Origin: an uncultured Caryophanales bacterium
Lineage (GTDB): Bacteria; Bacillota_I; Bacilli_A; RF39; UBA660
Reading direction: 5' to 3'
Assembly: GCA_946544685.1 (NCBI GenBank)
Contig: CAMNML010000004.1
Span: 1 to 64,000, forward strand
DNA length: 64,000 nt
Shown: positions 1 through 64,000 of the stretch, one piece after another
Layout: each line of letters opens with the position of its first letter
How positions within the stretch are numbered: position 1 is the first letter of the stretch
The notes under the pieces: generated by a model
What the model saw: the letters and a program-made list of their open reading frames with translations, nothing else
Databases searched by the model: none
What the model was told of the DNA's origin: nothing
Program-made: the position numbers and the translations under genes

Positions 1-9
1 TCTTCCCAT
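1..9 (-). CDS. first codons of a further minus-strand gene (partial)
   Basis: An ATG (complement of 7-9) is preceded by GGGAGGT in the last codons of rnc, at a good ribosome-binding distance. Only three codons (Met-Gly-Arg) are visible before the window ends, so the product cannot be named. It is probably co-transcribed with rnc. Confidence 0.4.
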
Positions 10-11
10 AA

Positions 12-677
12 TTACCTCCCATTTTGTGCTTTTTGTAAAGCGTCTTTTGCAGCTAATTGTTCTGCTTCTTTTTTACTTCCTGCTATTCCTTTACCATATG
101 TAATATTATCTATTTTTACAATTACAGTAAATGATTTATTGTGTGCAGGTCCTGTTTCGTCTATGACTTCATATACTAAATCTCTTTTGTCTGTTTGGAC
201 GAATTCTTGTAGTATAGATTTATAGTCTGTGAAGAAGCTTATTGATTTATCTTCTATTATTGGTATTATATATTTATATATAAATGATTTTACATATTCA
301 AATCCTTGATCTAGAAATATTGCTCCTATAAATGCTTCGTAGATATCTGCTATAATCGCTTTTCTATCTCTTCCTCCAGATTCTTCTTCTCCATTACCTA
401 GTAATACGTATTCATTAAGTCCTAATTGTTTTGAGTACTCATAGTGTGCATTTTCACACACATAGTAACTTCTTAGTTTTGTCATTTCTCCTTCTGCATT
501 TTCTGTATTCTTGTATAAGTATTCGCTTATTACAAGTTCCATTACTGCATCTCCTAAGTATTCTAGTCTTTCATAACTAGTTGTTCCATGTTCGTTTGCA
601 TATGATGTATGAGTAAATGCTTTTTCATATAATGAATCATGGTTTGGAGTTATATTAAATTTTTCACAAATTGTCAC
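12..677 (-). CDS. rnc: Ribonuclease III
   Basis: Double-strand-specific endoribonuclease that processes rRNA precursors and structured mRNAs. The N-terminal RNase III domain has the signature ERLEYLGDAV (about residues 36-45) and a second acidic helix in DIYEAFIGAIF. The C-terminal 70 residues form a double-stranded RNA-binding domain ending in the GSKKEAEQLAAKDAL helix. About 221 aa, normal length. A GTG exists three codons upstream, but it lies inside GGGTGAT, which looks like the Shine-Dalgarno, so I place the start at the GTG at 677. Confidence 0.95.
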   Translation of the reverse strand: MTICEKFNITPNHDSLYEKAFTHTSYANEHGTTSYERLEYLGDAVMELVISEYLYKNTENAEGEMTKLRSYYVCENAHYEYSKQLGLNEYVLLGNGEEESGGRDRKAIIADIYEAFIGAIFLDQGFEYVKSFIYKYIIPIIEDKSISFFTDYKSILQEFVQTDKRDLVYEVIDETGPAHNKSFTVIVKIDNITYGKGIAGSKKEAEQLAAKDALQKAQNGR

Positions 678-730
678 AATAATCACCCAGTAACTATTAT
701 ATCAAATTTGGATAAAAAAGAAATAATAAA

Positions 731-759
731 TTTACTTTTATTTTAAATTTTAGTATAAT
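731..759 (+). promoter_or_regulatory. sigma-A promoter of yidD operon
   Basis: TTTACT (731-736), a 17-bp spacer and a perfect TATAAT (754-759) lie 16 bp before the yidD start. It is divergent from rnc. Confidence 0.65.
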
Positions 760-774
760 TATATTGGTGTAGAT

Positions 775-996
775 ATGAAATATATTTTAATTGGAATTAT
801 TAGAGTGTATCAATTACTTCCTTTGAGTAGCCATTCTAAGTGTAGATTTATTCCAACTTGTTCTAATTACGGAATTGAAGCAATTGGAAAATATGGATGT
901 CTTAGAGGATGTATTTTAACATTCAAAAGAATATTAAGGTGTAACCCTTTTAATAGTAAGTGTGGTTATGATCCTGTTGAGGAGTTGAAAAAGTGA
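775..996 (+). CDS. yidD: Membrane protein insertion efficiency factor YidD
   Basis: Small (73 aa) membrane-associated factor thought to assist YidC/Oxa1 insertion. It carries the family signature [15 protein letters not shown] followed by RCNPF, with the conserved cysteines. An N-terminal hydrophobic/amphipathic helix (about residues 3-16) would bind the membrane. The last codons overlap the start of the downstream lipoprotein gene by 4 nt, so the two are translationally coupled. In most genomes yidD sits beside rnpA/yidC; its coupling to a metal-binding-type lipoprotein here is unusual. Confidence 0.93.
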
Positions 997-1856
997 AAAA
1001 GTTTATTAGTATTTTATGTTTATGTTCTTGTTTTTTATTTACTGGATGTATAAAGAAAGATTCTATGGAAGGTATAGATATATATACTTCTGTTTATCCT
1101 ATAGAGTATATAACCAATCGGCTATATGGTGATAATAGCACTATTAATAGTATATATCCTGATGGTATAGTATCTGATATTTATACTTTAAATGACAAAC
1201 AAGTTAAAGACTATAGTAAGGCAGATTTATTTATTTTTAATGGTTTAAGCAATGAAAAGGATTATTTAAAATCTATGCTTAAGAATAATTCAAATTTAAA
1301 AATTATTGATGCTACATTAAGTATGGAGTTTTCAATGTATCAAGAAGAATTATGGGTTGATCCATCTAACGCTTTAATGATAGCAAGAAATATTAAGACT
1401 GGTTTGAATGAATATATAAATAACCACTATTTAAAACATGATATTGAACAAAACTATGAAAGTTTGAAAATTGATTTATCAAATTTGTCAGCTAAATATA
1501 ATTTAGTTTCTAGTAGTTCAAGTGATCCAACTATTGTTGTTTCTAGTGATATGTTTAAATTCTTGGATAAATATGGATTTAATGTTATATCTCTTGAGGA
1601 AAATAGTAATTTAAGTGATAAAATTATAAGCGACGTTAAAAAAAGAATAGCAAATGGTAATACTAAATATATATTTGTAAAAAAAGGTGAAGAATTAAAT
1701 GCTACTGTTAAACAAATAATTGACGAAACTGGTGTTGAAAAGTTGGAATTTCATACTTTGACTAATATAAATGAGAGCGAAAGAAATTCAAAAAAAGATT
1801 ATATGTCTATTTCTTTTGAAAATATTTCATTATTAAAACAAGAATTATATAAATAA
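993..1856 (+). CDS. ZnuA/TroA-like substrate-binding lipoprotein lacking the usual histidines
   Basis: 287 aa. A lipoprotein signal peptide ends in LFTGC, predicting a membrane-anchored extracellular protein. The fold-level pattern of cluster A-I metal-binding proteins is recognisable: [23 protein letters not shown], then [14 protein letters not shown] and a [15 protein letters not shown]-terminus. The three canonical His ligands of ZnuA/TroA appear replaced: [11 protein letters not shown] stands where a His-Tyr-Glu-Pro type motif is expected, EELWVDP replaces the His-x-Trp-x-Asp-Pro region, and [13 protein letters not shown] replaces the His-x-Ala-Phe motif. It may bind metal differently or no metal. 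Starts with GTG overlapping yidD. No permease or ATPase gene is adjacent. Confidence 0.7.
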
Positions 1857-1880
1857 CGCATATTGCGTTTTTTTTTATTT
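1855..1880 (+). terminator. intrinsic terminator
   Basis: Stem AACGCA/TGCGTT with loop TAT, followed by a long T run, directly after the lipoprotein stop codon. Confidence 0.85.
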
Positions 1881-1910
1881 TTTTGTAATATATTTAACTA
1901 GGTGATTTTC

Positions 1911-2903
1911 ATGCTTTATGATGAAATAAAAAAAAGTGTACCGTCTGGTTTGAATGAATTAGAAGTCGCTAGATATTTATATTTAAAATGTGGTGAATCA
2001 TTTTGTTTTGATACTAAAATAAATAATTTAGGTTTATCTACTCTTTATCAATTATTAAATAGAGAGATTGATCCAAATTCCTTTGATGATATTCAAGTAA
2101 ATTGTAATATTATTTCAAAATTTTATTCATCTCTTTTAAACGATTTTGGAATTGATAATAAGCATATTAAGTATTGGCATTCATTTGTTAATTTCTTTAT
2201 AAATGGTGAAAGATGGGTAGCTGATCTTACATTTGGTAGGTATACTGATTTGTCAAGAATTCATTATGGTGACGATACTTGTTTATTTGGTCCTTGTTAT
2301 TATAGAGATATTGATTCTAATATGGTTACAATGGATAAAAGTTTCAATGATATATTGAGCGATATTGATATAAAGCTTGGTTATCCTAAACATAGTATTA
2401 TACAATTAAAACAATTGTTACGTGATGCAAAAATGCATTTTTCTTTTAAATCTACAGATGAATGCGCTATTGTTGCAAAATTGAAATTTATTTTTTCACA
2501 TATTGATTGCTTGTCATTTGGTTATTATGAATCTAAAGATTTTATTTTTGAGCTTGAAAAATTATTATTCGATGATTCTGATTTGAAGAAGATTGGATCA
2601 ATTGAGTTAATTAGACATAATTCATTAGATTTAGTTGATTTATTACAATGTATATATATTGAATTTAATGGAAGCTATACTTATTTTATATTATGTCCTA
2701 ATTTGCCTATTTATCAAATCAATGTTGAGGATTTTGCTTCTTTATTATATTTGGGATATAGACCTATTAAGGGAATAATACCTGGTGTTGATTTAACAAG
2801 TGTTTATCGAAATGATAATTTTGATGAATTACGTCGTTATGATTTTATTCAAGCAAAAATAAAAAGACTAGATAATGGAACTGGTGCTTTATACCATCCA
2901 TAA
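1911..2903 (+). CDS. Transglutaminase-like domain protein (hypothetical)
   Basis: 330 aa, no signal peptide. Residues about 60-115 have the spacing of a transglutaminase-type Cys-His-Asp triad: Cys65 in QVNCNIISKFY, His90 in WHSFVNFFI, Asp105 in ERWVADLTFGR. In bacterial transglutaminase-like proteins a Cys at a helix start is followed by a His strand and an Asp in a W/V-x-D motif. The C-terminal two thirds are unrecognised. The start is the ATG after the Shine-Dalgarno AGGTGAT rather than the in-frame GTG inside that motif. It stands alone between two terminators. Family assignment is by motif only; the substrate is unknown. Confidence 0.6.
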   Translation: MLYDEIKKSVPSGLNELEVARYLYLKCGESFCFDTKINNLGLSTLYQLLNREIDPNSFDDIQVNCNIISKFYSSLLNDFGIDNKHIKYWHSFVNFFINGERWVADLTFGRYTDLSRIHYGDDTCLFGPCYYRDIDSNMVTMDKSFNDILSDIDIKLGYPKHSIIQLKQLLRDAKMHFSFKSTDECAIVAKLKFIFSHIDCLSFGYYESKDFIFELEKLLFDDSDLKKIGSIELIRHNSLDLVDLLQCIYIEFNGSYTYFILCPNLPIYQINVEDFASLLYLGYRPIKGIIPGVDLTSVYRNDNFDELRRYDFIQAKIKRLDNGTGALYHP

Positions 2904-2920
2904 TCTAGTTTTTTTTATTT
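2867..2920 (+). terminator. terminator overlapping the 3' end of the transglutaminase-like gene
   Basis: ACTAGAT-A-ATGG (2867-2878) pairs with CCAT-A-ATCTAGT (2898-2909), with one A/A mismatch, followed by eight T. The hairpin uses the last coding bases and faces the convergent gene ending at 2915. Confidence 0.7.
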
Positions 2921-3802
2921 ACATTCGAATCCTTGTTTTCCAAAAATCTCAATTACATCTTTTCTTGTTGCTTTATCATTTTTACTTCCTGAGAAATCTT
3001 TTGCTTGTTCTGCTGTCATGTTCATTTCAACTTTTGCGCCATTATCAGTTTCAGTAGTTTTAGGTGTTACGCCATATTTTGTTTCAAAACTTTGATATTG
3101 TTTTTCTAAGGCACTAACAAGTGTATCTTTTCTACTTAACATTGAACTTGGTACAACAATATCAATTGTCATATCTAATCCTTTGAACTTATTACTTTGT
3201 AAGTATACGTTTACTGTAGAGTTCAAATCAATTCCCATTGTACTTTGATTATTTGTACAAACTACAGTTTCGTAACCTGCTGAAGATAATGATTTTGTCT
3301 CATAAACATTTAATGTAAATTCTTTTTCTGATCTATTTTTGCTTGAGTCTTCTCCAATATATTTTAGTTTATATTCTCCCGGCTCACTTGTAGTATAATT
3401 TCCTTCTACAAAACAGTTAGGATTCTTGTCATAGTTGTCTTTACATTTGAATTTTTGCGTAATGTCTATTTTTTCGTCTTTCTCAACATCTATATCTTCA
3501 ACCTCTAATTCAGGAGCAGTTGTATCTACTACATTGATTTTTATTTTGTCTTTGTGTAAAAATATTTTGTTTTTATACTCTATTTCTATTTCTTGCTCAC
3601 CTATTTTTGTTGTATCTATTTTAGGATTGTTTATTAATTCTATATTTCCATCAATTAAATCTCTTAATATTGTATTCCTGTATACTTCTACTTCTATTGT
3701 TTTAAAGTCCTTCTTAGTTAGTATAAATGATATTACCAAAATGCTTATAGGTACAACTATAGCAGATGTAACAATTAATAATATTTTAGTGCCTTTTTTC
3801 AT
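2915..3802 (-). CDS. Membrane-anchored surface protein with Ig-like (DUF5011-type) domains and YehR-like C-terminus
   Basis: 295 aa. An N-terminal transmembrane anchor (residues about 7-28) leads to an extracellular region with two Ig-like modules. The second begins VVDTTAPELEV and ends EKEFTLNVYE, typical of DUF5011/HYR-like domains, with a Cys pair (CKDNYDKNPNC). The C-terminal part (about 180-295) resembles the DUF1307/YehR lipoprotein family by its DMTIDIVVPSS pattern and a charged helix. The first 170 residues are clearly paralogous to the N-terminus of the lysozyme at 50711-51880, so one anchor module carries two different C-terminal domains. Function unknown; probably cell-envelope. 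Confidence 0.7.
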   Translation of the reverse strand: MKKGTKILLIVTSAIVVPISILVISFILTKKDFKTIEVEVYRNTILRDLIDGNIELINNPKIDTTKIGEQEIEIEYKNKIFLHKDKIKINVVDTTAPELEVEDIDVEKDEKIDITQKFKCKDNYDKNPNCFVEGNYTTSEPGEYKLKYIGEDSSKNRSEKEFTLNVYETKSLSSAGYETVVCTNNQSTMGIDLNSTVNVYLQSNKFKGLDMTIDIVVPSSMLSRKDTLVSALEKQYQSFETKYGVTPKTTETDNGAKVEMNMTAEQAKDFSGSKNDKATRKDVIEIFGKQGFECK

Positions 3803-3824
3803 AATAATTCTCCTACTATATATT

Positions 3825-3851
3825 AAAAAAATCTATATCACAAAGGATATA
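3825..3851 (-). terminator. terminator after tuf
   Basis: On the minus strand TATATC and GATATA form a short stem followed by GATTTTTTT. The same arrangement occurs after spo0A (51906-51932), so it is a recurring terminator type here. Confidence 0.6.
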
Positions 3852-3875
3852 AATTTTTTATTATTTAACTAATAA

Positions 3876-5063
3876 CTATTTAATAATTTCTGAAACGTTA
3901 CCAGCACCAACTGTTCTACCACCTTCACGAATTGAGAACTTAGTTCCATTTTCGATAGCGATAGGAGCAATTAATTCAACTGTCATTTCAACATTATCTC
4001 CAGGCATAACCATTTCAGTTCCTTCTGGTAATTCAATAACACCAGTTACGTCTGTAGTTCTGAAATAGAATTGTGGACGATAGTTACTGAAGAATGGAGT
4101 ATGACGTCCACCTTCTTCTTTAGTTAGAACGTATACTTGAGCTTTGAACTTAGTATGTGGTGTAACTGAACCTGGTTTTGCTAATACTTGACCACGTTCA
4201 ACGTCTTCTCTAGCAATACCTCTTAGAAGTACACCAGCGTTATCTCCGCATTCTGCATAGTCTAATTGTTTACGGAACATTTCGATTCCTGTAACAACTG
4301 ATTTCTTAGTTTCTTTTAAACCAACGATTTCAACTTCTTCGTTAAGTTTTAATTGTCCTCTTTCAACACGTCCTGTAACAACTGTTCCACGACCAGTGAT
4401 TGTGAAAACGTCTTCGATTGGCATTAAGAATGGTTTGTCAGTATCTCTTTCTGGAGTTTCAATCCAAGTATCTACTGCATCCATTAATTCCATGATTTTG
4501 TCAACATACTTAGGATCTCCTTCAAGAGCCTTAAGTGCTGAACCTTGGATAATTGGAGTATTGTCTGGATCATATCCATATTTTTCAAGGTTTTCTCTGA
4601 TATCCATTTCTACTAATTCTAGCATTTCTGGATCATCAACCATATCACACTTATTCATGAAAACTACCATACGTTTTACACCAACTTGTTGAGCTAGTAA
4701 TAAGTGTTCCTTAGTTTGAGCCATAGGTCCATCTGTAGCTGCAATAACTAAGATTGCTCCGTCCATTTGAGCTGCACCAGTGATCATGTTTTTAACATAG
4801 TCAGCGTGTCCTGGACAGTCTACGTGAGCATAGTGTCTCTTTTCAGTTTCATACTCGATATGAGCGGTATTAATTGTAATACCTCTTTCCCTTTCTTCAG
4901 GTGCCTTATCGATATTAGCAAAATCAACTTGTTCGTTTCCAGCTACTTTTTCAGATAATACTTTAGAGATAGCTGCAGTTAAAGTTGTTTTACCATGGTC
5001 TACGTGTCCAATTGTACCAATGTTAACATGTGGTTTTGAACGATCGAATTTTGCTTTTGCCAT
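3876..5063 (-). CDS. tuf: Elongation factor Tu
   Basis: 395 aa GTPase that delivers aminoacyl-tRNA to the ribosome. G motifs are intact: [10 protein letters not shown] (G1), DCPGHADY (G3) and NKCD (G4). The beta-barrel domains 2 and 3 end in the usual [13 protein letters not shown]. Strong Shine-Dalgarno GGAGGA. It is the last gene of the str operon and also has its own likely promoter in the 121-bp gap after fusA. Confidence 0.99.
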
Positions 5064-5096
5064 TTAAAATTTCCTCCTTTATTAATTACATATATT

Positions 5097-5125
5097 ATTT
5101 TATATTAATACTTTTAAAATAGCAA
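5097..5125 (-). promoter_or_regulatory. probable tuf promoter
   Basis: Minus strand TTGCTA, a 17-bp spacer, then TAAAAT, in the fusA-tuf gap. Confidence 0.45.
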
Positions 5126-5184
5126 GTACTTTTTTGTTTTATTTATTAATTTTACATATTTATGTATGGGAGAAACTAGTTAGA

Positions 5185-7257
5185 CTAGTTTGCTCCATTT
5201 TGTTTAATTATTTCTTCAGCAATATTCTTTGGAGTTTCTTCATAGTGGTCAAATACCATTGTGAAGTTACCACGTCCTTGAGTATTACTTCTTAAGCTTG
5301 TTGCATATCCAAACATTTCAGCAAGTGGTACCATAGCGTTAATAGCTAAAGCGTTTCCTCTTGATTCTTGTCCTAGTGGACGTCCTCTACGTGATGTAAT
5401 ATCACCCATAACGTTTCCTAGGTATTCATCTGGAACTACAACTTGAACTTTCATGATTGGTTCAAGAATTACTGGTTTACACTTGTTCTTAGCTTCTTTT
5501 AAAGCCATTGAAGCAGCAATCTTGAATGCCATTTCTGATGAGTCTACATCGTGGTATGAACCATCAAATAATGTAGCTTTAACATCTATCATTGGATATC
5601 CAGCAAGTACACCAGTCTTTAATGCATCTTGTAATCCTTTATCAGTTACAGGGATGTATTCTCTTGGTACTACACCACCAACGATAGCGTCAACGAATTC
5701 ATATCCTTTATCAGGATTTGGCTCAAATTTAATCCAAACATGTCCGTATTGTCCACGACCACCTGATTGTTTAATGTATTTACCTTCACATTCTCCAACT
5801 TGAGTGATTGTTTCACGATATGAAACTTGTGGTTTACCAATATTTGCTTCTACATTGAATTCTCTTTTCATTCTATCTACGATGATATCAAGGTGAAGTT
5901 CACCCATACCAGCGATGATAGTTTGACCAGTTTCATGATTTGTAGTTGCTCTAAATGTTGGATCTTCTTCTGATAATTTTTGTAAAGCTGTAGCCATTTT
6001 ATCTTGGTCTGCTTTTGATTTTGGTTCTACTGCTAGTTCAATAACTGGTTCAGGGAATTCCATTGATTCAAGAATACATTGATTCTTTTCTTCACATAGA
6101 GTATCTCCTGTAGTAGTATTTTTAAGTCCTACTGCTGCAGCTATATCTCCAGCGTATACTTCTGATATTTCAGTTCTATTATTTGCATGCATTTGAAGGA
6201 TACGACCGATTCTTTCTTTTTCTCCTTTTGTTGCGTTCATTACATATGAACCACTTGATAAGTGTCCAGAGTAAACTCTAAAGAATGTAAGTTTACCAAC
6301 AAATGGGTCTGTCATAACTTTGAATGCAAGTGCTGCAAATGGTTCTGAATCTGATGGATGTCTTACGATTTCATTTCCATCTTTATCAACACCTTTGATT
6401 GATTCAACATCTGTAGGTGCTGGTAGGTAATCAATTACTGCGTCTAGTAATAATTTAACACCAGTGTTCTTGTATGCTGAACCACACATTACTGGGAAGA
6501 ATTCTGCAGCTAATGTTCCTTTACGGATACATGCTTTGATTTCTTCTACTGTAAGTTCTTCTCCTTCAAGGTATTTTTCCATTAATTCGTCATCAAATTC
6601 TACTGCTTTTTCAATTAATTCAGCACGTTTTTCTTCTACTAAATCTTTTAAGTCAGCAGGAATTTCAATAACTTTTGGTTCTTCTTCTGCTTTACCATCG
6701 TATTCGTAAGCAGTTCTTGTAACTAAATCGATGATACCTGTTAGTTCATCTCCAGCTCCTATTGGCCATTCGATTGGTGCGAAGTTTACACCTAATCTTT
6801 CGTCAATAGTTTTTAAACTGTAGTTAAAGTCTGCTCCTAATTTATCCATCTTATTTGCGAATATTATACGAGGTACTTTAAATTCTGTAGCTTGTCTCCA
6901 AACTGTTTCTGTTTGTGGTTCTACACCAGCTTGTGCATCTATAAGTGCTACTGCACCGTCTAGTACACGAAGTGATCTTGATACTTCAACTGTAAAGTCT
7001 ACGTGACCTGGAGTATCGATTATATTAAATCTATGATTTTTCCAGTATGCTGTAGTTGCTGCTGAAGTGATAGTAATTCCACGTTCTTGTTCTTGTGCCA
7101 TCCAGTCCATTTGTGAAGCACCATCATGTGTTTCACCAATTTTATGGATTTTACCAGTATGGAATAAGATTCTTTCGGTAGTTGTTGTTTTTCCGGCATC
7201 GATGTGAGCCATGATACCGAAGTTACGTGTTTTCTCTAAACTATATTCACGAGCCAT
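5185..7257 (-). CDS. fusA: Elongation factor G
   Basis: 690 aa translocase GTPase. [15 protein letters not shown] (G1), DTPGHVDF (G3) and NKMD (G4) are intact, and domains II-V follow with the expected ending around [16 protein letters not shown]. It lies 15 bp downstream of rpsG in the conserved rpsL-rpsG-fusA-tuf order. Length is normal. Confidence 0.99.
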
Positions 7258-7272
7258 ACTAATATTTCCTTT

Positions 7273-7740
7273 CTACCATCTATAGTGAGCAAATGCTTTA
7301 TTAGCCTCTGCCATTCTATGAGTATCTTCACGTTTTTTAACTGCTGCACCAGTGTTATTTGATGCATCGATTAGTTCGTTTGCTAGGTTTTCAGCCATTG
7401 AGTGTCCACCTCTTAAACGAGCATATTGTATAATCCAACGAAGACCTAAAGCTTGACGTCTGTCTGCTTTTACTTCAATTGGTACTTGGTAGTTTGCTCC
7501 ACCAACACGACGAGATTTAACTTCTAGTGATGGCATAACATTTTCCATTGCTTGTTCTAATACTTCCATTGGTTCTTTACCAGTTTTTTCTTTAATCATA
7601 TCGAAAGCATTATATAAAATTGTTTGAGCTTTTCCTTTTTTACCATCAATCATCATATTGTTGATTAATTTAGTAACTAACTTAGAGTTATATATTGGAT
7701 CTGCTAAAACGTCTCTTTTAACTGCACGTCTTTTACGCAT
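7273..7740 (-). CDS. rpsG: 30S ribosomal protein S7
   Basis: 155 aa primary 16S rRNA-binding protein of the small-subunit head. Starts [15 protein letters not shown] and has [11 protein letters not shown], both family hallmarks. It lies between rpsL and fusA. Confidence 0.99.
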
Positions 7741-7773
7741 GTTAGTCCTCCTCTCTTTATTTTTTATTTAAAA

Positions 7774-8193
7774 TTATTTTGAAGCTTTTGGCTTTTTAGT
7801 TCCGTATTTACTACGACCTTGACGACGTTTTTCGATACCAGCTGTATCCATTGCTCCACGAACAATATGATATCTAACACCGATTAAGTCTTTAACACGT
7901 CCACCACGGATTAGAACAACACTGTGCTCTTGTAAGTTGTGTCCTTCTCCTGGGATGTAACAAGTAACTTCCATTCCGTTTGATAATCTAACACGGGCAT
8001 ATTTACGTAATGCTGAGTTAGGTTTCTTTGGAGTCATTGTTCCAACACGAGTACAAACACCTCTTTTTTGTGGTGAATCTTGGCTAGTTCTAACTTTATC
8101 TTTGCTGTTAAAACCTATATTCAAAGCTGGTGCTTTTGCTTTTCTTACTTTTGCTGATCTGTTCTTTCTAACTAATTGATTTATTGTAGGCAT
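7774..8193 (-). CDS. rpsL: 30S ribosomal protein S12
   Basis: 139 aa decoding-centre protein. The conserved loops [11 protein letters not shown] and [13 protein letters not shown] are present, with Lys at the positions whose change gives streptomycin resistance, so the sequence is of the sensitive type. It is first in the str operon. Confidence 0.99.
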
Positions 8194-8246
8194 ATTTTCA
8201 TCTCCTTTCCTTTACACATATCCAGGTGTATCAATTTTGTGTTTAA

Positions 8247-8274
8247 TTTAAGATTTACCGAAGTAAACCTTAAA
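8247..8274 (-). promoter_or_regulatory. UUCG-capped hairpin in the str operon leader
   Basis: In the rpsL leader a 12-bp stem (TTTAAGGTTTAC with GTAAATCTTAAA, one G-U) is closed by a UUCG tetraloop. No T run follows, so it is not a terminator. It may be a regulatory or stabilising 5' structure. Confidence 0.6.
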
Positions 8275-8289
8275 ATTAAATGCGATAAT

Positions 8290-8319
8290 AATATATCATT
8301 TTTTAGTTATTATTGTCAA
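8290..8319 (-). promoter_or_regulatory. str operon promoter
   Basis: Minus strand TTGACA, 18-bp spacer, TATATT, about 100 bp before rpsL. Confidence 0.7.
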
Positions 8320-8343
8320 TATATTTTTATGAAAAAAAGCACA

Positions 8344-9387
8344 TTATTTTGTACTTTTTGATAACAATATCTTTTGTATATTTTGTTCTGCTTCTTCTTG
8401 CGAATTTATAGGTTTATATTCTTTTGTAAATTTATCCAATCTTTTCATATCAAAGTTGAATAAAGGATTTACTTTCATGTATTGTTCCACCATTTCGTTG
8501 TTTCTCCAGTTTGGATATTTTAATTCAATTATATTAATTAATGATCCTATAATTTGCTTTTTTTGTTCCTTAGATATATTAATCCAGAACATTGCATTTT
8601 CTGCTCTATATAGTGTATGTAAAATATACATACTTTCCATTTGTGATTTATATTCTTCTGAAAGTTTTGATTCTTTTAATATAGTTTCTAAATATTCAAG
8701 TATTCTAATTATATCTAAAACATTTTTTATTTTAAACAAGAAATCCTTTACTGTTGTATTCATGTGTATTCTATAATTATATATTGGCTCATTCATATCA
8801 TATATTTTTTCTGAATTTGCCATTAGCGCTGGTACAATTCCCAAGTCTTCCCATTTTAGTTTTTCTGGAAATCTTATTTTTTCCAGAAGATCTCTTCTAA
8901 ATAGCTTATTTCCTATATTAGGAAATTCTGTAACAATTATATTTTTTTCTTCGCGTGGTAATATTATTCTTTGTTCTTTTATATCTCCCCAATTACAAAA
9001 GTCATTTCCTTTAAAAGGACCTATTAGTGTTGTACTGTTTCCCCTTACTAATGTTGCATCGTTATTTATTGCTGCTTCATACATTTTTTGTAATGTATCT
9101 CTATTAAGATAATCATCCGCATCTACAAATTTAATAAATTCTCCTGTTGCTATTTCTATTCCTTTATTTCTTGCCGATCCTGCACCCTCATTTTTTTGAG
9201 TTATTGTTTTTATTCTTTCATCTTTTTTTTCAAATTGCTTTATTATTTCATTTGTCTTATCTGTTGATCCGTCATCTACTAATATTATTTCAATTTCTTT
9301 CAATGTTTGATTTATAATACTATTAACGCATTTTTTTATGTATTTTTCTGCATTGTATATTGGTACAATAACACTTACCTTTATCAA
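8344..9387 (-). CDS. Family 2 glycosyltransferase
   Basis: 347 aa. The N-terminal GT-A domain starts VSVIVPIYNAEKYI and continues with VDDGSTDKT and the metal/nucleotide-sugar motif FVDADDYL (about residue 90). The C-terminal third is helical and unassigned. No transmembrane segments are evident, so it is likely a cytosolic or membrane-peripheral enzyme transferring a sugar to a surface glycan or protein. The next minus-strand gene upstream (NUDIX-HTH) is 17 bp away. Donor and acceptor cannot be told from sequence. Confidence 0.88.
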   Translation of the reverse strand: MIKVSVIVPIYNAEKYIKKCVNSIINQTLKEIEIILVDDGSTDKTNEIIKQFEKKDERIKTITQKNEGAGSARNKGIEIATGEFIKFVDADDYLNRDTLQKMYEAAINNDATLVRGNSTTLIGPFKGNDFCNWGDIKEQRIILPREEKNIIVTEFPNIGNKLFRRDLLEKIRFPEKLKWEDLGIVPALMANSEKIYDMNEPIYNYRIHMNTTVKDFLFKIKNVLDIIRILEYLETILKESKLSEEYKSQMESMYILHTLYRAENAMFWINISKEQKKQIIGSLINIIELKYPNWRNNEMVEQYMKVNPLFNFDMKRLDKFTKEYKPINSQEEAEQNIQKILLSKSTK

Positions 9388-9404
9388 TTTATTTTCCCCC
9401 TTTT

Positions 9405-10061
9405 TTAAAATAAATTTATATCTTTTATTTTTTCTTTAAATTTATATAGTTTAGCTGGTCTTCCACTTCCACCTATACTATTATTTCCTGTTTCTTCTAT
9501 TAGATTTAGAGTTAAGAATTTTTTTCTAAAGTTTCTTCTATCTAAATTCTTATTCATTATACTTTCAAATACTGATTGTAATTCAGGTAATGTGAATTCA
9601 CTAGGAAACAAGTTTTTTAGTATTGTTGTATTTACTAATTTTGTTTTTAATAATTCTTTTGATGATTCTATTATTTCTTTGTGGTCATACCCTATTTTAG
9701 GTAGTTCATCTAAATTAAACCAGTTTAGTTCAATTTCTTCGTTTAATTTAATAATCTTATTATCAACTAACCCTATATATGATGTAGATATTATTCTATT
9801 TCCTGGATATCTATCTATTCCAGAAAATGTATAATTTTGTTCTGTATATATTTTTGATGTATTAATTGTTCTATTTAGTATAGATTCTATAGTTACTTCT
9901 AGTGTTGTATCTTTTTTTAGTGTCTCATTTGGTAGTATCCAATATCCTTTGTATGGTTCTTCCTTTTTTCTTTCTAATAATATTTTTAAATTTCCTTTTT
10001 CTACGGTGAATATATTAATTAGTGATTCTAGTATAAAACTATCTTCTTTTATTTTTGACAT
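9405..10061 (-). CDS. NUDIX-domain transcriptional regulator with C-terminal winged helix (NrtR-like)
   Basis: 218 aa. Residues about 10-140 form a NUDIX fold (GYWILPNETLKKDT, then a long insertion, then LNEEIELNWFNLDELP). The catalytic box is degenerate, lacking the REUXEE pattern, as is typical of NrtR-type regulators that sense a nucleotide rather than hydrolyse it. Residues about 145-212 make a winged helix with SGRPAKLYKF, the wing motif of this family. It is divergent from a small membrane protein gene across a region where the two -35 boxes form a palindrome, a plausible operator. The ligand (perhaps an ADP-ribose or NAD derivative) is inferred from the family. Confidence 0.75.
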   Translation of the reverse strand: MSKIKEDSFILESLINIFTVEKGNLKILLERKKEEPYKGYWILPNETLKKDTTLEVTIESILNRTINTSKIYTEQNYTFSGIDRYPGNRIISTSYIGLVDNKIIKLNEEIELNWFNLDELPKIGYDHKEIIESSKELLKTKLVNTTILKNLFPSEFTLPELQSVFESIMNKNLDRRNFRKKFLTLNLIEETGNNSIGGSGRPAKLYKFKEKIKDINLF

Positions 10062-10091
10062 AAATTCTCCTTTGCGTTTTTTATACGGTAT

Positions 10092-10120
10092 ATTTTAGTA
10101 TATATTTTTATAAATGTCAA
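10092..10120 (-). promoter_or_regulatory. promoter of NUDIX-HTH gene
   Basis: Minus strand TTGACA, 17-bp spacer, TAAAAT. Confidence 0.65.
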
Positions 10121-10133
10121 TTTTTGTTTGACA
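10115..10133. promoter_or_regulatory. palindrome joining two divergent -35 boxes (candidate operator)
   Basis: TGTCAA-7 bp-TTGACA: the -35 elements of the two divergent promoters are the two arms of one inverted repeat. A dimeric repressor bound here would shut both promoters. The NUDIX-HTH protein next door is the natural candidate. Confidence 0.45.
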
Positions 10134-10156
10134 TTTTTTTGTTATATATATATAAT
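10128..10156 (+). promoter_or_regulatory. consensus sigma-A promoter
   Basis: TTGACA (10128-10133), exactly 17 bp, TATAAT (10151-10156), driving the 10180 gene. Confidence 0.85.
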
Positions 10157-10179
10157 ATTTCACTAAAGGAAGCGATTTT

Positions 10180-10572
10180 ATGAAGAAAGATAGTATTACG
10201 GTTAATATTAGTAAGAATGATTCTAAGAGTGAAATTTTATATGATAATATTGTATCTAACATGGAAAGTATGAAATTAAATAAGGATGAACAAATTGAAT
10301 ATTTAAAAACTAGAATTTCTGTTTTAGAGCAAGAAAACAAGAAGAAATATGATTTTATTGTAATGGGACTTATTTGTTTATTTTTATTAGTTATAGGTAT
10401 AGCACTTCTTATTCTTAATTTTTATACATTAGGTTCATTTATTGTTTTAGGTGCTTGTTTCTATGGTATATTTAAAACTTATATGCTTGTTAGTAAAGAG
10501 AATAAGTTTTCGCTTGACAAGTATGAAGAAGTTGAAGCTATAAGAAAGATTATTAGTTCTAAATTAAAATAA
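10180..10572 (+). CDS. Small membrane protein with N-terminal coiled coil (unknown)
   Basis: 130 aa, no family recognised. Residues about 1-55 are charged, with a short predicted coiled coil (IEYLKTRISVLEQENKKK). Two hydrophobic segments follow (about 62-82 and 86-104), then a cytosolic charged tail. Shine-Dalgarno AAAGGAAG. It has a perfect consensus promoter and its own terminator, so it is a single-gene transcript, probably well expressed. The shared -35 palindrome suggests control by the neighbouring NUDIX regulator. Confidence 0.75.
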   Translation: MKKDSITVNISKNDSKSEILYDNIVSNMESMKLNKDEQIEYLKTRISVLEQENKKKYDFIVMGLICLFLLVIGIALLILNFYTLGSFIVLGACFYGIFKTYMLVSKENKFSLDKYEEVEAIRKIISSKLK

Positions 10573-10600
10573 TTGATACATTTGTATCAATTTTTTTATT
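10572..10600 (+). terminator. intrinsic terminator
   Basis: ATTGATAC/GTATCAAT stem followed by seven T. From here to 10694 I see only a weak inverted repeat (TTTGAT...ATCAAA, about 10615-10641) and no gene. Confidence 0.85.
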
Positions 10601-10694
10601 TTTTTCTACGATGAACTTTGATAGAAATAGCTTCCATCAAAATCTTTTTAAGTTTTAATAAATTGATTATTGTTTATTTCAACAAATTATATAT

Positions 10695-11510
10695 TTATCT
10701 TCTTTTTTGTCTTATTGAATCGTCATATATATCCTTATAGAAATGTTGATAATCCTTCGAATATATGAAATCTCCTCCCCATTTCCATCCATACTTTTTG
10801 AATGTGATAAATGCTAAATCATTATGATCAATTTTTCCAGCAAAATCTTTTTTTCTATCAACATATTCTGTAGCTGTACTAGGATACAATTCATTCCCAA
10901 GAATATATGGATTATATAAAGGGTTAAGGTCTATAGCTAATCCAAAGCAATGCCAAGCTAATTTATCACCTAATTCAACTATTCTATAATTAAATGCAGA
11001 AGTATTATTGTCTTGCATTGATAACTCGTCTGATGCATTATACTTTTCTACTAATTCGATTTTTTCTATTGGGTAGCTATTTATATATAGTTCATAAAAA
11101 ATTTTCAATACTTCTTCTGCGACTTCTTTATTTACAATCATTTCTCCATCATCATGTTCTTTACCATAAAAGTCTTTATATTTTAACCTTAGATATCTTA
11201 AATCATCATATGAAATTGAAGTATATTTTTCATCAAATTTTTTTGGAAATGAATGACCTGTAATTTTTTCTTTAATTTCATCTGATAATTTTTCAGAATA
11301 AAATCCATCTTTATACGTATATCTTTCTAAATCGTTTTTCTTTGAATTATCATTTAATGTATCTATTTCAATTTTATCGTATGTTTCTTTAATTCTATCT
11401 TTTTGTGATAATTTATTTTTATATAAAACAAAACAATTATAAACTATATATATTATAATTACAAATAAACATAGTTTTAGTAATATTCTTTTTAAATTTC
11501 TTTTCTTCAT
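10695..11510 (-). CDS. M15-family peptidase (D,D-carboxypeptidase/endolysin type) with N-terminal anchor
   Basis: 271 aa. A basic N-terminus and one transmembrane helix (about 10-27) place the enzyme outside the membrane. The C-terminal half is an M15 (VanY/peptidase_M15_4) zinc peptidase: WHCFGLAIDLNP supplies His and Asp ligands, KYGWKWGGDF follows, and DYQHFY supplies the last His. It should cleave peptidoglycan peptides. The ATG at 11510 has no Shine-Dalgarno; GGAGGG sits 36 bp upstream, in frame and 9 nt before an ATT codon, so the true start could be non-canonical and further upstream. Confidence 0.85.
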   Translation of the reverse strand: MKKRNLKRILLKLCLFVIIIYIVYNCFVLYKNKLSQKDRIKETYDKIEIDTLNDNSKKNDLERYTYKDGFYSEKLSDEIKEKITGHSFPKKFDEKYTSISYDDLRYLRLKYKDFYGKEHDDGEMIVNKEVAEEVLKIFYELYINSYPIEKIELVEKYNASDELSMQDNNTSAFNYRIVELGDKLAWHCFGLAIDLNPLYNPYILGNELYPSTATEYVDRKKDFAGKIDHNDLAFITFKKYGWKWGGDFIYSKDYQHFYKDIYDDSIRQKRR

Positions 11511-11560
11511 ACTGCAAATACAATCATTAAATATAATATTTGATTGCCCTCCATTGTGTT

Positions 11561-11569
11561 AGTATACCA
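11561..11569 (-). promoter_or_regulatory. extended -10 promoter for the M15 gene
   Basis: Minus strand TGG-TATACT (TGn extended -10) about 50 bp before the gene; no good -35. Confidence 0.5.
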
Positions 11570-11602
11570 CAAAATGTACTTTTTTTGTACAAAATGAACC
11601 TC

Positions 11603-11629
11603 AAAAAAAGATAGATTTTTGTCTATCTT
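11603..11629 (-). terminator. terminator of the 31-aa gene
   Basis: Minus strand AAGATAGA/TCTATCTT stem followed by seven T. The stem is nearly the same as that of the rpoC terminator at 11785. Confidence 0.85.
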
Positions 11630-11723
11630 AATTATTTCTTTTTAATTCAATCTGAATATATGCATTAGCATATACTATTGAATGTCCTATAAATTTTAAT
11701 GTTGTTGGTATTATCGACAACAT
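11628..11723 (-). CDS. Stand-alone 31-aa peptide (unknown)
   Basis: A 31-codon frame (starts MLSIIPTTLK, ends IELKRNN) with a convincing AAGGGGG Shine-Dalgarno 7 nt before ATG, its own promoter and its own terminator. The middle is hydrophobic/amphipathic and the C-terminus is basic, a composition seen in small membrane-active or type I toxin peptides. It is unlike the peptides of the 49-50 kb array. No antisense promoter was found. It lies between rpoC and the M15 gene, each separately terminated. Function unknown; the case for being real rests on the complete set of expression signals. Confidence 0.6.
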   Translation of the reverse strand: MLSIIPTTLKFIGHSIVYANAYIQIELKRNN

Positions 11724-11742
11724 ATATTTCCCCCTTTTTATG

Positions 11743-11759
11743 AGTGTATATTATACACT
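11743..11759. promoter_or_regulatory. perfect 17-bp palindrome over the -10 box
   Basis: AGTGTATA-T-TATACACT contains the -10 TATAAT of the 31-aa gene. It is probably an operator or a 5' hairpin of the transcript. Confidence 0.55.
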
Positions 11760-11777
11760 TTTTTTATAAAAAGTCAA
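11750..11777 (-). promoter_or_regulatory. promoter of the 31-aa gene
   Basis: Minus strand TTGACT, 16 bp, TATAAT. The 5' leader would be only about 20 nt. Confidence 0.7.
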
Positions 11778-11784
11778 ATTTTCA

Positions 11785-11812
11785 ATAAAAAAGATAGACT
11801 TTCGTCTATCTT
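11785..11812 (-). terminator. rpoBC terminator
   Basis: Minus strand AAGATAGAC-GAAA-GTCTATCTT stem-loop with six T. It overlaps the rpoC stop codon. Confidence 0.9.
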
Positions 11813-14800
11813 AAGCTAATAGTTCATCTTCTAGCATATCTAGTGGTTCTTCTGTTACTTCTGGAACTTCTAGTTTATAATCAATATTTTTATAGGCTTT
11901 TGCTCCAGTTCCTGCTGGTATTAATTTACCAATTATAACGTTTTCTTTTAATCCGTTTAAATGGTCTACTCTACCATGGATAGCAGCATCAGTTAAGATT
12001 CTTGTAGTTTCTTGGAATGATGCAGCTGATAAGAATGAATCAGTTTCTAGTGATGCTTTTGTGATACCTAATAATACTGGTCTACCAGTTGCTGGTTGTT
12101 TTCCTTCGATGATTAATTTTTTATTTACATCTGAGAATTCATTTATATTAACTAGTGTACCAGGTAAGAATAATGTATCACCTGAATTTACTATTTTAAT
12201 TTTTGAAATCATACGTCTTGCCATAACTTCAACGTGCTTATCTGAGATATCAACACCTTGAGAACGGTAAACTTTTTGAATTTCAAGTAAGATATATTGT
12301 TGAACAGTAATTGGGTCAGTTACAACTAATAATTCTTTTGGAGATATTGCTCCATGTGTTAGTCTTTGACCTGCTTTTACTTCTTCGTTTAACTCTACTG
12401 CTAATTTAGCACTATAGTTAGTTACGTGTTCTCTTGTTTCAGCATCATTTTTGATACTTATTATGTATTTACCACCATCTTCTTCAATCTTAACAATTTT
12501 ACCTGTGATTTCAGCGATGTTAGCTTTACCTTTTGGATTACGTGCTTCAAATAATTCTTGTACACGAGGAAGACCTTGTGTAATATCGTCTCCAGCAACA
12601 CCACCTGAGTTGATTGTACGCATTGTAAGCTGAGTACCTGGTTCACCGATTGATTGTGCTGCCATGATACCAACTGCTTCTCCAATGTCAACAATTGATC
12701 CTGTAGCAAGGTTACGTCCATAACATTTTCTACATACACCGTGTTCACATTTACATGTTAATACTGATCTAATTGAAACTTTTTCAATTCCTGCAGCAAT
12801 AATCTTTTCTGCAACTGGTTCAGTAATGTATGTATCTTTATCAAACATAACTTCTTTTGTTTCTGGATTAATAATTTTCTTATTTGTATATCTACCAATG
12901 ATACGATCATGTAGTGATTCTACTTCTGTACCATCTTTTTCATTAATAAATGCTTCTACAACAACACCTTGTTCTGTTCCGCAATCATCTTCTTTAACAA
13001 TTATATCGTGAGCAACATCGACAAGTCTTCTTGTTAAGTATCCGGCATCTGCTGTCTTTAAGGCAGTATCAACCATACCTTTTCTTGTTCCGTGTGTTGC
13101 TAAGAAGAATTCTGATACGTTTGCACCTTCTGAGAATGAAGATGTGATTGGAATTTCTACAGCTTCACCAGTAGGTTTCATCATAAGTCCACGCATACCT
13201 GACATTTGGTTTAAGTTAGATAAGTTACCACGAGCTCCTGAGTCAATCATGATTGAAATTGGATTTTCTTTATCTTGTTTGATTTTATCTCCAAGTTCGT
13301 CTGCTATCTTATTCTTAGCTCCATTCCATGTAGCTACGACTTTTTCATATCTTTCTCTATCTGTTATTAAACCACGTTTAAATTGTTTATTAATTTGAGC
13401 AACTGTTGATTCAGCTTCTTTTAATACTTCTTCTTTTGTTTCTGACTCAATTATATCTCCTATACCAATTGAAATACCTGATAATGTTGAATAATTGAAT
13501 CCTAAGTCTTTCATTTTATCTAGCATTATAGATGTTTCTGTTGTTTGGTAACGTTTATATATTTGAGCAATTAACTTAGTAAGTACTTTTTTACCAAATG
13601 GTTTTACTAATTCCATTTTAGCTATTTCCTCAGGAATATTTGCTCCTTGTTCTAAGAAGAATTTTTTAGGAGTTACTTTTTCAATGTTTTCTTGTGATCC
13701 ATCGTTAATGTATTGGAATGAATCTGGGAATATTTCATTGAATATTAATTTTCCTGGAGTTGTTACTAAGTATTTTCCTTTATATGAATCTGGGAATACT
13801 TTGTGTTTAAATGATGAAACTGGTATAGCTATACGAGTTTGAAGTGTTAATTCTCTTCTTTCGTAAGCCATTAATGCTTCATTATCATTTTTAAATACTC
13901 TACCTTCTCCTTTTTCTCCTGGTTTTTCAATAGTGATATAGTAGTTACCTAATATCATATCTTGTCCTGGAGTAACGATTGGTTGTCCATCTGAAGGTTT
14001 AAGTATGTTATTAGCACCTAGCATTAATATTCTTGCTTCTGCTTGTGCTTCTTCACTAATTGGTACGTGTACAGCCATTTGGTCTCCGTCGAAGTCTGCG
14101 TTAAATGCAGCACATACTAATGGGTGAAGACGAATTGCTCTACCTGCGATTAGTTTTGGTTCGAATGCTTGAATACCAAGTCTATGTAGTGTTGGTGCAC
14201 GGTTTAACATTACTGGATGTTCTTTGATTTTTTCCTCTACTACATCCCATACTCTTGGATCTTGATTTTCAATCATTTTCTTTGCAGCTTTAATGTTAGT
14301 TGCGATTTCTTTTTTAACAAGTCCATTTATAACATGTGGTTTAAATAGCTCAAGTGCCATTTCTTTTGGAATACCACATTCATACATTTTAAGGCTTGGT
14401 CCTACTACGATAACTGAACGTCCTGAGTAGTCAACACGTTTACCAAGTAAGTTTTGACGGAAACGTCCTTGTTTTCCTTTTAACATACTTGATAATGATT
14501 TTAATGGTCTATTTCCTGCTCCTGTAATATTTCTTCCTCTACGACCGTTATCAAATAATGCATCTACTGCTTCTTGTAACATACGTTTTTCGTTTTGGAT
14601 TATTATTGAAGGTGCTCCTAAATCCATTAATTTCTTTAAACGATTGTTTCTGTTTATTACTCTTCTATATAAGTCGTTTAAGTCAGATGTTGCGAATCTT
14701 CCACCGTCTAATTGAATCATTGGTCTTAATTCTGGTGGGATAACTGGAAGTGCATTTAATATCATCCATTCAGGTCTATTTCCTGATTCTAAGAATGCAT

Positions 14801-15446
14801 TTAATACATCTAGTCTTTTAATTAATCTAATTCTTTTTTGACTTGAAGAGTCTTTTATTTCATCTAATTCTTTTAATATTGTATCTACTTCTTTTTGAAG
14901 GTCTACTTCTTTAAGTAATTCTTGGATAGCTTCTGCTCCCATTCCTACTCTAAAAGTATCTCCATATTTTTCATAGTACGCTCTATATTCTTTATCACTT
15001 ATTGTTTGTTTCTTTTCTAGAGGTGCTGCTCCTGGATCTAGTACTACGTATGAAACGAAGTATAAAACTTCTTCTAGATCTCTTGGAGACATGTCTAGAA
15101 CTAATCCCATTCTTGATGGAATTCCTTTAAAGAACCAAATGTGAGAACAAGGAGTAGCTAACTCGATGTGTCCCATACGTTCACGACGTACTGCGCTTCT
15201 TGTAACTTCTACTCCACATCTATCACATATTATATTTTTATATCTTAGTCTTTTGTACTTTCCACAAGCACATTCAAAGTCTTTTGTTGGTCCGAATATT
15301 TTTTCACAATAAAGTCCGTCTCTTTCTGGTTTTAAAGTACGATAGTTTATTGTTTCGGCCTTTTTTACTTCACCATATGACCATTCACGAATTTTTTCTG
15401 GTGAGGCGATTGCTATTCTTAATCCTTCAAATTGATTAACGTTCAT
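11811..15446 (-). CDS. rpoC: RNA polymerase beta' subunit
   Basis: 1211 aa catalytic subunit. The active-site Mg site [12 protein letters not shown] is present, as are the N-terminal zinc ribbon ([20 protein letters not shown]) and the second zinc site ([11 protein letters not shown]). The start ATG overlaps the rpoB stop by one base (TAATG), indicating coupling. Length is normal for Bacilli. Confidence 0.99.
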
Positions 15447-18400
15447 TATTCATCGTCCCCTTCCATGTCTATATCCATATCATCTAATTCTTCAAAATCG
15501 TCTTCGTTTTCGAATTCACTAGCGTATTCATCTTCAAAGTCTTCTTCTTCTGGTGCGATTGGTTCTTCAGGTTCATCATTTGAAACTGGTAAATCAATAC
15601 TGTCTGTATTTAGATATGATTCTTTGTCTGCTTCTTCTAAGTCTTTAAGTTCAACAAAGTTTCCATCTGAATTTAGTACTGTTATATCTAGTCCTAATGC
15701 TTGGAATTCTTTTATAGCAACTCTGAAACTTTCTGGTACTCCTGGTTTTGGAATTTCTGTTCCTTTAACTAGAGCTTCATATACTTTAACACGTCCTACA
15801 ACATCGTCTGATTTTGTAGTAATCATTTCTTGTAAGATATGAGCTGCACCGTATGCTTCTAGAGCCCAAACTTCCATTTCACCAAATCTTTGTCCACCGA
15901 ATTGAGCTTTTCCTCCAAGTGGTTGTTGTGTAACTAATGAGTAAGGTCCAGTAGATCTTGCGTGTAGTTTATCATCAACCATGTGGTGAAGTTTAATCAT
16001 GTACATTACACCAACAGAGATTCTATTATCAAATGGTTCACCTGTTCTACCATCGTATAGAGTAGTTTTTCCATCTTCATCTAATCCTGCTTCTTTTAAT
16101 GCATCGATTATTTCTTCTTTTGTAGCACCATCAAATACTGGTGTTGCCATATAAACATTTAAGTTTTTAGCTGCAATTCCTAAGTGCATTTCTAGGATTT
16201 GTCCTAAGTTCATACGAGAAGGAACTCCTAGTGGGTTAAGTAGAATATCAACTGGTCTACCATCTGCCATGTATGGCATATCTTCTTCTGGTAATATTAG
16301 TGATACAACACCTTTGTTACCATGACGTCCTGCCATCTTATCTCCAACGCTTATTTTACGTTTTTGAGCGATGTAAACTCTTACTATTTTTGATACTCCT
16401 GCAGGAAGTTCATCACAGTCTTCTTTAGTGAAGATTTTTATATCATGAACTATACCTTCTCCACCGTGTGGAACTCTTAGAGATGTATCTCTTACTTCTC
16501 TTGTTTTTTCTCCAAAGATTGCGTGTAATAGTTTTTCTTCTGAAGTTAATTCTGCCATTCCTTTTGGTGTTACTTTACCAACTAAAATGTCATCATCTTT
16601 TACTTCTGTACCAATTCTAATAATACCGTTTTCATCTAGGTTTTTAACTGCGTCTTCACCAATATTTGGAATATCTCTTGTGAATTCTTCAGGTCCTAGT
16701 TTTGTATCACGACATTCGATTTGGTAGTCTTCTATATGTATTGATGTATATACATCATCTTTTACTAATCTTTCATTTAGGATTACGGCATCCTCATAGT
16801 TATAACCGTTGAAGTTCATAAACGCAACTGTTACGTTTCTTCCTAGTGCCATTTCTCCTAATTCAGTACTTGGACCATCTGCTATTACTTCATTTTTCTT
16901 AACCTTGTCACCTATTTTTACAATTGGTACTTGGTGATAGCATGTTCCAGCATTACTTCTTTCATATCCACTTAGGTAGTATGTATCATTTCCACCTAGT
17001 GTTTTTACTATTATTTTTCTAGCGTCAACGTAGTCTACAACACCATCAGCTTTAGCAATTATTACTGCTCCTGAGTCTCTAGCAGATATTGCTTCAATAC
17101 CAGTTCCAACTAGTGGGGCTTCTGATTTTAGTAAAGGTATTGCTTGACGTTGCATGTTAGCACCCATTAGCGCACGTTTACCATCATCGTGTTCTAGGAA
17201 TGGGATACCTTGAGTTGTTATTGAAATAACTTGTTGTGGTGATACGTCCATATAGTCAACTTTTTCTTTTTCTATTTGAACTGTTTCACCGTGATATCTA
17301 ACTGGAATTCTTGCAGGTACTATTTCATTATTTTCATTTAGTTCAACTGTTGTTTGTGAAATATAGTATTCTGATTCCTCATCTGCAGTCATATATCTTA
17401 CTTCGTCAGTTACTTTGCAATTTTCAACTTTTCTATATGGAGTCATTATGAATCCATATTCATCTATTTTTGCGTATGATGCAAGTGAAGTTATAAGTCC
17501 GATGTTTGGTCCTTCTGGAGACTCGATTGGACAAATTCTTCCATAGTGTGATGCATTAACGTCACGAACTTCCATTCCAGCTCTATCTCTTGATAATCCA
17601 CCTGGCCCTAAGCTTGATAATCTTCTTTTATTTGATAATTCAGCTACTGGGTTTGTTTGATCCATGAATTGAGATAATTGTGATGAACCAAAGAATTCTT
17701 TGATTGCTGCTGTTAATGGTCTGATGTTAATTAGTGTTTTTGGTGTAACATCAGCTATTTCTTGTGTACTCATACGATCTCTTATTACTCTTTCAATTCT
17801 TGATACACCAATTCTAAATTGATTTTGTAATAATTCTCCAACTTGTCTAACACGTCTATTAGATAAGTTATCTATTTCATCAAAATTACCAATTCCATCT
17901 AATAAGTTTAGATAGTATGATACTGATGCATATACGTCTGATATAGTTAAACGTTTTTCATCAATATTTTGGTCATTTCCTATTACTTTTATTACTTTTT
18001 CTGGATTTACTTTTGAGTATACTTTAACTACTTGTACTTTATTATATGTATCTAATACATCGTTAATTAAAGCATCTTGCATTCCATAACCAGCTTCCAT
18101 AATAGGTTTTAATTCTTCTATTATTTCTTTTGTTATAATTGTGTCTTTTTCAACTATAGACTCACCATCTACAATTATATCTTCAGCTAATTTACAATTT
18201 AATAATCTATCTAATACGTTTAGTTTTTTATTAAATTTGTATCTACCAACTTTAGCTAAGTCATATCTAAATGCATCAAAGAATCTAGATATTAATTGGT
18301 TTTTAGCACTATCTAGTGTTGATGGTTCTCCTGGTCTTAATTTAGAATGAATATCTATTAATGCTTCATCTGTATTTTTATTTACATCTTTAGCAATTGT

Positions 18401-19060
18401 TTTTGCTAAATATTCATTTTCTCCAAATAAGTCAATGATATCATCGTCACTTGAAAGTCCAAGTGCTCTTAATAATGTAGTAACTGGAACTTTTCTAGTT
18501 CTATCAATTCTAACATATACAATGTCTCTTGCGTCTGTTTCGTATTCTAGCCATGTTCCTCTTGTAGGTATTACTTGGGAAGTGATAATTGATTTACCAT
18601 TTTTCTTATCAATTTCTCTACCAAAGTATACACTTGGAGATCTAACTAATTGTGATACGATTACACGTTCTGCACCATTAATTATAAATGTACCTGTTTC
18701 AGTCATGATAGGCATATCGCCCAAGAAAATTTCTTGTTCTTTAACTTCTCCAGTTTCTTGGTTAAATAACCTAGCTTGTACCTTTAAAGGTGCTGCATAT
18801 GTTGCATATCTTTCTTTACATTCTTTAATAGAATATCTTGAGTTTTCAAATGAATAGTCCCCAAATTCTAGTGATAAGTTTCCTGTAAAGCTTTCGACAG
18901 GAAAAATATCCTCAAATACTTCTTTGATTCCAGTATTTATGAACCAATCATATGAACTTTTTTGAATTTCTAGCAAGTTTCCTAGTTTAATTGCGTTTGC
19001 TCTTTTTGCATAATTTCTTCTTTTTCGGTGATCACCAAATTTTTCAACTTTATAAGCCAC
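15446..19060 (-). CDS. rpoB: RNA polymerase beta subunit
   Basis: About 1204 aa. Fork-loop and catalytic regions are intact ([31 protein letters not shown]). In the rifampicin pocket the sequence ELSNKRR has Asn (codon at 17630-17632, residue about 477) where E. coli has His526, the same residue reported as the basis of natural rifampicin insensitivity in Mollicutes. The C-terminus carries about 45 extra, very acidic residues ([15 protein letters not shown] and onward to MEGDDE). I start at GTG 19060, preceded by AGGGGTGA; the GTG three codons earlier lies inside that motif. Confidence 0.98.
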
Positions 19061-19130
19061 TAAATTCACCCCTATAACTATAAAATTTTTTAGGCACGCA
19101 CAAAAAGACAGTACATGTCGCCACTTTATA

Positions 19131-19159
19131 AGTGTATCAAATCAAAATCAAATTGTCAA
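19131..19159 (-). promoter_or_regulatory. rpoB promoter
   Basis: Minus strand TTGACA, 17 bp, TACACT. The -35 overlaps the stop of the upstream methyltransferase gene. The leader that follows has a small GACA/TGTC hairpin. Confidence 0.6.
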
Positions 19160-19734
19160 TTATTTCTAGCACAAATAATGTAAAAACCTTTATTTTTATT
19201 TTTGACTTCTACACTATATTCTTTTTCTAAGTCTTTTACTAAGGTTTTAGCTCCTTGATCTTTATGAATTACTAACCATAATTCACCATTCTTATTTAAG
19301 TGTTCTTTTGCTTTAAATAGTATTTCATATAGTATTTTTTTTCCAACTCTTATAGGTGGATTTGTTATTATGTAGTCATAACTACCCTCTACATTACTAT
19401 ATATATCACTTTCAAATATATTAATATTTACTTTATTTAGTTCAGCATTCTTTTTAGCAAGGTTTAAGGCTCTCTCATTTATATCCACTGCATCCACATC
19501 ACAGTTAAATGTTTTTTTTAGATATATACCAATTGGTCCATATCCACATCCAAAGTCCAATACTTTTCCACCAATACTTTCTAATGATTCTAGTAACGAC
19601 CTTGTTCCAAAGTCTAAACCTCTTTTTGAGAACACTCCATTATCTGTTATAAGTGTTAGTTCTGTATTTTTTATAATACATTTTGTTTTTGTTTCTTTTG
19701 ATTCTACATAATCATTTGTAAAATAATGAGACAT
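19156..19734 (-). CDS. RsmC-like class I SAM methyltransferase (YbxB type)
   Basis: 192 aa. SAM-binding motif VLDFGCGYGPIG and catalytic NPPIRVGK place it in the RsmC/MTS family, which methylates guanine N2 in 16S rRNA; in Bacillus the equivalent gene is ybxB. It sits between rplL and rpoB, exactly as in B. subtilis. The short length is normal for this single-domain form. The exact target base is inferred. Confidence 0.9.
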   Translation of the reverse strand: MSHYFTNDYVESKETKTKCIIKNTELTLITDNGVFSKRGLDFGTRSLLESLESIGGKVLDFGCGYGPIGIYLKKTFNCDVDAVDINERALNLAKKNAELNKVNINIFESDIYSNVEGSYDYIITNPPIRVGKKILYEILFKAKEHLNKNGELWLVIHKDQGAKTLVKDLEKEYSVEVKNKNKGFYIICARNN

Positions 19735-19759
19735 AATTTGCTCCTTTTAGAAACGGCGA

Positions 19760-19786
19760 AAGCCCATACATTAAATGTACAGGCTT
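19760..19786 (-). terminator. hairpin between rplL and the methyltransferase gene
   Basis: AAGCC...GGCTT enclosing TACATT/ATGTA, without a clear T run. It is likely an attenuating or processing hairpin that lowers read-through. Confidence 0.4.
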
Positions 19787-19803
19787 AAAACCATTATTTA
19801 TAA

Positions 19804-20172
19804 TTATTTTAATTCGATTGTTGCGCCAGCTTCTTCGAATTTTGCTTTTAATTCGTTAGCTTCGTCAGTAGATACATTTTCTTTAATATTTCCACCGTTA
19901 TCAGCGATGTCTTTAGCTTCTTTAAGTCCTAATCCAGTAACTTCTCTAACTAATTTGATAACAGCGATTTTGTTAGCACCAGCACTTGCTAAAACAACGT
20001 TAACTGTGCTTGGTCCTTCTTCAGCAGCAGCTCCTGCTACTGGTGCAGCTACAGCTACAGCACTTGGATCTACACCAAATTCTTCTTTCATTGCATCTAC
20101 TAATTCTTTAACTTCTAAGATTGTCATTTCTTTGATTGAATCAATTATTTCTTTTGTACTTATCTTTGCCAT
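19804..20172 (-). CDS. rplL: 50S ribosomal protein L7/L12
   Basis: 122 aa stalk protein with the N-terminal dimerisation helix, an Ala/Val-rich hinge (AVAAPVAGAAAEEGP) and the C-terminal factor-binding domain (VIKLVREVTGLGLKEAKD). Follows rplJ by 19 bp. Confidence 0.99.
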   Translation of the reverse strand: MAKISTKEIIDSIKEMTILEVKELVDAMKEEFGVDPSAVAVAAPVAGAAAEEGPSTVNVVLASAGANKIAVIKLVREVTGLGLKEAKDIADNGGNIKENVSTDEANELKAKFEEAGATIELK

Positions 20173-20191
20173 TTTATATTCCTCCCTTTAA

Positions 20192-20686
20192 TTAATTATT
20201 TTCCTCTAAATTTTTAGCATGTAAGTCTAAGCATATTGCCACATTCTTAACATGTTCCATAAGTCCAGCAGCAAACATTGTAAGTAATGTATCTCTGCTT
20301 GGTATTGAAGCAAGTGTTTTTAATTTTGCTTCATCAGCAATTTCTCCATCTACTATACCAACTTTAAGTTGTAGTGCTGGATGGTCTTTTGCGAAATCGC
20401 TTAATGTTTTGATTGGAGCTATTGCATCTGTACCAAATGCGATTGCTTTTGGTCCACCTAGTTCTCCTAAATCGATTTTAAGTGAATCCATAGCTCTTTT
20501 TGTTAAAGTGTTTTTGTATACTTTATAATCAGAACCAGATTCTCTTAATTTTCTTCTTAGCTCGTTTGTTTCTGAAACTGTTAATCCTTGGTATTCGAAT
20601 AATACTGAAGTACTTGATTCTTTTACCTTATTAGCTATTTCTTCAACAACTTCTGCTTTTCTCTCGATTATTTTAGCGTTTGCCAT
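20192..20686 (-). CDS. rplJ: 50S ribosomal protein L10
   Basis: 164 aa base of the L7/L12 stalk. SVLFEYQGLTVSETNELR is the family signature. It is preceded by an L10 leader and translated from GGAGG. Confidence 0.99.
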   Translation of the reverse strand: MANAKIIERKAEVVEEIANKVKESSTSVLFEYQGLTVSETNELRRKLRESGSDYKVYKNTLTKRAMDSLKIDLGELGGPKAIAFGTDAIAPIKTLSDFAKDHPALQLKVGIVDGEIADEAKLKTLASIPSRDTLLTMFAAGLMEHVKNVAICLDLHAKNLEENN

Positions 20687-20702
20687 TCTTTCGCCTCCTT
20701 AT

Positions 20703-20828
20703 TTTTTTACCGTAACAAATAAGCCTTACTATAGACAGTAAGGCTTTAAAGTTTTTAACTTAAAAGTTCCTCGGTAGGAAATATTAAGTGTTTCCACTCC
20801 TACTGTCTACGGTACTATTTTTTGCAAC
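20703..20828 (-). ncRNA. L10 ribosomal-protein leader (autoregulatory)
   Basis: The 5' leader of rplJ contains the conserved GTAGACAGTAGGAGTGG ... TTTCCTACCGAGG elements of the L10 leader motif, followed by a 10-bp hairpin (AAGCCTTACT/AGTAAGGCTT). L10(L12)4 binds this RNA and represses its own operon. Confidence 0.85.
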
Positions 20829-20834
20829 GAATTA

Positions 20835-20863
20835 ATTTTAACATATTATTTTTTATTTGTAAA
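20835..20863 (-). promoter_or_regulatory. rplJL promoter
   Basis: Minus strand TTTACA, 17 bp, TAAAAT, just upstream of the L10 leader. Confidence 0.6.
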
Positions 20864-20865
20864 GA

Positions 20866-21558
20866 CTAATTTAATTCATTTAAATCAATTTTTACACCAG
20901 GTCCCATTGTTGATGAGATTGTTATGTTCTTAACATATGATCCTTTTACAACTGATGGTTTAGCTTTTAAGATAACATTTACGAAAGCATTTAAGTTTTG
21001 TAGTAATGCTTCATCAGTGAAACTTACTTTTCCTATTAATGCGTGTACGTTACCATATGTATCAGTTCTGTATTCAACACGACCTTTTTTAACATCTTCA
21101 ACAGCTTTTTTAACATCCATTGTTACTGTTCCTGTTTTAGGGTTTGGCATTAATCCTTTTGGTCCTAAGATTTTACCAATTTTTCCTAATGCAGGCATCA
21201 TATCTGGAGTTGCAATTAAAGTATCAAAATCGAACCAGTTTTCTTTTTCGATTTTTTCTATCATATCCATATCTCCAACAAAGTCTGCTCCAGCCTCTTT
21301 AGCTTCAGTAGCTTTTGGTCCTTTAGCTAAAACTAACACTTTTTTAGTTTTACCTGTTCCATTTGGTAATACGATAGCTCCTCTTAATTGTTGATCTGCT
21401 TTTTTAGTATCTAGGTTTAATCTCATAGCTATTTCTACTGATGAATCAAACTTAGTTACTGATGTTTCTTTTACTAATTTAATAGCTTCTTCTTTTGTAT
21501 AAGCTTTATTCTTCTCTATTTTAGAAGTAGCTTCTACATATTTCTTACCTTTTTTCAT
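20866..21558 (-). CDS. rplA: 50S ribosomal protein L1
   Basis: 230 aa, starting [10 protein letters not shown] after AGGAGG at the right distance; an in-frame GTG/ATG extension upstream lacks one. The L1 signature ([19 protein letters not shown]) is present. Forms the L1 stalk and represses its own operon through a leader mimic. Confidence 0.98.
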
Positions 21559-21613
21559 TTTTACCTCCTGTGGTTCTAGCGGATAAATTCCTTCCACATA
21601 GTTTTACTATGTA

Positions 21614-22042
21614 TTATTCTGAAATTTCAACACCCATATTAAGTGCAGTACCTTCAACTATTTTCATAGCTTCTTCTACAGTATATGCATTTAAGTCTGG
21701 TAGTTTAGTTTCAGCAATTTCTCTTAATTGATCTTTAGTTAATTTTCCAACGATTTCATTTTTACCTTTTCCAGATCCAGATTTAATTTTAGCGTATTTC
21801 TTAATTAATTCTGCAGCTGGTGGAGTTTTTAATACGAAGTCGAAAGTTCTGTCTTCATATACAGAAATAACTACTGGTATAACATCTCCCATCTTGTCTC
21901 TTGTTGCATCGTTGTACTTTGTACAAAATTCTTGTAAATTAATTCCTGCTGGTCCAAGCACTGTTCCTACTGGAGGAGCTGGTGTTGCTTTTCCTGCTGG
22001 GATTTGTAATTTAATTTCTTTTGTAACGTTCTTTTTTGCCAC
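21614..22042 (-). CDS. rplK: 50S ribosomal protein L11
   Basis: 142 aa. Start GTG at 22042 ([11 protein letters not shown]) is preceded by AGGAGG; the GTG three codons earlier is part of that Shine-Dalgarno. Pro-rich [15 protein letters not shown] loop and C-terminal rRNA-binding domain are intact. Binds the GTPase-associated rRNA. Confidence 0.98.
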
Positions 22043-22051
22043 GAAAAACAC

Positions 22052-22160
22052 CTCCTAATAAATTTCTTTTTCGTGAGTGGTTATAATGCTTTGTACATAA
22101 TCCGCTTTTAGCACAAATCATAGATAAGCTCCCACTAAATCTATATTAAAATAAATATAG
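22052..22160 (-). promoter_or_regulatory. rplK-rplA 5' leader, candidate L1-binding structure
   Basis: Between the promoter and rplK the transcript has a closing GTGG (22133-22136 region) and CCAC near the gene, enclosing GGGAGC and imperfect stems. This would fit an L1 autoregulatory leader, but I cannot align it base by base. Confidence 0.35.
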
Positions 22161-22167
22161 CCATTTA

Positions 22168-22196
22168 ATAATATCACAAAATTTCTTAAATATCAA
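22168..22196 (-). promoter_or_regulatory. rplK promoter
   Basis: Minus strand TTGATA, 17 bp, TATTAT. Confidence 0.6.
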
Positions 22197-22204
22197 TTAT
22201 TTTT

Positions 22205-22738
22205 TTATGATTTTTCAATTTGTGATAGTTCTAATTCGACATTTGTTTCTTGTCCGAATAAGTCTAAGCTTACTTCTAGTAGTCCAGTAGCTGAATCAAT
22301 GTTTTTAATTTTACCATACATTCCAGCAAATGGTCCACCTATTACTTTTACTGTATCTTCTACATTTAAGTCTGTATTTACTTCTAGTCTGCTCATTCCC
22401 ATTTGGTTTAGTATTTTGTCTGCTTCTTGTGGTGTTAATGGGAAAGGTTTAGCTCCTTTACCAGATGATCCGATAAATCCTGTTACACCTGGAGTATTTC
22501 TTACTATAAACCAAGCTTCATCATTCATTATCATTTCAACTAATATATATCCTGGAAACATTTTTTTGATTTTTTCTTTTTCTTTTCCATCTTTTATTTC
22601 TATTTCTTTTTGTTCTGGTACAACTACTCTAAAGATATAGTCTTCCATACCCATAGTGCTTGCACGCATCTCTAGTTTTTCTTTTACCTTATTCTCGTGT
22701 CCTGAATAAGTGTTTACTACATACCATTCTTTTTGCAT
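22205..22738 (-). CDS. nusG: Transcription termination/antitermination factor NusG
   Basis: 177 aa with an NGN domain starting WYVVNTYSGHENKVKE and a C-terminal KOW domain (VKVIGGPFAGMYGKI). Its ATG overlaps the secE stop by one base. Confidence 0.98.
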   Translation of the reverse strand: MQKEWYVVNTYSGHENKVKEKLEMRASTMGMEDYIFRVVVPEQKEIEIKDGKEKEKIKKMFPGYILVEMIMNDEAWFIVRNTPGVTGFIGSSGKGAKPFPLTPQEADKILNQMGMSRLEVNTDLNVEDTVKVIGGPFAGMYGKIKNIDSATGLLEVSLDLFGQETNVELELSQIEKS

Positions 22739-22908
22739 TATTTCATTAACTCCTTTATACCCATTATAATTAAATCACTAGCTGTAAAGAATACAAAGAA
22801 GAATAATATGATTGATAGTGTTGCGATACTATATTTAATCATATCTTTTCTGTTTGGCCATTTTACTTTTTTTAGTTCTTGTTTTAAGTTTTTAAAAAAT
22901 TTCTTCAT
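22738..22908 (-). CDS. secE: Preprotein translocase subunit SecE
   Basis: A 56-aa frame overlapping nusG by one base. Starts MKKFFKNLKQELKKVKWPNR, the amphipathic surface helix with the conserved KVxWP motif, followed by one transmembrane helix (SIILFFFVFFTA). This is the single-spanning SecE form of Gram-positive bacteria. secE-nusG order is conserved. Confidence 0.96.
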   Translation of the reverse strand: MKKFFKNLKQELKKVKWPNRKDMIKYSIATLSIILFFFVFFTASDLIIMGIKELMK

Positions 22909-22961
22909 ATAGACTCCTTTATTTTTACCTAAAATAAAAACACCTTCACGTGTCTACATAA

Positions 22962-22990
22962 ATATTAGCACGACTTTGGTGTTTTGTCAA
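22962..22990 (-). promoter_or_regulatory. secE-nusG promoter
   Basis: Minus strand TTGACA, 17 bp, TAATAT. The same stretch contains AACACC...GGTGTT, which could act as the terminator of the upstream gene. Confidence 0.75.
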
Positions 22991-23002
22991 TTATTTATTT
23001 GA

Positions 23003-23791
23003 TTATTCTTTTACTATTTTAATTACTGTTCTTTTTTCTAATTCTTTAATTGCATTTACTGATAATCTTTCTCTTACTATTTTAATTTTATTTTGTTTTA
23101 TTAGTTCATTTATTCTATAACTAAAAATTATTTCTCCATTTATTCCGCCTAAGTCATGTTTTTCTCTTTCTCTTATCATTAAATCAACAATAAGTCTTAT
23201 TTCATCAACTTCTTCATATTTAGATAATTCTTCTAGTATTGTTTTGTCTAGAAATTCATAGTTCACTGATTTTAATTTTTTATTATCTATTATTCTTAAG
23301 TCTGAATTTTCACTTTCTAATTTCAGCCATTCTTTTGATAAAATTTGTATTTCTTCATGCGTCAATGTTCTTTCAAATTGTAAAAGTTCTTTTATTTCAT
23401 TAGGAGAAAAGCATCCAAGGCTCCAATATGGGCCATATTTTAATTTGTCATTCTTAGGTATTGTTCCAACATTTATTATGTTTATTTTTACTTCTTTATT
23501 TATCTCATTTATTAAATATATTGTAAAAAGAAAGAAACTATAATCTTCGCTATCAAGTGATGAAAACCATATTCTTACAGTATTATTGCATTTCAATTTA
23601 TCTTTTAAGATTTCTATTTTTTCTTTTACATCTATCAATGCATCACAAGTTTTCTTAATTTCCGTGTTTTCTAAGTCTTTAATTGAGCCAACATTTAAAA
23701 GAAGTGCCATCTCAATTATATTTTCTTCCTTAAAAAGTTTGGACCTTTTTAAAACTCCATATTCACTCATTCCATTTACTATTTCTAACAT
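23003..23791 (-). CDS. DUF1835/DUF3658-like protein
   Basis: 262 aa, cytosolic. Starts MLEIVNG, followed by a region with a conserved-looking serine/aspartate patch (VRIWFSSLDSEDYSFF), and ends with IIFSYRINELIKQNKIKI, which resembles the C-terminal DUF3658 pattern. The DUF1835 family is widespread in Firmicutes and its function is unknown. It is next to the secE promoter but separately transcribed. Assignment is by motif memory only. Confidence 0.5.
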   Translation of the reverse strand: MLEIVNGMSEYGVLKRSKLFKEENIIEMALLLNVGSIKDLENTEIKKTCDALIDVKEKIEILKDKLKCNNTVRIWFSSLDSEDYSFFLFTIYLINEINKEVKINIINVGTIPKNDKLKYGPYWSLGCFSPNEIKELLQFERTLTHEEIQILSKEWLKLESENSDLRIIDNKKLKSVNYEFLDKTILEELSKYEEVDEIRLIVDLMIREREKHDLGGINGEIIFSYRINELIKQNKIKIVRERLSVNAIKELEKRTVIKIVKE

Positions 23792-23868
23792 AGGCTCACC
23801 TTTTTTGATTATATGATATAAATATATTTTTTATATTGTAAAGTATTTACCAGTTCACTTATATTTTA

Positions 23869-24333
23869 TTATCTATTTTTATCGTATATTTTTTTATATA
23901 TTATATTAATTGTTGGATAGTATATTATCACAAAGACAATTACTGTTATATATCCTATTATGGAAGCTTTATTAAAAATCCTACTTATTATTAAGAAAAT
24001 TAATAATACAAATGTCGGAATGCATAAACCACCAAATTCAAATGTCGCTTTTCTTATACTGTTTCCAAGTACGTTTTTTCTTATTGATTTTATATTTGTT
24101 ATAAAACATATTAATGATGTAAAAAACACTAGTGAATTAGCATAAAGTAGCATTTGAATATCTTTTGCTATAAAGCTTGATAACAACCAAAATATTTGTA
24201 TTATTATACATACTTTCGCTAATGCATCTGAATATATTTCATTATTAATTTGTTGTTCTCTTTCATCTTTTTGATTATTGTTAAATATTTCATTGTTGTT
24301 AAATATTCCATCTAATTTATTAATTCTTTTCAT
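23869..24333 (-). CDS. Four-helix membrane protein paired with an XRE regulator
   Basis: 154 aa. An N-terminal charged part (KDEREQQINNEIYSDALAK) is followed by four transmembrane segments. The ORF extends further up, but GGGAGG sits six bases before the ATG at 24333, making that the best start. It overlaps the upstream HTH gene by 14 nt. Small XRE regulator plus multi-TM protein pairs are common in Firmicutes and often respond to envelope stress or act like DUF2178-type proteins. Function unknown. Confidence 0.7.
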   Translation of the reverse strand: MKRINKLDGIFNNNEIFNNNQKDEREQQINNEIYSDALAKVCIIIQIFWLLSSFIAKDIQMLLYANSLVFFTSLICFITNIKSIRKNVLGNSIRKATFEFGGLCIPTFVLLIFLIISRIFNKASIIGYITVIVFVIIYYPTINIIYKKIYDKNR

Positions 24334-24529
24334 TTTCATCCTCCCAAAATAAATCATCTAGTTTTTTATCTAATATCTTACAAATCTTAATACAAAGATT
24401 TATAGTTGGATTATAATCTCCTTTTTCTATCGCTATTATAGTTTGCCTAGATACCCCTACTTTTTCTGCAAGATCTTCTTGTGATAAGTCTTTTAAGACT
24501 CTCGCACTTTTTAACTTAACATTTTTCAT
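24320..24529 (-). CDS. XRE-family HTH regulator (YozG type)
   Basis: 69 aa consisting only of a helix-turn-helix: LSQEDLAEKVGVSRQTIIAIEKGDYNPTIN, ending LDDLFWEDE. Translationally coupled to the membrane protein downstream, so it probably regulates the pair. Confidence 0.9.
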   Translation of the reverse strand: MKNVKLKSARVLKDLSQEDLAEKVGVSRQTIIAIEKGDYNPTINLCIKICKILDKKLDDLFWEDENEKN

Positions 24530-24548
24530 TTTGCCTCCTTACGGCAAT

Positions 24549-24577
24549 AATATATCATTAACTTTACATATTGTCAA
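24549..24577 (-). promoter_or_regulatory. promoter of the XRE/membrane pair
   Basis: Minus strand TTGACA, 17 bp, TATATT. TGTAAA occurs on both sides of the -35, possibly an autoregulatory site. Confidence 0.65.
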
Positions 24578-24596
24578 GTATATTTTACATTTTTTA

Positions 24597-24636
24597 TAAA
24601 AAAAGAAATTAAACTTTCTTATTTAGTTTAATTTCT
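24597..24636 (-). terminator. terminator of the mraZ-PBP operon
   Basis: 11-bp stem AGAAATTAAAC/GTTTAATTTCT with a T7 run on the minus strand, overlapping the end of the PBP gene. The dcw cluster therefore stops after the PBP here. Confidence 0.9.
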
Positions 24637-26738
24637 AATTCTAATTCATTTGTTATTACAGTTCCTTCTGGGATATTTTGTTCTGTTACATATCCTTCAC
24701 CACTTAGTTTATATTTTATTTTTAGATAGTCTAACAAATATTTTGTCTCTCTTTTTGACCAATCTATCATATTTGGTAGTTTAAATTCATTTCCATTTGT
24801 TATTAATATTATTCTATCGTTTGTTGTTATTTTTTGTTTTGGATAATAGTCTACAATTGTATCACCATTACCTATTGTTATGATATTTAAGCCTTTTTGT
24901 TGTAATTGGTGTCTTGATTGTTCTATATCTTTATTAATATAGTTTTCTAAATCATAACTTTCTATATTTGTTTTTTCTCTTTGTTTAGTATTTATATTTT
25001 TATATTTAGCTATATTTTTAATTAAACTTACTACTGATTCTGATAAAGCAACAGTATTTCCATAATTTGGTTTTTTGATTGCTGCATAAATAATTATTTC
25101 AGGATTGTCTTTAGGGAATATTCCAGAAAATGAATAAATATAGTCCCTTTCTCCAGTTAGGTATCCTCCATTTTTATCGTCATAAATTTGTGCGGTACCT
25201 GTTTTTCCTATTATGTCTAATCCATCTATTTTATATTTTTTTCCTGTTGTTCCTTCATTATTTGCATTTACTACGTTATACATTAGTTGTTTCATATAGT
25301 CTACTGTTTCTTGTGACACAAGTCTTTCAGTTTCTTCTTTTGTTCTTGTATATATTGTTTTTTCTGTATTTGAGTCTACTATTTTTTCTACTATATGTGG
25401 TTTTAGCATTTTACCATTGTTTGTTATTAGTGTAAGTGCTTGAAGGTGTTGTATAGGAGTTGTTAGTATACCTTGACCAAATCCTGCGTTTGCAACTTCT
25501 ATTGGATATCTAAATGTTAAATCTCTAGATAGTTCTCTTCCGAGTTCTATTCCTGTTATGTCTCCAAAACCATATTTTTCATAGCAGTCTTTTAATTGTT
25601 CTTTTGTAAGTATTGTATTTACAAGATTTGCAATTGCGACATTACTTGAATATTCAAATCCTAAATCATATGAAATGTTTCCCCATCCATATCCTTGGTT
25701 CCAGTCTTTTACTGTATCATCACCTATTTTGTATTTTCCCGATGTATAGGTTTTACTACCATCATACTTTCCGGTTTCCATCGCACACATATATGTATAT
25801 ATTTTCATTGTTGATCCTGGTTCAAATAAGTATGACGCAAGTGGATTTTCATAGTTTGTTATATTTTTTATATTTGGATCAAATGATGGTGTTGATGAAC
25901 TTCCAAGGATATCACCTGTTTTTGCGTCCATTACTGCCATTACCATCCATTCTGGTTGATATCTTTCGCTATTTTCTTTTACTGCTGTTTCTAAAAATCT
26001 TTGTATATTTGAATCTATGGTTAAATATATATCATTTCCATTTGTTGGATTTGTTCTTATTTCAGGAGTATCAGGTATTTTATATCCATTTAAATCTTGC
26101 TGATATTCCTCATGCCCATCTGTACCTTTTAAACTGTCATCGTATTTTGATTCTATTCCCATTTCTCCAATAATACTTCCATCTTCATTTTTTTTTGCAT
26201 ATCCTATTATATATGAAGCAAAGTCACCATTTGGATAGTATCTTTTTTGATCTTCTATAAAATCAATTCCTGGTAGTTGTAATGATTCTATTTCTTGTTT
26301 TTTTAGTTCTGTTATTCCTCTTCCACCTGGTCCTAGTTCTACTTGATACGCATTTTGACTCATTAGGCTTGTTAGTTTTTCTACTGACATATCTAGTATA
26401 GGAGATAGTTTGTATGCTGTATATTCAGGATCTTGCACATGTTTAATTGTACTTGATGAACCTGTTCTTTTTGGTGATAAGTACGCTATTACTGTATATG
26501 ATGTTACATTTATTGCAAGTGAATTTCCATCTCTATCAAATATACTTCCTCTTTTTGCGTATATTGTATTCGAAGTTGTATTTCTATTTAAGGAGAACTC
26601 TTTCATATTTATTCCATATACATTTTTAAATAGTGATAAATGGGCCATTTGTATAAATAAGGCAAAAATAAAAACAAGAAAAAAGGCATATATTTTCTTG
26701 GGCATCTTCCAATTTTGTTTCCTATTTCTTGTTTTCAT
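24609..26738 (-). CDS. Class B penicillin-binding protein with C-terminal PASTA domains
   Basis: About 709 aa transpeptidase for septal/peripheral peptidoglycan. One N-terminal transmembrane helix is followed by the dimerisation domain with RGSIFDRDGN and the transpeptidase motifs GSTMKIYTY (SxxK), YSSNVAIAN (SxN) and GKTGTA (KTG). The last ~130 residues form about two PASTA repeats (GLNIITIGNGDTIVDYYPK and the following VTEQNIPEGT block). PASTA plus dcw location fits PBP2x/SpoVD-type enzymes. Start ATG at 26738 follows AAGGTG. Confidence 0.95.
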   Translation of the reverse strand: MKTRNRKQNWKMPKKIYAFFLVFIFALFIQMAHLSLFKNVYGINMKEFSLNRNTTSNTIYAKRGSIFDRDGNSLAINVTSYTVIAYLSPKRTGSSSTIKHVQDPEYTAYKLSPILDMSVEKLTSLMSQNAYQVELGPGGRGITELKKQEIESLQLPGIDFIEDQKRYYPNGDFASYIIGYAKKNEDGSIIGEMGIESKYDDSLKGTDGHEEYQQDLNGYKIPDTPEIRTNPTNGNDIYLTIDSNIQRFLETAVKENSERYQPEWMVMAVMDAKTGDILGSSSTPSFDPNIKNITNYENPLASYLFEPGSTMKIYTYMCAMETGKYDGSKTYTSGKYKIGDDTVKDWNQGYGWGNISYDLGFEYSSNVAIANLVNTILTKEQLKDCYEKYGFGDITGIELGRELSRDLTFRYPIEVANAGFGQGILTTPIQHLQALTLITNNGKMLKPHIVEKIVDSNTEKTIYTRTKEETERLVSQETVDYMKQLMYNVVNANNEGTTGKKYKIDGLDIIGKTGTAQIYDDKNGGYLTGERDYIYSFSGIFPKDNPEIIIYAAIKKPNYGNTVALSESVVSLIKNIAKYKNINTKQREKTNIESYDLENYINKDIEQSRHQLQQKGLNIITIGNGDTIVDYYPKQKITTNDRIILITNGNEFKLPNMIDWSKRETKYLLDYLKIKYKLSGEGYVTEQNIPEGTVITNELELEIKLNKKV

Positions 26739-26750
26739 TTTAAGCACCTT

Positions 26751-27044
26751 CTACTCGTTAATTATTATAATGTTTTCATTATTATAAGCCAATCCCATAT
26801 TTTTCACAATATTATTAACATAGTCAAAAGATGTTAGTTCATTAACTTGCATTGTTAATGATTCGTTTTTCTTTGATTGTGTTGAAACGTCTGATTTTAG
26901 TTTTTCAACCATTATGTTTAAATTTCCTATACTAGCACTACAAAAAATTTTTACAAGGAAAGTTGAGCAAAGTGCTAGTACTGCGCATGCATATAACAGT
27001 TTTTCACCTTTAGATATTTTTAATTTCCTTTTCTTTTTGCTCAT
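26751..27044 (-). CDS. ftsL: FtsL-like cell-division protein
   Basis: 97 aa: a basic cytosolic start (SKKKRKLKISKGEK), one transmembrane helix (about 16-35) and an extracellular coiled coil (IMVEKLKSDVSTQSKKNESL). Position between rsmH and the PBP gene, size and topology identify FtsL, although sequence conservation in this family is low. Confidence 0.85.
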   Translation of the reverse strand: MSKKKRKLKISKGEKLLYACAVLALCSTFLVKIFCSASIGNLNIMVEKLKSDVSTQSKKNESLTMQVNELTSFDYVNNIVKNMGLAYNNENIIIINE

Positions 27045-27045
27045 A

Positions 27046-27963
27046 CTATCTTACCCTTTCTATTACTCTTAATTTTGCGCTTCTAGCTCTTGGATTTTCT
27101 TCTAGTTCTTCTTTTGATGGTTTTATATTTGCGATTATCTTATATTTTGGTAAATATTCTTCTGGTATTATTGGAAGATTTTTCATATTTTTATCTATAT
27201 CTGATACACTTTTAAATATATCTTTACATATTTTATCTTCTAATGAATGGAATGTTATTACACATATTCTTCCATTTATATCTAACAGTTCTAAAGCGTC
27301 TTTTAAGCTTTGTTCGAATACTTCTAATTCTTTATTTACTTCAATTCTTATTGCTTGAAATACTTTTCTTGCTGGATGTTTTTCTCTTTTATATTTTTCT
27401 GGGACTGAATTTTTTATTATTTCAACTAGTTCTAGTGTTGTTTCTATAGGTTTTTCATTTCTATTTTTTATTATATTTTTCGCAATTGATGTTGCGTATT
27501 TTTCTTCACCATAATTTATGAATATTCTAACTAAATCTTTATATTCATAGTTATTTATTAATTCATATGCACTAAAGTCTTGTGTTTGATCCATACGCAT
27601 ATCAAGACGTGCATCTTTGTGAAACGAGAAACCTCTATAGTCTTCGTCTAGTTGTGGGCTTGATACTCCAATATCATAAAGTATTCCATTTACCGATTTA
27701 ATATTTCTTTTTTCTAATTCTTTTTTTATGTTTTTAAAATTTGATTTTATTATTTCATAGTTATCGGATATTTCATCTAGACGTTTTGTGCTTGATTTTA
27801 TTGCTTCATCGTCTTGATCAAAGGCGAAAAGAAAACCCCTTTTTATTTTCTTTAGTATATTGCTACTATGCCCGCCATATCCTAGTGTGCAATCTACAAT
27901 CACACTATCATTTGTTAGATTCAAATATTCTAGGCATTCATTTAGTAAAACACTTTTATGCAT
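27046..27963 (-). CDS. rsmH: 16S rRNA (cytosine-1402 N4) methyltransferase
   Basis: 305 aa with the SAM motif VDCTLGYGGHS, PQLDEDYRGFSFHKDARLDMRMD and the C-terminal ARSAKLRVIERV. Second gene of the mraZ operon, 8 bp after mraZ. Confidence 0.98.
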   Translation of the reverse strand: MHKSVLLNECLEYLNLTNDSVIVDCTLGYGGHSSNILKKIKRGFLFAFDQDDEAIKSSTKRLDEISDNYEIIKSNFKNIKKELEKRNIKSVNGILYDIGVSSPQLDEDYRGFSFHKDARLDMRMDQTQDFSAYELINNYEYKDLVRIFINYGEEKYATSIAKNIIKNRNEKPIETTLELVEIIKNSVPEKYKREKHPARKVFQAIRIEVNKELEVFEQSLKDALELLDINGRICVITFHSLEDKICKDIFKSVSDIDKNMKNLPIIPEEYLPKYKIIANIKPSKEELEENPRARSAKLRVIERVR

Positions 27964-27971
27964 AAATCCTC

Positions 27972-28400
27972 CTATATATTTGTTCCAAATAGGTTATCAG
28001 CAATATCTGACAAGTCATCAAGTTTTTCATTCATAAATGTATCCCATAGATTTTTGTCCCATACTTCTAAGTGATCATTTACTCCTATTATCACACAGTC
28101 TTTTTCTAAGTTAGCATATTCAATTAGTGGTGTACTTACCTTTACTCTTCCTTGCTTGTCAAATTCGCACATACTAGCACCGGATAAAAAGAATCTCATG
28201 AAGTTTCTTGCGTCTTTGGTGTTAGGTAATTCTCTATACTTGCTAATGATATTATTCCATTCATCTTGTGGATATATGAATAGACATTTGTCTAATCCTC
28301 TTGTAATTATACAAGATTCTTTTAATTCAATCCTTAGTTTTGATGGTATTGTTAATCTTCCTTTATCATCAATACTATAATGATATTCTCCCATTAGCAT
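27972..28400 (-). CDS. mraZ: Transcriptional regulator MraZ
   Basis: 142 aa, two SpoVT/AbrB-like halves: GEYHYSIDDKGRLTIPSKLR and CEFDKQGRVKVSTPLIEYA. MraZ is a ring-forming DNA-binding protein that controls its own dcw operon. Start ATG follows GGGTGAT, which is also the fourth MraZ box. Confidence 0.98.
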   Translation of the reverse strand: MLMGEYHYSIDDKGRLTIPSKLRIELKESCIITRGLDKCLFIYPQDEWNNIISKYRELPNTKDARNFMRFFLSGASMCEFDKQGRVKVSTPLIEYANLEKDCVIIGVNDHLEVWDKNLWDTFMNEKLDDLSDIADNLFGTNI

Positions 28401-28407
28401 GTAAAAT

Positions 28408-28445
28408 CACCCACTTTCCCCCACTTTTTACCACTGCTTACCACT
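28408..28445 (-). promoter_or_regulatory. four tandem MraZ boxes
   Basis: On the minus strand AGTGG recurs four times at exactly 10-bp spacing (complements of 28411-28415, 28421-28425, 28431-28435, 28441-28445). This matches the phased AAAGTGG/T repeats known as MraZ operators. The set runs from just after the -10 to the mraZ Shine-Dalgarno. Confidence 0.85.
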
Positions 28446-28474
28446 ATTATATATATTTTGTGGTAAAAAGTAAA
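28446..28474 (-). promoter_or_regulatory. mraZ operon promoter
   Basis: Minus strand TTTACT, 17 bp, TATAAT. Transcription would start inside the first MraZ box. Confidence 0.75.
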
Positions 28475-28520
28475 GTTTTTTTTTGATATTTTTTTGTATT
28501 TACATTTATTTACATACACC

Positions 28521-28549
28521 TAAAAAAGTGTGAGATAATGCTCACACTT
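28521..28549 (-). terminator. terminator after the YjcZ-like pair
   Basis: AAGTGTGAG/CTCACACTT, 9-bp stem with a T run on the minus strand. Confidence 0.9.
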
Positions 28550-28666
28550 CTACCATGCTCTTGATCCTAATATAATCGCTAATAAAATATATAGTACTAT
28601 AAGTATTATATATCCTGAGCTTCTATTTTGTCCGCATGATTGATTACAGTTTTTTTCGCATGACAT
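28550..28666 (-). CDS. YjcZ-like small membrane peptide, Cys-rich N-terminus
   Basis: 38 aa: MSCEKNCNQSCGQNRSSG, then one transmembrane helix (YIILIVLYILLAIILG) and SRAW. Shine-Dalgarno AAGGAGGT. The length, the Gly/Cys-rich head and the IVLxILLxIIxG helix resemble the YjcZ family of sporulation micropeptides. Second of a tandem pair. Confidence 0.7.
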   Translation of the reverse strand: MSCEKNCNQSCGQNRSSGYIILIVLYILLAIILGSRAW

Positions 28667-28680
28667 ACTTTTTTACCTCC

Positions 28681-28767
28681 TTAAATGTAAGCTCCAAGTA
28701 TAATTATTAAAAGAATAAATAAAACTAATACAATAGCTGCACCAGATACTCCTGTATTATTACACAT
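28681..28767 (-). CDS. YjcZ-like small membrane peptide
   Basis: 28 aa: MCNNTGVSGAA followed by a hydrophobic helix (IVLVLFILLIIILGA). Shine-Dalgarno GGAGGA. It closely resembles YjcZ-type sporulation peptides (short Gly/Asn head, AAIVLVLFILLIIV-like helix). First gene of the pair, 14 bp from the second and just after a sigma-K-like promoter. Confidence 0.75.
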   Translation of the reverse strand: MCNNTGVSGAAIVLVLFILLIIILGAYI

Positions 28768-28798
28768 AATATCTTTCCTCCTTTTTATCTTTTCAACT

Positions 28799-28825
28799 TA
28801 TTTTATGAAAAATTTGTGAATATGT
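28799..28825 (-). promoter_or_regulatory. sigma-K-like promoter of the YjcZ pair
   Basis: Minus strand AC, 16 bp, CATAAAATA, matching the mother-cell consensus AC-N16/17-CATANNNTA. No sigma-A promoter was seen at the usual distance. Confidence 0.5.
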
Positions 28826-28845
28826 GATTAGTTATGTCTAAATTA

Positions 28846-28874
28846 TTGTTTTTTTATTTTTTTTTTGGTATTAT
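28846..28874 (+). promoter_or_regulatory. prsA promoter
   Basis: TTGTTT, 17 bp, TATTAT. A GTATG/CATAC hairpin follows in the leader (28880-28896). Confidence 0.5.
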
Positions 28875-28911
28875 TGTTATGTATGAAAAAACATACTTGA
28901 AGGGAGATATC

Positions 28912-29886
28912 ATGAAAAAGAAGATTTTAGGTATTATGTGTGCAGTTGCACTTGTAACTGGTTGTAGCAAATCACCAAAAATGAGTAATGGTGAGGAGGT
29001 TGTAGCATCTATTAACGGAAAGGATTTCACTGCAAATGAACTTTATGATTCAATGAAAAATCAATATGGTACATCTATTTTAATTGATATGATAGATTCA
29101 TATATCGCGGAGCAAGAAATAAGTGATAATGAAGCTGCTAATGTTTATGCAGATTCAATGATTTCACAATACAAATTACAATATGAACAATATGGTCAAG
29201 ATTTCAACCAAGCTCTTGCAAGTTCAGGTTTTTCTAGTGAAGCAGATTTTAAAAAAGTTATAGTTGCTGATTATAATAAGAAGCAAGTTGCTAAAAACTA
29301 TTTAAAATCTGAGGTTACTCAAAAAGAAATTGAAAAGTATTATAAAGATGAAATTTCTGAACAATTAGATGTTAAACATATTTTAATAACTCCTGATGTA
29401 AAAGATGGTGCTACTGATGACGAAAAGAAAACAGCTGAGAATGATGCTTTAGAAAAAGCGAAATCATTAATCAACAAGTTAAACGATGGAGCTAATTTCG
29501 ATGATTTAGCTAAAGAAAATTCTGATGATACTGCTACAGCAAGTAATGGTGGTGCTATTAATAATGTTACAAAGGATGGATATGTTGCAGAGTTTTACAA
29601 TGCAGCTTATAATCTTCAAGAAGGAACATATACTTCTGAACCAGTTAAGTCTGAATATGGTTATCACATAATATATTTAGTAAAAAAAGGTGAAAAGGAA
29701 CCTATTGATAATTTGAAAGATGTAATTATAGATTCTATCGTTGATAAGAAATTAAGTTCTGATTCAAATATTGAGGTAATTACATGGGATAAAATTAGAA
29801 AAGATCATAACATGAATATTGTTGATACTAAAATCAAAGGTGTTTACGATTCATCAATTGCAGAGTCAAAAAAAGATAGTAACTAG
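28912..29886 (+). CDS. prsA: Peptidyl-prolyl isomerase lipoprotein PrsA
   Basis: 324 aa foldase. A signal peptide ends in LVTGC (lipobox). An N-terminal SurA-like helical region is followed by a parvulin (PpiC) domain from DVKHILITPD to SEYGYHIIYLVKKG. It assists folding of exported proteins such as the PBP and lysozymes outside the membrane. I start at the ATG after GGGAGA; the longer frame to 28834 lies in the leader. Confidence 0.95.
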   Translation: MKKKILGIMCAVALVTGCSKSPKMSNGEEVVASINGKDFTANELYDSMKNQYGTSILIDMIDSYIAEQEISDNEAANVYADSMISQYKLQYEQYGQDFNQALASSGFSSEADFKKVIVADYNKKQVAKNYLKSEVTQKEIEKYYKDEISEQLDVKHILITPDVKDGATDDEKKTAENDALEKAKSLINKLNDGANFDDLAKENSDDTATASNGGAINNVTKDGYVAEFYNAAYNLQEGTYTSEPVKSEYGYHIIYLVKKGEKEPIDNLKDVIIDSIVDKKLSSDSNIEVITWDKIRKDHNMNIVDTKIKGVYDSSIAESKKDSN

Positions 29887-29910
29887 TTAAAGTTAACTAT
29901 CTTTTTATTT
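29873..29910 (+). terminator. prsA terminator (probably bidirectional)
   Basis: AAGATAGT/ACTATCTT stem enclosing the stop codon, then TTTTTATTTT. Confidence 0.85.
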
Positions 29911-30657
29911 TACTATTTCATTTATTTCTTCTATATTAAACCCCTTTTGATAGAGTTTTTGTTTAACTATGTACTTTAGTTTTTCTTCTTCATATTTTGA
30001 TTTATATTTATTTATAAGCTTGTTATATTCTTTTTTTATAATCTCATTGTTATTGTTTGTAGCTTTATCTAATATCTCATTTATATCTTCTTTCTTATAT
30101 CCCAAATTTATAAAGTAGTTTGTAAGTTTTTGTTTCATTATTTTATCTGAATATTTTGTGTTTGCTTTTACTTTTTTCATTATTAGTTTTTCTAACTTTT
30201 GTTTTTCTTGTTCTTTATCTATTTTTTCTAATTCATTTTCAATTATATTTTCATCTATTTCTTGTCTTAAAAGTTCTCCTTTAATCTTATTTATACCGTC
30301 ATTACTGAAACTTATTTTATCATGTATAAATGCTTTTGCATATAATTCATCATTTATCAGATTTGATTTTTTTAATTCTTGTATTATCTTTTCTTGATTA
30401 TTTATTTGCTTTTTATTCATGTATTCTTTTATTTCTTTTTTACTTCTTAATTTTTTATTTATAAGTTTTACTATTTCATTGTATGTTTCATAATATTTAT
30501 TTTCTTTTTCTATTTCATTTTTTAGTTTTTCGTCTATTTCTTTTTTATATAGTATATTGTTTTTTATAATTACTTGATCATATGTTTCAAGTTCAACATT
30601 TCCTTCTAATTCGATTTTATATTTATTATTCTTCTTTTTAATTGTTATTATTTTCAT
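29905..30657 (-). CDS. recX: Regulatory protein RecX
   Basis: 250 aa, built from three-helix RecX repeats: RSKKEIKEYMNKK..., then IIQELKKSNLINDELYAKAFIHDK (the best-conserved motif) and two further repeats. It modulates RecA filaments. Very rich in Lys, Asn and Ile. Start ATG at 30657 follows GGGTGAC. Confidence 0.93.
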   Translation of the reverse strand: MKIITIKKKNNKYKIELEGNVELETYDQVIIKNNILYKKEIDEKLKNEIEKENKYYETYNEIVKLINKKLRSKKEIKEYMNKKQINNQEKIIQELKKSNLINDELYAKAFIHDKISFSNDGINKIKGELLRQEIDENIIENELEKIDKEQEKQKLEKLIMKKVKANTKYSDKIMKQKLTNYFINLGYKKEDINEILDKATNNNNEIIKKEYNKLINKYKSKYEEEKLKYIVKQKLYQKGFNIEEINEIVK

Positions 30658-30780
30658 ATTAGTCACCCAATATTATTATACAATATTTTTCAATTAATAC
30701 CTAAATAAAAATAATATTTTACTTTTATAATATTGTTTTTTGTGGTATTATAATAATATAGGTAAGATAGAGGTTGGAAT

Positions 30781-32403
30781 ATGAAGAAGATACTTATTAG
30801 TTTTAGTGATGATACAGTTATTTTTAAATATAAGATTGATAAGACAAAGCAAGAACGTGATTTATCTAAAACTTTGCTTAATACAAATGTTATTTCAAAT
30901 GATGAATTATTGTTTAGCGATTCTTACTTAAAGAATAATATTAATATTATGTCTAGTTTTTTAAATGAGATTATAAGAGATAAAAAAATTAAAAATTTAT
31001 CTATTGATGAGTTTGATATTGTTCCGATTATTTTAGATATTACTAATAACATTAAAGGTATCACACACTTATATATAAATTCTGATATAACTATTAATTA
31101 TAAAATTTATGAAAAACTTCTCAATTCTTCTTATTTAAAGTATGTAAATTGTTTTGAAATTCCGTCTTTTATGCTTGAAAAATTATCAAATAACGGTATT
31201 GTTGTTGATCTTAGATGTGAGATTATTTCTATTAGTAATTTTGTTTATCAGAATAAACTTTTTAATTACACTAAAATGTATTATAGAAAAACAATTAAAA
31301 TATTTAAAAAATTGAATGAAGAAGATTTGAATGATTTTGAAACTTTTTGTCAAATTAATAGAAATTTGAAAACGATATATATATATGATTATGATTTCGA
31401 AATGATTAAGAATATGTATATTGTATTAGAAAAAACTAATAAAAAAAATATTAGAATTTTAATTTATCAAAATTTATCTAATACTAAGATTATTAACGAT
31501 AGTTTAAAAGAGTTAAAGATTGTTAATAAGTTACTAATTAAAAATTGTGATTCAAAGGTTAAAATTATATATAGTATGGATTATATTAGTAAGAATTTTA
31601 TTAAGCAACTTAGTTTGACAAATTTAAAAACTTGTTTACTCATTATTTTGTTACTTGAATCTATTGTTCTGATTAGTATTAAAGTAAGTAATTATAAAAC
31701 TAAGAAAAATGTTGAACAAATTAATGAAATTACTGATAACTTTTCTGATTTATTTGATGAATTTGATATTCCAGAACAACCAGTTGAAGCACCTGATGTT
31801 GAACCACAAGTTGTTGAGAAGGAAATTATAACTGCTTATAATACTAAATACGAAGAATCATTTGATAAGTTATTAAATATTAATAATGATACAAAAGCTT
31901 GGCTAAAAGTTAATAATACAAGTATTAATTATCCTATTGTTCAATCTAATGATAATGATTTCTATTTGAATCATGATTTTAATAAAGATAAGAACGCAAA
32001 TGGATGGATTTTTATTGATTATAGAAATGACATGAATAACTTGAGTAAGAACACAATTATTTATGGTCATAATACCATTGGTTCAACTATGTTTGCTACA
32101 TTAAAGTATGTTTTAAAAGAATCGTGGTATAAGAATCCTAATAATTTGGATATAACTTTTAATACTCCTACAAATCAGTTTAAGGCTAGAATTTTTTCGA
32201 TATATGTAATTGATACGACAAATGATTATTTGTATGTTGATTTTTCTGATGACGAATATTTAGAATTTATAAACCTTATTAAAGGTAGAAGTATTTATGA
32301 TTTTGGTGTCGATTATACAGTCAATGATAAAATGATTACCTTGTCTACTTGTAACGGTAGTGGTGATAAAAGATTAGTTGTTCATGCGAAAATAATGCAG
32401 TAG
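30781..32403 (+). CDS. Class B sortase with a 275-residue cytosolic N-terminal domain
   Basis: 540 aa. The C-terminal ~190 residues are a sortase B: AWLKVNNTSINYPIVQ, catalytic His430 in YGHNT, Cys524 in LSTCNGSGDKRLVVHAK and Arg531. One transmembrane helix (about 279-297) precedes a Pro/Glu-rich linker. The first ~275 residues are unrecognised, without a signal peptide, and so cytosolic. Typical SrtB is ~240 aa with a short N-terminal anchor, so this is a fusion. A likely extended -10 (TGG-TATTAT) lies at 30743-30751. No pilin or LPxTG/NPxTN substrate gene is adjacent. Confidence 0.9.
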   Translation: MKKILISFSDDTVIFKYKIDKTKQERDLSKTLLNTNVISNDELLFSDSYLKNNINIMSSFLNEIIRDKKIKNLSIDEFDIVPIILDITNNIKGITHLYINSDITINYKIYEKLLNSSYLKYVNCFEIPSFMLEKLSNNGIVVDLRCEIISISNFVYQNKLFNYTKMYYRKTIKIFKKLNEEDLNDFETFCQINRNLKTIYIYDYDFEMIKNMYIVLEKTNKKNIRILIYQNLSNTKIINDSLKELKIVNKLLIKNCDSKVKIIYSMDYISKNFIKQLSLTNLKTCLLIILLLESIVLISIKVSNYKTKKNVEQINEITDNFSDLFDEFDIPEQPVEAPDVEPQVVEKEIITAYNTKYEESFDKLLNINNDTKAWLKVNNTSINYPIVQSNDNDFYLNHDFNKDKNANGWIFIDYRNDMNNLSKNTIIYGHNTIGSTMFATLKYVLKESWYKNPNNLDITFNTPTNQFKARIFSIYVIDTTNDYLYVDFSDDEYLEFINLIKGRSIYDFGVDYTVNDKMITLSTCNGSGDKRLVVHAKIMQ

Positions 32404-32426
32404 TTTTTTCTACTGTATTTTTGTTT
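32398..32426 (+). terminator. sortase gene terminator
   Basis: CAGTAG/CTACTG stem with loop T6 followed by a T-rich tail, over the stop codon. Confidence 0.75.
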
Positions 32427-32427
32427 T

Positions 32428-32454
32428 AAAAAAAATACATTATTGTAAATGTAT
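32428..32454 (-). terminator. rpoZ terminator
   Basis: Minus strand ATACATT/AATGTAT stem then eight T. Confidence 0.75.
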
Positions 32455-32634
32455 TAGTCCTTTTGACACTTCTTCTAGTGCTTTTCCAATGTTTTTTTCT
32501 GATTTGTATTCATTTTCTTTCATTTGAAAATGATTGCTTTGTTCGATTTCTTTTACTCTTTTTGTAACAATGTTTACCAATAAATATTTTGATCCTACTT
32601 GTGTTAGTAATTTATCTATTGATGGATAAATCAT
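32440..32634 (-). CDS. rpoZ: RNA polymerase omega subunit
   Basis: 64 aa. Starts MIYPSIDKLLTQVGSKYLLV, matching omega (x-PSIDxLLxxVxSKYxLV) with the KRVKEI helix. The ATG at 32634 follows AGGAGTGAT; the 11-codon upstream extension is not supported. Omega stabilises beta' in the polymerase assembled with the rpoB/rpoC products. Monocistronic. Confidence 0.9.
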   Translation of the reverse strand: MIYPSIDKLLTQVGSKYLLVNIVTKRVKEIEQSNHFQMKENEYKSEKNIGKALEEVSKGLIHLQ

Positions 32635-32710
32635 TTTATCACTCCTTCTTTTTTTATAATAGTACATATTATAAAAAAATGCAAGTTGAAATGCATTTTT
32701 TTACATTTAT

Positions 32711-33982
32711 TTACACAATTATTTCTTTTATAAGTTTATTTTCTTCTATTTTTTCTTTTGTTATTTCGAAACATTTTATAAATTCTTCTTCAGGCAGTGT
32801 TTTATTATTAATATATATTTTTAATAGTTCTTCTCCTTTATTTATATAGTCTCCTACTTTTTTATTTAGAACTATTCCGACTTCAAAGTCAATACTCTCT
32901 TCTTTACTTAATCTTCCAGCTCCTATAATTCTTGCATTTTCTCCTAATCTTAATGCATCAATGTGTTTTATATATCCTTCTTCATTTGATTTTATACTTA
33001 GTATATTATTTGATACTTTAATATCATTTATATTTCCTTCTTGATTTTCTACTAATTCTATAAATTTGTTGTATGCTTTACCATTATTTAAGTTTTCTAT
33101 TACTTCTTGTTTTGCTTGTTCTACAGTAATATTCTTTGCCATACTTACCATGTATGAAGCAAGCTCTATAACTAGATTTGTTAAGTCTTTTGGACCTTTT
33201 CCTTTTAATGTATCTATACTTTCTATTACTTCTAATGAATTACCTATTGCGTATCCTAGAGGTTCGTCCATATCTGTTATAAAGCATACTACTTTTTTGT
33301 TGTGTTGTTTTCCTATTTCTACCAATAGATTAGCTAATTTTTTAGCGTCTTCTAGTGTTTTCATTAATGCGCCATTTCCTACTTTTACATCTATTACTAT
33401 ACATGATGCTCCACTTGCTAGTTTCTTACTCATTATTGATGATGCGATTAGTGGTATTGATTCTACTGTTCCAGTCACGTCTCTTAGTGCATATATTTTT
33501 TTATCTGCAGGTACTAAATTTCCCATTTGTCCTACTATAGCTACTTTTATATTTTTTACTTGTTTTTTAAATTTATTTATATCTATACTTGTATTAAATC
33601 CTGGAATTGATTCTAATTTATCTATTGTTCCACCAGTAAATCCTAATCCTCTCCCTGACATTTTTGCAATATTTACTCCACATGATGCTACTAGGGGTGC
33701 AAGTATTAGCGTTGTTTTATCTCCTACTCCACCTGTTGAGTGTTTATCTACTACTGGTTGTAATTCATCTAAGTCTATCTTTTCACCACTATTTAGCATT
33801 ATTTCTGTTAAATCAAATGTTTCTTTATTTGTCATTCCATTAATTGTTATCGCCATTAATAATGAACTCATTTGATAGTCTTTAATACTTCCGTTTACAT
33901 ATCCATCAACTGCAAATTTTATTTCTTCATATGTTAATTCTTCTTTGTTTTTTTTCTTTGTTATTATATCTATTATTGTCAT
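32711..33982 (-). CDS. pdp: Pyrimidine-nucleoside phosphorylase
   Basis: 423 aa. The thymidine/pyrimidine phosphorylase signature (KMSGRGLGFTGGTIDKLESI) is intact, with KHSTGGVGDKTT for phosphate binding. It splits uridine/thymidine to base and sugar phosphate in nucleoside salvage. Length and C-terminal domain are normal. No neighbouring deoxyribose genes. Confidence 0.96.
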   Translation of the reverse strand: MTIIDIITKKKNKEELTYEEIKFAVDGYVNGSIKDYQMSSLLMAITINGMTNKETFDLTEIMLNSGEKIDLDELQPVVDKHSTGGVGDKTTLILAPLVASCGVNIAKMSGRGLGFTGGTIDKLESIPGFNTSIDINKFKKQVKNIKVAIVGQMGNLVPADKKIYALRDVTGTVESIPLIASSIMSKKLASGASCIVIDVKVGNGALMKTLEDAKKLANLLVEIGKQHNKKVVCFITDMDEPLGYAIGNSLEVIESIDTLKGKGPKDLTNLVIELASYMVSMAKNITVEQAKQEVIENLNNGKAYNKFIELVENQEGNINDIKVSNNILSIKSNEEGYIKHIDALRLGENARIIGAGRLSKEESIDFEVGIVLNKKVGDYINKGEELLKIYINNKTLPEEEFIKCFEITKEKIEENKLIKEIIV

Positions 33983-34007
33983 ATCTTATCACCATTATAA
34001 TTATAAC

Positions 34008-34038
34008 AAAAAAAGATGAAATAAGTAACTATTTCATC
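34008..34038 (-). terminator. terminator of the XRE gene
   Basis: 9-bp stem GATGAAATA/TATTTCATC followed by seven T on the minus strand; it includes the stop codon. Confidence 0.9.
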
Positions 34039-34385
34039 AATTTTCTTGCAATTAATTCAATTGTTCTTTTTGGATCTGAACAAAGTTTATTATATAATTC
34101 TCTATTATGTTTTAATTCATTGATTATTTGAATGTCTTCATCAGCCATTACAACATTGTAAGTTTTGTCTTTTTCACTTACAACATTTTTATCTCTACCT
34201 AAAACATAGTCTGGTTCTAGGTCTAATATTTTAATTAAATCTAGAAAGTTTTCCATTGTAGGTGTTCTTGTACCTTTTTCGTATCCACATATAGATACTT
34301 TTGAAACTCCAAGTAAGTTTCCTAGTTCTTCTTGTGACATATTTCTTTTTATTCTTGCTTCTTTTAATCTTTTTCCTATTATCAT
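34029..34385 (-). CDS. XRE-family regulator with C-terminal extension (CI-like)
   Basis: 118 aa. N-terminal HTH (MSQEELGNLLGVSKVSICGYEKGTRTPTMEN) plus about 50 residues (NVVMADEDIQIINELKHNRELY) likely for dimerisation. It is divergent from a second, smaller XRE gene across 139 bp containing two palindromes, the layout of a phage or ICE CI/Cro switch. No other phage genes are nearby. Confidence 0.88.
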   Translation of the reverse strand: MIIGKRLKEARIKRNMSQEELGNLLGVSKVSICGYEKGTRTPTMENFLDLIKILDLEPDYVLGRDKNVVSEKDKTYNVVMADEDIQIINELKHNRELYNKLCSDPKRTIELIARKLMK

Positions 34386-34416
34386 AAAATCCTCCCCGAA
34401 ACAATTTGTTAACCAT

Positions 34417-34425
34417 ATTATAACA
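34417..34425 (-). promoter_or_regulatory. extended -10 promoter of the CI-like gene
   Basis: Minus strand TGT-TATAAT. Confidence 0.55.
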
Positions 34426-34430
34426 AATTA

Positions 34431-34448
34431 TATGTACTTTTGTACATA
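34431..34448. promoter_or_regulatory. palindrome TATGTAC-TTTT-GTACATA (candidate operator)
   Basis: Perfect 7-bp arms in the divergent XRE region, near the -35 position of the minus-strand gene. Confidence 0.55.
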
Positions 34449-34474
34449 ATTAACTAAAAAGTTATCATTTTCTA

Positions 34475-34503
34475 TTGAAGTTACTTCAAAGTTAAAGTAT
34501 AAT
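34475..34503 (+). promoter_or_regulatory. promoter of the Cro-like gene with palindromic -35
   Basis: TTGAAG, 17 bp, TATAAT. The -35 is the left arm of TTGAAGT-T-ACTTCAA (34475-34489), another candidate repressor site. Confidence 0.7.
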
Positions 34504-34524
34504 TAGTTATGGACGGTGATTTTT

Positions 34525-34728
34525 ATGGAAAAATTAAGAGAATTAAGACTTAAAAATAAGTTTACTAATCAGATAATGGCGGATACTTTAGAAATTAGTA
34601 AACCTTATTACTGGCAGTTAGAACATGATCAAAAAAGATTAACTTATGACATGGCAATTAAGATAGCAAGTATTTTTCATTTAAAACCTGATGATTTATT
34701 TTATGATGAGTTTAAAGAAAAAAAGTAG
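34525..34728 (+). CDS. Small XRE regulator (Cro-like)
   Basis: 67 aa, HTH only (NQIMADTLEISKPYYWQLEHDQKRLTY), ending LKPDDLFYDEF. Start ATG follows GGTGAT. Divergent partner of the CI-like gene. Confidence 0.88.
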   Translation: MEKLRELRLKNKFTNQIMADTLEISKPYYWQLEHDQKRLTYDMAIKIASIFHLKPDDLFYDEFKEKK

Positions 34729-34756
34729 ATATTGTAATTAATCCTAAATAGTTCAC

Positions 34757-34805
34757 AATCAAAAAAAGATTTAGAAAAAATTTCTAAGTCTCTTTTTGAT
34801 TTAAT
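34757..34805 (+). terminator. terminator of the Cro-like gene
   Basis: Long stem: AATCAAAAA pairs with TTTTTGATT, inner TTAGAAA pairs with TTTCTAA. Confidence 0.75.
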
Positions 34806-34845
34806 AATTTGGTAATATAATTGTTAAATGTTTATTTTTCGATAA

Positions 34846-34875
34846 TTGACTTTTTGTTTTCAAATATGCTATAAT
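34846..34875 (+). promoter_or_regulatory. promoter of the 88-aa gene
   Basis: TTGACT, 18 bp, TATAAT. Confidence 0.75.
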
Positions 34876-34898
34876 ATTTGTATATAAGGAGGTTACAA

Positions 34899-35165
34899 AT
34901 GTTTACAGCAGTACAGGATTCTTCTGGGAGAGTTGTTAAATCTGAAGGTGGCAAATTAGATGATATGGCAATTTCAAATATGATTAGTATACTAACCAAT
35001 CCCGAGCTTTCAAAGTTATTTACTGATGATGAATTATTGATGATTAAGATGGCTGTGAAAACTAATATTGCAGGTAAAGCATCAAGTGTACTTAGATGGT
35101 TTAAAGACAAATCTGAAGGTGATAGTGTTATGCTCAATGATGAGCGAGGAAAAAAATTATTTTAA
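34899..35165 (+). CDS. 88-aa protein of unknown function
   Basis: Starts MFTAVQDSSGR after AAGGAGG. Soluble, helical and acidic, without cysteines or transmembrane segments (LDDMAISNMISILTNPELSKLF, then KTNIAGKASSVLRWFKDK). It has its own consensus promoter and terminator. I do not recognise the family. It lies between the XRE switch and decayed genes, so it may be island cargo. Confidence 0.7.
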   Translation: MFTAVQDSSGRVVKSEGGKLDDMAISNMISILTNPELSKLFTDDELLMIKMAVKTNIAGKASSVLRWFKDKSEGDSVMLNDERGKKLF

Positions 35166-35167
35166 AA

Positions 35168-35191
35168 AAGCAGATTCATCTGCTTTTTTTC
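35168..35191 (+). terminator. terminator after the 88-aa gene
   Basis: AAGCAGA-TTCA-TCTGCTT stem with seven T. A related GCAGAT/ATCTGC hairpin lies at the 3' end of intact ssb (36641-36663), so this may be part of the duplicated ssb end. Confidence 0.85.
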
Positions 35192-35272
35192 TGTTATTAC
35201 TTCAGTTATATATTTTACTTCATCTATCTTGTTCATAGTGGCTTGTTTGTATTCTTTCTTTAATGCCTATTA
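35187..35272 (-). pseudogene. ssb 3'-end fragment, frameshifted
   Basis: The minus strand reads LIGIKERIQTSHYEQD, then after a one-base insertion DEVKYITEVITEK. It lines up with LVGIKGRIQTSHYEQDDEVK and onward of the intact ssb at 36649-36984. Everything 5' of this is missing. It is a decayed partial duplicate in the same orientation about 1.5 kb away. Confidence 0.85.
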
Positions 35273-35689
35273 ATGGTATTTGGTGTTTCTTTTTTTTTCT
35301 TTATTATTAATATATTCTTCAACAATAGGTATTCTTAATTTATCTTTTTCCCTATTACTAGATTTTAGATAATTTAAGTATTCATAAATATTTTGGCATA
35401 AATATCCTTCAATTAATTCAGGTTTAAATTCTAGTTTTTCTATTTCACCATCACATACACATTCAACATTATCAGTTACAGTATAAAATCCGTTTCCTTT
35501 TGGAATCAAATTATAATTTTGTTTTAATTGTTCTAATCCTCTATTAGTAACTGCAATATCTAAATCCCCTGCATCTGGATAAATATCTCGTATAACAAGT
35601 GCGCTTGATGATAAAAGCCAAAAATCTTTTTTATCTATTTTTACAGATTCAATTAATCTTATTAATTGTTCTTTATTCATCCTTTCCAT
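35270..35689 (-). CDS. Nucleotidyltransferase-fold protein (unknown target)
   Basis: 139 aa. WLLSSSALVIRDIYPDAGDLDIAVTN has the S/G-S...D-x-D arrangement of the minimal nucleotidyltransferase (pol-beta) fold, as in AbiEii/MNT-type and aminoglycoside-modifying relatives. The rest (LEFKPELIEGYLCQNIYEYLNYL) fits proteins that use this fold for substrate recognition. Its stop lies at the border of the ssb remnant. No HEPN or AbiEi-type partner is adjacent. The ATG at 35689 follows GGGTGAA. Confidence 0.6.
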   Translation of the reverse strand: MERMNKEQLIRLIESVKIDKKDFWLLSSSALVIRDIYPDAGDLDIAVTNRGLEQLKQNYNLIPKGNGFYTVTDNVECVCDGEIEKLEFKPELIEGYLCQNIYEYLNYLKSSNREKDKLRIPIVEEYINNKEKKRNTKYH

Positions 35690-35722
35690 ATAATTCACCC
35701 ATATTCATTGTAACATTTTTTT

Positions 35723-36625
35723 TCAGTTTAATAAATAGATTGTTCTAAATATTCTATCATCACTACAATATTCCATAACAAATTTATTATCTTTCCTACA
35801 TATTATTATTCCTATAGTCTCATCTTCGTATTTTGCTTTAATATTTTTATTTATATAATTCATGTATTTTTGTATTTGATCCATATATATACTTATTAGT
35901 TCAGTTACTTTTAATTCCACAACTGCGTAACATTTATATTTGATATTATATAAAAGTAAATCTATATAATTGTATTATCTCCTAATTTAATTTTATATTT
36001 TTTATATAGCATAAGCTATCACCCAATTCAGTTGGAAAAATATCAATATCTTCAAGTATTAATTGTTTTAATATCTTTTCAAATATTTCTTTATGATTAT
36101 AAATATTTTTAATGAGTATTGGATTCTTAATAAAATCTGACACAGCAGTTTGTTCTTTATTAATTAATTTTTCTTTTGTTTTATTATCTAATCTTTCATA
36201 TTCTTTATTTTCAATTTTTTCTTGTAATTGTCTTTTACCAAGATTATGTTTTTTACACTCATTTATATAATATTTTATTTTATTAATTTCTTTCAAAGGA
36301 AGTATTATACTGTAATGTGTCCATGACAATATTGTAGCCAGTGGCTGCAATATCTCATTTTCAGAAAAGAATAAATAATATAATCTCATATTATATAGGT
36401 TTCTCCATGAGTATCCCTTTCCTAGTTCTTTAGTTAACATACTTGAGTATTCTTTTATTATTTTATTTCCATACTTAGCTTTTTCTTTTCCTCCTTGAGC
36501 ATCTATTAATAACTGACCAATTTTATAATAACCTTCAAGTTCTCTTTTATTTTTACTATAGTCTTTTACTTTTTATATGTTTCTATATCAATTATTTCAT
36601 TTTTTATCTCATTATAATAATTCAT
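35723..36625 (-). pseudogene. Broken DUF1016/YhcG-type PDDEXK nuclease gene
   Basis: Three reading-frame pieces together make one protein. The 5' piece MNYYNEIKNEIIDIETYKK (ATG at 36625 after GGAGGT) ends at a stop. A frame-shifted piece runs from KDYSKNKRELEGYYKIGQ through GKGYSWRNLYNMRLYYLF and LSWTHYSIIL to 35982. After another shift comes IDLLLYNIKYKCYAVVELK and the tail to 35723. RNLYxMRxFY, LSWSHY and the PDDEXK-like DLLLYN...VVELK are hallmarks of DUF1016. At least two frameshifts, so no full product. Confidence 0.85.
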
Positions 36626-36648
36626 TTTACCTCCATATTAAAAGCAGA

Positions 36649-36984
36649 TTAATTATCTGCTTCTGGTCTTCTAGTTGAAAGAAATGTTACTTTTTCAGCG
36701 ATTACTTCTGTTACATATTTAACTTCATCGTCTTGTTCATAGTGGCTTGTTTGTATTCTTCCTTTGATACCTACTAAGTCACCTTTTTTACAATATTCTG
36801 CAGTATTTTCTGCAACTCCTCTCCAAAGTACACATGGAATATAATCTGTTTCATATTCTCCATCAATATTTTTAAAACTTCTTGGAACTGCTAGTGTTAA
36901 TTGAGCTACTTTGTTTCCATTTTCAGTTTCATGTACTTCTAAATCCCTTACTATTCTTCCAACTATTACTGTTTGATTTAACAT
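36649..36984 (-). CDS. ssb: Single-stranded DNA-binding protein, short form
   Basis: 111 aa. OB-fold intact (MLNQTVIVGRIVRDLEV, VAQLTLAVPRSF, GIKGRIQTSHYEQDDEVKY). The protein ends RRPEADN directly after the OB fold. The Gly/Gln-rich linker and the acidic DDxIPF tip that recruits partner proteins are absent, as in short SsbB-type proteins. No rpsF/rpsR neighbours. It may be a secondary SSB, with the main one elsewhere. Confidence 0.93.
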   Translation of the reverse strand: MLNQTVIVGRIVRDLEVHETENGNKVAQLTLAVPRSFKNIDGEYETDYIPCVLWRGVAENTAEYCKKGDLVGIKGRIQTSHYEQDDEVKYVTEVIAEKVTFLSTRRPEADN

Positions 36985-37005
36985 ATTATTTCTCCTTTCA
37001 TTTTA

Positions 37006-37034
37006 AGTATATAATAGCTGTTTTCTTTTATCAA
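37006..37034 (-). promoter_or_regulatory. ssb promoter
   Basis: Minus strand TTGATA, 17 bp, TATACT. Confidence 0.6.
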
Positions 37035-37056
37035 ATCAGTGTTTTTTATTTTTTAT

Positions 37057-37091
37057 CAAAAAAAATATACAAATTTTTAAAATCTGTATAT
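37057..37091 (-). terminator. terminator after sufB/lipoprotein genes
   Basis: ATATACAGATTTT/AAAATTTGTATAT long AT-rich stem followed by eight T on the minus strand. Confidence 0.8.
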
Positions 37092-37135
37092 CACTTTTTT
37101 AATTTCTGCATTATTTTTTTTTTAGATTTTTAAAT

Positions 37136-37420
37136 TTAGCAATCTAGCTCAATTTTTTCATTTTTTATTTCTTTTGTATTTTTATCTAAGTATAATGTTA
37201 TTTTGGATGTGTTTTTACATTTTTTTAGCTTTGATAAATTATATTTATCTTCTGTTTCTGCGTTTTTTAAATCATCTAGCGTTATTGTAACAGAATCAAT
37301 ATTATTTACCATTTTCATGTGATTTTCGTAGTATTCTTTTGCGTATTGTTTAAAAAGTTTTTCTTTATTTGTACATCCTGTTAAAAGTAAAAGTGGTATT
37401 AATAAGATTATTTTTTTCAT
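37136..37420 (-). CDS. Small lipoprotein (unknown)
   Basis: 94 aa. Signal peptide MKKIILLIPLLLLTGC with a lipobox, then a charged region (EYYENHMKMVNNID, then CKNTSKITLYLDKNTKEIKNEKIELDC) with two further Cys. No family recognised. It follows sufB by 9 bp and is probably co-transcribed. Confidence 0.8.
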   Translation of the reverse strand: MKKIILLIPLLLLTGCTNKEKLFKQYAKEYYENHMKMVNNIDSVTITLDDLKNAETEDKYNLSKLKKCKNTSKITLYLDKNTKEIKNEKIELDC

Positions 37421-37429
37421 ATATTCTCC

Positions 37430-38737
37430 TTAAAAATAATTTTTTAAAAGTGCATTTAATTCAACAGCATATTCCATTGGAAGTTCTTCTCTAAATCTTT
37501 CTATAAATCCCATGATTATTAATTCTTTTGCTTTTTCTTCATTTATTCCTCTACTCATTAAATAGAATAGTTTATCTTTATCTATTTTTGATACTGTTGC
37601 TTCGTGTTCTATATTTGATGTTTTATTTGATACTTTATTTTGTGGGATTGTATCGCTTTTTGAGTTATCATCTAATATTATTGTGTCACATTTTACTATA
37701 GCTTTTGAGTGTTCTGCTTCTTTTGTTATATTTACTGTTCCTCTATAGTCTGCTTCTCCTCCGTTTAGAGCGATTGATTTACTTATTATATTGCTTTTTG
37801 TGTATGGGGCTAAATGTATCATTTTTGCGCCTGTATCTTGTATTTGATTTTCTTTAGCAACCGCTATTGATATACAGTTACCACTTGCGTATTTTCCATT
37901 TAGGATGCAGCTTGGATATTTCATATTTATTTTTGAACCTATATTCCCATCTATCCATTCCATGCATCCGCCACTTTCTACAATTGCTCTTTTTGTAACT
38001 AAGTTATATACATCGCTTGACCAGTTTTGAATTGTTGTATATCTACATTTTGCGTTTTTCTTTACATATATTTCTACTACTGCAGCGTGTAGTGAGTCTG
38101 ATGTGTATGTAGGGGCTGTACAACCTTCCATATAGTGAAGATCTGATTCTTCATCTACTATTATTATTGTTCTTTCAAATTGTCCCATATTTTTTGTATT
38201 TATTCTAAAGTAGCTTTGTAGTGGCCTATCTAATTTTGTTTTAGGAGGTATATATATAAATGTTCCTCCACTCCATACTGCTCCATTTAGTGCTGTATAT
38301 TTATTTTCATCGTATTTTACTAAGTTATTGAAGTATTCTTTAAATAGTTCTGGATATTTTTTTAAGGCAGTATCTGTATCACAGAAGATTACATTCTTTT
38401 CTTCTAGTTCTTGAATCATATTGTGATATATTACTTCACTTTCGTATTGTGCTCCTATACCTCCTAGGTATTTTTTTTCTGCATCTGGAAGTCCTAGTTC
38501 ACAAAATGTTTTTTGTGCTTCTTCTGGTACATCTTCCCATTTATCATGTATTTTATCATCTATTTTTTTATAGTATGTTATTATATCAAAATCTAATTTT
38601 AGTTCTGGACCAAATGTTGGATTGCTTAATTCTTCGAATTTTCTATATGCGTTTAGTCTAAATTCTTTCATCCAGGCTGGTTCATTTTTTATATTAGATA
38701 TTTCTATTACTTTTTCTTCGTTTATGTTTTTCTTCAT
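37430..38737 (-). CDS. sufB: Fe-S cluster assembly scaffold SufB
   Basis: About 435 aa. The C-terminal SufB/SufD beta-helix is clear (HYMEGCTAPTYTSDSLHAAVVEIYV, MEWIDGNIGSKINMKYPSCIL, and ISRGINEEKAKELIIMGFI-like end). The N-terminal region (NEPAWMKEFRLNAYRKFEEL) is SufB type. The ATG at 38737 follows GGTGATT. It sits after sufU but sufC, sufD and sufS are not in the adjacent positions. Confidence 0.95.
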   Translation of the reverse strand: MKKNINEEKVIEISNIKNEPAWMKEFRLNAYRKFEELSNPTFGPELKLDFDIITYYKKIDDKIHDKWEDVPEEAQKTFCELGLPDAEKKYLGGIGAQYESEVIYHNMIQELEEKNVIFCDTDTALKKYPELFKEYFNNLVKYDENKYTALNGAVWSGGTFIYIPPKTKLDRPLQSYFRINTKNMGQFERTIIIVDEESDLHYMEGCTAPTYTSDSLHAAVVEIYVKKNAKCRYTTIQNWSSDVYNLVTKRAIVESGGCMEWIDGNIGSKINMKYPSCILNGKYASGNCISIAVAKENQIQDTGAKMIHLAPYTKSNIISKSIALNGGEADYRGTVNITKEAEHSKAIVKCDTIILDDNSKSDTIPQNKVSNKTSNIEHEATVSKIDKDKLFYLMSRGINEEKAKELIIMGFIERFREELPMEYAVELNALLKNYF

Positions 38738-38789
38738 ATGAATCACCATTACTATTATACTAAAATTATATTTAAAAAAAAAGAAAAAA

Positions 38790-39218
38790 TTATTTATTAT
38801 TCTCTTCTTTTAATGATTTTTCTATTCCCCACCAACCTAATAGAGCACATTTTTTTCTATTTGGTTGTTTATATATGTCATTATATACATTTGCTTGTTC
38901 TAGTATATCTTCATTGTATTCCTTTTCATCTATCATATTATAAAAGTTATTTATTATTTCATTTGCTTCTTCAATTGTTTTACCTATTAAGGTATCTATC
39001 ATTATAGATGTTGATGATGTACATATTGCGCATGCCTCTCCATCGAATCTTACGTCTTTTATTTTTCCATCTTCTAGTTTTACCATTAGATTTACTTCAT
39101 CTATACATGAGTCATTATTCATATTTACTTTTATATATGTTTCGTCTTCAATTAATCCTTTGTTTTTTGGATTTTGATAGTGTTCTAGTATTATACTTCT
39201 TTTCATATTTTGATCCAT
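38790..39218 (-). CDS. sufU: SufU (Zn-dependent sulfurtransferase for Fe-S assembly)
   Basis: 142 aa. ILEHYQNPKNKGLI, then three Cys in the SufU/IscU positions: CIDEV, GEACAICTSSTS and KKCALLGW. In Gram-positives SufU accepts sulfur from SufS. It is upstream of sufB in the same direction. Confidence 0.93.
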   Translation of the reverse strand: MDQNMKRSIILEHYQNPKNKGLIEDETYIKVNMNNDSCIDEVNLMVKLEDGKIKDVRFDGEACAICTSSTSIMIDTLIGKTIEEANEIINNFYNMIDEKEYNEDILEQANVYNDIYKQPNRKKCALLGWWGIEKSLKEENNK

Positions 39219-39254
39219 AAAATCGCCTCTATATGTATTTTATCATTTTTTTCG

Positions 39255-39282
39255 AAAAAATAAAAGAAGCTATTTAGCTTCT
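39255..39282 (-). terminator. spoVS terminator
   Basis: AGAAGCTA/TAGCTTCT with a T-rich tail on the minus strand. Confidence 0.85.
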
Positions 39283-39530
39283 ACTATTAGTTTTATTGCT
39301 GTTCTTTCTTCACCTTCTATTTGTATATCAGTGAATGCTGGAATACATACTAGATTTTTTCCTGATGGAGCTATAAAACCTCTTGCGATTGCGATTGCTT
39401 TTACTGCTTGATTTAATGCTCCTGCACCTATTGCTTGCATTTCTGCTACTTCATTTTGTCTTATTACATTTGCGAGTGCTCCAGCTACTGAACTAGGATT
39501 TGATTTAGTTCCTACTTTTAATGTTTCCAT
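39270..39530 (-). CDS. spoVS: Stage V sporulation protein S
   Basis: 86 aa, near-textbook SpoVS: METLKVGTKSNPSSVAGALA, then AIGAGALNQAVKAIAIARGFI and IEGEERTAIKLIVEAK. An Alba-like nucleic-acid-binding fold; in Bacillus it affects coat assembly and septation. Shine-Dalgarno AAGGA. Confidence 0.95.
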   Translation of the reverse strand: METLKVGTKSNPSSVAGALANVIRQNEVAEMQAIGAGALNQAVKAIAIARGFIAPSGKNLVCIPAFTDIQIEGEERTAIKLIVEAK

Positions 39531-39544
39531 AAATATTCCTTCTT

Positions 39545-39572
39545 TCTATACTAAAGTATATTTTAGTATAGA
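39545..39572 (-). promoter_or_regulatory. 10-11 bp inverted repeat between PHP gene and spoVS
   Basis: CTATACTAAA-GTATAT-TTTAGTATAG, over the PHP stop codon and just before the spoVS ribosome-binding site. No T run follows. It could be an operator or an RNA hairpin that limits spoVS read-through. Confidence 0.55.
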
Positions 39573-40429
39573 AAAAATATGTCTTTTTCTTTTATTTTTA
39601 TGTGTTCTCTTGTTGTTTTTCCTAGTAATATTTTAGGTTTGTTTGTTCCGTGAAAATCACTTCCTCCTGTTGTTAGAAAAAATTTATCCATTATTATATC
39701 GTCATATTTTTTCGCTAAATCACGATATCTTTCTACGTCTCCTAATGTATGTATACTATTATATATTTCTATTCCATCTAACCCTTCAGCTATTAATGAT
39801 TCAATAAATTTTTCAATATCTATTTGATAGTCATCTTCAACTTCTCTTGGATGAGCGAGTATTGCTTTTCCTCCTGCTGCATGAATTGTATCTATAATGA
39901 TTTTTGATGGAATTCTATGTACAATTAAACCTTTTGGAGTTAGATACTTATCATAGATTTCACTTCTTTTTAGTCCTTGGTTTTCTGGCTTTTGTAGTAA
40001 GATTTCACAAATATCATATCGTCCTATTGTTCCTTTTTTGTTTAAGATTTTCATTTCTTCTTCTGGTGTTATTATTGTATGACTATTTTTTGAAAAAGTA
40101 TCTCTTATATATTCTAGAACTTGTATTATTTTTCTTTTTCTTTTTGCTTTAATTAGATTGCATATTCTTAGTAATTCTTCATTATTACAATTAATGTCAT
40201 ATCCTAGGATATGACAGTTATATTTATCATGTAATGCTGAAAATTCTATCCCAGGAATACAGTTCATATTATCAGGTAGTAAAATATCGTTCATTTCTTT
40301 ATAAGCTGAAACATCATCGTGATCTGTAATTGAAAATAATTCAATTTTTATTTCTTTTAACATTTCGATTATTTCACGAGTTGAGTATGTACCGTCGGAG
40401 TTGTTTGTATGTATATGCATATCTATCAT
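39563..40429 (-). CDS. PHP-domain phosphoesterase (RNase AM/TrpH-like)
   Basis: 288 aa. PHP motifs: DMHIHTNNSDGTYS (motif I), SITDHDDV (II), PGIEFSA (III), AILAHPREV and TGGSDFHG (IV). Relatives (YciV/TrpH) hydrolyse nucleoside 3',5'-bisphosphates or trim RNA 5' ends. The ATG at 40429 follows AGGAAG. Confidence 0.9.
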   Translation of the reverse strand: MIDMHIHTNNSDGTYSTREIIEMLKEIKIELFSITDHDDVSAYKEMNDILLPDNMNCIPGIEFSALHDKYNCHILGYDINCNNEELLRICNLIKAKRKRKIIQVLEYIRDTFSKNSHTIITPEEEMKILNKKGTIGRYDICEILLQKPENQGLKRSEIYDKYLTPKGLIVHRIPSKIIIDTIHAAGGKAILAHPREVEDDYQIDIEKFIESLIAEGLDGIEIYNSIHTLGDVERYRDLAKKYDDIIMDKFFLTTGGSDFHGTNKPKILLGKTTREHIKIKEKDIFFLY

Positions 40430-40463
40430 ATAAACCACTTCCTAGTTTTATTTTAGCACTTAA

Positions 40464-40490
40464 AGAAAAAAAGAACAATAATTTGTTCTT
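40464..40490 (-). terminator. ABC exporter terminator
   Basis: AAGAACAA/TTGTTCTT with seven T on the minus strand. Confidence 0.9.
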
Positions 40491-42213
40491 ACATTTCTGT
40501 ATTGTATAGACTTCTATATATTTTTGATTTTTTTAGTAACTCTTTGTGTGTTCCTGAATCACTCAACTTTCCTTTATCAATTATATGTATTATGTCAGAG
40601 TCTATTATTGTAGATAGTCTATGCGCAACAATAATTATTGTATGGTCTTTTATTAGATTATCTATTGTCATTTTGATGTATTCTTGTGATTCATTATCAA
40701 GTGCACTTGTAGCTTCATCGAATAGTATTATTTTCGTATTTAATAGTAGTGTTCTTGCTATTGCGATTCTTTGTTTTTGACCACCTGATAAGTTTACACC
40801 GCCTTCTCCTATTATTGTTTCATATTTATTTGGAAGGCTCATTATATATTCGTCAATATATGCTTTTTTACATACGTCTCTTACTTCTTCTAGTGTTGCG
40901 TCTGGTTTTACTATTTTGAAATTTTCAAGTATTGATATATTAAATAAGAATGGAGTTTGTCTTATTATAGAGATATTGTTTCTTAATGATTCTTCTGTTA
41001 AGTCTTTTATGTTTATTCCATCTATCAATATTTCTCCTTTTGTTGTATCAAAGTATCTTAGTAATAGGTTAAATATTGTTGATTTTCCATTTCCACTTCT
41101 ACCTATTATTGCGATTTTTTTATTTGGTTCAAGTTTTAAATTTAATCCTTTTAGTGTTAGTTCTTCATCTTCTGTGTATTTAAATTCAACATTTTTGAAT
41201 TCTATTAATCCTTTTGTGTTTTTTAAATTCTTTTTTCCAAATTTTTCATCTTGATATTTTCTATTGTTTACTATTTCATCTATTCTTTTTAATGAAACTG
41301 ATACTTTATTATAGTTTATTCCAAAGTCACTAATGGACTCTACAACTTCATCTATTCTCCAAATATATGATTCAATTACTATGAAGAGTGCCAGTGTCAT
41401 TTTTCCTTGAATAAATAGTGCTCCTGAGGTCATTAATATTACGAATTGTAGTATAAAGTATATTAGATTATTTAAGTTATAGTATATTATTTCGTATTTT
41501 TTTATTTTCTTTTGTTCAATGAATAAATTATCAAAATTTTTGTACATTCTTTTTTCTATGTTTTTCTTTATGCCAAGGGCTTTTATTTCTCTTATTCCTG
41601 TTAAGTTTTCTGTTGCTGATTTAACATAGTCGTCTGATTGTTTTTTTATTTTTTCTTGTGTACTTTTGATTTTAGGGAAGAATTTTTTTGATATTATTCC
41701 CATCGTTAGACCAAATACTAATATTTCAAGTCCTAATATCCATGATGTTTTTATAGCTATTATGAAGACTATTATAACTACTACTGATCTACATGTCATT
41801 TTGATTAGTCTAGCTAATAATTCCATTACTCTATCTGGGTCAGTTACCATTCTGTTTATGAATTCACCAACACCTATTTCTTCGAATGCGATTGCTGGTA
41901 GTTCAGTTATTTTGTGGTATAGGTCTTTTAAGACGTTTTTTGAAAATTTTAATTCTAGATAATTATATAAGAAGTCTCGTGGTATTGAAAATACTACATA
42001 GAATAGTATGTATAATGATTCCCAAAGTATTAAGAAAAATAAAAACATCTTAAAATTCATATTTGTAAGATGTTCCAAAGCAAAGCCCCAAAGTACAGAT
42101 GTAATTAGTGCTGGTATATATGTTAAAATAACTAATGTCAAATACGCAATTAGCTTCAGTTTTTCATCTTTCAAATAATGCCACAAAATTTTGAAATTAT
42201 TTTTTGCTTTCAT
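40489..42213 (-). CDS. ABC exporter (fused membrane and ATPase domains)
   Basis: 574 aa half-transporter. Six transmembrane helices in residues ~15-300, then an ATPase with Walker A IIGRSGNGKSTI, signature NLSGGQKQR, Walker B ILFDEATSALD and H-loop AHRLSTI. Lipid/drug exporter (MsbA/BmrA-like) family. It acts as a homodimer, or with a partner not present here. Substrate unknown. Confidence 0.93.
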   Translation of the reverse strand: MKAKNNFKILWHYLKDEKLKLIAYLTLVILTYIPALITSVLWGFALEHLTNMNFKMFLFFLILWESLYILFYVVFSIPRDFLYNYLELKFSKNVLKDLYHKITELPAIAFEEIGVGEFINRMVTDPDRVMELLARLIKMTCRSVVVIIVFIIAIKTSWILGLEILVFGLTMGIISKKFFPKIKSTQEKIKKQSDDYVKSATENLTGIREIKALGIKKNIEKRMYKNFDNLFIEQKKIKKYEIIYYNLNNLIYFILQFVILMTSGALFIQGKMTLALFIVIESYIWRIDEVVESISDFGINYNKVSVSLKRIDEIVNNRKYQDEKFGKKNLKNTKGLIEFKNVEFKYTEDEELTLKGLNLKLEPNKKIAIIGRSGNGKSTIFNLLLRYFDTTKGEILIDGINIKDLTEESLRNNISIIRQTPFLFNISILENFKIVKPDATLEEVRDVCKKAYIDEYIMSLPNKYETIIGEGGVNLSGGQKQRIAIARTLLLNTKIILFDEATSALDNESQEYIKMTIDNLIKDHTIIIVAHRLSTIIDSDIIHIIDKGKLSDSGTHKELLKKSKIYRSLYNTEM

Positions 42214-42284
42214 TGTTTTACCTCCTTTACATGTGTAATTTTAACATATATTTATTGTTTTATCAAGAAAAAATTTATTTATAA

Positions 42285-42310
42285 CAAAAAAATCCAGTTT
42301 TTTTGGATTT
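42285..42310 (-). terminator. terminator of the 145-aa gene
   Basis: AAATCCA/TGGATTT stem with seven T on the minus strand. Confidence 0.85.
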
Positions 42311-42748
42311 TTATTCATATTTTTTTATTTTTATTAAATCTTTCACTTTTATATCTTCAACATTGTAATATTCGTAACTATCTGTTTGTACTGCTAATAA
42401 TTTAGCTCCTTCTTGTATTATATTTTCTTCATTAATTCCTGTATTGTTCATACCACTTATTTGTATTATTGTTGCATTATACTCATACCATGCATTAATT
42501 ACTAATTTTTGTTCTAGATTTTGTACATATCCAACAGTATTTATTTCTTGTACTGCATCTGTAAAACTACTATATACTTTTGTTGAATCTTTTAAATCAA
42601 TTGTTTTTCCAACTATTGCTTGGCCCGTATGACTATAATGGTGGGGCTCTCTATAAGGTTTTTCACACATTTCTTTGTAAAATATAAATGCGGATGCTGC
42701 TCCTATTAAAATCATTGTTTCTTTAAATGGATCTACTTTTTTTCCCAT
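42311..42748 (-). CDS. Single-pass membrane protein (unknown)
   Basis: 145 aa. A short hydrophobic segment near the N-terminus (ETMILIGAASAFIFY) is followed by a soluble domain (YSHTGQAIVGKTIDLKD, then NAWYEYNATIIQISGMN). It begins two bases after the uvrA stop, so it is likely the last gene of the uvrA transcript. No known family recognised. Confidence 0.75.
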   Translation of the reverse strand: MGKKVDPFKETMILIGAASAFIFYKEMCEKPYREPHHYSHTGQAIVGKTIDLKDSTKVYSSFTDAVQEINTVGYVQNLEQKLVINAWYEYNATIIQISGMNNTGINEENIIQEGAKLLAVQTDSYEYYNVEDIKVKDLIKIKKYE

Positions 42749-42749
42749 A

Positions 42750-45566
42750 TTATTTCTCCTCTAATATTTTTTTTAGGAATTGTCCAGTGTATGATTGTTT
42801 AACACTCGCTACTTCTTCTGGTGTTCCTATTGCTACTATATTTCCACCTTCGTCTCCACCTTCTGGTCCTAAATCTATTATATAGTCTGCTACTTTTATT
42901 ACATCTAGATTGTGTTCTATTACTATTACTGTATCTCCATTATCTACTATTCTTTGTAGGATTGCTAGTAGTTTTTTTATGTCTTCACTATGAAGTCCTG
43001 TTGTTGGTTCATCTAGTATAAATAGACTTTTCCCTGTCGGTTTCTTTTGAAGTTCTTTTGCTAATTTTACTCTTGCTGCTTCTCCTCCTGATAGTGTTGG
43101 AGCGCTTTGTCCTAGTTTAACGTATGATAATCCTACATCCATAAGCATTTGTAGTTTGTTTTTTACTTTTGGATGATTTTCAAAGAATTCTAGTGCTTCT
43201 TCTACTCTCATTTCTAGTACATCATATATAGATTTTCCTTTATATTTTACTTCTAGTGTTTCACTATTGTATCTTGTTCCATGGCATACTTCACATGGTA
43301 CATATACGTCTGGCAAGAAGTGCATTTCTATTCTTTTTACTCCATCTCCCCAGCATGCTTCACATCTTCCGCCTTTTACATTAAATGAAAATCTTCCTTT
43401 ATCGTATCCTCTTATTTTTGCTTCTTTAGTTTGAGTAAATACATCTCTTATATCATCAAATACTCCTGTATAGGTTGCTGGATTTGATCTTGGTGTTCTT
43501 CCTATTGGCGCTTGTGATATATCTATTACTTTATCTATATTTTCTAAACCTTTTATTTCTTTATATTTTCCTGGTTTTAGTTTTGTTTTATATAGATTGG
43601 ATGCTACTGCTTTATATAGTATTTCGTTTATTAATCTACTTTTTCCTGATCCTGATACTCCTGTTATACATGTAAGTGTTCCAAGTGGAAATTTAACGTT
43701 TATATTTTTTAAGTTGTTTTCTTTCGCACCTTTTATTTCTATGTATTTTTTATTTCCTTTTCTTCTTTTTTCTGGTATTTCTATTTTTCTTTTTCCTGAT
43801 AAGTATTGACCTGTTATACTAAATTCATTTTTCATTACTTCTTGTGGAGTACCTTTTGCTACTACTTCTCCACCATGTATTCCAGCTTTAGGTCCTATAT
43901 CTACTAAGTAATCACATGCTAACATTGTATCTGTATCGTGTTCTACTACTATTAGTGTATTTCCTAAGTCTCTCATTTCTAGCATTGATTTTATTAGTCT
44001 TTCATTATCTCTTTGATGTAGTCCAATACTTGGTTCATCTAGTACGTATAGTACTCCTGTTAGTCTTGAACCTATTTGAGTTGCTAGTCTTATTCTTTGT
44101 GCTTCTCCACCTGATAGTGTTCCTGCTGTTCTGTTAAGTGTTAGATATTCTATTCCTACGTTTATTAAGAATTCTAGTCTTGAGTTTATTTCTTTTAGTA
44201 TTAGTTCTGATATTTCTTGTTGTTGTTTTGTTAGTTTTAGATTTTTTAAGAATATATGCAAGTCTTTTATACTTAGTTGTGTCATTTCATATATATTCTT
44301 TTTTCCTATTAATACTGATAGAACTGATTCGTCTAGTCTTGAACCATGGCATGTCGGACAAACTAATTCTGTCATATAGTTTTCTATCCATTCTCTAATC
44401 CATGAACTTTTTGTTTCTATGTATCTTCTTTCTAGGTTTGTTATTATTCCTTCAAAGAAGTCTTTTTTGTTTCTTGTGTTTCCTGTTTTAGATTTGTATT
44501 TAAATTCTAGTATATCTCTTGATCCATATAGTATAATGTCTAGTTCTTCTCTTTTTAGATTTTTTACTGGCTTATCTAGGTCTATATTATAGAATTTTGC
44601 TACTGTAGAAATTTCTGTGTATGTTGTGTTGTCTTCGTCTGTATTAATTGATACTATCGCACCTTCATTTATACTTTTATTTTTATCTGGTATTATTAAA
44701 TCTTCATCTATTTTATATTGTATTCCTAAACCTTTACAAACTTTGCATGCTCCATATGGTGCATTAAATGAGAATATTCTAGGTTCTAGTTCTGGTAGCG
44801 AGAAGTCACAGTCTGGACATGCATATTTTTCACTCATTAAGAATTCATTTTGTCCAACTACGTCTATTAATACTTTTCCTTTTGCTAGTTTAGATGCTGT
44901 TTCTATTGATTCATATAGTCTTGATCTTATTCCGTCTTTTATTATTAGTCTATCTATTACTACTTCTATGTTATGTTTTTTTGTTTTAGATAGTTCAATA
45001 TTTTCTGAAAGATCATATTCTTCTCCATCTATTCTAATTCTTACATATCCATCTTTTCTATAGTCTTCTAATAAGTCTTTAAATGTTCCTTTTTCTCCAT
45101 GTATTACTGGAGCCATTATTCTTATTTTTGTATTTTGTTCTAGATTTAGTACTTGATTTGTCATTTCTTCTATACTTTGGCTTGATATTGGTTTATGATG
45201 ATTAGGACAGTATGGCACTCCAATTCTAGCATATAGTAGTCTTAGGTAATCATATATTTCTGTTATTGTTCCAACTGTACTTCTTGGATTTTTATTTGTT
45301 GTTTTTTGATCTATTGATATAGCAGGTGATAATCCTTCTATTGAGTCTACATTTGGTTTTTCAGATCCTCCTAGAAATTGTCTTGCGTATGCACTTAAAG
45401 ATTCTACATATCTTCTTTGTCCTTCAGCATATATTGTATCGAATGCTAATGAACTTTTTCCTGATCCTGATACACCTGTCATTACTATTAGTTTGTTTTT
45501 TGGTAGTTCTAAATCTATGTTTTTTAAATTATTTTCTCTTGCACCTTTTATTACTATCTTATCCAT
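42750..45566 (-). CDS. uvrA: Excinuclease ABC subunit A
   Basis: 938 aa damage-recognition ATPase. Two ABC modules ([35 protein letters not shown]) with LSGGEAQR and LSGGEAARV signatures and the zinc-finger modules [14 protein letters not shown] and [11 protein letters not shown] are intact. uvrB is not adjacent. Two possible promoters precede it. Confidence 0.99.
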
Positions 45567-45590
45567 GTTTACTCCTTCAAAGTTTTATAT

Positions 45591-45618
45591 ATTATACTAC
45601 ATTTTTTTATTTTGTAAA
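45591..45618 (-). promoter_or_regulatory. proximal uvrA promoter
   Basis: Minus strand TTTACA, 16 bp, TATAAT. I do not see a GAAC...GTTC LexA-type box. Confidence 0.5.
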
Positions 45619-45637
45619 ATGAAATTTTTACCATTTT

Positions 45638-45666
45638 ATTATAGCATACATTTGTTTGGATTGCAA
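45638..45666 (-). promoter_or_regulatory. distal uvrA promoter
   Basis: Minus strand TTGCAA, 17 bp, TATAAT. Confidence 0.55.
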
Positions 45667-45671
45667 ATATG

Positions 45672-45695
45672 AAAAAAGATAGTTTTCACTATCTT
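45672..45695 (-). terminator. glucosaminidase gene terminator
   Basis: AAGATAGT-GAAA-ACTATCTT with six T on the minus strand, over the stop codon. Confidence 0.9.
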
Positions 45696-46366
45696 GATTT
45701 TATTTTTGATACGTAGTTATTTACTTGAGTAGCCCATGTTGTACTTCCTGCATATTTTCTATTCATTAATTCTGGTGTATTTAATCCCATACTAAAGTAG
45801 TTTTTTGAAAGGTTATCTATAAATCCTTTTATTCCTTCTTCTAGTGTTGCATATCCTTTGTATCCACCTGATCCACATACTGGTGCACCTTTTTGTCCAC
45901 CAACGTTATTACATGTTACCATTAATCCACTACAGTGTCCATTACATCCAGTTTCGTGTAAAGATATCGCAACAGCTATATATGGGTCTACACCTTTTTC
46001 TAATGAGTATTCAGCATATAGTCTACCATATCCATTTAATTCATTTTTTAAACTTCTGTCTAATTTTTCTGCTAACTGATCCATTGTAAGACCATCATAT
46101 ACAATTAGTGTTTTTAAATATTCTTGATATTCTTGTTCTTTTCTTTCTTCTTCTTGTTGTACCTTTTTTTCAAAGAATTTATTAAATGTTGTAAGTGTTA
46201 TTTGTGTTGCGTCTGCTTTAGCAAGTTGATATCTATTTTCTGCTTCTATTTTTATATTTTGTTTTTTTTGTTCTATTTTATTATATGAGTTAATATTGAT
46301 TACAAGCATTGCCAGTACTAAAACTAACATTGTTGAAGTCTCTATTATTCTTTTCAATTTACTCAC
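45689..46366 (-). CDS. Secreted glucosaminidase-type peptidoglycan hydrolase
   Basis: 225 aa. An N-terminal transmembrane/signal helix (about 10-26) is followed by a coiled-coil linker (KKVQQEEERKEQEYQEY) and a lysozyme-like domain: catalytic-type Glu in AVAISLHETGCNG, NNVGGQKG, then the GYKGYATLEEGIKGFIDNL motif of GH73/endo-beta-N-acetylglucosaminidase-like enzymes. Four Cys in the domain could form disulfides. Confidence 0.88.
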   Translation of the reverse strand: MSKLKRIIETSTMLVLVLAMLVININSYNKIEQKKQNIKIEAENRYQLAKADATQITLTTFNKFFEKKVQQEEERKEQEYQEYLKTLIVYDGLTMDQLAEKLDRSLKNELNGYGRLYAEYSLEKGVDPYIAVAISLHETGCNGHCSGLMVTCNNVGGQKGAPVCGSGGYKGYATLEEGIKGFIDNLSKNYFSMGLNTPELMNRKYAGSTTWATQVNNYVSKIKSR

Positions 46367-46375
46367 CCTTTACTT

Positions 46376-46430
46376 ACCTATTATCCTCAATAGGTATTAA
46401 AATTTTATCATAAAATAGTCAAAATGTCAA
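46376..46430 (-). promoter_or_regulatory. promoter and leader hairpin of the glucosaminidase gene
   Basis: TTGACA (complement of 46425-46430), 17 bp, TAAAAT (complement of 46402-46407), then an ACCTATT/AATAGGT hairpin in the leader (46376-46395). Confidence 0.7.
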
Positions 46431-46474
46431 ATTTGTGTACACGTAGATGGTTTTGTTAATAATTATCTTGACAA

Positions 46475-46500
46475 AAGAAAAAAGCTTATTTTAAAGCTTC
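46475..46500 (-). terminator. pnp terminator
   Basis: GAAGCTTTAAAATAAGCTTTTTTC: AAGCTT arms followed by six T. Confidence 0.7.
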
Positions 46501-48615
46501 TTTTCTTGAGAGATTTAGTCTTCCTCTTTTGTCATATCCTAATGATTTAACTATTATTTCGTCTCCTACTTTAACTACATCACTTGGTTTTTCTACTCTT
46601 TCTTCTGCTAGATGTGATACGTGAACTAGTCCTTCTGTTCCTGGCCATAGTTCTACAAAGCATCCGAAGTCTTCTACTTTTACAACTTTACCAGTGTATA
46701 CTTTTCCGTCTTCTACTTCTCTTACTACTTCTTTTATCATTTCAGCAGTTTTATTAATTATATCTTGATCACTGTGGTAAATTATTACTCTTCCGTCGTC
46801 TTCTAGGTCAACTTTTACGGCATTAACATCTGTTACTGCTTTTACATTGCTTGCCTCAAGAATAATTTTTGTTATCATTTCTCCACCTTTTCCAATAACA
46901 TCTTTAATCTTATTTGGATTTATTTCAAATGTCATTGTTTTTGGTGCATATTTTGATACTTCTTTTCTTGGTTCTGGTATTTGTGCTTCAATAACATCAA
47001 GTATTTGCATTCTTGCTTTTTTAGCTTGTTCTAGTGCTCCAGCAAGTATTTCTTTTGTTATTCCTTTTATTTTTATATCCATTTGAAGTGCACAGATACC
47101 TTTTCTTGTTCCTGCAACTTTAAAGTCCATATCTCCTAGGTGATCTTCCATACCTTGAATATCTGTTAGGATAGTATAGTCATCTCCATCAGTTATTAAT
47201 CCCATTGCGATTCCAGCTACTGGTGCTTTTATTGGTACACCTGCAGCCATTAATGCCATACATCCAGCACATATACTTGCTTGTGATGATGAACCGTTTG
47301 ATTCTAGTATTTCTGATACTACTCTTATTGTATATGGGAATTCTTCTTCTGATGGTATTACTTGAGAAAGTGCTCTTTCTCCTAAGGCACCATGTCCTAT
47401 TTCTCTTCTTCCTGGTGCTCCATATCTTCCTGTTTCTCCTACTGAGAATTGTGGGAAGTTATAGTGTAGCATGAATCTTTTTTCTGCTTCAAGTGATAGA
47501 CCATCTAGTATTTGATGTTCTCCTAATGCTCCAAGGGTAACTACACCTAATGCTTGAGTTTGTCCTCTTGTAAATAGTGCTGATCCATGTGTTCTTGGAA
47601 GTAGGTCAATATCTGTTGATAATGGTCTTATTTCATCCATTGCTCTTCCGTCTGCTCTAGTACGCTCTTTTACAACTATTTTTCTGAATATTTCATATTC
47701 GATTTCTTCTAGAACTAGTTTTACTTTTGTTAGTAATTCTTTTAGTTCATCGTCTTTTAAGTCTTGATTATCGTTCTCATATTTAGCAACTACATCTTCT
47801 TTTACTTTGTCTATTGCTTCATATTTTTCTATTTTATCTAGAATTCTCATAGCTTTATTTAAGTTTTCTTCTGATAAAGTTCTAACTTCTTGTTTTAGTT
47901 CATCTGTTATTTCTAGAACTTCATATTCCATTTTTTCTTGTCCACATTCAGCTATTATTTTTTCCTCAAATTCACACAATTCTTTTACTGCATCATGTCC
48001 AAACATAAGTGCATCTAACATGTCACTTTCTGATACTTCTTTCGATCCACTTTCTACCATGTTTATAGCTTCTTTTGTTCCTGCTACTGTAAGTTCAATG
48101 TCAGTAAGTTCTAGTTGTTCTGCAGTTGGGTTGATTATGAATTCTCCATTTATTCTTCCTACTTTTACTCCAGCTATTGGTCCATCAAATGGTATTTTAC
48201 TGATACTTGTAGCTAAGCTTGAACCGAACATTGCTGCTAGTTCTGGTGAGTTATCTTGATCTACTGATAGAACTGTGTTTACTATTTGAACTTCATTTCT
48301 AAAGTTTTCTGGAAACATTGGTCTCATTGGTCTATCTATCATACGTGCTGCAAGTGTAGCATTGTCTGTTGGTCTTCCTTCTCTTTTTATAAATCCACCT
48401 GGTATTTTACCTACTGAGTATAGTTTTTCTTGATATAGTACCATTAATGGAAAGAAGTCTGATAATACGTTTGCGTTTTTACTTACTACTGCAGTTGATA
48501 GTATTACTGTGTCTCCATATCTTACTAATACTGCTCCGTGTGCTTGTTTTGCTAGTTCTCCTATTTCTACTACTAATTTTCTTCCCCTGAAGTCTAATTC
48601 GTATACTTTTTTCAT
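46486..48615 (-). CDS. pnp: Polynucleotide phosphorylase
   Basis: 709 aa 3'-5' exoribonuclease: two RNase PH domains ([40 protein letters not shown]), a KH domain ([15 protein letters not shown]) and an S1 domain ([18 protein letters not shown]). It follows rpsO as in most Bacilli. It acts in the RNA degradosome. Confidence 0.99.
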
Positions 48616-48633
48616 TTTTTACCTCCTTAATTC

Positions 48634-48663
48634 CAAAAAATAAAGACACTTAAAAAAAGTGCC
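48634..48663 (-). terminator. rpsO-pnp intergenic terminator/attenuator
   Basis: GGCACTT/AAGTGTC stem with a T-rich tail on the minus strand, between rpsO and pnp. It allows different expression of the two. Confidence 0.8.
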
Positions 48664-48675
48664 TGTTTTGTTTAA

Positions 48676-48945
48676 TTATTTTCTTAATCCTAATGATTTA
48701 ACTATTTCACGATATCTGTTTACATCTTGTTTTGCTAAGTAGTTAAGTAAGCTTCTTCTCTTACCAACTTTCTTAAGTAAACCTCTACGTGAGTGGAAAT
48801 CATGTTTGTGTTCTTTTAAGTGCTCTGTTAACTCAGTAATTTCTTCTGTTAAAATAGCTATTTGAACTTCACATGAACCAGTATCATTAGTGTCTTTACC
48901 GTATTTTTTTACGATATTTGCTTTTGCTTCTTTTGTTAAAGCCAT
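48676..48945 (-). CDS. rpsO: 30S ribosomal protein S15
   Basis: 89 aa: [15 protein letters not shown], then [22 protein letters not shown], the central-domain rRNA-binding helix-loop. Typical full length. Confidence 0.99.
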
Positions 48946-49021
48946 TTTAATTCTCCTCTCTTTTTATATTCGCTTAATTCCTAGAAATACGTTGGAGTGC
49001 GTAATTCCAAGATATAAGTAC
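48946..49021 (-). promoter_or_regulatory. rpsO leader, candidate S15 autoregulatory structure
   Basis: The ~75-nt leader has TTGGA/TCCAA around ATTACGCAC and a second GGAATTAAGCG copy, so two alternative hairpins are possible. S15 leaders are common here, but I cannot match a specific class. Confidence 0.4.
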
Positions 49022-49027
49022 ATATTA

Positions 49028-49056
49028 AATATACAGTAAAATTTGTTTATTGTCAA
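49028..49056 (-). promoter_or_regulatory. rpsO promoter
   Basis: Minus strand TTGACA, 17 bp, TATATT. Confidence 0.75.
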
Positions 49057-49087
49057 GGATTTGTTTATATTAATTTTGTGTTAATTA

Positions 49088-49116
49088 TTGACTTCTTGTA
49101 TTTGTTATGTTAGAAT
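49088..49116 (+). promoter_or_regulatory. small-RNA promoter, unit 1
   Basis: TTGACT, 17 bp, TAGAAT. Identical boxes and spacing occur in all three units. Confidence 0.8.
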
Positions 49117-49122
49117 GTATGT

Positions 49123-49242
49123 AGTGAAGCAATACTTCATATAATAAAAAAGGATATGTCTGAAGTCGTGTTCAGACGTTTCCTCTAAATGTGGAATGCA
49201 TCTGATAACAACATTAGTTGAAATCAGATGCTTTTGTTTTTT
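49123..49242 (+). ncRNA. structured small RNA, unit 1 (candidate antitoxin RNA)
   Basis: About 120 nt from the predicted start to a T-rich tail. Hairpins in order: GAAG/CTTC near the 5' end; GTCTGAA-GTCGTG-TTCAGAC (49158-49177); a terminator GCATCTGAT/ATCAGATGC (49198-49231) followed by TTTTGTTTTTT. The 5' arm of the terminator (GGAA-T-GCATCTGAT) is complementary to the leader of the convergent peptide mRNA over 13 bp with one bulge. No coding frame with a ribosome-binding site was found. Confidence 0.7.
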
Positions 49243-49263
49243 AAGCAAGAGTCCGTAACTAAA

Positions 49264-49347
49264 CTATTTTTTAAATAGTAAAGCTAGTAATGCAAATATT
49301 ATGACAAATAAGCAAGATATTTTTTTTTTAGAATCATTTCTTGTCAT
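49264..49347 (-). CDS. 27-aa hydrophobic peptide, unit 1 (candidate type I toxin)
   Basis: MTRNDSKKKISCLF then a hydrophobic stretch (VIIFALLALLF) ending KK. Strong Shine-Dalgarno AAAAGGAGGA. One short transmembrane helix flanked by Lys/Arg, as in toxins that depolarise membranes. It is homologous to the 35-aa peptide of unit 3 (shared M-T-R/K-x-D-S/T, then LFVxIFxLL). Its transcript faces the small RNA and, lacking its own terminator, would run into the RNA's antisense. Confidence 0.7.
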   Translation of the reverse strand: MTRNDSKKKISCLFVIIFALLALLFKK

Positions 49348-49420
49348 AAATATCATCCTCCTTTTGAGTTATGTAATTTAAGCATGACTGGAGGAAGCAT
49401 CTGATTTTTCAAACATATCC
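49348..49420 (-). promoter_or_regulatory. peptide mRNA leader, unit 1, with SD-sequestering element
   Basis: The leader begins GGATATGTTTGAA, resembling the same element in the small RNA. It continues with AAATCAGATGCTTCCTCC. TCCTCC (complement of 49390-49395) can pair with the Shine-Dalgarno GGAGGA (complement of 49356-49361), and ATCAGATGC pairs with the small RNA. Confidence 0.6.
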
Positions 49421-49427
49421 TAATATA

Positions 49428-49456
49428 ATTATAACTTGTAATTAATTTGTGGTCAA
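49428..49456 (-). promoter_or_regulatory. peptide promoter, unit 1
   Basis: Minus strand TTGACC, 17 bp, TATAAT. Confidence 0.8.
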
Positions 49457-49483
49457 TATAAAATATTAATTTTGTGTTAATTA

Positions 49484-49512
49484 TTGACTTCTTATGTTTG
49501 TTATGTTAGAAT
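49484..49512 (+). promoter_or_regulatory. small-RNA promoter, unit 2
   Basis: TTGACT, 17 bp, TAGAAT. Confidence 0.8.
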
Positions 49513-49518
49513 GTATGT

Positions 49519-49640
49519 AGTGAAGCAATACTTCATATAATAAAAAAAGGATATGTCTGAAGTGGCATTCAGATGTTTTCCAAAAATCATTTGGTGGAAC
49601 ACCTGAAATCAACAGTAGTTGAAATCAAGTGTTTTCTTTT
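49519..49640 (+). ncRNA. structured small RNA, unit 2 (orphan)
   Basis: Same plan: hairpin GTCTGAA/TTCAGAT (49555-49574), terminator arms ACACCTGA/TCAAGTGT (49599-49632, one mismatch) enclosing TCAAC-AGTA-GTTGA, then TTTCTTTT. The target-facing arm differs from units 1 and 3 (ACACCTGA rather than GCATCTGA). The peptide gene and its -35 are deleted; only AGCAATATAAA remains of the far end. Confidence 0.65.
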
Positions 49641-49718
49641 GCTTTTATGCAAGAACTACAATGCTATAAGTTTAAAAACTATAGCAAGCAATATAAATTA
49701 TTAATTTTGTGTTAATTA

Positions 49719-49747
49719 TTGACTTCTTATATTTGTTATGTTAGAAT
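49719..49747 (+). promoter_or_regulatory. small-RNA promoter, unit 3
   Basis: TTGACT, 17 bp, TAGAAT. Confidence 0.8.
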
Positions 49748-49753
49748 GTATGT

Positions 49754-49871
49754 AGTGAAGCAATACTTCATATAATAAAAAAGGATATGTCTGAAGTCGT
49801 GTTCAGACGTTTCCTCAAAATTGGGTTGCATCTGAAATCAACAGTAGTTGAAATCAGATGTCTTTTGTTTT
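49754..49871 (+). ncRNA. structured small RNA, unit 3 (candidate antitoxin RNA)
   Basis: Hairpin GTCTGAA-GTCGTG-TTCAGAC (49789-49808) and terminator CATCTGA/TCAGATG (49829-49860) around TCAAC-AGTA-GTTGA, with tail TCTTTTGTTTT. Its last bases overlap the stop codon of the convergent peptide, so the two transcripts overlap at their 3' ends. Confidence 0.7.
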
Positions 49872-49977
49872 ATATGCCAATAATTACTTTTGCACTTAGT
49901 ATTACTACTAGTACAAGCAATATAAAAATTACAACAAAAAGTTTTGATATAAGTTTACTTGTATCTTTTTTTGTCAT
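49870..49977 (-). CDS. 35-aa hydrophobic peptide, unit 3 (candidate type I toxin)
   Basis: MTKKDTSKLISKLF followed by a long hydrophobic helix (VVIFILLVLVVILS) and AKVIIGI. Shine-Dalgarno AAAGGAGGA, 6 nt from ATG. A single transmembrane segment with a Lys-rich N-terminus. Paralogue of the unit 1 peptide. I do not recognise it as Fst, TxpA, BsrG or the holin-like toxin family. Confidence 0.75.
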   Translation of the reverse strand: MTKKDTSKLISKLFVVIFILLVLVVILSAKVIIGI

Positions 49978-50052
49978 AATATCGTCCTCCTTTTTGCTTA
50001 TGTTGTTTTTTGTGAGGTTGGAGGAAAACATCTGATTTTTCAAACATATCCT
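49978..50052 (-). promoter_or_regulatory. peptide mRNA leader, unit 3, with SD-sequestering element
   Basis: Leader GGATATGTTTGAAAA, then TCAGATG (pairs with CATCTGA of the RNA) and TCCTCC (complement of 50020-50025), which can pair with GGAGGA (complement of 49985-49990). Confidence 0.6.
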
Positions 50053-50058
50053 AATATA

Positions 50059-50087
50059 ATTATAACTTGTAATTAATTTGTAGTCAA
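50059..50087 (-). promoter_or_regulatory. peptide promoter, unit 3
   Basis: Minus strand TTGACT, 17 bp, TATAAT. Confidence 0.8.
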
Positions 50088-50138
50088 TATAAATTATTAA
50101 TTTTGTGTTAACATTTTAAAAGCAGTTTTATCTGTTCT

Positions 50139-50699
50139 TTATTTTACCCGTTCTTGTAGTTGTTTTATAATAGCATTTATATCTACAGTTGTAAAGTCGG
50201 TTGTGTCTATTATGATTTCATTATCATCTATTTTAAATTCTCTTGATTTTTCGTGTGTTTTTTTAAAATTTTCATAGTCATCAAACATTCCATTTGATAC
50301 AAGTCCTGAATGTCTTTCATCAGAGTGTTCTCTATTTAAAAATCTTTTATGTAATACTTCTAAGTCTGCTTCAAATCTTATTGTTATACATTTACAATTA
50401 TATTTATCTAGTAGGTTTTTTATAACTGGTATTGCTTCTTTTCCAAAGTTACTCTCAGCTATTATTGGTAATCCAACTTTTAGATGTTGTTCAATAATAT
50501 AGTAAAATATATCATAGCTATTTTTTCCTATTTTTCTTTTAGATTCATAGTCTGTATCATTATTGTTCATTGAGTCATATAGAACTTCTTTTATTTCATC
50601 CTTGCTGAAAAAAGGTATTTTTAATTCATTTGATATTTTCTTTCCATAGCTAGTTTTTCCTGCTGCTAAGTCTCCTGTAATAATTATTATTGTATTCAT
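50139..50699 (-). CDS. Small P-loop kinase (AAA/zeta-like fold)
   Basis: 186 aa. Walker A TGDLAAGKTSYGKK, then FFSKDEIKEVLYDS and an Arg-rich lid (HKRFLNREHSDERHSG). Resembles small-molecule or nucleoside kinases of the AAA_33/shikimate-kinase-like type. Substrate unknown. Start ATG at 50699 follows AAAGGA. It begins 12 bp after the lysozyme gene, so it is probably co-transcribed. Confidence 0.8.
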   Translation of the reverse strand: MNTIIIITGDLAAGKTSYGKKISNELKIPFFSKDEIKEVLYDSMNNNDTDYESKRKIGKNSYDIFYYIIEQHLKVGLPIIAESNFGKEAIPVIKNLLDKYNCKCITIRFEADLEVLHKRFLNREHSDERHSGLVSNGMFDDYENFKKTHEKSREFKIDDNEIIIDTTDFTTVDINAIIKQLQERVK

Positions 50700-50710
50700 T
50701 GTTTTTCCTT

Positions 50711-51880
50711 TCATTTTAAATACATTATGTCTATGTCTACATAGCCTAATATTCCATCTATTTTTCCATCGCTGCATTGTTGCCACATTACGTAGTCTCC
50801 TTGGTATGTGTTTTTATTTGCGTATTGTGCTACCCATGTATCATAGTTTAAGTCCCATATATTTTCTAAGTAGTATTTACTACTATATAATAAAGGTTTA
50901 TATCCTTTATTTTTTGTTTCTTCTAAGAATGTTGTTGCCATTTTATTTAGTGTATGAAAACTTATATTATATGTATTAAAATCTGTGAAGTTTTCCCAGT
51001 CGAAGGCGATTCCTAGTTTAATATCATAGTCTTTTATTAAATCTAGTACATAGTTTATTTCTTGTTTTACTTTTTCAATACTATTTGCGTTACTATAAAA
51101 GTATACTCCAACGTCTAGATTATTTTCTAGCGCATTTTCTATATTTGTTTTAAAGTATGGATCTGTGTATAGTTCTCCATCTACATATGATCCTCCTGCT
51201 TTTATCATTATGAATTCAGTTCCTGCATTTTTTACTGCATTAAAATCTATGTTTCCTTGCCATTTTGATACATCTATTCCTATTCTTGTATTATTCTTTT
51301 TATGAATACTCACTATATCTTTGAAGGCTACAAATGATTCTTCTTTTGGTTTATTTGTTTCTTTTGGTTTTTCTATAACATTTAAATTAAAGTCTTTTTC
51401 CGTTTTATTATTACTAGAGTCTACTCCTATATATTTTAAGTTATATGTTCCAATTTCATTTATATTATAGTTTCCTTCAACATAGCAGTTTGGTCTTGCA
51501 TCATAGTTATCTCCACACAATATACTATTTACTAAGTCTATATCGTTTCCTTTATATATTGTCAAGTTTTTAGCTAGTATTTTAGGTGCTTCAGTATCTA
51601 TTATATTTACTTTTATTTTTTCTTTATAAGTAAATATTTTATTCTTGTATTTTACTTCTAGTTCTTTTTCTCCTATAGTTTCAGTATCAATTGTATAATC
51701 ATTTATTAAATTAATATCTTCATTAATTATTTCTTTTAGTTTTATATCTGTGAATACTTCTATTTCTTGTTGTTTTAAAGTTATTTCAAGTTTGTTTTTA
51801 TTATACATTATTTTTAGTGTTATAACTGTTGTTAGTGATAGTACTATAACTATTGTTAACGGTATTATTATTTTTTTCAT
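50711..51880 (-). CDS. Membrane-anchored GH25 lysozyme with Ig-like domains
   Basis: 389 aa. N-terminal transmembrane anchor and two Ig-like modules (IIDTEAPKILAKN to EKDFNLNVIEK) paralogous to those at 2915-3802. The catalytic GH25 muramidase (about 195-389) has GIDVSKWQGNIDF, MIKAGGS, the Asp/Glu pair in AFDWENF, and VMWQQCSDGKIDGI. It cleaves the glycan backbone, likely during growth or spore release. Confidence 0.93.
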   Translation of the reverse strand: MKKIIIPLTIVIVLSLTTVITLKIMYNKNKLEITLKQQEIEVFTDIKLKEIINEDINLINDYTIDTETIGEKELEVKYKNKIFTYKEKIKVNIIDTEAPKILAKNLTIYKGNDIDLVNSILCGDNYDARPNCYVEGNYNINEIGTYNLKYIGVDSSNNKTEKDFNLNVIEKPKETNKPKEESFVAFKDIVSIHKKNNTRIGIDVSKWQGNIDFNAVKNAGTEFIMIKAGGSYVDGELYTDPYFKTNIENALENNLDVGVYFYSNANSIEKVKQEINYVLDLIKDYDIKLGIAFDWENFTDFNTYNISFHTLNKMATTFLEETKNKGYKPLLYSSKYYLENIWDLNYDTWVAQYANKNTYQGDYVMWQQCSDGKIDGILGYVDIDIMYLK

Positions 51881-51905
51881 ATTTATCCTCCTATTCCATT
51901 ATATC

Positions 51906-51932
51906 AAAAAAAATCTATATCATAAAGATATA
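51906..51932 (-). terminator. terminator after spo0A
   Basis: TATATC/GATATA then GATTTTTTTT on the minus strand, same type as after tuf. The 90 bp between it and spo0A also hold a 9-bp AACTAACAA/TTGTTAGTT hairpin (51956-51980). Confidence 0.6.
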
Positions 51933-52021
51933 AATTTTATACTACTCTCATCTTTTGAACTAACAAGAATTTATTGTTAGTTAAATCATGATTTAGTTCT
52001 TTGTCATCATAGATATAAATT

Positions 52022-52789
52022 TTAACACATTACTTTATTATCTAATCTTAGTTTATCCGCTATTGTTACAATGAATTCACTGTTAGTTGGTTTTGCTTTA
52101 TCTATGTCTACGCTATGACCAAATATTTCTTCCATTAGGTCCCAGTCTCCTCTATTCCAGCTTACTTCTATTGCGTGTCTTATTGCTCGCTCTACCCTTG
52201 ATACTGTTGTATCAAATTTGTTTGCTAGTTCTGGATATAGTTCTTTAGTTATTCCACCTATTGTTTCTGGTCTATCGTATAGTATTCCGATACCTTCTCT
52301 TATATATTGATATCCTTTTATATGTGATGGAATTCCTAGTTCATGTAGTATTTTTGTTATTGATATTTGTAGATTATTTTGTTTTAGATTTATATTTTTT
52401 CCTGATTTATTTTTACTATTATATACGTCAACTATTCTTGTTTTTAAGTCTTCTAAGTCAAATGGTTTTAGTATAAAGTAATTAACTCCATATTCTGATA
52501 CTTGCCTTATTACATCTTGGGCATTATAGCTTGTTTCTACTATTACGTTACATTCTAATTCTTTTTCTTTTAATTGTTGTAATACATATAGTCCATCTTT
52601 TTGTGGCATTATTAGGTCAAGTAATACAACATCGAAGTTGTTCTTTTCTTGTTCTAATAGTTTTATCCCATCTAATCCATTATGCGCTGTTTTATATATT
52701 TCTATGTTTTCATTGTCTTTGAAGTATTCTTTTACCATATCTACTAAACTTACATTATCGTCTATCATTATCACTTTTATTTTTTCCAT
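52022..52789 (-). CDS. spo0A: Sporulation master regulator Spo0A
   Basis: 255 aa. Receiver domain with acidic pocket Asp10/Asp11, phospho-acceptor Asp58 in VVLLDLIMP and Lys in FILKPF. The C-terminal Spo0A DNA-binding domain (ITKILHELGIPSHIKGYQYIREGI, then TVSRVERAIRHAIEVSWNRG) is characteristic. Start ATG at 52789 follows GGAGA; the 8-codon extension is not supported. No spoIVB is adjacent. Presence implies a sporulation programme. Confidence 0.97.
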   Translation of the reverse strand: MEKIKVIMIDDNVSLVDMVKEYFKDNENIEIYKTAHNGLDGIKLLEQEKNNFDVVLLDLIMPQKDGLYVLQQLKEKELECNVIVETSYNAQDVIRQVSEYGVNYFILKPFDLEDLKTRIVDVYNSKNKSGKNINLKQNNLQISITKILHELGIPSHIKGYQYIREGIGILYDRPETIGGITKELYPELANKFDTTVSRVERAIRHAIEVSWNRGDWDLMEEIFGHSVDIDKAKPTNSEFIVTIADKLRLDNKVMC

Positions 52790-52865
52790 TTTTATTCTCC
52801 TATCTAATTGCAAATTTATTATACAACAAACTACATTAAATTATAAAGAATGAAAAAGTTCTAGT

Positions 52866-52884
52866 TTTGTCGACATTTGTCGAT
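52866..52884. promoter_or_regulatory. tandem 0A boxes upstream of spo0A
   Basis: TTTGTCGAC (52866-52874) and TTTGTCGAT (52876-52884) on the plus strand, start to start exactly 10 bp. TTTGTCGA is the 0A-box core and 10-bp direct repeats bind Spo0A dimers, so spo0A is probably autoregulated. Confidence 0.7.
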
Positions 52885-52889
52885 TTTAA

Positions 52890-52919
52890 TCAAAAGAAGT
52901 CGTTTGTTAACAACTTCTT
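52890..52919 (-). terminator. terminator of the pgk-flippase-GT4 operon
   Basis: AAGAAGT/ACTTCTT stem over the GT4 stop codon, followed by TTTTGATT. Confidence 0.65.
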
Positions 52920-54138
52920 AATTTTTTAATCCATTTTTAATAACATCTTTTGTTCTTCCTAAAAATGTTTTTTTAGTTTTATTTTCTCCTATTGTTTTTT
53001 TATAAACATCTAATACTCTTTCTGCATAGTATTTTGATGAGTATTCTGATGTTGATATTTTTGCTTGTTTACCTAATTTTTTTATTAAGTTATTATTATT
53101 TATAAGTTCATCTATTTCTTTTCTATATTCTTTTTTATTTTTAAATGTAAATCCATTTAGTCCGTCTATTATAGTGTTTCTAAATGATTCATCATCAATG
53201 CATACTACTGGCATACCTGTTGACATTGCTTCTATTAGTGTTAATCCTTGTGTTTCTGTTGTTGATGCGGTTACGAATATTGTTCCTATATTATAGTAGT
53301 ATGGAATATTTTCATATGGTACTTTTCCTGTGAATATTATATTATCTTTTAGTTTTTCACTTCTTTTTACATATTTATCATAATCAGGGCCACTTCCTAC
53401 TATAAGTAGTTTTACATTTTTATTTTTCTTTACAAAGTATTCTTGATTATCTATTAAGAATTCTACGTCTTTTTCTTCTGCTAGTCTTCCTACATATAGT
53501 ATTATAAAGTCATCATTTTTAATATTTAAATCATTTTTTATTTTTTGTAGTTTTTTACTATCTATATTTTCTTTGTGGAATCTTTCTGTTTCTATTCCTG
53601 TTGGTATTATATGTACATTTTTATCTACTTTGTATTTTTCTTTGAATAGTTTATATGCTTTTTTTGTTGGAACTATTAGTTCTTTTGCTGTTTTGTCACA
53701 ATAAAATTTTGTTAGATATTCTACTATTTTTTTACTTGTATCGTTAAAGTATCCTTTTGTTATATAGTGTACATAGTCCTCATACATTGTGTGGTATGTG
53801 TGTACTAGTGGAATGTTTAGTTGTTTTGCGATTATTCTTGCGAATGTTCCTATTCCAAATTCTGTATGTGAGTGTATAACATCTAGATTCCATTTTTTTA
53901 TTGTTTTTATTGCTCTTACTGGGTATATTCCAGTTAATCTATAGTCATATATTCCTGTTGGTATTCCAGGTATTCTTATTATGTTTTTTTCGTATTTATA
54001 TGTCATATTTTCAGGATTTACAGTTACTATGAATACTTGGTGTCCTTTTTTTCTTAGAGCTCTTTCTAGCATTTGAATACTTGTTGATACACCATTTATA
54101 TATGGTGGATATGTGTCTGTAAATATTCCTATTCTCAT
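52918..54138 (-). CDS. Family 4 glycosyltransferase, diacylglycerol glucosyltransferase-like
   Basis: 406 aa GT-B enzyme. MRIGIFTDTYPPYINGVSTS and HSHTEFGIGTFARI are typical of MGS/alr-type glycolipid synthases of Firmicutes and Mollicutes. C-terminal EX7E motif in TETQGLTLIEAMSTGMPVV. It probably glucosylates diacylglycerol to build membrane glycolipid or a lipoteichoic-acid anchor. One base downstream of the flippase-like gene. Confidence 0.9.
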   Translation of the reverse strand: MRIGIFTDTYPPYINGVSTSIQMLERALRKKGHQVFIVTVNPENMTYKYEKNIIRIPGIPTGIYDYRLTGIYPVRAIKTIKKWNLDVIHSHTEFGIGTFARIIAKQLNIPLVHTYHTMYEDYVHYITKGYFNDTSKKIVEYLTKFYCDKTAKELIVPTKKAYKLFKEKYKVDKNVHIIPTGIETERFHKENIDSKKLQKIKNDLNIKNDDFIILYVGRLAEEKDVEFLIDNQEYFVKKNKNVKLLIVGSGPDYDKYVKRSEKLKDNIIFTGKVPYENIPYYYNIGTIFVTASTTETQGLTLIEAMSTGMPVVCIDDESFRNTIIDGLNGFTFKNKKEYRKEIDELINNNNLIKKLGKQAKISTSEYSSKYYAERVLDVYKKTIGENKTKKTFLGRTKDVIKNGLKN

Positions 54139-54139
54139 T

Positions 54140-55159
54140 TTATCTCTTCTTTCTTATGTTTAAGAGTACTCCCCCTACTATTACTCCTAAATAGTAAGTT
54201 GTCGTTCTCCATAGTAACATTATTAGTGTTAGTGTAGGATCTATTATGAATACTCCAAAGAATTGCGTAAATGCGTATTCTAGACCTCCTGTTGCTCCAG
54301 GTATTGGTACAAATGATCCTATTAGCATTACGTATGCTGATGCTATTATTGAGTAATATATATTTATACTTTTATAGTCACCTAATCCGAATATTAGTAT
54401 TGCTGGTATTGAGTAAAATAATAAAAGTGATATAAAATTAAAGAATATTGTTTTTATAAATGTTATTTTGTCTTTTAATAGAAGTATTGTTCCATCGTGG
54501 AATTGTTCTATATATTCTTCTGTCTTTTTTATTTTTTCTTCTTTATTTTTTATTATTTTGACTTTTGATAGTATATTTATTCCTAGTTTTAATATAAACC
54601 TATTTAATTTTTTTAAGAATGCTAGACTAAATAAAGCAAGCATTACTATTACATTTATCACAAATCCTAGTAGTATTAGTTTTTTTATTGGCCCTACTGT
54701 TTCAAATAAATTTAGGTATCTATTTGATATTACTGCTATAAAGCCTAATAGTATTAATGATATTTGATATACTATAAAGTTTTGTATTACTATAGTTGTG
54801 CATTCGGTTATTTTTATTCCTTTTTTATTGAATGTATATAATTGATATGGCTGACCGCCTGTTGATGATGGTGTTATTCCATCGAAGAATTGTGTTATAA
54901 ATACTGTTTTTAGTATTTCTTTAAATGTTATTTCACTTTTAAATTTTGATGTAAAACTATGTAATGAGAGTGCTCTTAAGAAGTAGTATCCAAACATAAA
55001 TATTAGTGCTATTGCAACCCAAAATATGTTTAGTTTTTTGAAGCCTTCTATTACTTCATAGAAGTTGTCTTTTAATGATATGTATAGTACTAGTATTGTT
55101 ACTAGTATTAATATTACAATATTTAATTTTTCTTTGATTTTTTTTATTATATTTTTCAT
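54140..55159 (-). CDS. Flippase-like/LPG-synthase-TM family membrane protein
   Basis: 339 aa, about eight transmembrane helices. STGGQPYQLY and PIPGATGGLEYAF are the UPF0104/LPG_synthase_TM signatures. The family includes MprF N-terminal flippase domains. It overlaps pgk by 4 nt and precedes the glycolipid glycosyltransferase, suggesting that it handles that lipid. Confidence 0.88.
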   Translation of the reverse strand: MKNIIKKIKEKLNIVILILVTILVLYISLKDNFYEVIEGFKKLNIFWVAIALIFMFGYYFLRALSLHSFTSKFKSEITFKEILKTVFITQFFDGITPSSTGGQPYQLYTFNKKGIKITECTTIVIQNFIVYQISLILLGFIAVISNRYLNLFETVGPIKKLILLGFVINVIVMLALFSLAFLKKLNRFILKLGINILSKVKIIKNKEEKIKKTEEYIEQFHDGTILLLKDKITFIKTIFFNFISLLLFYSIPAILIFGLGDYKSINIYYSIIASAYVMLIGSFVPIPGATGGLEYAFTQFFGVFIIDPTLTLIMLLWRTTTYYLGVIVGGVLLNIRKKR

Positions 55160-56337
55160 ATATCTTCTATTATATCAATTCCAGGTAATACTTTTCCTTC
55201 TAGCATTTCGAGTGATGCTCCTCCTCCTGTTGATATATGTGTAAATGCATCTTTATATCCTAGATTGATTACAGCGCTTGCTGTATCTCCTCCACCTATT
55301 ATTGTCATATCTTTGTCTTTTATTATTTCACACAATTCTTTTGTTCCATTTGAATAGTCTTCAATTTCAAATTTTCCTACTGGGCCATTCCATATTATTG
55401 TATTGCTTTCATCTAGTATTGTTTTAAATAGTTTTATAGTTTGGTGTCCTATGTCTAGTCCAATATCATTTTCTTTTATATCACTTATAAAGCATTCTTT
55501 TTTGTTTTCTGACACATCTAAATTTGTTGATGTTACTACATCTATTGGTAGTATTATTTTGTCCTTGTATTGTTCTAACATTTTTTTACAGAATTCTATA
55601 TTTTCTTCATCTAATAGTGATGCTCCTATATTTAATCCTTCTGCTTTTATAAATGTAAATGCCATTGCTCCACCTATTATTATATTATCAGCTATTTTAA
55701 CTAAGTTTTCTATTACTCCAATTTTATCTGATACTTTTGATCCACCTAGTATTACTGTAAATGGTCTTTTAGGATTTTTTATAGCGTCTCCTATTATTTT
55801 TATTTCTTTTTCTACTAAGAATCCTACACCATTTGGTAAGTTTTTAGCAATTCCAACGTTTGATGCATGTGCTCTATGGCATGTTCCAAATGCATCGTTT
55901 ATGAAAATATCTCCTAGTGATGCCCAGTATTTACCTAATTCTTCATCATTTCCACTTTCTAGTTTTCCATTTAGGTCTTCAAATCTCGTGTTTTCTACTA
56001 GAATTATATCTTTGTTTTTCATATTATTTATTTCGTCTTCTAGTAATTTCCCTCTTGTTTCAGTCACAAATATGATTTCTTTATCTAGTAATTCACTTAG
56101 TCTTAAAGCAACTGGTTCTAATGTATTTTTTTCTTTATCAGATTCTTCTTTTACTCTTCCTAAATGTGATAATAGTATTATTTTAGCATTATGATCTAAT
56201 GCATAGTTTATTGTTTCTAAGCTTTGTTTTATTCTATTGTCGTCTTGTATTTCACCATCTTTAATAGGTACATTAAAGTCAACTCTTATTATTACTTTTT
56301 TTCCTTCTAAATTATAGTCTTTTATTGTCTTTTTCAT
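55156..56337 (-). CDS. pgk: Phosphoglycerate kinase
   Basis: 393 aa glycolytic enzyme. KVIIRVDFNVPIKDG, LLSHLGRVKEESD and nucleotide site IIGGGDTASAV are intact. The ATG at 56337 follows GGTGAA. Its coupling to lipid glycosylation genes rather than gap/tpi is unusual. Confidence 0.98.
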   Translation of the reverse strand: MKKTIKDYNLEGKKVIIRVDFNVPIKDGEIQDDNRIKQSLETINYALDHNAKIILLSHLGRVKEESDKEKNTLEPVALRLSELLDKEIIFVTETRGKLLEDEINNMKNKDIILVENTRFEDLNGKLESGNDEELGKYWASLGDIFINDAFGTCHRAHASNVGIAKNLPNGVGFLVEKEIKIIGDAIKNPKRPFTVILGGSKVSDKIGVIENLVKIADNIIIGGAMAFTFIKAEGLNIGASLLDEENIEFCKKMLEQYKDKIILPIDVVTSTNLDVSENKKECFISDIKENDIGLDIGHQTIKLFKTILDESNTIIWNGPVGKFEIEDYSNGTKELCEIIKDKDMTIIGGGDTASAVINLGYKDAFTHISTGGGASLEMLEGKVLPGIDIIEDI

Positions 56338-56372
56338 TACATTCACCATTTATTATTTTACTATTTTTATAA

Positions 56373-56401
56373 TTAAAAAACAAGTATTTTGAATAATACT
56401 T
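56373..56401 (-). terminator. terminator-like hairpin upstream of pgk
   Basis: AAGTATT/AATACTT then GTTTTTT on the minus strand. The 130 bp between it and the next terminator (56531) hold only overlapping short frames without ribosome-binding sites, so I call no gene there. Confidence 0.55.
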
Positions 56402-56530
56402 AATGTTCTATATTTTTGAGTATATGTGTTATTACGCATATAGTATTTTTTATAAAAAAATGGAAGGTAATTAGATTCATAACTGTATTTATTTTAGGTA
56501 TTATTTTTTTTATTAAAATTAGAAAAAATA

Positions 56531-56566
56531 AGTAAAAACAGAAAGATTTTTCTTTCTGTTTTTATA
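56531..56566. terminator. bidirectional terminator
   Basis: 13-bp stem AAAAACAGAAAGA/TCTTTCTGTTTTT, usable on both strands. It ends the pseudopilin gene. Confidence 0.9.
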
Positions 56567-56921
56567 TTCCTATTTCATTTCCACTATAGTAGTATTTTAG
56601 TGTTCCATCACTTTGTTTTGTAACTGTTACTAATGTTGAGGTATCTAAATTATCATAGTTTCCTTTCATTAGATTAGCGTCATATAATTCTTGTATTTTT
56701 ATTTGAACAGTTCCATTTGTATTATTTAGTTCTGGAAATTTATCTCTATTTAATTCAACATATGCTTCTGTACTTATTTTTAAATTATTTGTAAAGTTGT
56801 TGTTTTTATTTTCTTTGGTTTTTTTTAATGATTTGTTTAAGTTTGGAAATGTTAATAATAGTAATATAGCTAAAACTGTTATTATTCCTAACATTTCTAT
56901 AAGTGTAAATCCTTTTTTCAT
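56562..56921 (-). CDS. Type IV pilin-like (pseudopilin) protein
   Basis: 119 aa. Class III signal MKKGFTLIEMLGIITVLAIL with the Gly-Phe cleavage site and conserved Glu5. A short C-terminal soluble domain follows. The ATG at 56921 follows AGGTGAT. No prepilin peptidase or assembly ATPase is adjacent, so it is an orphan, perhaps of a com-type pseudopilus elsewhere. Confidence 0.85.
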   Translation of the reverse strand: MKKGFTLIEMLGIITVLAILLLLTFPNLNKSLKKTKENKNNNFTNNLKISTEAYVELNRDKFPELNNTNGTVQIKIQELYDANLMKGNYDNLDTSTLVTVTKQSDGTLKYYYSGNEIGI

Positions 56922-57032
56922 ATTATCACCTATTATAAGTATATAATTAATATTTATTTTTTTCAAGTCATTAGTTCACATATTTTTTATAGACGCATAT
57001 AATTAATTAGAACAATAAAGGAGTGTGTTCGA

Positions 57033-57293
57033 ATGAAGAAAGATAGAAATTGTGGTATGAGTATGCCTATGTATCCTTACCCTATGCCTAATATGATGCC
57101 TGGTGTTCCACAAATGGGTGGTATGCCTTATATGGATAATAATTATAACTATCCTCAAAACAATTATTCTTCTAATGATTTGTCTAGTTTAAAGAGTCAA
57201 ATTAGTTCTCTTGAAAGAAGAGTTAGTAATCTTGAAAGTTTAGTTGGTGGCAATAATACTACTTATAACACTACTAATTATCAAATGTTATAA
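57033..57293 (+). CDS. Met/Pro/Asn/Tyr-rich coat-like protein
   Basis: 86 aa. The N-terminal half is low-complexity (MSMPMYPYPMPNMMPG, then NNYNYPQNNYSSN); the C-terminal half is a heptad coiled coil (LSSLKSQISSLERRVSNLES) followed by an Asn/Thr tail. Such composition is typical of spore coat or exosporium proteins. Upstream, AC-N16-CATATAAT (56978-57003) is close to a sigma-K promoter. It lies next to sspI. Not a recognised family. Confidence 0.65.
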   Translation: MKKDRNCGMSMPMYPYPMPNMMPGVPQMGGMPYMDNNYNYPQNNYSSNDLSSLKSQISSLERRVSNLESLVGGNNTTYNTTNYQML

Positions 57294-57314
57294 ATCCCTT
57301 TGTGGATTTTTTTT
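57292..57314 (+). terminator. terminator of the coat-like gene
   Basis: AAATCC/GGATTT stem then a T run. Confidence 0.85.
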
Positions 57315-57343
57315 GTATATTTTTTTTATTTCTTTTCATTATA
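57314..57343 (+). promoter_or_regulatory. sigma-G-like promoter of sspI
   Basis: TGTATA, 17 bp, CATTATA: the forespore consensus (TGNATA, CATNNTA) at proper spacing. Confidence 0.5.
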
Positions 57344-57361
57344 TAATAGAAAGGAGATTTT

Positions 57362-57571
57362 ATGGATATTAATATAAGAGAAAGTATTAAAGATAATTTT
57401 AAGGATGCTTCTATTGATGAGATTAAAGCTTCTATTGAGTCATCTATTACTGAGGGTGATGAGGTTACATTACCTGGTGTTGGTGTATTTTTTGAATTAT
57501 TGTGGAATAGTTCAAATGATGATGAGAAGGATTTCATTTTAAAAAAGTTAGAGAGTACATTAAAAGCATAG
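57362..57571 (+). CDS. sspI: Small acid-soluble spore protein SspI
   Basis: 69 aa: MDINIRESIKDNFKDAS, IEASIxxAI-like helix, then TLPGVGVFFELLWNSSNDDEK, the SspI signature (LPGLGVLFEVxW). A minor SASP of the spore core, made in the forespore. Shine-Dalgarno AAAGGAG. Confidence 0.93.
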   Translation: MDINIRESIKDNFKDASIDEIKASIESSITEGDEVTLPGVGVFFELLWNSSNDDEKDFILKKLESTLKA

Positions 57572-57593
57572 ATTTTTCTATGCTTATTTTTGT
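57564..57593 (+). terminator. sspI terminator
   Basis: AAGCATAGA/TCTATGCTT stem, overlapping the stop codon, then ATTTTTG. Confidence 0.85.
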
Positions 57594-58240
57594 CTTCTAT
57601 GTTCATCTGGTTTATCACATATTTTTGAAAGTTCATCGATTTGTTGTACAACGGTTTTGTATAGAAGTTTTTTATCTCTATATTGTTCTACTGTTGGATC
57701 TATTTCCCCCAATGATGTATCTAGTAATCTTATATCTAACATTTTAATATATTGACCTCCTAATGGCTTTTCTGCTTGAACACACATTGCGTAATCTGTT
57801 TTATATATTACTGTTGGATTTACCAAAATGGGATCATTGCCAAATATTTTTATTTTTTTTCCTACAAACTCTGCATCATTTAGAAAGTCTATCAGTCTCA
57901 TATATTCTGACATTTTTTTACTTTCTATGCTGAATGAATGTGTTATTTCTTTTTCCAACATTCTTTCGAACATTATCATTGTTACATTTTCTCCATCTGT
58001 TTCAAGAACATGGAAATCTTCTATATAACTATAATCAAGTTCTCCTTTTTTCTTAAAAATTTCTTTCATAGAATTCAATGTTTTCTTAATTTCTTGTGTT
58101 CCTTGATTCGCGCCTCTGTGAGCCTCTTCAAAATCTATATCATATATTTCAGTTTCTACCTCTTGTTGTTGTTCTTCAGTTGGATTAAATATTGATGGTT
58201 TTATTTTTATATAAATATCACCATTTATTAATGATGTCAT
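57584..58240 (-). CDS. Unknown soluble protein
   Basis: 218 aa, mixed alpha/beta, no signal peptide and no membrane segment. A central acidic stretch (EVETEIYDIDFEEAHRG) is followed by ETDGENVTMIMFERMLEKEITHSF and a charged C-terminus. No family recognised. It is convergent with sspI and shares its terminator region. Confidence 0.7.
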   Translation of the reverse strand: MTSLINGDIYIKIKPSIFNPTEEQQQEVETEIYDIDFEEAHRGANQGTQEIKKTLNSMKEIFKKKGELDYSYIEDFHVLETDGENVTMIMFERMLEKEITHSFSIESKKMSEYMRLIDFLNDAEFVGKKIKIFGNDPILVNPTVIYKTDYAMCVQAEKPLGGQYIKMLDIRLLDTSLGEIDPTVEQYRDKKLLYKTVVQQIDELSKICDKPDEHRRQK

Positions 58241-58334
58241 TTTCTTACCTCCTATTTTTTAATAGTATACCATAAAAGAATATAATAAGTCTATCATTTG
58301 AATATTTTTTTGTGGATTTTGTATCACATAGTAA

Positions 58335-58373
58335 AAGACTGTTACATCATTTTGCAACAATCTTTTTTAATAT
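58335..58373 (-). terminator. yutD terminator
   Basis: AAGATTGTT/AACAGTCTT stem (one G-U) with a T tail, over the stop codon. Confidence 0.7.
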
Positions 58374-58631
58374 AAAGTATCTACAATCATATGCACAATG
58401 ATTTTTTATATAATCGTCTATTGTGTCTTTATCATTTAACTTTTTATAGTTTTTATTTTCTTTGTTGTTGAATCCTTTTAGTCTAAGTTTTCCGTATGCC
58501 CAGTCTCCTAGTATATAGTCATATTCTATAAAGAAGTCTGTTAATTTTTCTTTTACTTCTTCATTATCAAATCCTGCTTTATAGTCTTTTACTAATTCAT
58601 ATTCTATATCATTGTATGTATATTTTTTCAT
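58347..58631 (-). CDS. yutD: YutD-family protein (DUF1027)
   Basis: 94 aa. YDYILGDWAYGKLRLKGF and CAYDCRYFILKK are the DUF1027 hallmarks. Function unknown; conserved in Bacilli. It follows the DUF4015 gene by 3 bp. Confidence 0.88.
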   Translation of the reverse strand: MKKYTYNDIEYELVKDYKAGFDNEEVKEKLTDFFIEYDYILGDWAYGKLRLKGFNNKENKNYKKLNDKDTIDDYIKNHCAYDCRYFILKKIVAK

Positions 58632-58634
58632 ATT

Positions 58635-60269
58635 CTACTCCTTGTATTCTTTATTAAGCGCTTCACTTACTTCTTTATATTTTACCACACTTGAATTTGA
58701 ATTCCAAGTTATAAATCCATTTTTTAGGTTTGTATCATAGAGTGCCTTTATTTGATCGCTTATTTTACTATTATCATATGTTATGTATGGTTCATGTATT
58801 GTATCGTATGTTTGAATCCAGGTTCTAATTATTGCGGGTGTTGTTGTTTCTTTTTGTCTATCTTGTACATATCCTGCCCATTCTGTTAATAGTCTATATG
58901 GAACTGTCCATACTGGTTCTTTTATTCCATATTCATTTCTTGAGAAGTGATCTGGATATGGCATTGGACTTACTACATCTGCTATGTTTGAAATTGCTGG
59001 TAAGTATTGTCCATATCCTGTTACATATTGATGTGCTGATTCTGCAAATACGTCTATTGATACATATACATTTAGTTTATGTAGTTCATCGCATGCGTAC
59101 ATTACAAATCCTTGTATGGCTTGTGCTTTTGTTTCATTGTATTTATTTTTAAAGTCTAGGTATGGTTCTATATTACTTGTCCTATCTGGGAATCTTACAT
59201 AGTCAAATTGTATTTCATTGAATCCCATAACACTCACTGCTTCTTTTGCTAGTTCTACATTAAAGTACCAAACGTTTCTGCTATATGCGCTTGGCCATAG
59301 CGAATTATTATGATTAAATGGTTCATTTGTTCTTATATCGTATATTGTGTCTTCTTTATTGTCTATTGCGTAATAATCATCTTTAAATGTTGTTATTCTT
59401 CCTATTACATAGAAGTTATTGTCTTTTATTTTTTTTATTTGATTTTTATATTCTTCTATGGTTAAGTTTGCATTATTATAGTTTGTTGGTGATAGTTCTT
59501 TCATTACGTTTGATTTATATGCAGGGGAAGCATTATCTTTTATGTCTACTACGAATGCATTTATTTTTGTTTGTTTTGCAAGTTCTATATATTCGTCTAT
59601 ATTTTTTATTGCTTCTCTATTTATATATAAACTTTTTACTTCTTCTGGCATTTTATTTTCTTCAAATGTTGGTTTTATGTATGGATAGTAGTCTAGAGTT
59701 TCTGCATCTCCACCACCAAAGACATTTGTTCTTTTTTTATGTTTTTCATAATATCCATTATCATAGTATTTATTTGCTTCTTTTTCATCTTGTTCTAGAT
59801 ATTTTGCGTAAACATATCCATCTTTTGTTTTATACATATTTACATTTCCATCTTTTAAAAAGTCATATCCTATTATTTCTAGTTTTTCTCCTTTTTTTAG
59901 GTGCGATATAATTTTTCCATCTTCATTATTTTCATATAATACACATGGAGTTCTTACATATATTTCTTTTTCTAATACAATTTGTTCATTTATGTTTTCT
60001 TCTTTTACTAAGTATTCTTTGTTTTCGTATTGTATTTTTATATATTTTTGATTTTCATTTTCTATATTATCTTTTATTATTACTTTTGTTCCTCTTGGTA
60101 GTTCTTCTTTTTTATTAAAGTTTTCATCATATAGTTCAATTTGTGAATTTGTTCCCGCTAAATAGTTTTCTTGTATTTTTGTTTTATTATTAAGTTTAAT
60201 TAAAAAAAATATTCCTAGTATTATAGTGCCTGTTAGAATCAATGGAAGAGTTTTAATTCTTCTTTTCAT
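58635..60269 (-). CDS. DUF4015 putative glycoside hydrolase with SH3-like region
   Basis: 544 aa. Transmembrane anchor (~10-25), then SH3b-like repeats (ELYDENFNKKEELPRGTKVI; VRTPCVLYENNEDGKI), then a TIM-barrel (~200-544) with NREAIKNIDEYIELAKQTKI, FVVDIKDN, NEIQFDYVRFPD and MPYPDHFS, which mark DUF4015. Extracellular polysaccharide-active enzyme, exact substrate unknown. Confidence 0.85.
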   Translation of the reverse strand: MKRRIKTLPLILTGTIILGIFFLIKLNNKTKIQENYLAGTNSQIELYDENFNKKEELPRGTKVIIKDNIENENQKYIKIQYENKEYLVKEENINEQIVLEKEIYVRTPCVLYENNEDGKIISHLKKGEKLEIIGYDFLKDGNVNMYKTKDGYVYAKYLEQDEKEANKYYDNGYYEKHKKRTNVFGGGDAETLDYYPYIKPTFEENKMPEEVKSLYINREAIKNIDEYIELAKQTKINAFVVDIKDNASPAYKSNVMKELSPTNYNNANLTIEEYKNQIKKIKDNNFYVIGRITTFKDDYYAIDNKEDTIYDIRTNEPFNHNNSLWPSAYSRNVWYFNVELAKEAVSVMGFNEIQFDYVRFPDRTSNIEPYLDFKNKYNETKAQAIQGFVMYACDELHKLNVYVSIDVFAESAHQYVTGYGQYLPAISNIADVVSPMPYPDHFSRNEYGIKEPVWTVPYRLLTEWAGYVQDRQKETTTPAIIRTWIQTYDTIHEPYITYDNSKISDQIKALYDTNLKNGFITWNSNSSVVKYKEVSEALNKEYKE

Positions 60270-60307
60270 AGTACACCTCTATTTTTAGTATACCATAATT
60301 ATGATTT

Positions 60308-60991
60308 TTATTCTATTGGGATTGAAAATGTTTCATTTTTGTTTATTCCATTTGAATAATAGTTTGGTACTGTTCCTTGTATTAGTTTTATTGCGATAGG
60401 TGTATTTGAGATTACTTCTATTTCTTTTGTTGTTATCGGTAATATTACTTTTTCTTTTATTTTTATTTGTAAATTTACTTCTATAAGTGCGCTATTGATG
60501 CCATAGTTTGTAACTTTTGTTTTTGTTTCCATCTGCATATCTCCTATTATTTTTAGTTTTACTGGTATTTTAGGTCCTCTATTGTTTAGTAAAAAGTTGT
60601 TATATATTTGTCCTAGCGGTATTTGTAATACTACTCCTTTTTTATTTTCATTATATTCATTAATATTTCCTAGTTCTAATTGTTTTAAATTTTCTTCTAT
60701 ATTTATCGTTGCTTCTCTTATTAGATTATTTATTTTTACTGTATCTAGATCTACTGTTAATATTTCATTGTTGTTGTTTTTATTTATTATGAATATATCA
60801 TTTATATTCATTTTTTCTATTGCTTCTTTTGTTATTGATTTTGTTATTATTAAGTTTGATATTTTTTTTATTTCTAGTTCTGCATAGTTTATTAATTTAG
60901 GACTTATTTTTTTATTAATATATGCTAGTATTATATTTATTGGTATTATTATTAATATTAGTATAAAAATTATTTTTATTAATTTTTTCAT
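60308..60991 (-). CDS. yunB: Sporulation protein YunB
   Basis: 227 aa. One N-terminal transmembrane helix, then AELEIKKISNLIITKSI, VLQIPLGQIYNNFLLNNRGPKIPVKL and TNYGINSALIEVNLQI, the YunB pattern. In Bacillus it is a sigma-E-controlled gene needed for normal spores. It precedes DUF4015 by 38 bp. Confidence 0.88.
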   Translation of the reverse strand: MKKLIKIIFILILIIIPINIILAYINKKISPKLINYAELEIKKISNLIITKSITKEAIEKMNINDIFIINKNNNNEILTVDLDTVKINNLIREATINIEENLKQLELGNINEYNENKKGVVLQIPLGQIYNNFLLNNRGPKIPVKLKIIGDMQMETKTKVTNYGINSALIEVNLQIKIKEKVILPITTKEIEVISNTPIAIKLIQGTVPNYYSNGINKNETFSIPIE

Positions 60992-61054
60992 ATTTCACCT
61001 AGTAATTATATGAATATTTCTTTTTTTTTATTTAATACTATTAATGGTGATTTT

Positions 61055-61507
61055 ATGAAATTAAGTGATATTATGAGTAAGCATTTAATTGTTGGTAGCT
61101 CTAGTGATAAGTTAAGTGATATTGCGTCTTTAATGAAAGAAAATGATATTGGATTTGTTCCTATTGCGCGTGATGATAAGATTGTTGGAGTTATTACTGA
61201 TAGAGATATTGTTGTTAAAGTTATTAGTAATCATGATTTTGAATCAGATATTACAAATTATATGACTAAGGATATTGTTGATGTTTCTGTTGATAGTGAT
61301 TTAATTGATGTTTTAAGTGTTATGAAAAAATATAGAGTTAAGCGTGTTTTAGTTACTAAGGGTGATAGAGTTTTAGGTGTCGTTAGTATTAGTGATTTTT
61401 TTAATTGTAATCTTGATGATGAGATTTTATCTTGTATTAAAGAAATATTTGAAGTTGGTCCTAATATACACAAGTATGAGACTCAGATTGATGAGTTTTA
61501 TTTATAG
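61055..61507 (+). CDS. Twin CBS-domain protein
   Basis: 150 aa, two CBS domains: MSKHLIVGSSSDKLSDIASLM... GVITDRDIVVKV and MTKDIVDVSVDSDLIDVL... GVVSISDFF. Such proteins sense adenine nucleotides. The ATG at 61055 follows GGTGAT. Confidence 0.92.
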   Translation: MKLSDIMSKHLIVGSSSDKLSDIASLMKENDIGFVPIARDDKIVGVITDRDIVVKVISNHDFESDITNYMTKDIVDVSVDSDLIDVLSVMKKYRVKRVLVTKGDRVLGVVSISDFFNCNLDDEILSCIKEIFEVGPNIHKYETQIDEFYL

Positions 61508-61509
61508 AA

Positions 61510-61540
61510 AAAACACAACTTTTGTTGTGTTAGTTTTGTT
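61510..61540. terminator. bidirectional terminator
   Basis: AACACAAC/GTTGTGTT stem with T runs on both strands, between the CBS gene and the convergent HD gene. Confidence 0.85.
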
Positions 61541-62012
61541 TTATTAGTTCTCTAATATATTCTTTTTTAGTATACATTTGTGCTGATATTTTTTCTGTAA
61601 ATTCATATGTTCCTACTATTTTATCTACTAGACTTACTATCCAGCTTTCTAAATATACTGGTAAATGTATTCCAAGCGGAAACATGTGACTTACTATTAT
61701 ATTTTGTTCTAATGGACTCAAGTATACTATTTTACTTGAGTTTTTTAATGCTTTTTTTGAATGGGTAAATAACGATGTTATTTTTGTTCTTTTTTTCATA
61801 TCTTTTTCATTCATAAAGAAGTCGTGCAAAAGTCCTGCTCTTGCTGCTGATATATAATTTAGTCTTAATGTTTTACATATTATATATGAATAGTATGATA
61901 CTCTTTTTGAGTGTATTAATCTTGTTGTTCCATGGTGTTTCATATTTTCTATTTTTATAAATTCTTTATTATTTAGTATATCTTTTACTATGATATCATA
62001 TTCACTATACAT
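61530..62012 (-). CDS. HD-domain phosphohydrolase
   Basis: 160 aa. HSKRVSYYSYII (first His), GLLHDFFM (HD pair) and ESWIVSLVDKIVG (last Asp) give the HD metal motif. About the size of small HDIG hydrolases. Substrate unknown. Confidence 0.85.
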   Translation of the reverse strand: MYSEYDIIVKDILNNKEFIKIENMKHHGTTRLIHSKRVSYYSYIICKTLRLNYISAARAGLLHDFFMNEKDMKKRTKITSLFTHSKKALKNSSKIVYLSPLEQNIIVSHMFPLGIHLPVYLESWIVSLVDKIVGTYEFTEKISAQMYTKKEYIRELIKQN

Positions 62013-62075
62013 CTTATCATCCTTACTACTTGTTTATTATATCACATTTTTTTATTTTTTCAAAAAAACAATAGT

Positions 62076-62324
62076 CTATTTTAGTGATTCAAAATATTCT
62101 ATTGCTTCTTTATTTTTTAATAGTTTGCATTTTTTGTAGTTTTCTGGATTTTCTAGTATAGCTTCTTTCATTCCTGCACATGAACCAAATCCACATACTC
62201 CACAGTTATATCCAGGAAGATTTTGTTCTATTTTATCGTCTTCTTTTTTAAAATGATTGTCTGTTAGTACTAACAATGTTCCAAGTATTAGCGCTGTTAT
62301 TGTAAATATTATTATTCCTATCAT
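62076..62324 (-). CDS. Truncated RnfB-like Fe-S protein (mini-RnfB)
   Basis: 82 aa. N-terminal transmembrane helix, then the RnfB 4Fe-4S motif (GYNCGVCGFGSCAGM ... YKKCKLLK). The usual C-terminal ferredoxin domains (RnfB is normally ~190-330 aa) are absent, and no stop-interrupted remnant of them follows. Last gene of the rnf cluster; its ATG overlaps the stop of the 33-aa gene. Confidence 0.8.
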   Translation of the reverse strand: MIGIIIFTITALILGTLLVLTDNHFKKEDDKIEQNLPGYNCGVCGFGSCAGMKEAILENPENYKKCKLLKNKEAIEYFESLK

Positions 62325-62422
62325 TTTTTACACCCCTTACAGTCTTTGCATCCACATTTATTCTTACTATATAGTTTTAGTGTTACTATTATCAATATTA
62401 TTAATAGTATATAACTTATCAT
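62321..62422 (-). CDS. 33-aa Cys-rich membrane peptide in the rnf operon
   Basis: MISYILLIILIIVTLKLYSKNK, then CGCKDCKGCKK: one transmembrane helix and a CxCxxCxxC cluster. The ATG overlaps the rnfA stop (ATGA) and its stop overlaps the rnfB ATG, so it is translationally coupled on both sides. It resembles FeoB-associated Cys-rich peptides in form. It could carry a metal or Fe-S cluster for the Rnf chain. Confidence 0.7.
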   Translation of the reverse strand: MISYILLIILIIVTLKLYSKNKCGCKDCKGCKK

Positions 62423-62982
62423 AGCCCTATATACCTTTCAAATATAAGTGCCATTATTGCGGCTGTTATAAATGCGATTGGTATTCCTTCGAATGGTTTT
62501 GGAACATTTCTTATTCTTTCTCTTATTGTTGAGAATACATATATTACAAGCATAAATCCAATACTACTTCCTAGGCTATAAATTATTGTTTCTATTAGAT
62601 TATAGTTGTTATTTATTCCTAGTAGTGTTACTCCCATAACTGCACAGTTTGTTGTTATTAGTGATAAGTATATTCCTAAACTTTTATATATTTTCTTATA
62701 TTTATTTTTTATTATTAGTATTAACAGTTGTACTAATGATGCTATTACTAGTATTAGCATTAATGTTTTCAAGTATTCTGTTTTTGTTGGTACTAGTATA
62801 AAGTTATATATAAAGTATGTTATTATACTTGATAGCGTTATTATTATTGTTACACATATTCCCATTGAGATTGCTGTTTTTTCTTTGTTTGAGTTTCCGA
62901 AGAATGGACATAGCCCTAAGAATTTTGTTAGAACTATATTTTCTGTTAGAAGGCTTGTTATAAATAAACTAATTAGATTCAT
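62419..62982 (-). CDS. rnfA: Rnf complex subunit A
   Basis: 187 aa, six transmembrane helices. TENIVLTKFLGLCPFFG and ITTNCAVMGVTLL mark RnfA/NqrE. With RnfE it forms the membrane core of the Na+/H+-pumping ferredoxin:NAD oxidoreductase. It overlaps rnfE by 14 bp. Confidence 0.95.
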   Translation of the reverse strand: MNLISLFITSLLTENIVLTKFLGLCPFFGNSNKEKTAISMGICVTIIITLSSIITYFIYNFILVPTKTEYLKTLMLILVIASLVQLLILIIKNKYKKIYKSLGIYLSLITTNCAVMGVTLLGINNNYNLIETIIYSLGSSIGFMLVIYVFSTIRERIRNVPKPFEGIPIAFITAAIMALIFERYIGL

Positions 62983-63601
62983 GTTTACCTCCTATATATT
63001 TTGCAAGTGCTATTAATAATCCTAGTGTTAGAAATGCTCCTGCTTCTTTAGAGAATATATTTATTGGTAGTATATCATTTGTTGGTAATATTTTATATAT
63101 TGCTTTATATCCTGTAAGTGTACTAATATTATCCATTAGTGTTAGTGTGTTTGATCCTAGTATTTCTCTAAATAGTGCGATTATCATTAGAACAAATGTG
63201 TATCCTAGTCCTACTCCTATTCCATCTAATATACTTGGTATTATTTTTTCTTTTGATGCTACTTGAAGTGCTCTACCTAGTATTATACAGTTTACTACTA
63301 TTAGTGGTAGGTATATTCCTAGTACATCATATAGTGGTTTTACATATTTTTGAAGTAGTATTTCTATTATTGTTACTAGTGTTGCGATTATTAGTATGTA
63401 TACTGGTATTTTTACGTTTTCTGGTACTAGTTTTTTTATTATTGATATTATTAGGTTACTTAGTGTTAATACTATTAATACACATAATCCCATTACATAT
63501 GCATTTTCAAATTTATTTGTTACTGCTAGTGCACTACATAGTCCAAGTGTTCCTACTAGTATTGGATTTTCAAAAATAATTCCGTTTATTATTTTTTTCA
63601 T
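62969..63601 (-). CDS. rnfE: Rnf complex subunit E
   Basis: 210 aa, six transmembrane helices. NPILVGTLGLCSALAVT and PLIVVNCIILGRA are RnfE/NqrD signatures. Start ATG at 63601 follows AGGAGGG; the 6-codon upstream extension overlaps that motif. Confidence 0.95.
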   Translation of the reverse strand: MKKIINGIIFENPILVGTLGLCSALAVTNKFENAYVMGLCVLIVLTLSNLIISIIKKLVPENVKIPVYILIIATLVTIIEILLQKYVKPLYDVLGIYLPLIVVNCIILGRALQVASKEKIIPSILDGIGVGLGYTFVLMIIALFREILGSNTLTLMDNISTLTGYKAIYKILPTNDILPINIFSKEAGAFLTLGLLIALAKYIGGKHESN

Positions 63602-63609
63602 ATACCCTC

Positions 63610-63696
63610 CTATATGCAATTAATAACTAGATATAATAATAATGAGCAAATTAATGCGGTTATAGTTAATACTATTATTCCTTTATATTTTTCCAT
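63610..63696 (-). CDS. 28-aa membrane peptide between rnfG and rnfE
   Basis: MEKYKGIIVLTITALICSLL then LYLVINCI: one hydrophobic helix with two Cys. GGGGTG ribosome-binding site inside the rnfG end; its own stop (TAG) is part of the rnfE Shine-Dalgarno (TAGGAGGG). It looks like the N-terminal helix of RnfG but is separate. Possibly a Rnf accessory subunit. Confidence 0.6.
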   Translation of the reverse strand: MEKYKGIIVLTITALICSLLLYLVINCI

Positions 63697-63697
63697 T

Positions 63698-64000
63698 TTA
63701 CACCCCATAGTCATTTAGTGTATTTTTTAACATTGTTTTAATAGCAGTTGATGTTATTGTTGCGCCTGTTACTGTGTCTGTTTCTGGATTGTCTTTTATT
63801 TTATTTATAAAGTTTTCATCTTCTACTTTTTGATAGAATGAATCATTTTGTTCTAGTATTGTTAGTTCTAATACTTTTTTATCTTCTATTATTATTTTTG
63901 CTTTTATTGTGCTAGAGTATCCTTTTTGTGTAACAACATATGTTGTTTTATTTCCGTCTTTGTTTTTTTCTATTATATTAAAGTTTGTATCTTTATGTTC
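63698..64000 (-). CDS. rnfG: Rnf complex subunit G (C-terminal part, runs off the window)
   Basis: Last 100 codons. FMN-binding domain with TVTGATITSTAIKTML; the second Thr of TGAT is the usual site of covalent FMN attachment by ApbE. Ends LNDYGV. The N-terminus and rnfC/rnfD would lie beyond 64000. Confidence 0.92.
   Translation of the reverse strand, partial: EHKDTNFNIIEKNKDGNKTTYVVTQKGYSSTIKAKIIIEDKKVLELTILEQNDSFYQKVEDENFINKIKDNPETDTVTGATITSTAIKTMLKNTLNDYGV

Follow-up and report, generated by a model that had tools for sequence, protein, structure and literature searches.

Tandem units of convergent small RNA and membrane peptide genes: a candidate new type I toxin-antitoxin family in one bacterial order

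We have analysed a 64-kb stretch of DNA (the window, taken at its full length), in which positions 49068–50111, lying between rpsO-pnp and a kinase-like gene, are made up of three direct-repeat units. Two of these units combine a small structured RNA with a convergent gene for a very short peptide, which raises the question of what kind of genetic element they represent. The first-pass annotation had read the locus as a multi-copy type I toxin-antitoxin system, and this reading is now supported: covariation is seen in the RNA, selection on the peptide is that of a coding sequence, the mRNA leader matches its own sRNA, and peptide genes decay where the RNA stays. We have computed the anatomy, conservation, covariation, coding selection, complementarity and order-wide multi-copy spread of the units, and consider it quite probable that the full units are type I toxin-antitoxin modules.

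Anatomy of the repeat units

The units are bounded by four copies of the 17-mer TATTAATTTTGTGTTAA and measure 396, 235 and 396 bp, respectively; the boundaries, and the equal length of units 1 and 3, are confirmed at the positions first annotated (Table 1). Units 1 and 3 carry on the plus strand an sRNA with a promoter match (TTGACT-17-TAGAAT) and, facing it on the minus strand, a second promoter match (TTGACC or TTGACT-17-TATAAT), a leader, an AGGAGG motif and a peptide ORF. In unit 2 the sRNA with its promoter match has been kept, and the opposite half consists only of a remnant of the peptide end (repeat D4, 72%), without peptide, leader or minus promoter. In addition, a repeat family of 123 nt (D1) is present in three copies, at 100, 75 and 98%. 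All the promoters of the first-pass annotation, i.e., the plus ones in every unit and the minus ones in units 1 and 3, were found again as consensus matches. With 21 promoter-like sites in this region, where 11.4 would be expected, a single match of this kind means little.

The sRNA is about 125 nt long and has three hairpins, with the small HP0 at the 5' end, followed by the long HP1 and the terminator. It folds below shuffled sequences (z of -5.6, -3.0 and -5.2 for sRNAs 1, 2 and 3) and its hairpins covary in related genomes, in agreement with the conserved, structured RNA of ~120 nt annotated before. The intrinsic terminators proposed for the sRNAs are backed by folds and covariation, but the terminator scan of the region did not list them. 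What the scan did list are two minus-strand terminators, each being the antisense of HP1 plus a U-tract, and we take these as the ends of the peptide mRNAs. The peptides of 27 and 35 aa, described earlier as having a strong Shine-Dalgarno sequence, indeed have AGGAGG before each ATG, and they align with each other. In unit 3, an in-frame TTG start would yield a 57-aa form.

Table 1 Features of the three repeat units, in window coordinates
Feature	Positions	Strand	Basis
Boundary repeat 1, TATTAATTTTGTGTTAA	49068..49084		sequence
sRNA 1 promoter	49088..49116	+	consensus match
sRNA 1, predicted antitoxin, ends approximate	49119..49241	+	R1 49123-49243, 90.2 bits; fold z -5.6
Peptide mRNA 1, predicted, 286 nt, 105-nt overlap with sRNA 1	49137..49422	-	ends inferred
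HP1 of sRNA 1; antisense plus U-tract = predicted mRNA terminator	49152..49183	+	fold, covariation
Peptide mRNA 1 predicted terminator	49158..49177	-	terminator scan
sRNA 1 terminator hairpin	49198..49231	+	fold, covariation
Peptide 1, 27 aa, predicted toxin	49264..49347	-	ORF, AGGAGG before ATG
Shine-Dalgarno AGGAGG of peptide 1	49357..49362	-	sequence
Leader arm B of mRNA 1, sequence of the sRNA terminator 3' arm	49395..49407	-	sequence
Leader arm A of mRNA 1, close to the HP1 5' arm sequence, complementary to the mRNA 3' end	49408..49421	-	sequence
Peptide mRNA 1 promoter	49428..49456	-	consensus match
Boundary repeat 2	49464..49480		sequence
sRNA 2 promoter	49484..49512	+	consensus match
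sRNA 2, no peptide gene (antitoxin-only copy)	49515..49644	+	R1 49521-49644, 92.7 bits
Peptide gene end remnant, unit 2	49662..49697	-	D4, 72% to 49891-49926
Boundary repeat 3	49699..49715		sequence
sRNA 3 promoter	49719..49747	+	consensus match
sRNA 3, predicted antitoxin, ends approximate	49750..49871	+	R1 49754-49873, 86.1 bits
Peptide mRNA 3, predicted, 286 nt, 104-nt overlap with sRNA 3	49768..50053	-	ends inferred
Peptide mRNA 3 predicted terminator	49789..49808	-	terminator scan
Peptide 3, 35 aa, predicted toxin	49870..49977	-	ORF, AGGAGG before ATG
Shine-Dalgarno AGGAGG of peptide 3	49986..49991	-	sequence
Leader arm B of mRNA 3	50025..50038	-	sequence
Leader arm A of mRNA 3	50039..50052	-	sequence
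Peptide mRNA 3 promoter	50059..50087	-	consensus match
Boundary repeat 4	50095..50111		sequence

The RNA family and the facing peptide gene

We have built a covariance model, R1, from a seed of nine RNAs, which were aligned by hand on the hairpins with N padding because MAFFT misaligned the hairpins. In this seed, 93.0% of 287 cells are paired and 18 of the 33 pairs have changed on both sides, as against 32–38% of cells paired in slid controls. For 98 further distinct rows, which were chosen and aligned by R1 itself and are in this sense fitted to the model, 91.3% are paired and 25 of the 33 pairs have changed on both sides. When R1 is run on the window, its three strong matches all fall at 49068–50111; the remaining ones either lie antisense to these RNAs, which are palindromic, or have E > 2. 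No Rfam family reaches its curated threshold at the module (elsewhere in the scanned sequence, only tRNAs and one L10 leader reach theirs), and a known RNA family was rejected, with MicC, SCARNA14 and others appearing far below threshold only.

The RNA is widespread. Of 385 genomes sampled from one bacterial order, 276 have an R1 match (E ≤ 0.01); we take this order to be the GTDB order RF39, as the small genomes, the 28% GC and the Spo0A gene fit it. That order is described in the portion of PMC10868615 available to us. In a sample of 40 genomes (see below), there are up to 13 copies per ~1.2-Mb genome; in the scan of the 385, nine candidates were scored per genome, so that its copy counts are lower bounds. 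In the sample from the class, 33 of 395 genomes match (E ≤ 1e-4), and 32 of the 33 belong to the same order. The sole exception, G561, has its match near a contig end and is the one matching genome among 43 of its own order. The sequences nearest to pnp of the window come from MAGs labelled as uncultured 'Tenericutes', 'Bacilli' and 'Erysipelotrichaceae', with a best identity of 80%. A search with the units in 15 relatives has revealed homologous loci with convergent peptides in six of them (L081, L083, L084, L085, L086 and L088) and an RNA without evident peptide in L082. The first-pass annotation had staked its reading on the paired layout being kept in related genomes; it recurs in ~100 copies elsewhere.

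For the peptide gene, we searched the window and 122 loci with R1, and after overlaps and one duplicate were dropped, 145 RNA copies from 115 loci and the window were left; because the loci are the best R1 matches, this set leans towards R1-like copies. Among the 137 copies with at least 250 nt downstream, to which the ORF test was limited, 109 face an ORF of 20–45 aa that begins with basic residues, has a hydrophobic stretch and is preceded by an SD-like motif. The same test gives 0 of 137 on the sense strand, 0 of 127 on the upstream side (both strands), and a mean of 0.05 with a maximum of 1 in 20 rounds of dinucleotide shuffling. A stricter SD rule would pass 34 of the 137; the relaxed rule, applied to the result and the controls alike, was chosen because the main group was seen to use GGTGG. 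One of the 109 ORFs (L180, MKYIRC...) is probably in the wrong frame. On the other side, several of the 28 copies without ORF have broken remnants on reading. Chance in AT-rich DNA has been rejected as an explanation on the basis of the shuffles, the sense and upstream controls, and the covariation.

The most frequent peptide is MTKREFSQFIIILLLFLVVIILLLK, and its main group is under purifying selection, with a dN/dS of 0.18 among 76 distinct coding sequences. The small hydrophobic peptide gene selected as coding, which a type I system calls for, is thus present (109 of 137 copies; dN/dS 0.18). That the peptides could not be placed in any known family has proved right, as no Pfam, NCBIfam, PHROGs or PADLOC family fits them, nor does an Rfam family fit the RNA. 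The best Pfam match is MotB_plug (E 0.018, one of 26 peptides) and the best NCBIfam match SecE (E 0.01, two of 26). No library match is convincing, and known peptide families were set aside as hydrophobic-segment noise. A scan of PHROGs and PADLOC with 5 peptides gave no fitting family, and the search of solved structures returned two designed channels (E 0.14 and 0.7).

Complementarity of leader, mRNA 3' end and sRNA

As terminator of the mRNA we regard the antisense of HP1 together with the following antisense of an A-rich linker; in 141 of 145 copies, the 12 nt preceding HP1 include at least 8 A. At the other end of the mRNA, leader arm A repeats the 5' arm of HP1 and arm B repeats the 3' arm of the sRNA terminator, so that both arms are complementary to the 3' end of their own mRNA, in nested order. 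This complementarity is the strongest feature that we have met in the module, and it was absent from the first-pass annotation.

With G-U pairs allowed, pairing of arm A with the mRNA 3' end is possible over its full 12 positions in 91 of 104 loci; in 64 of 104, these 12 positions are also the same as in the sRNA arm. The pairable positions average 11.8 within the own locus, a value that benefits from a small choice of offset, versus 7.0 across groups. We have folded 32 of 103 mRNAs, i.e., all 12 outside the main group and 20 random ones from it. The fraction of the 30-nt leader paired to the last 110 nt of the mRNA is 0.77, compared with 0.24 for shuffled leaders and 0.31 for leaders swapped between groups. 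The native fold-back lies above each control in 31 of the 32, and L196 is without fold-back. The stretch around the SD is also predicted to be paired more often with the native than with a shuffled leader (0.86 versus 0.71, higher in 35 of 36).

We have also counted the positions at which the leader and the sRNA differ. For arm A, differences that keep a G-U pair outnumber the reverse by 37 to 10, or by 24 to 10 when distinct pairs are counted once (p 0.02). For arm B the numbers are 28 to 4, and 9 to 4 for distinct pairs counted once, which is not significant (p 0.27); 21 of 53 arm B differences are transversions.

The leader may also meet the sRNA. Arm B is predicted to pair with the terminator 5' arm at -16.6 kcal/mol for the own sRNA and at -11.0 kcal/mol for other sRNAs, with 0 of 20000 permutations as good, among 16 representatives hand-picked from 106. 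The own sRNA comes first for only 5 of these 16 leaders, and for L086 it comes 15th of 16. For the whole leader, the energies of 19 representatives are -21.6 with the own sRNA, -20.1 within the same group and -16.3 with other groups. The leaders and sRNAs of the window group and of the main MTKRE group cross-pair well, so that there is little specificity between these two. Cofolding the mRNA with the sRNA gains 93 and 98 kcal/mol in units 1 and 3. The order of arms A and B does not allow a single uninterrupted duplex of leader and sRNA, and this contact must therefore be partial. A leader that mainly pairs with HP1 of the sRNA was therefore given up as a model, since this order is unfit for one duplex and nests with the own 3' end.

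Based on these features, the module would work as follows. The minus strand should give a ~285-nt mRNA for a one-helix membrane peptide of 25–35 aa, the putative toxin, and the plus strand a ~125-nt three-hairpin antitoxin RNA, which would lie tail to tail with the mRNA and overlap it by ~105 nt. The full-length mRNA is expected to be inert, as leader arms A and B would pair, nested, with its 3' end and a second hairpin would occupy the ribosome-binding site. Once the 3' end is shortened, the leader would be freed, and the sRNA could then pair with the leader and the remaining 3' part, which would either prevent translation or mark the transcript for RNase III. If fresh sRNA is lost, the surviving mRNA would yield the membrane peptide. 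We infer transcription, toxicity, 3' processing and neutralisation in this scheme from the sequence features described above.

Decay of modules, alternative readings and known systems

In the first 40 genomes drawn (G016–G055), a sample independent of score, the RNA is present in 24 (E ≤ 0.001), with 121 copies in all and up to 13 per genome. Peptide-profile matches are tail to tail with an sRNA in 53 of 60 cases at E ≤ 1e-5, 60 of 70 at 1e-4 and 64 of 79 at 1e-3. A type I system needs an antisense RNA next to the toxin gene that can pair with its mRNA; the tail-to-tail layout in 53 of 60, the predicted overlap of ~105 nt and the cofolding gain agree with this. Among the seven unpaired peptides at 1e-5, four end with the contig (one of these showing a cut RNA), two face hairpins, seen on reading, that R1 does not recognise, and one, itself altered, faces an RNA interrupted by an insertion.

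As for the RNAs, 78 of the 121 are paired with a listed peptide match, and 41 of the other 43 were inspected. An ORF was seen in 18 of these 41, with 15 accepted and three (L235, L241 and L264) doubtful; L233 and L250 were counted as open on reading. The assessable set is free of contig-end RNAs, namely four of the inspected 41 and two further ones. In this set, an RNA without peptide occurs in 20 of 115 cases versus a peptide without RNA in 1 of 56 (Fisher p 0.002; sorted partly by eye, and as the copies are related, p-values overstate independence). That is, antitoxin-only copies are common and toxin-only ones are rare. At weaker E-values, the peptide frame of L214, L220 and L221 is open next to an sRNA that is damaged or can hardly be recognised; this argues against a strict dependence on the sRNA unless other copies protect in trans.

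These counts bear on the alternative that survives best, in which the peptide is an antisense-silenced membrane micropeptide serving as a stress or envelope regulator and not as a toxin. Some small membrane peptides do act as regulators, an identical anatomy would be expected of such a gene, and the peptide is under purifying selection. However, a useful regulator would in our judgement hardly be kept in up to 13 copies per 1.2-Mb genome, and the excess of sRNA-only copies (20/115) over peptide-only ones (1/56) and the predicted doubly locked mRNA both fit type I toxins better, so that we regard this alternative as unlikely.

The units could also be a selfish repeat, i.e., a small mobile element whose structured RNA serves its spread and whose peptide is secondary. 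They are multi-copy and partly tandem, several copies lie at contig ends, the rpsO-pnp stretches of the 15 relatives have no module (no synteny of the module there), and tRNA genes stand upstream on the same strand at 29 loci (117 copies examined). Yet this is very improbable, as homology within a genome mostly runs from 13–93 nt before the sRNA to 250–360 nt after the sRNA start, with its limits near the two promoters (shorter in some pairs, longer in tandem copies), and constraint acts separately on peptide, leader and RNA. An origin from phage or plasmid was rejected as well: no record in the phage and plasmid comparison covers 80% of the query, the matches being short, and three exact 20–25 nt patterns have 0 matches in viral contigs, which says little about diverged copies.

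That the sRNA mainly regulates other genes in trans, with the peptide mRNA as sponge or decoy, is scarcely credible even though sRNA-only copies persist with recognisable structure, since the leader arms vary from group to group together with their linked sRNA, and 53 of 60 peptide matches lie tail to tail with an sRNA.

Taking the units as type I modules, we can compare them with known systems. In par/Fst of plasmid pAD1 and its chromosomal relatives (RNA I/RNA II), as the available portion of PMC7472228 describes it, there are convergent promoters, a small membrane peptide, direct repeats as second RNA-RNA contact, an intramolecular stem over the SD and a sequestered 5' end. The module is alike in its convergent promoters (consensus matches in the window; for the 109 leaders the best -10 candidate of each, some poor), in direct repeats for a second contact between its two RNAs, and in the predicted sequestration of the SD in the mRNA leader. 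It differs in its mRNA, which seems to pass the sRNA terminator hairpin and to end at the second one, so that no shared bidirectional terminator is predicted, and in its sRNA of ~125 nt and three hairpins versus ~40 nt. In addition, PXXXG(C), the conserved Trp and the charged C-tail are absent from 26 aligned peptides (one has a Trp), and no Fst profile is among the Pfam and NCBIfam matches of the peptides. The likeness to par/Fst proposed at first thus extends to the layout, but not to the shared bidirectional terminator (by prediction) or the PXXXG peptide.

With hok/Sok the module shares the predicted 5'-3' fold-back of the full-length mRNA, a property of hok mRNA in the portions available of PMC8167048 and PMC6733600. 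On the other hand, its sRNA faces the mRNA 3' end and not the leader, and the HokA profile matches only one of 26 peptides (E 0.12). The Hok peptide is also about twice as long as that of the module. For aapA/IsoA of Helicobacter, the same portions of PMC6733600 and PMC8167048 report an antisense small RNA, a long-distance 5'-3' lock with SD hairpins, and several loci per genome. All of these recur in the module (lock and SD hairpins by prediction), with the difference that the arms of its lock repeat two arms of the sRNA hairpins. There is no AapA/IsoA match in Pfam, NCBIfam or Rfam, libraries that need not include that family. In Firmicutes, txpA/RatA and bsrG/SR4 of Bacillus have a 3'-overlapping antisense RNA, as the module does, and their peptides are longer and of other sequence. 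The module RNA differs from theirs in being without Rfam match.

Since the module works like par/Fst and hok/aapA in prediction and belongs to neither by our tests, we file it as a new type I family. The best reading is a par-like layout joined with a hok-like closure of the mRNA; an earlier record is possible, as type I systems are already known in Tenericutes. According to the available portion of PMC12390103, which includes the Tenericutes systems, type I systems are reported from few phyla and thought to be under-detected since their peptides and RNAs are so short. In the literature we have found nothing that joins RF39 with toxin-antitoxin; the combination of type I toxin-antitoxin, Mollicutes and antisense RNA gave only work that is unrelated by title and abstract, and a broader search showed no such family in titles or abstract openings.

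Overall, we have found a family that is present in most sampled members of one order, with many copies per small genome and ~100 natural variants, and R1 can serve as a search model for annotating genomes of this order. More tentatively, the whole order may host a large, churning, previously unknown type I family (up to 13 modules per 1.2-Mb genome, in subfamilies with their own pairing codes), with many modules downstream of tRNA genes. The mRNA would carry at its 5' end a copy of two antitoxin hairpin arms, by which the same sequence pair might lock the toxin mRNA and target it, and antitoxin-only copies such as unit 2 might give immunity to other modules. The variants make testable how a lock-and-antisense RNA design evolves, why many copies are retained in a reduced genome, and whether antitoxin-only copies act as anti-addiction modules.

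tRNA genes ahead of the modules

We examined 117 copies of the module sRNA (the predicted antitoxin) with at least 500 nt of upstream sequence. At 29 loci, including L093, L096, L081, L097, L100, L101 and L104, the 500 nt ahead of the sRNA contain a tRNA gene. All of the upstream tRNAs (42/42) lie on the same strand as the sRNA, and the nearest one usually stands 77–91 nt ahead of the sRNA start as matched by R1, the covariance model of this RNA. On the downstream side, none of 124 copies has a tRNA gene 250–750 nt from the sRNA. The tRNA and the module are joined by the trailer AGATTGATAnnAAACTCG, which also occurs without a module (13 of 15 fetched sites), then often with a T-run at its end, and a GTCAATTTAGAAAACACACTTGCATATTGTC-like stretch is repeated past sites of both kinds. 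The tRNA trailer looks like a hot spot.

Antitoxin-only copies and neighbouring features

The middle repeat unit of the window keeps an intact sRNA (Table). Such antitoxin-only copies make up about one sixth of the assessable copies, and are candidate anti-addiction copies. The kinase-like gene matches AAA_33 (4.5e-7) and CPT (2.6e-5), and Zeta_toxin weakly (0.12).

Table. Positions of features in the window
Feature	Position	Strand	Remark
Unit 2	49464–49698		antitoxin-only
P-loop kinase-like gene	50139–50708	-	adjoins repeat locus
Ribosomal protein L10 leader	20708–20830	-	78.9 bits

Extent of the family

The sole sRNA match seen outside the order, L268 in genome G561, has a contig end nearby, and may reflect transfer or mis-binning. 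On reading, the sRNA of L208 and L220 is seemingly interrupted by insertion-like sequence near the peptide stop. Divergent peptides, KKD-type or similar, are observed at L211, L212, L215, L216, L219, L222 and L223; the hairpins opposite them are missed or barely seen by R1, and the true extent of the module family is probably larger than counted.
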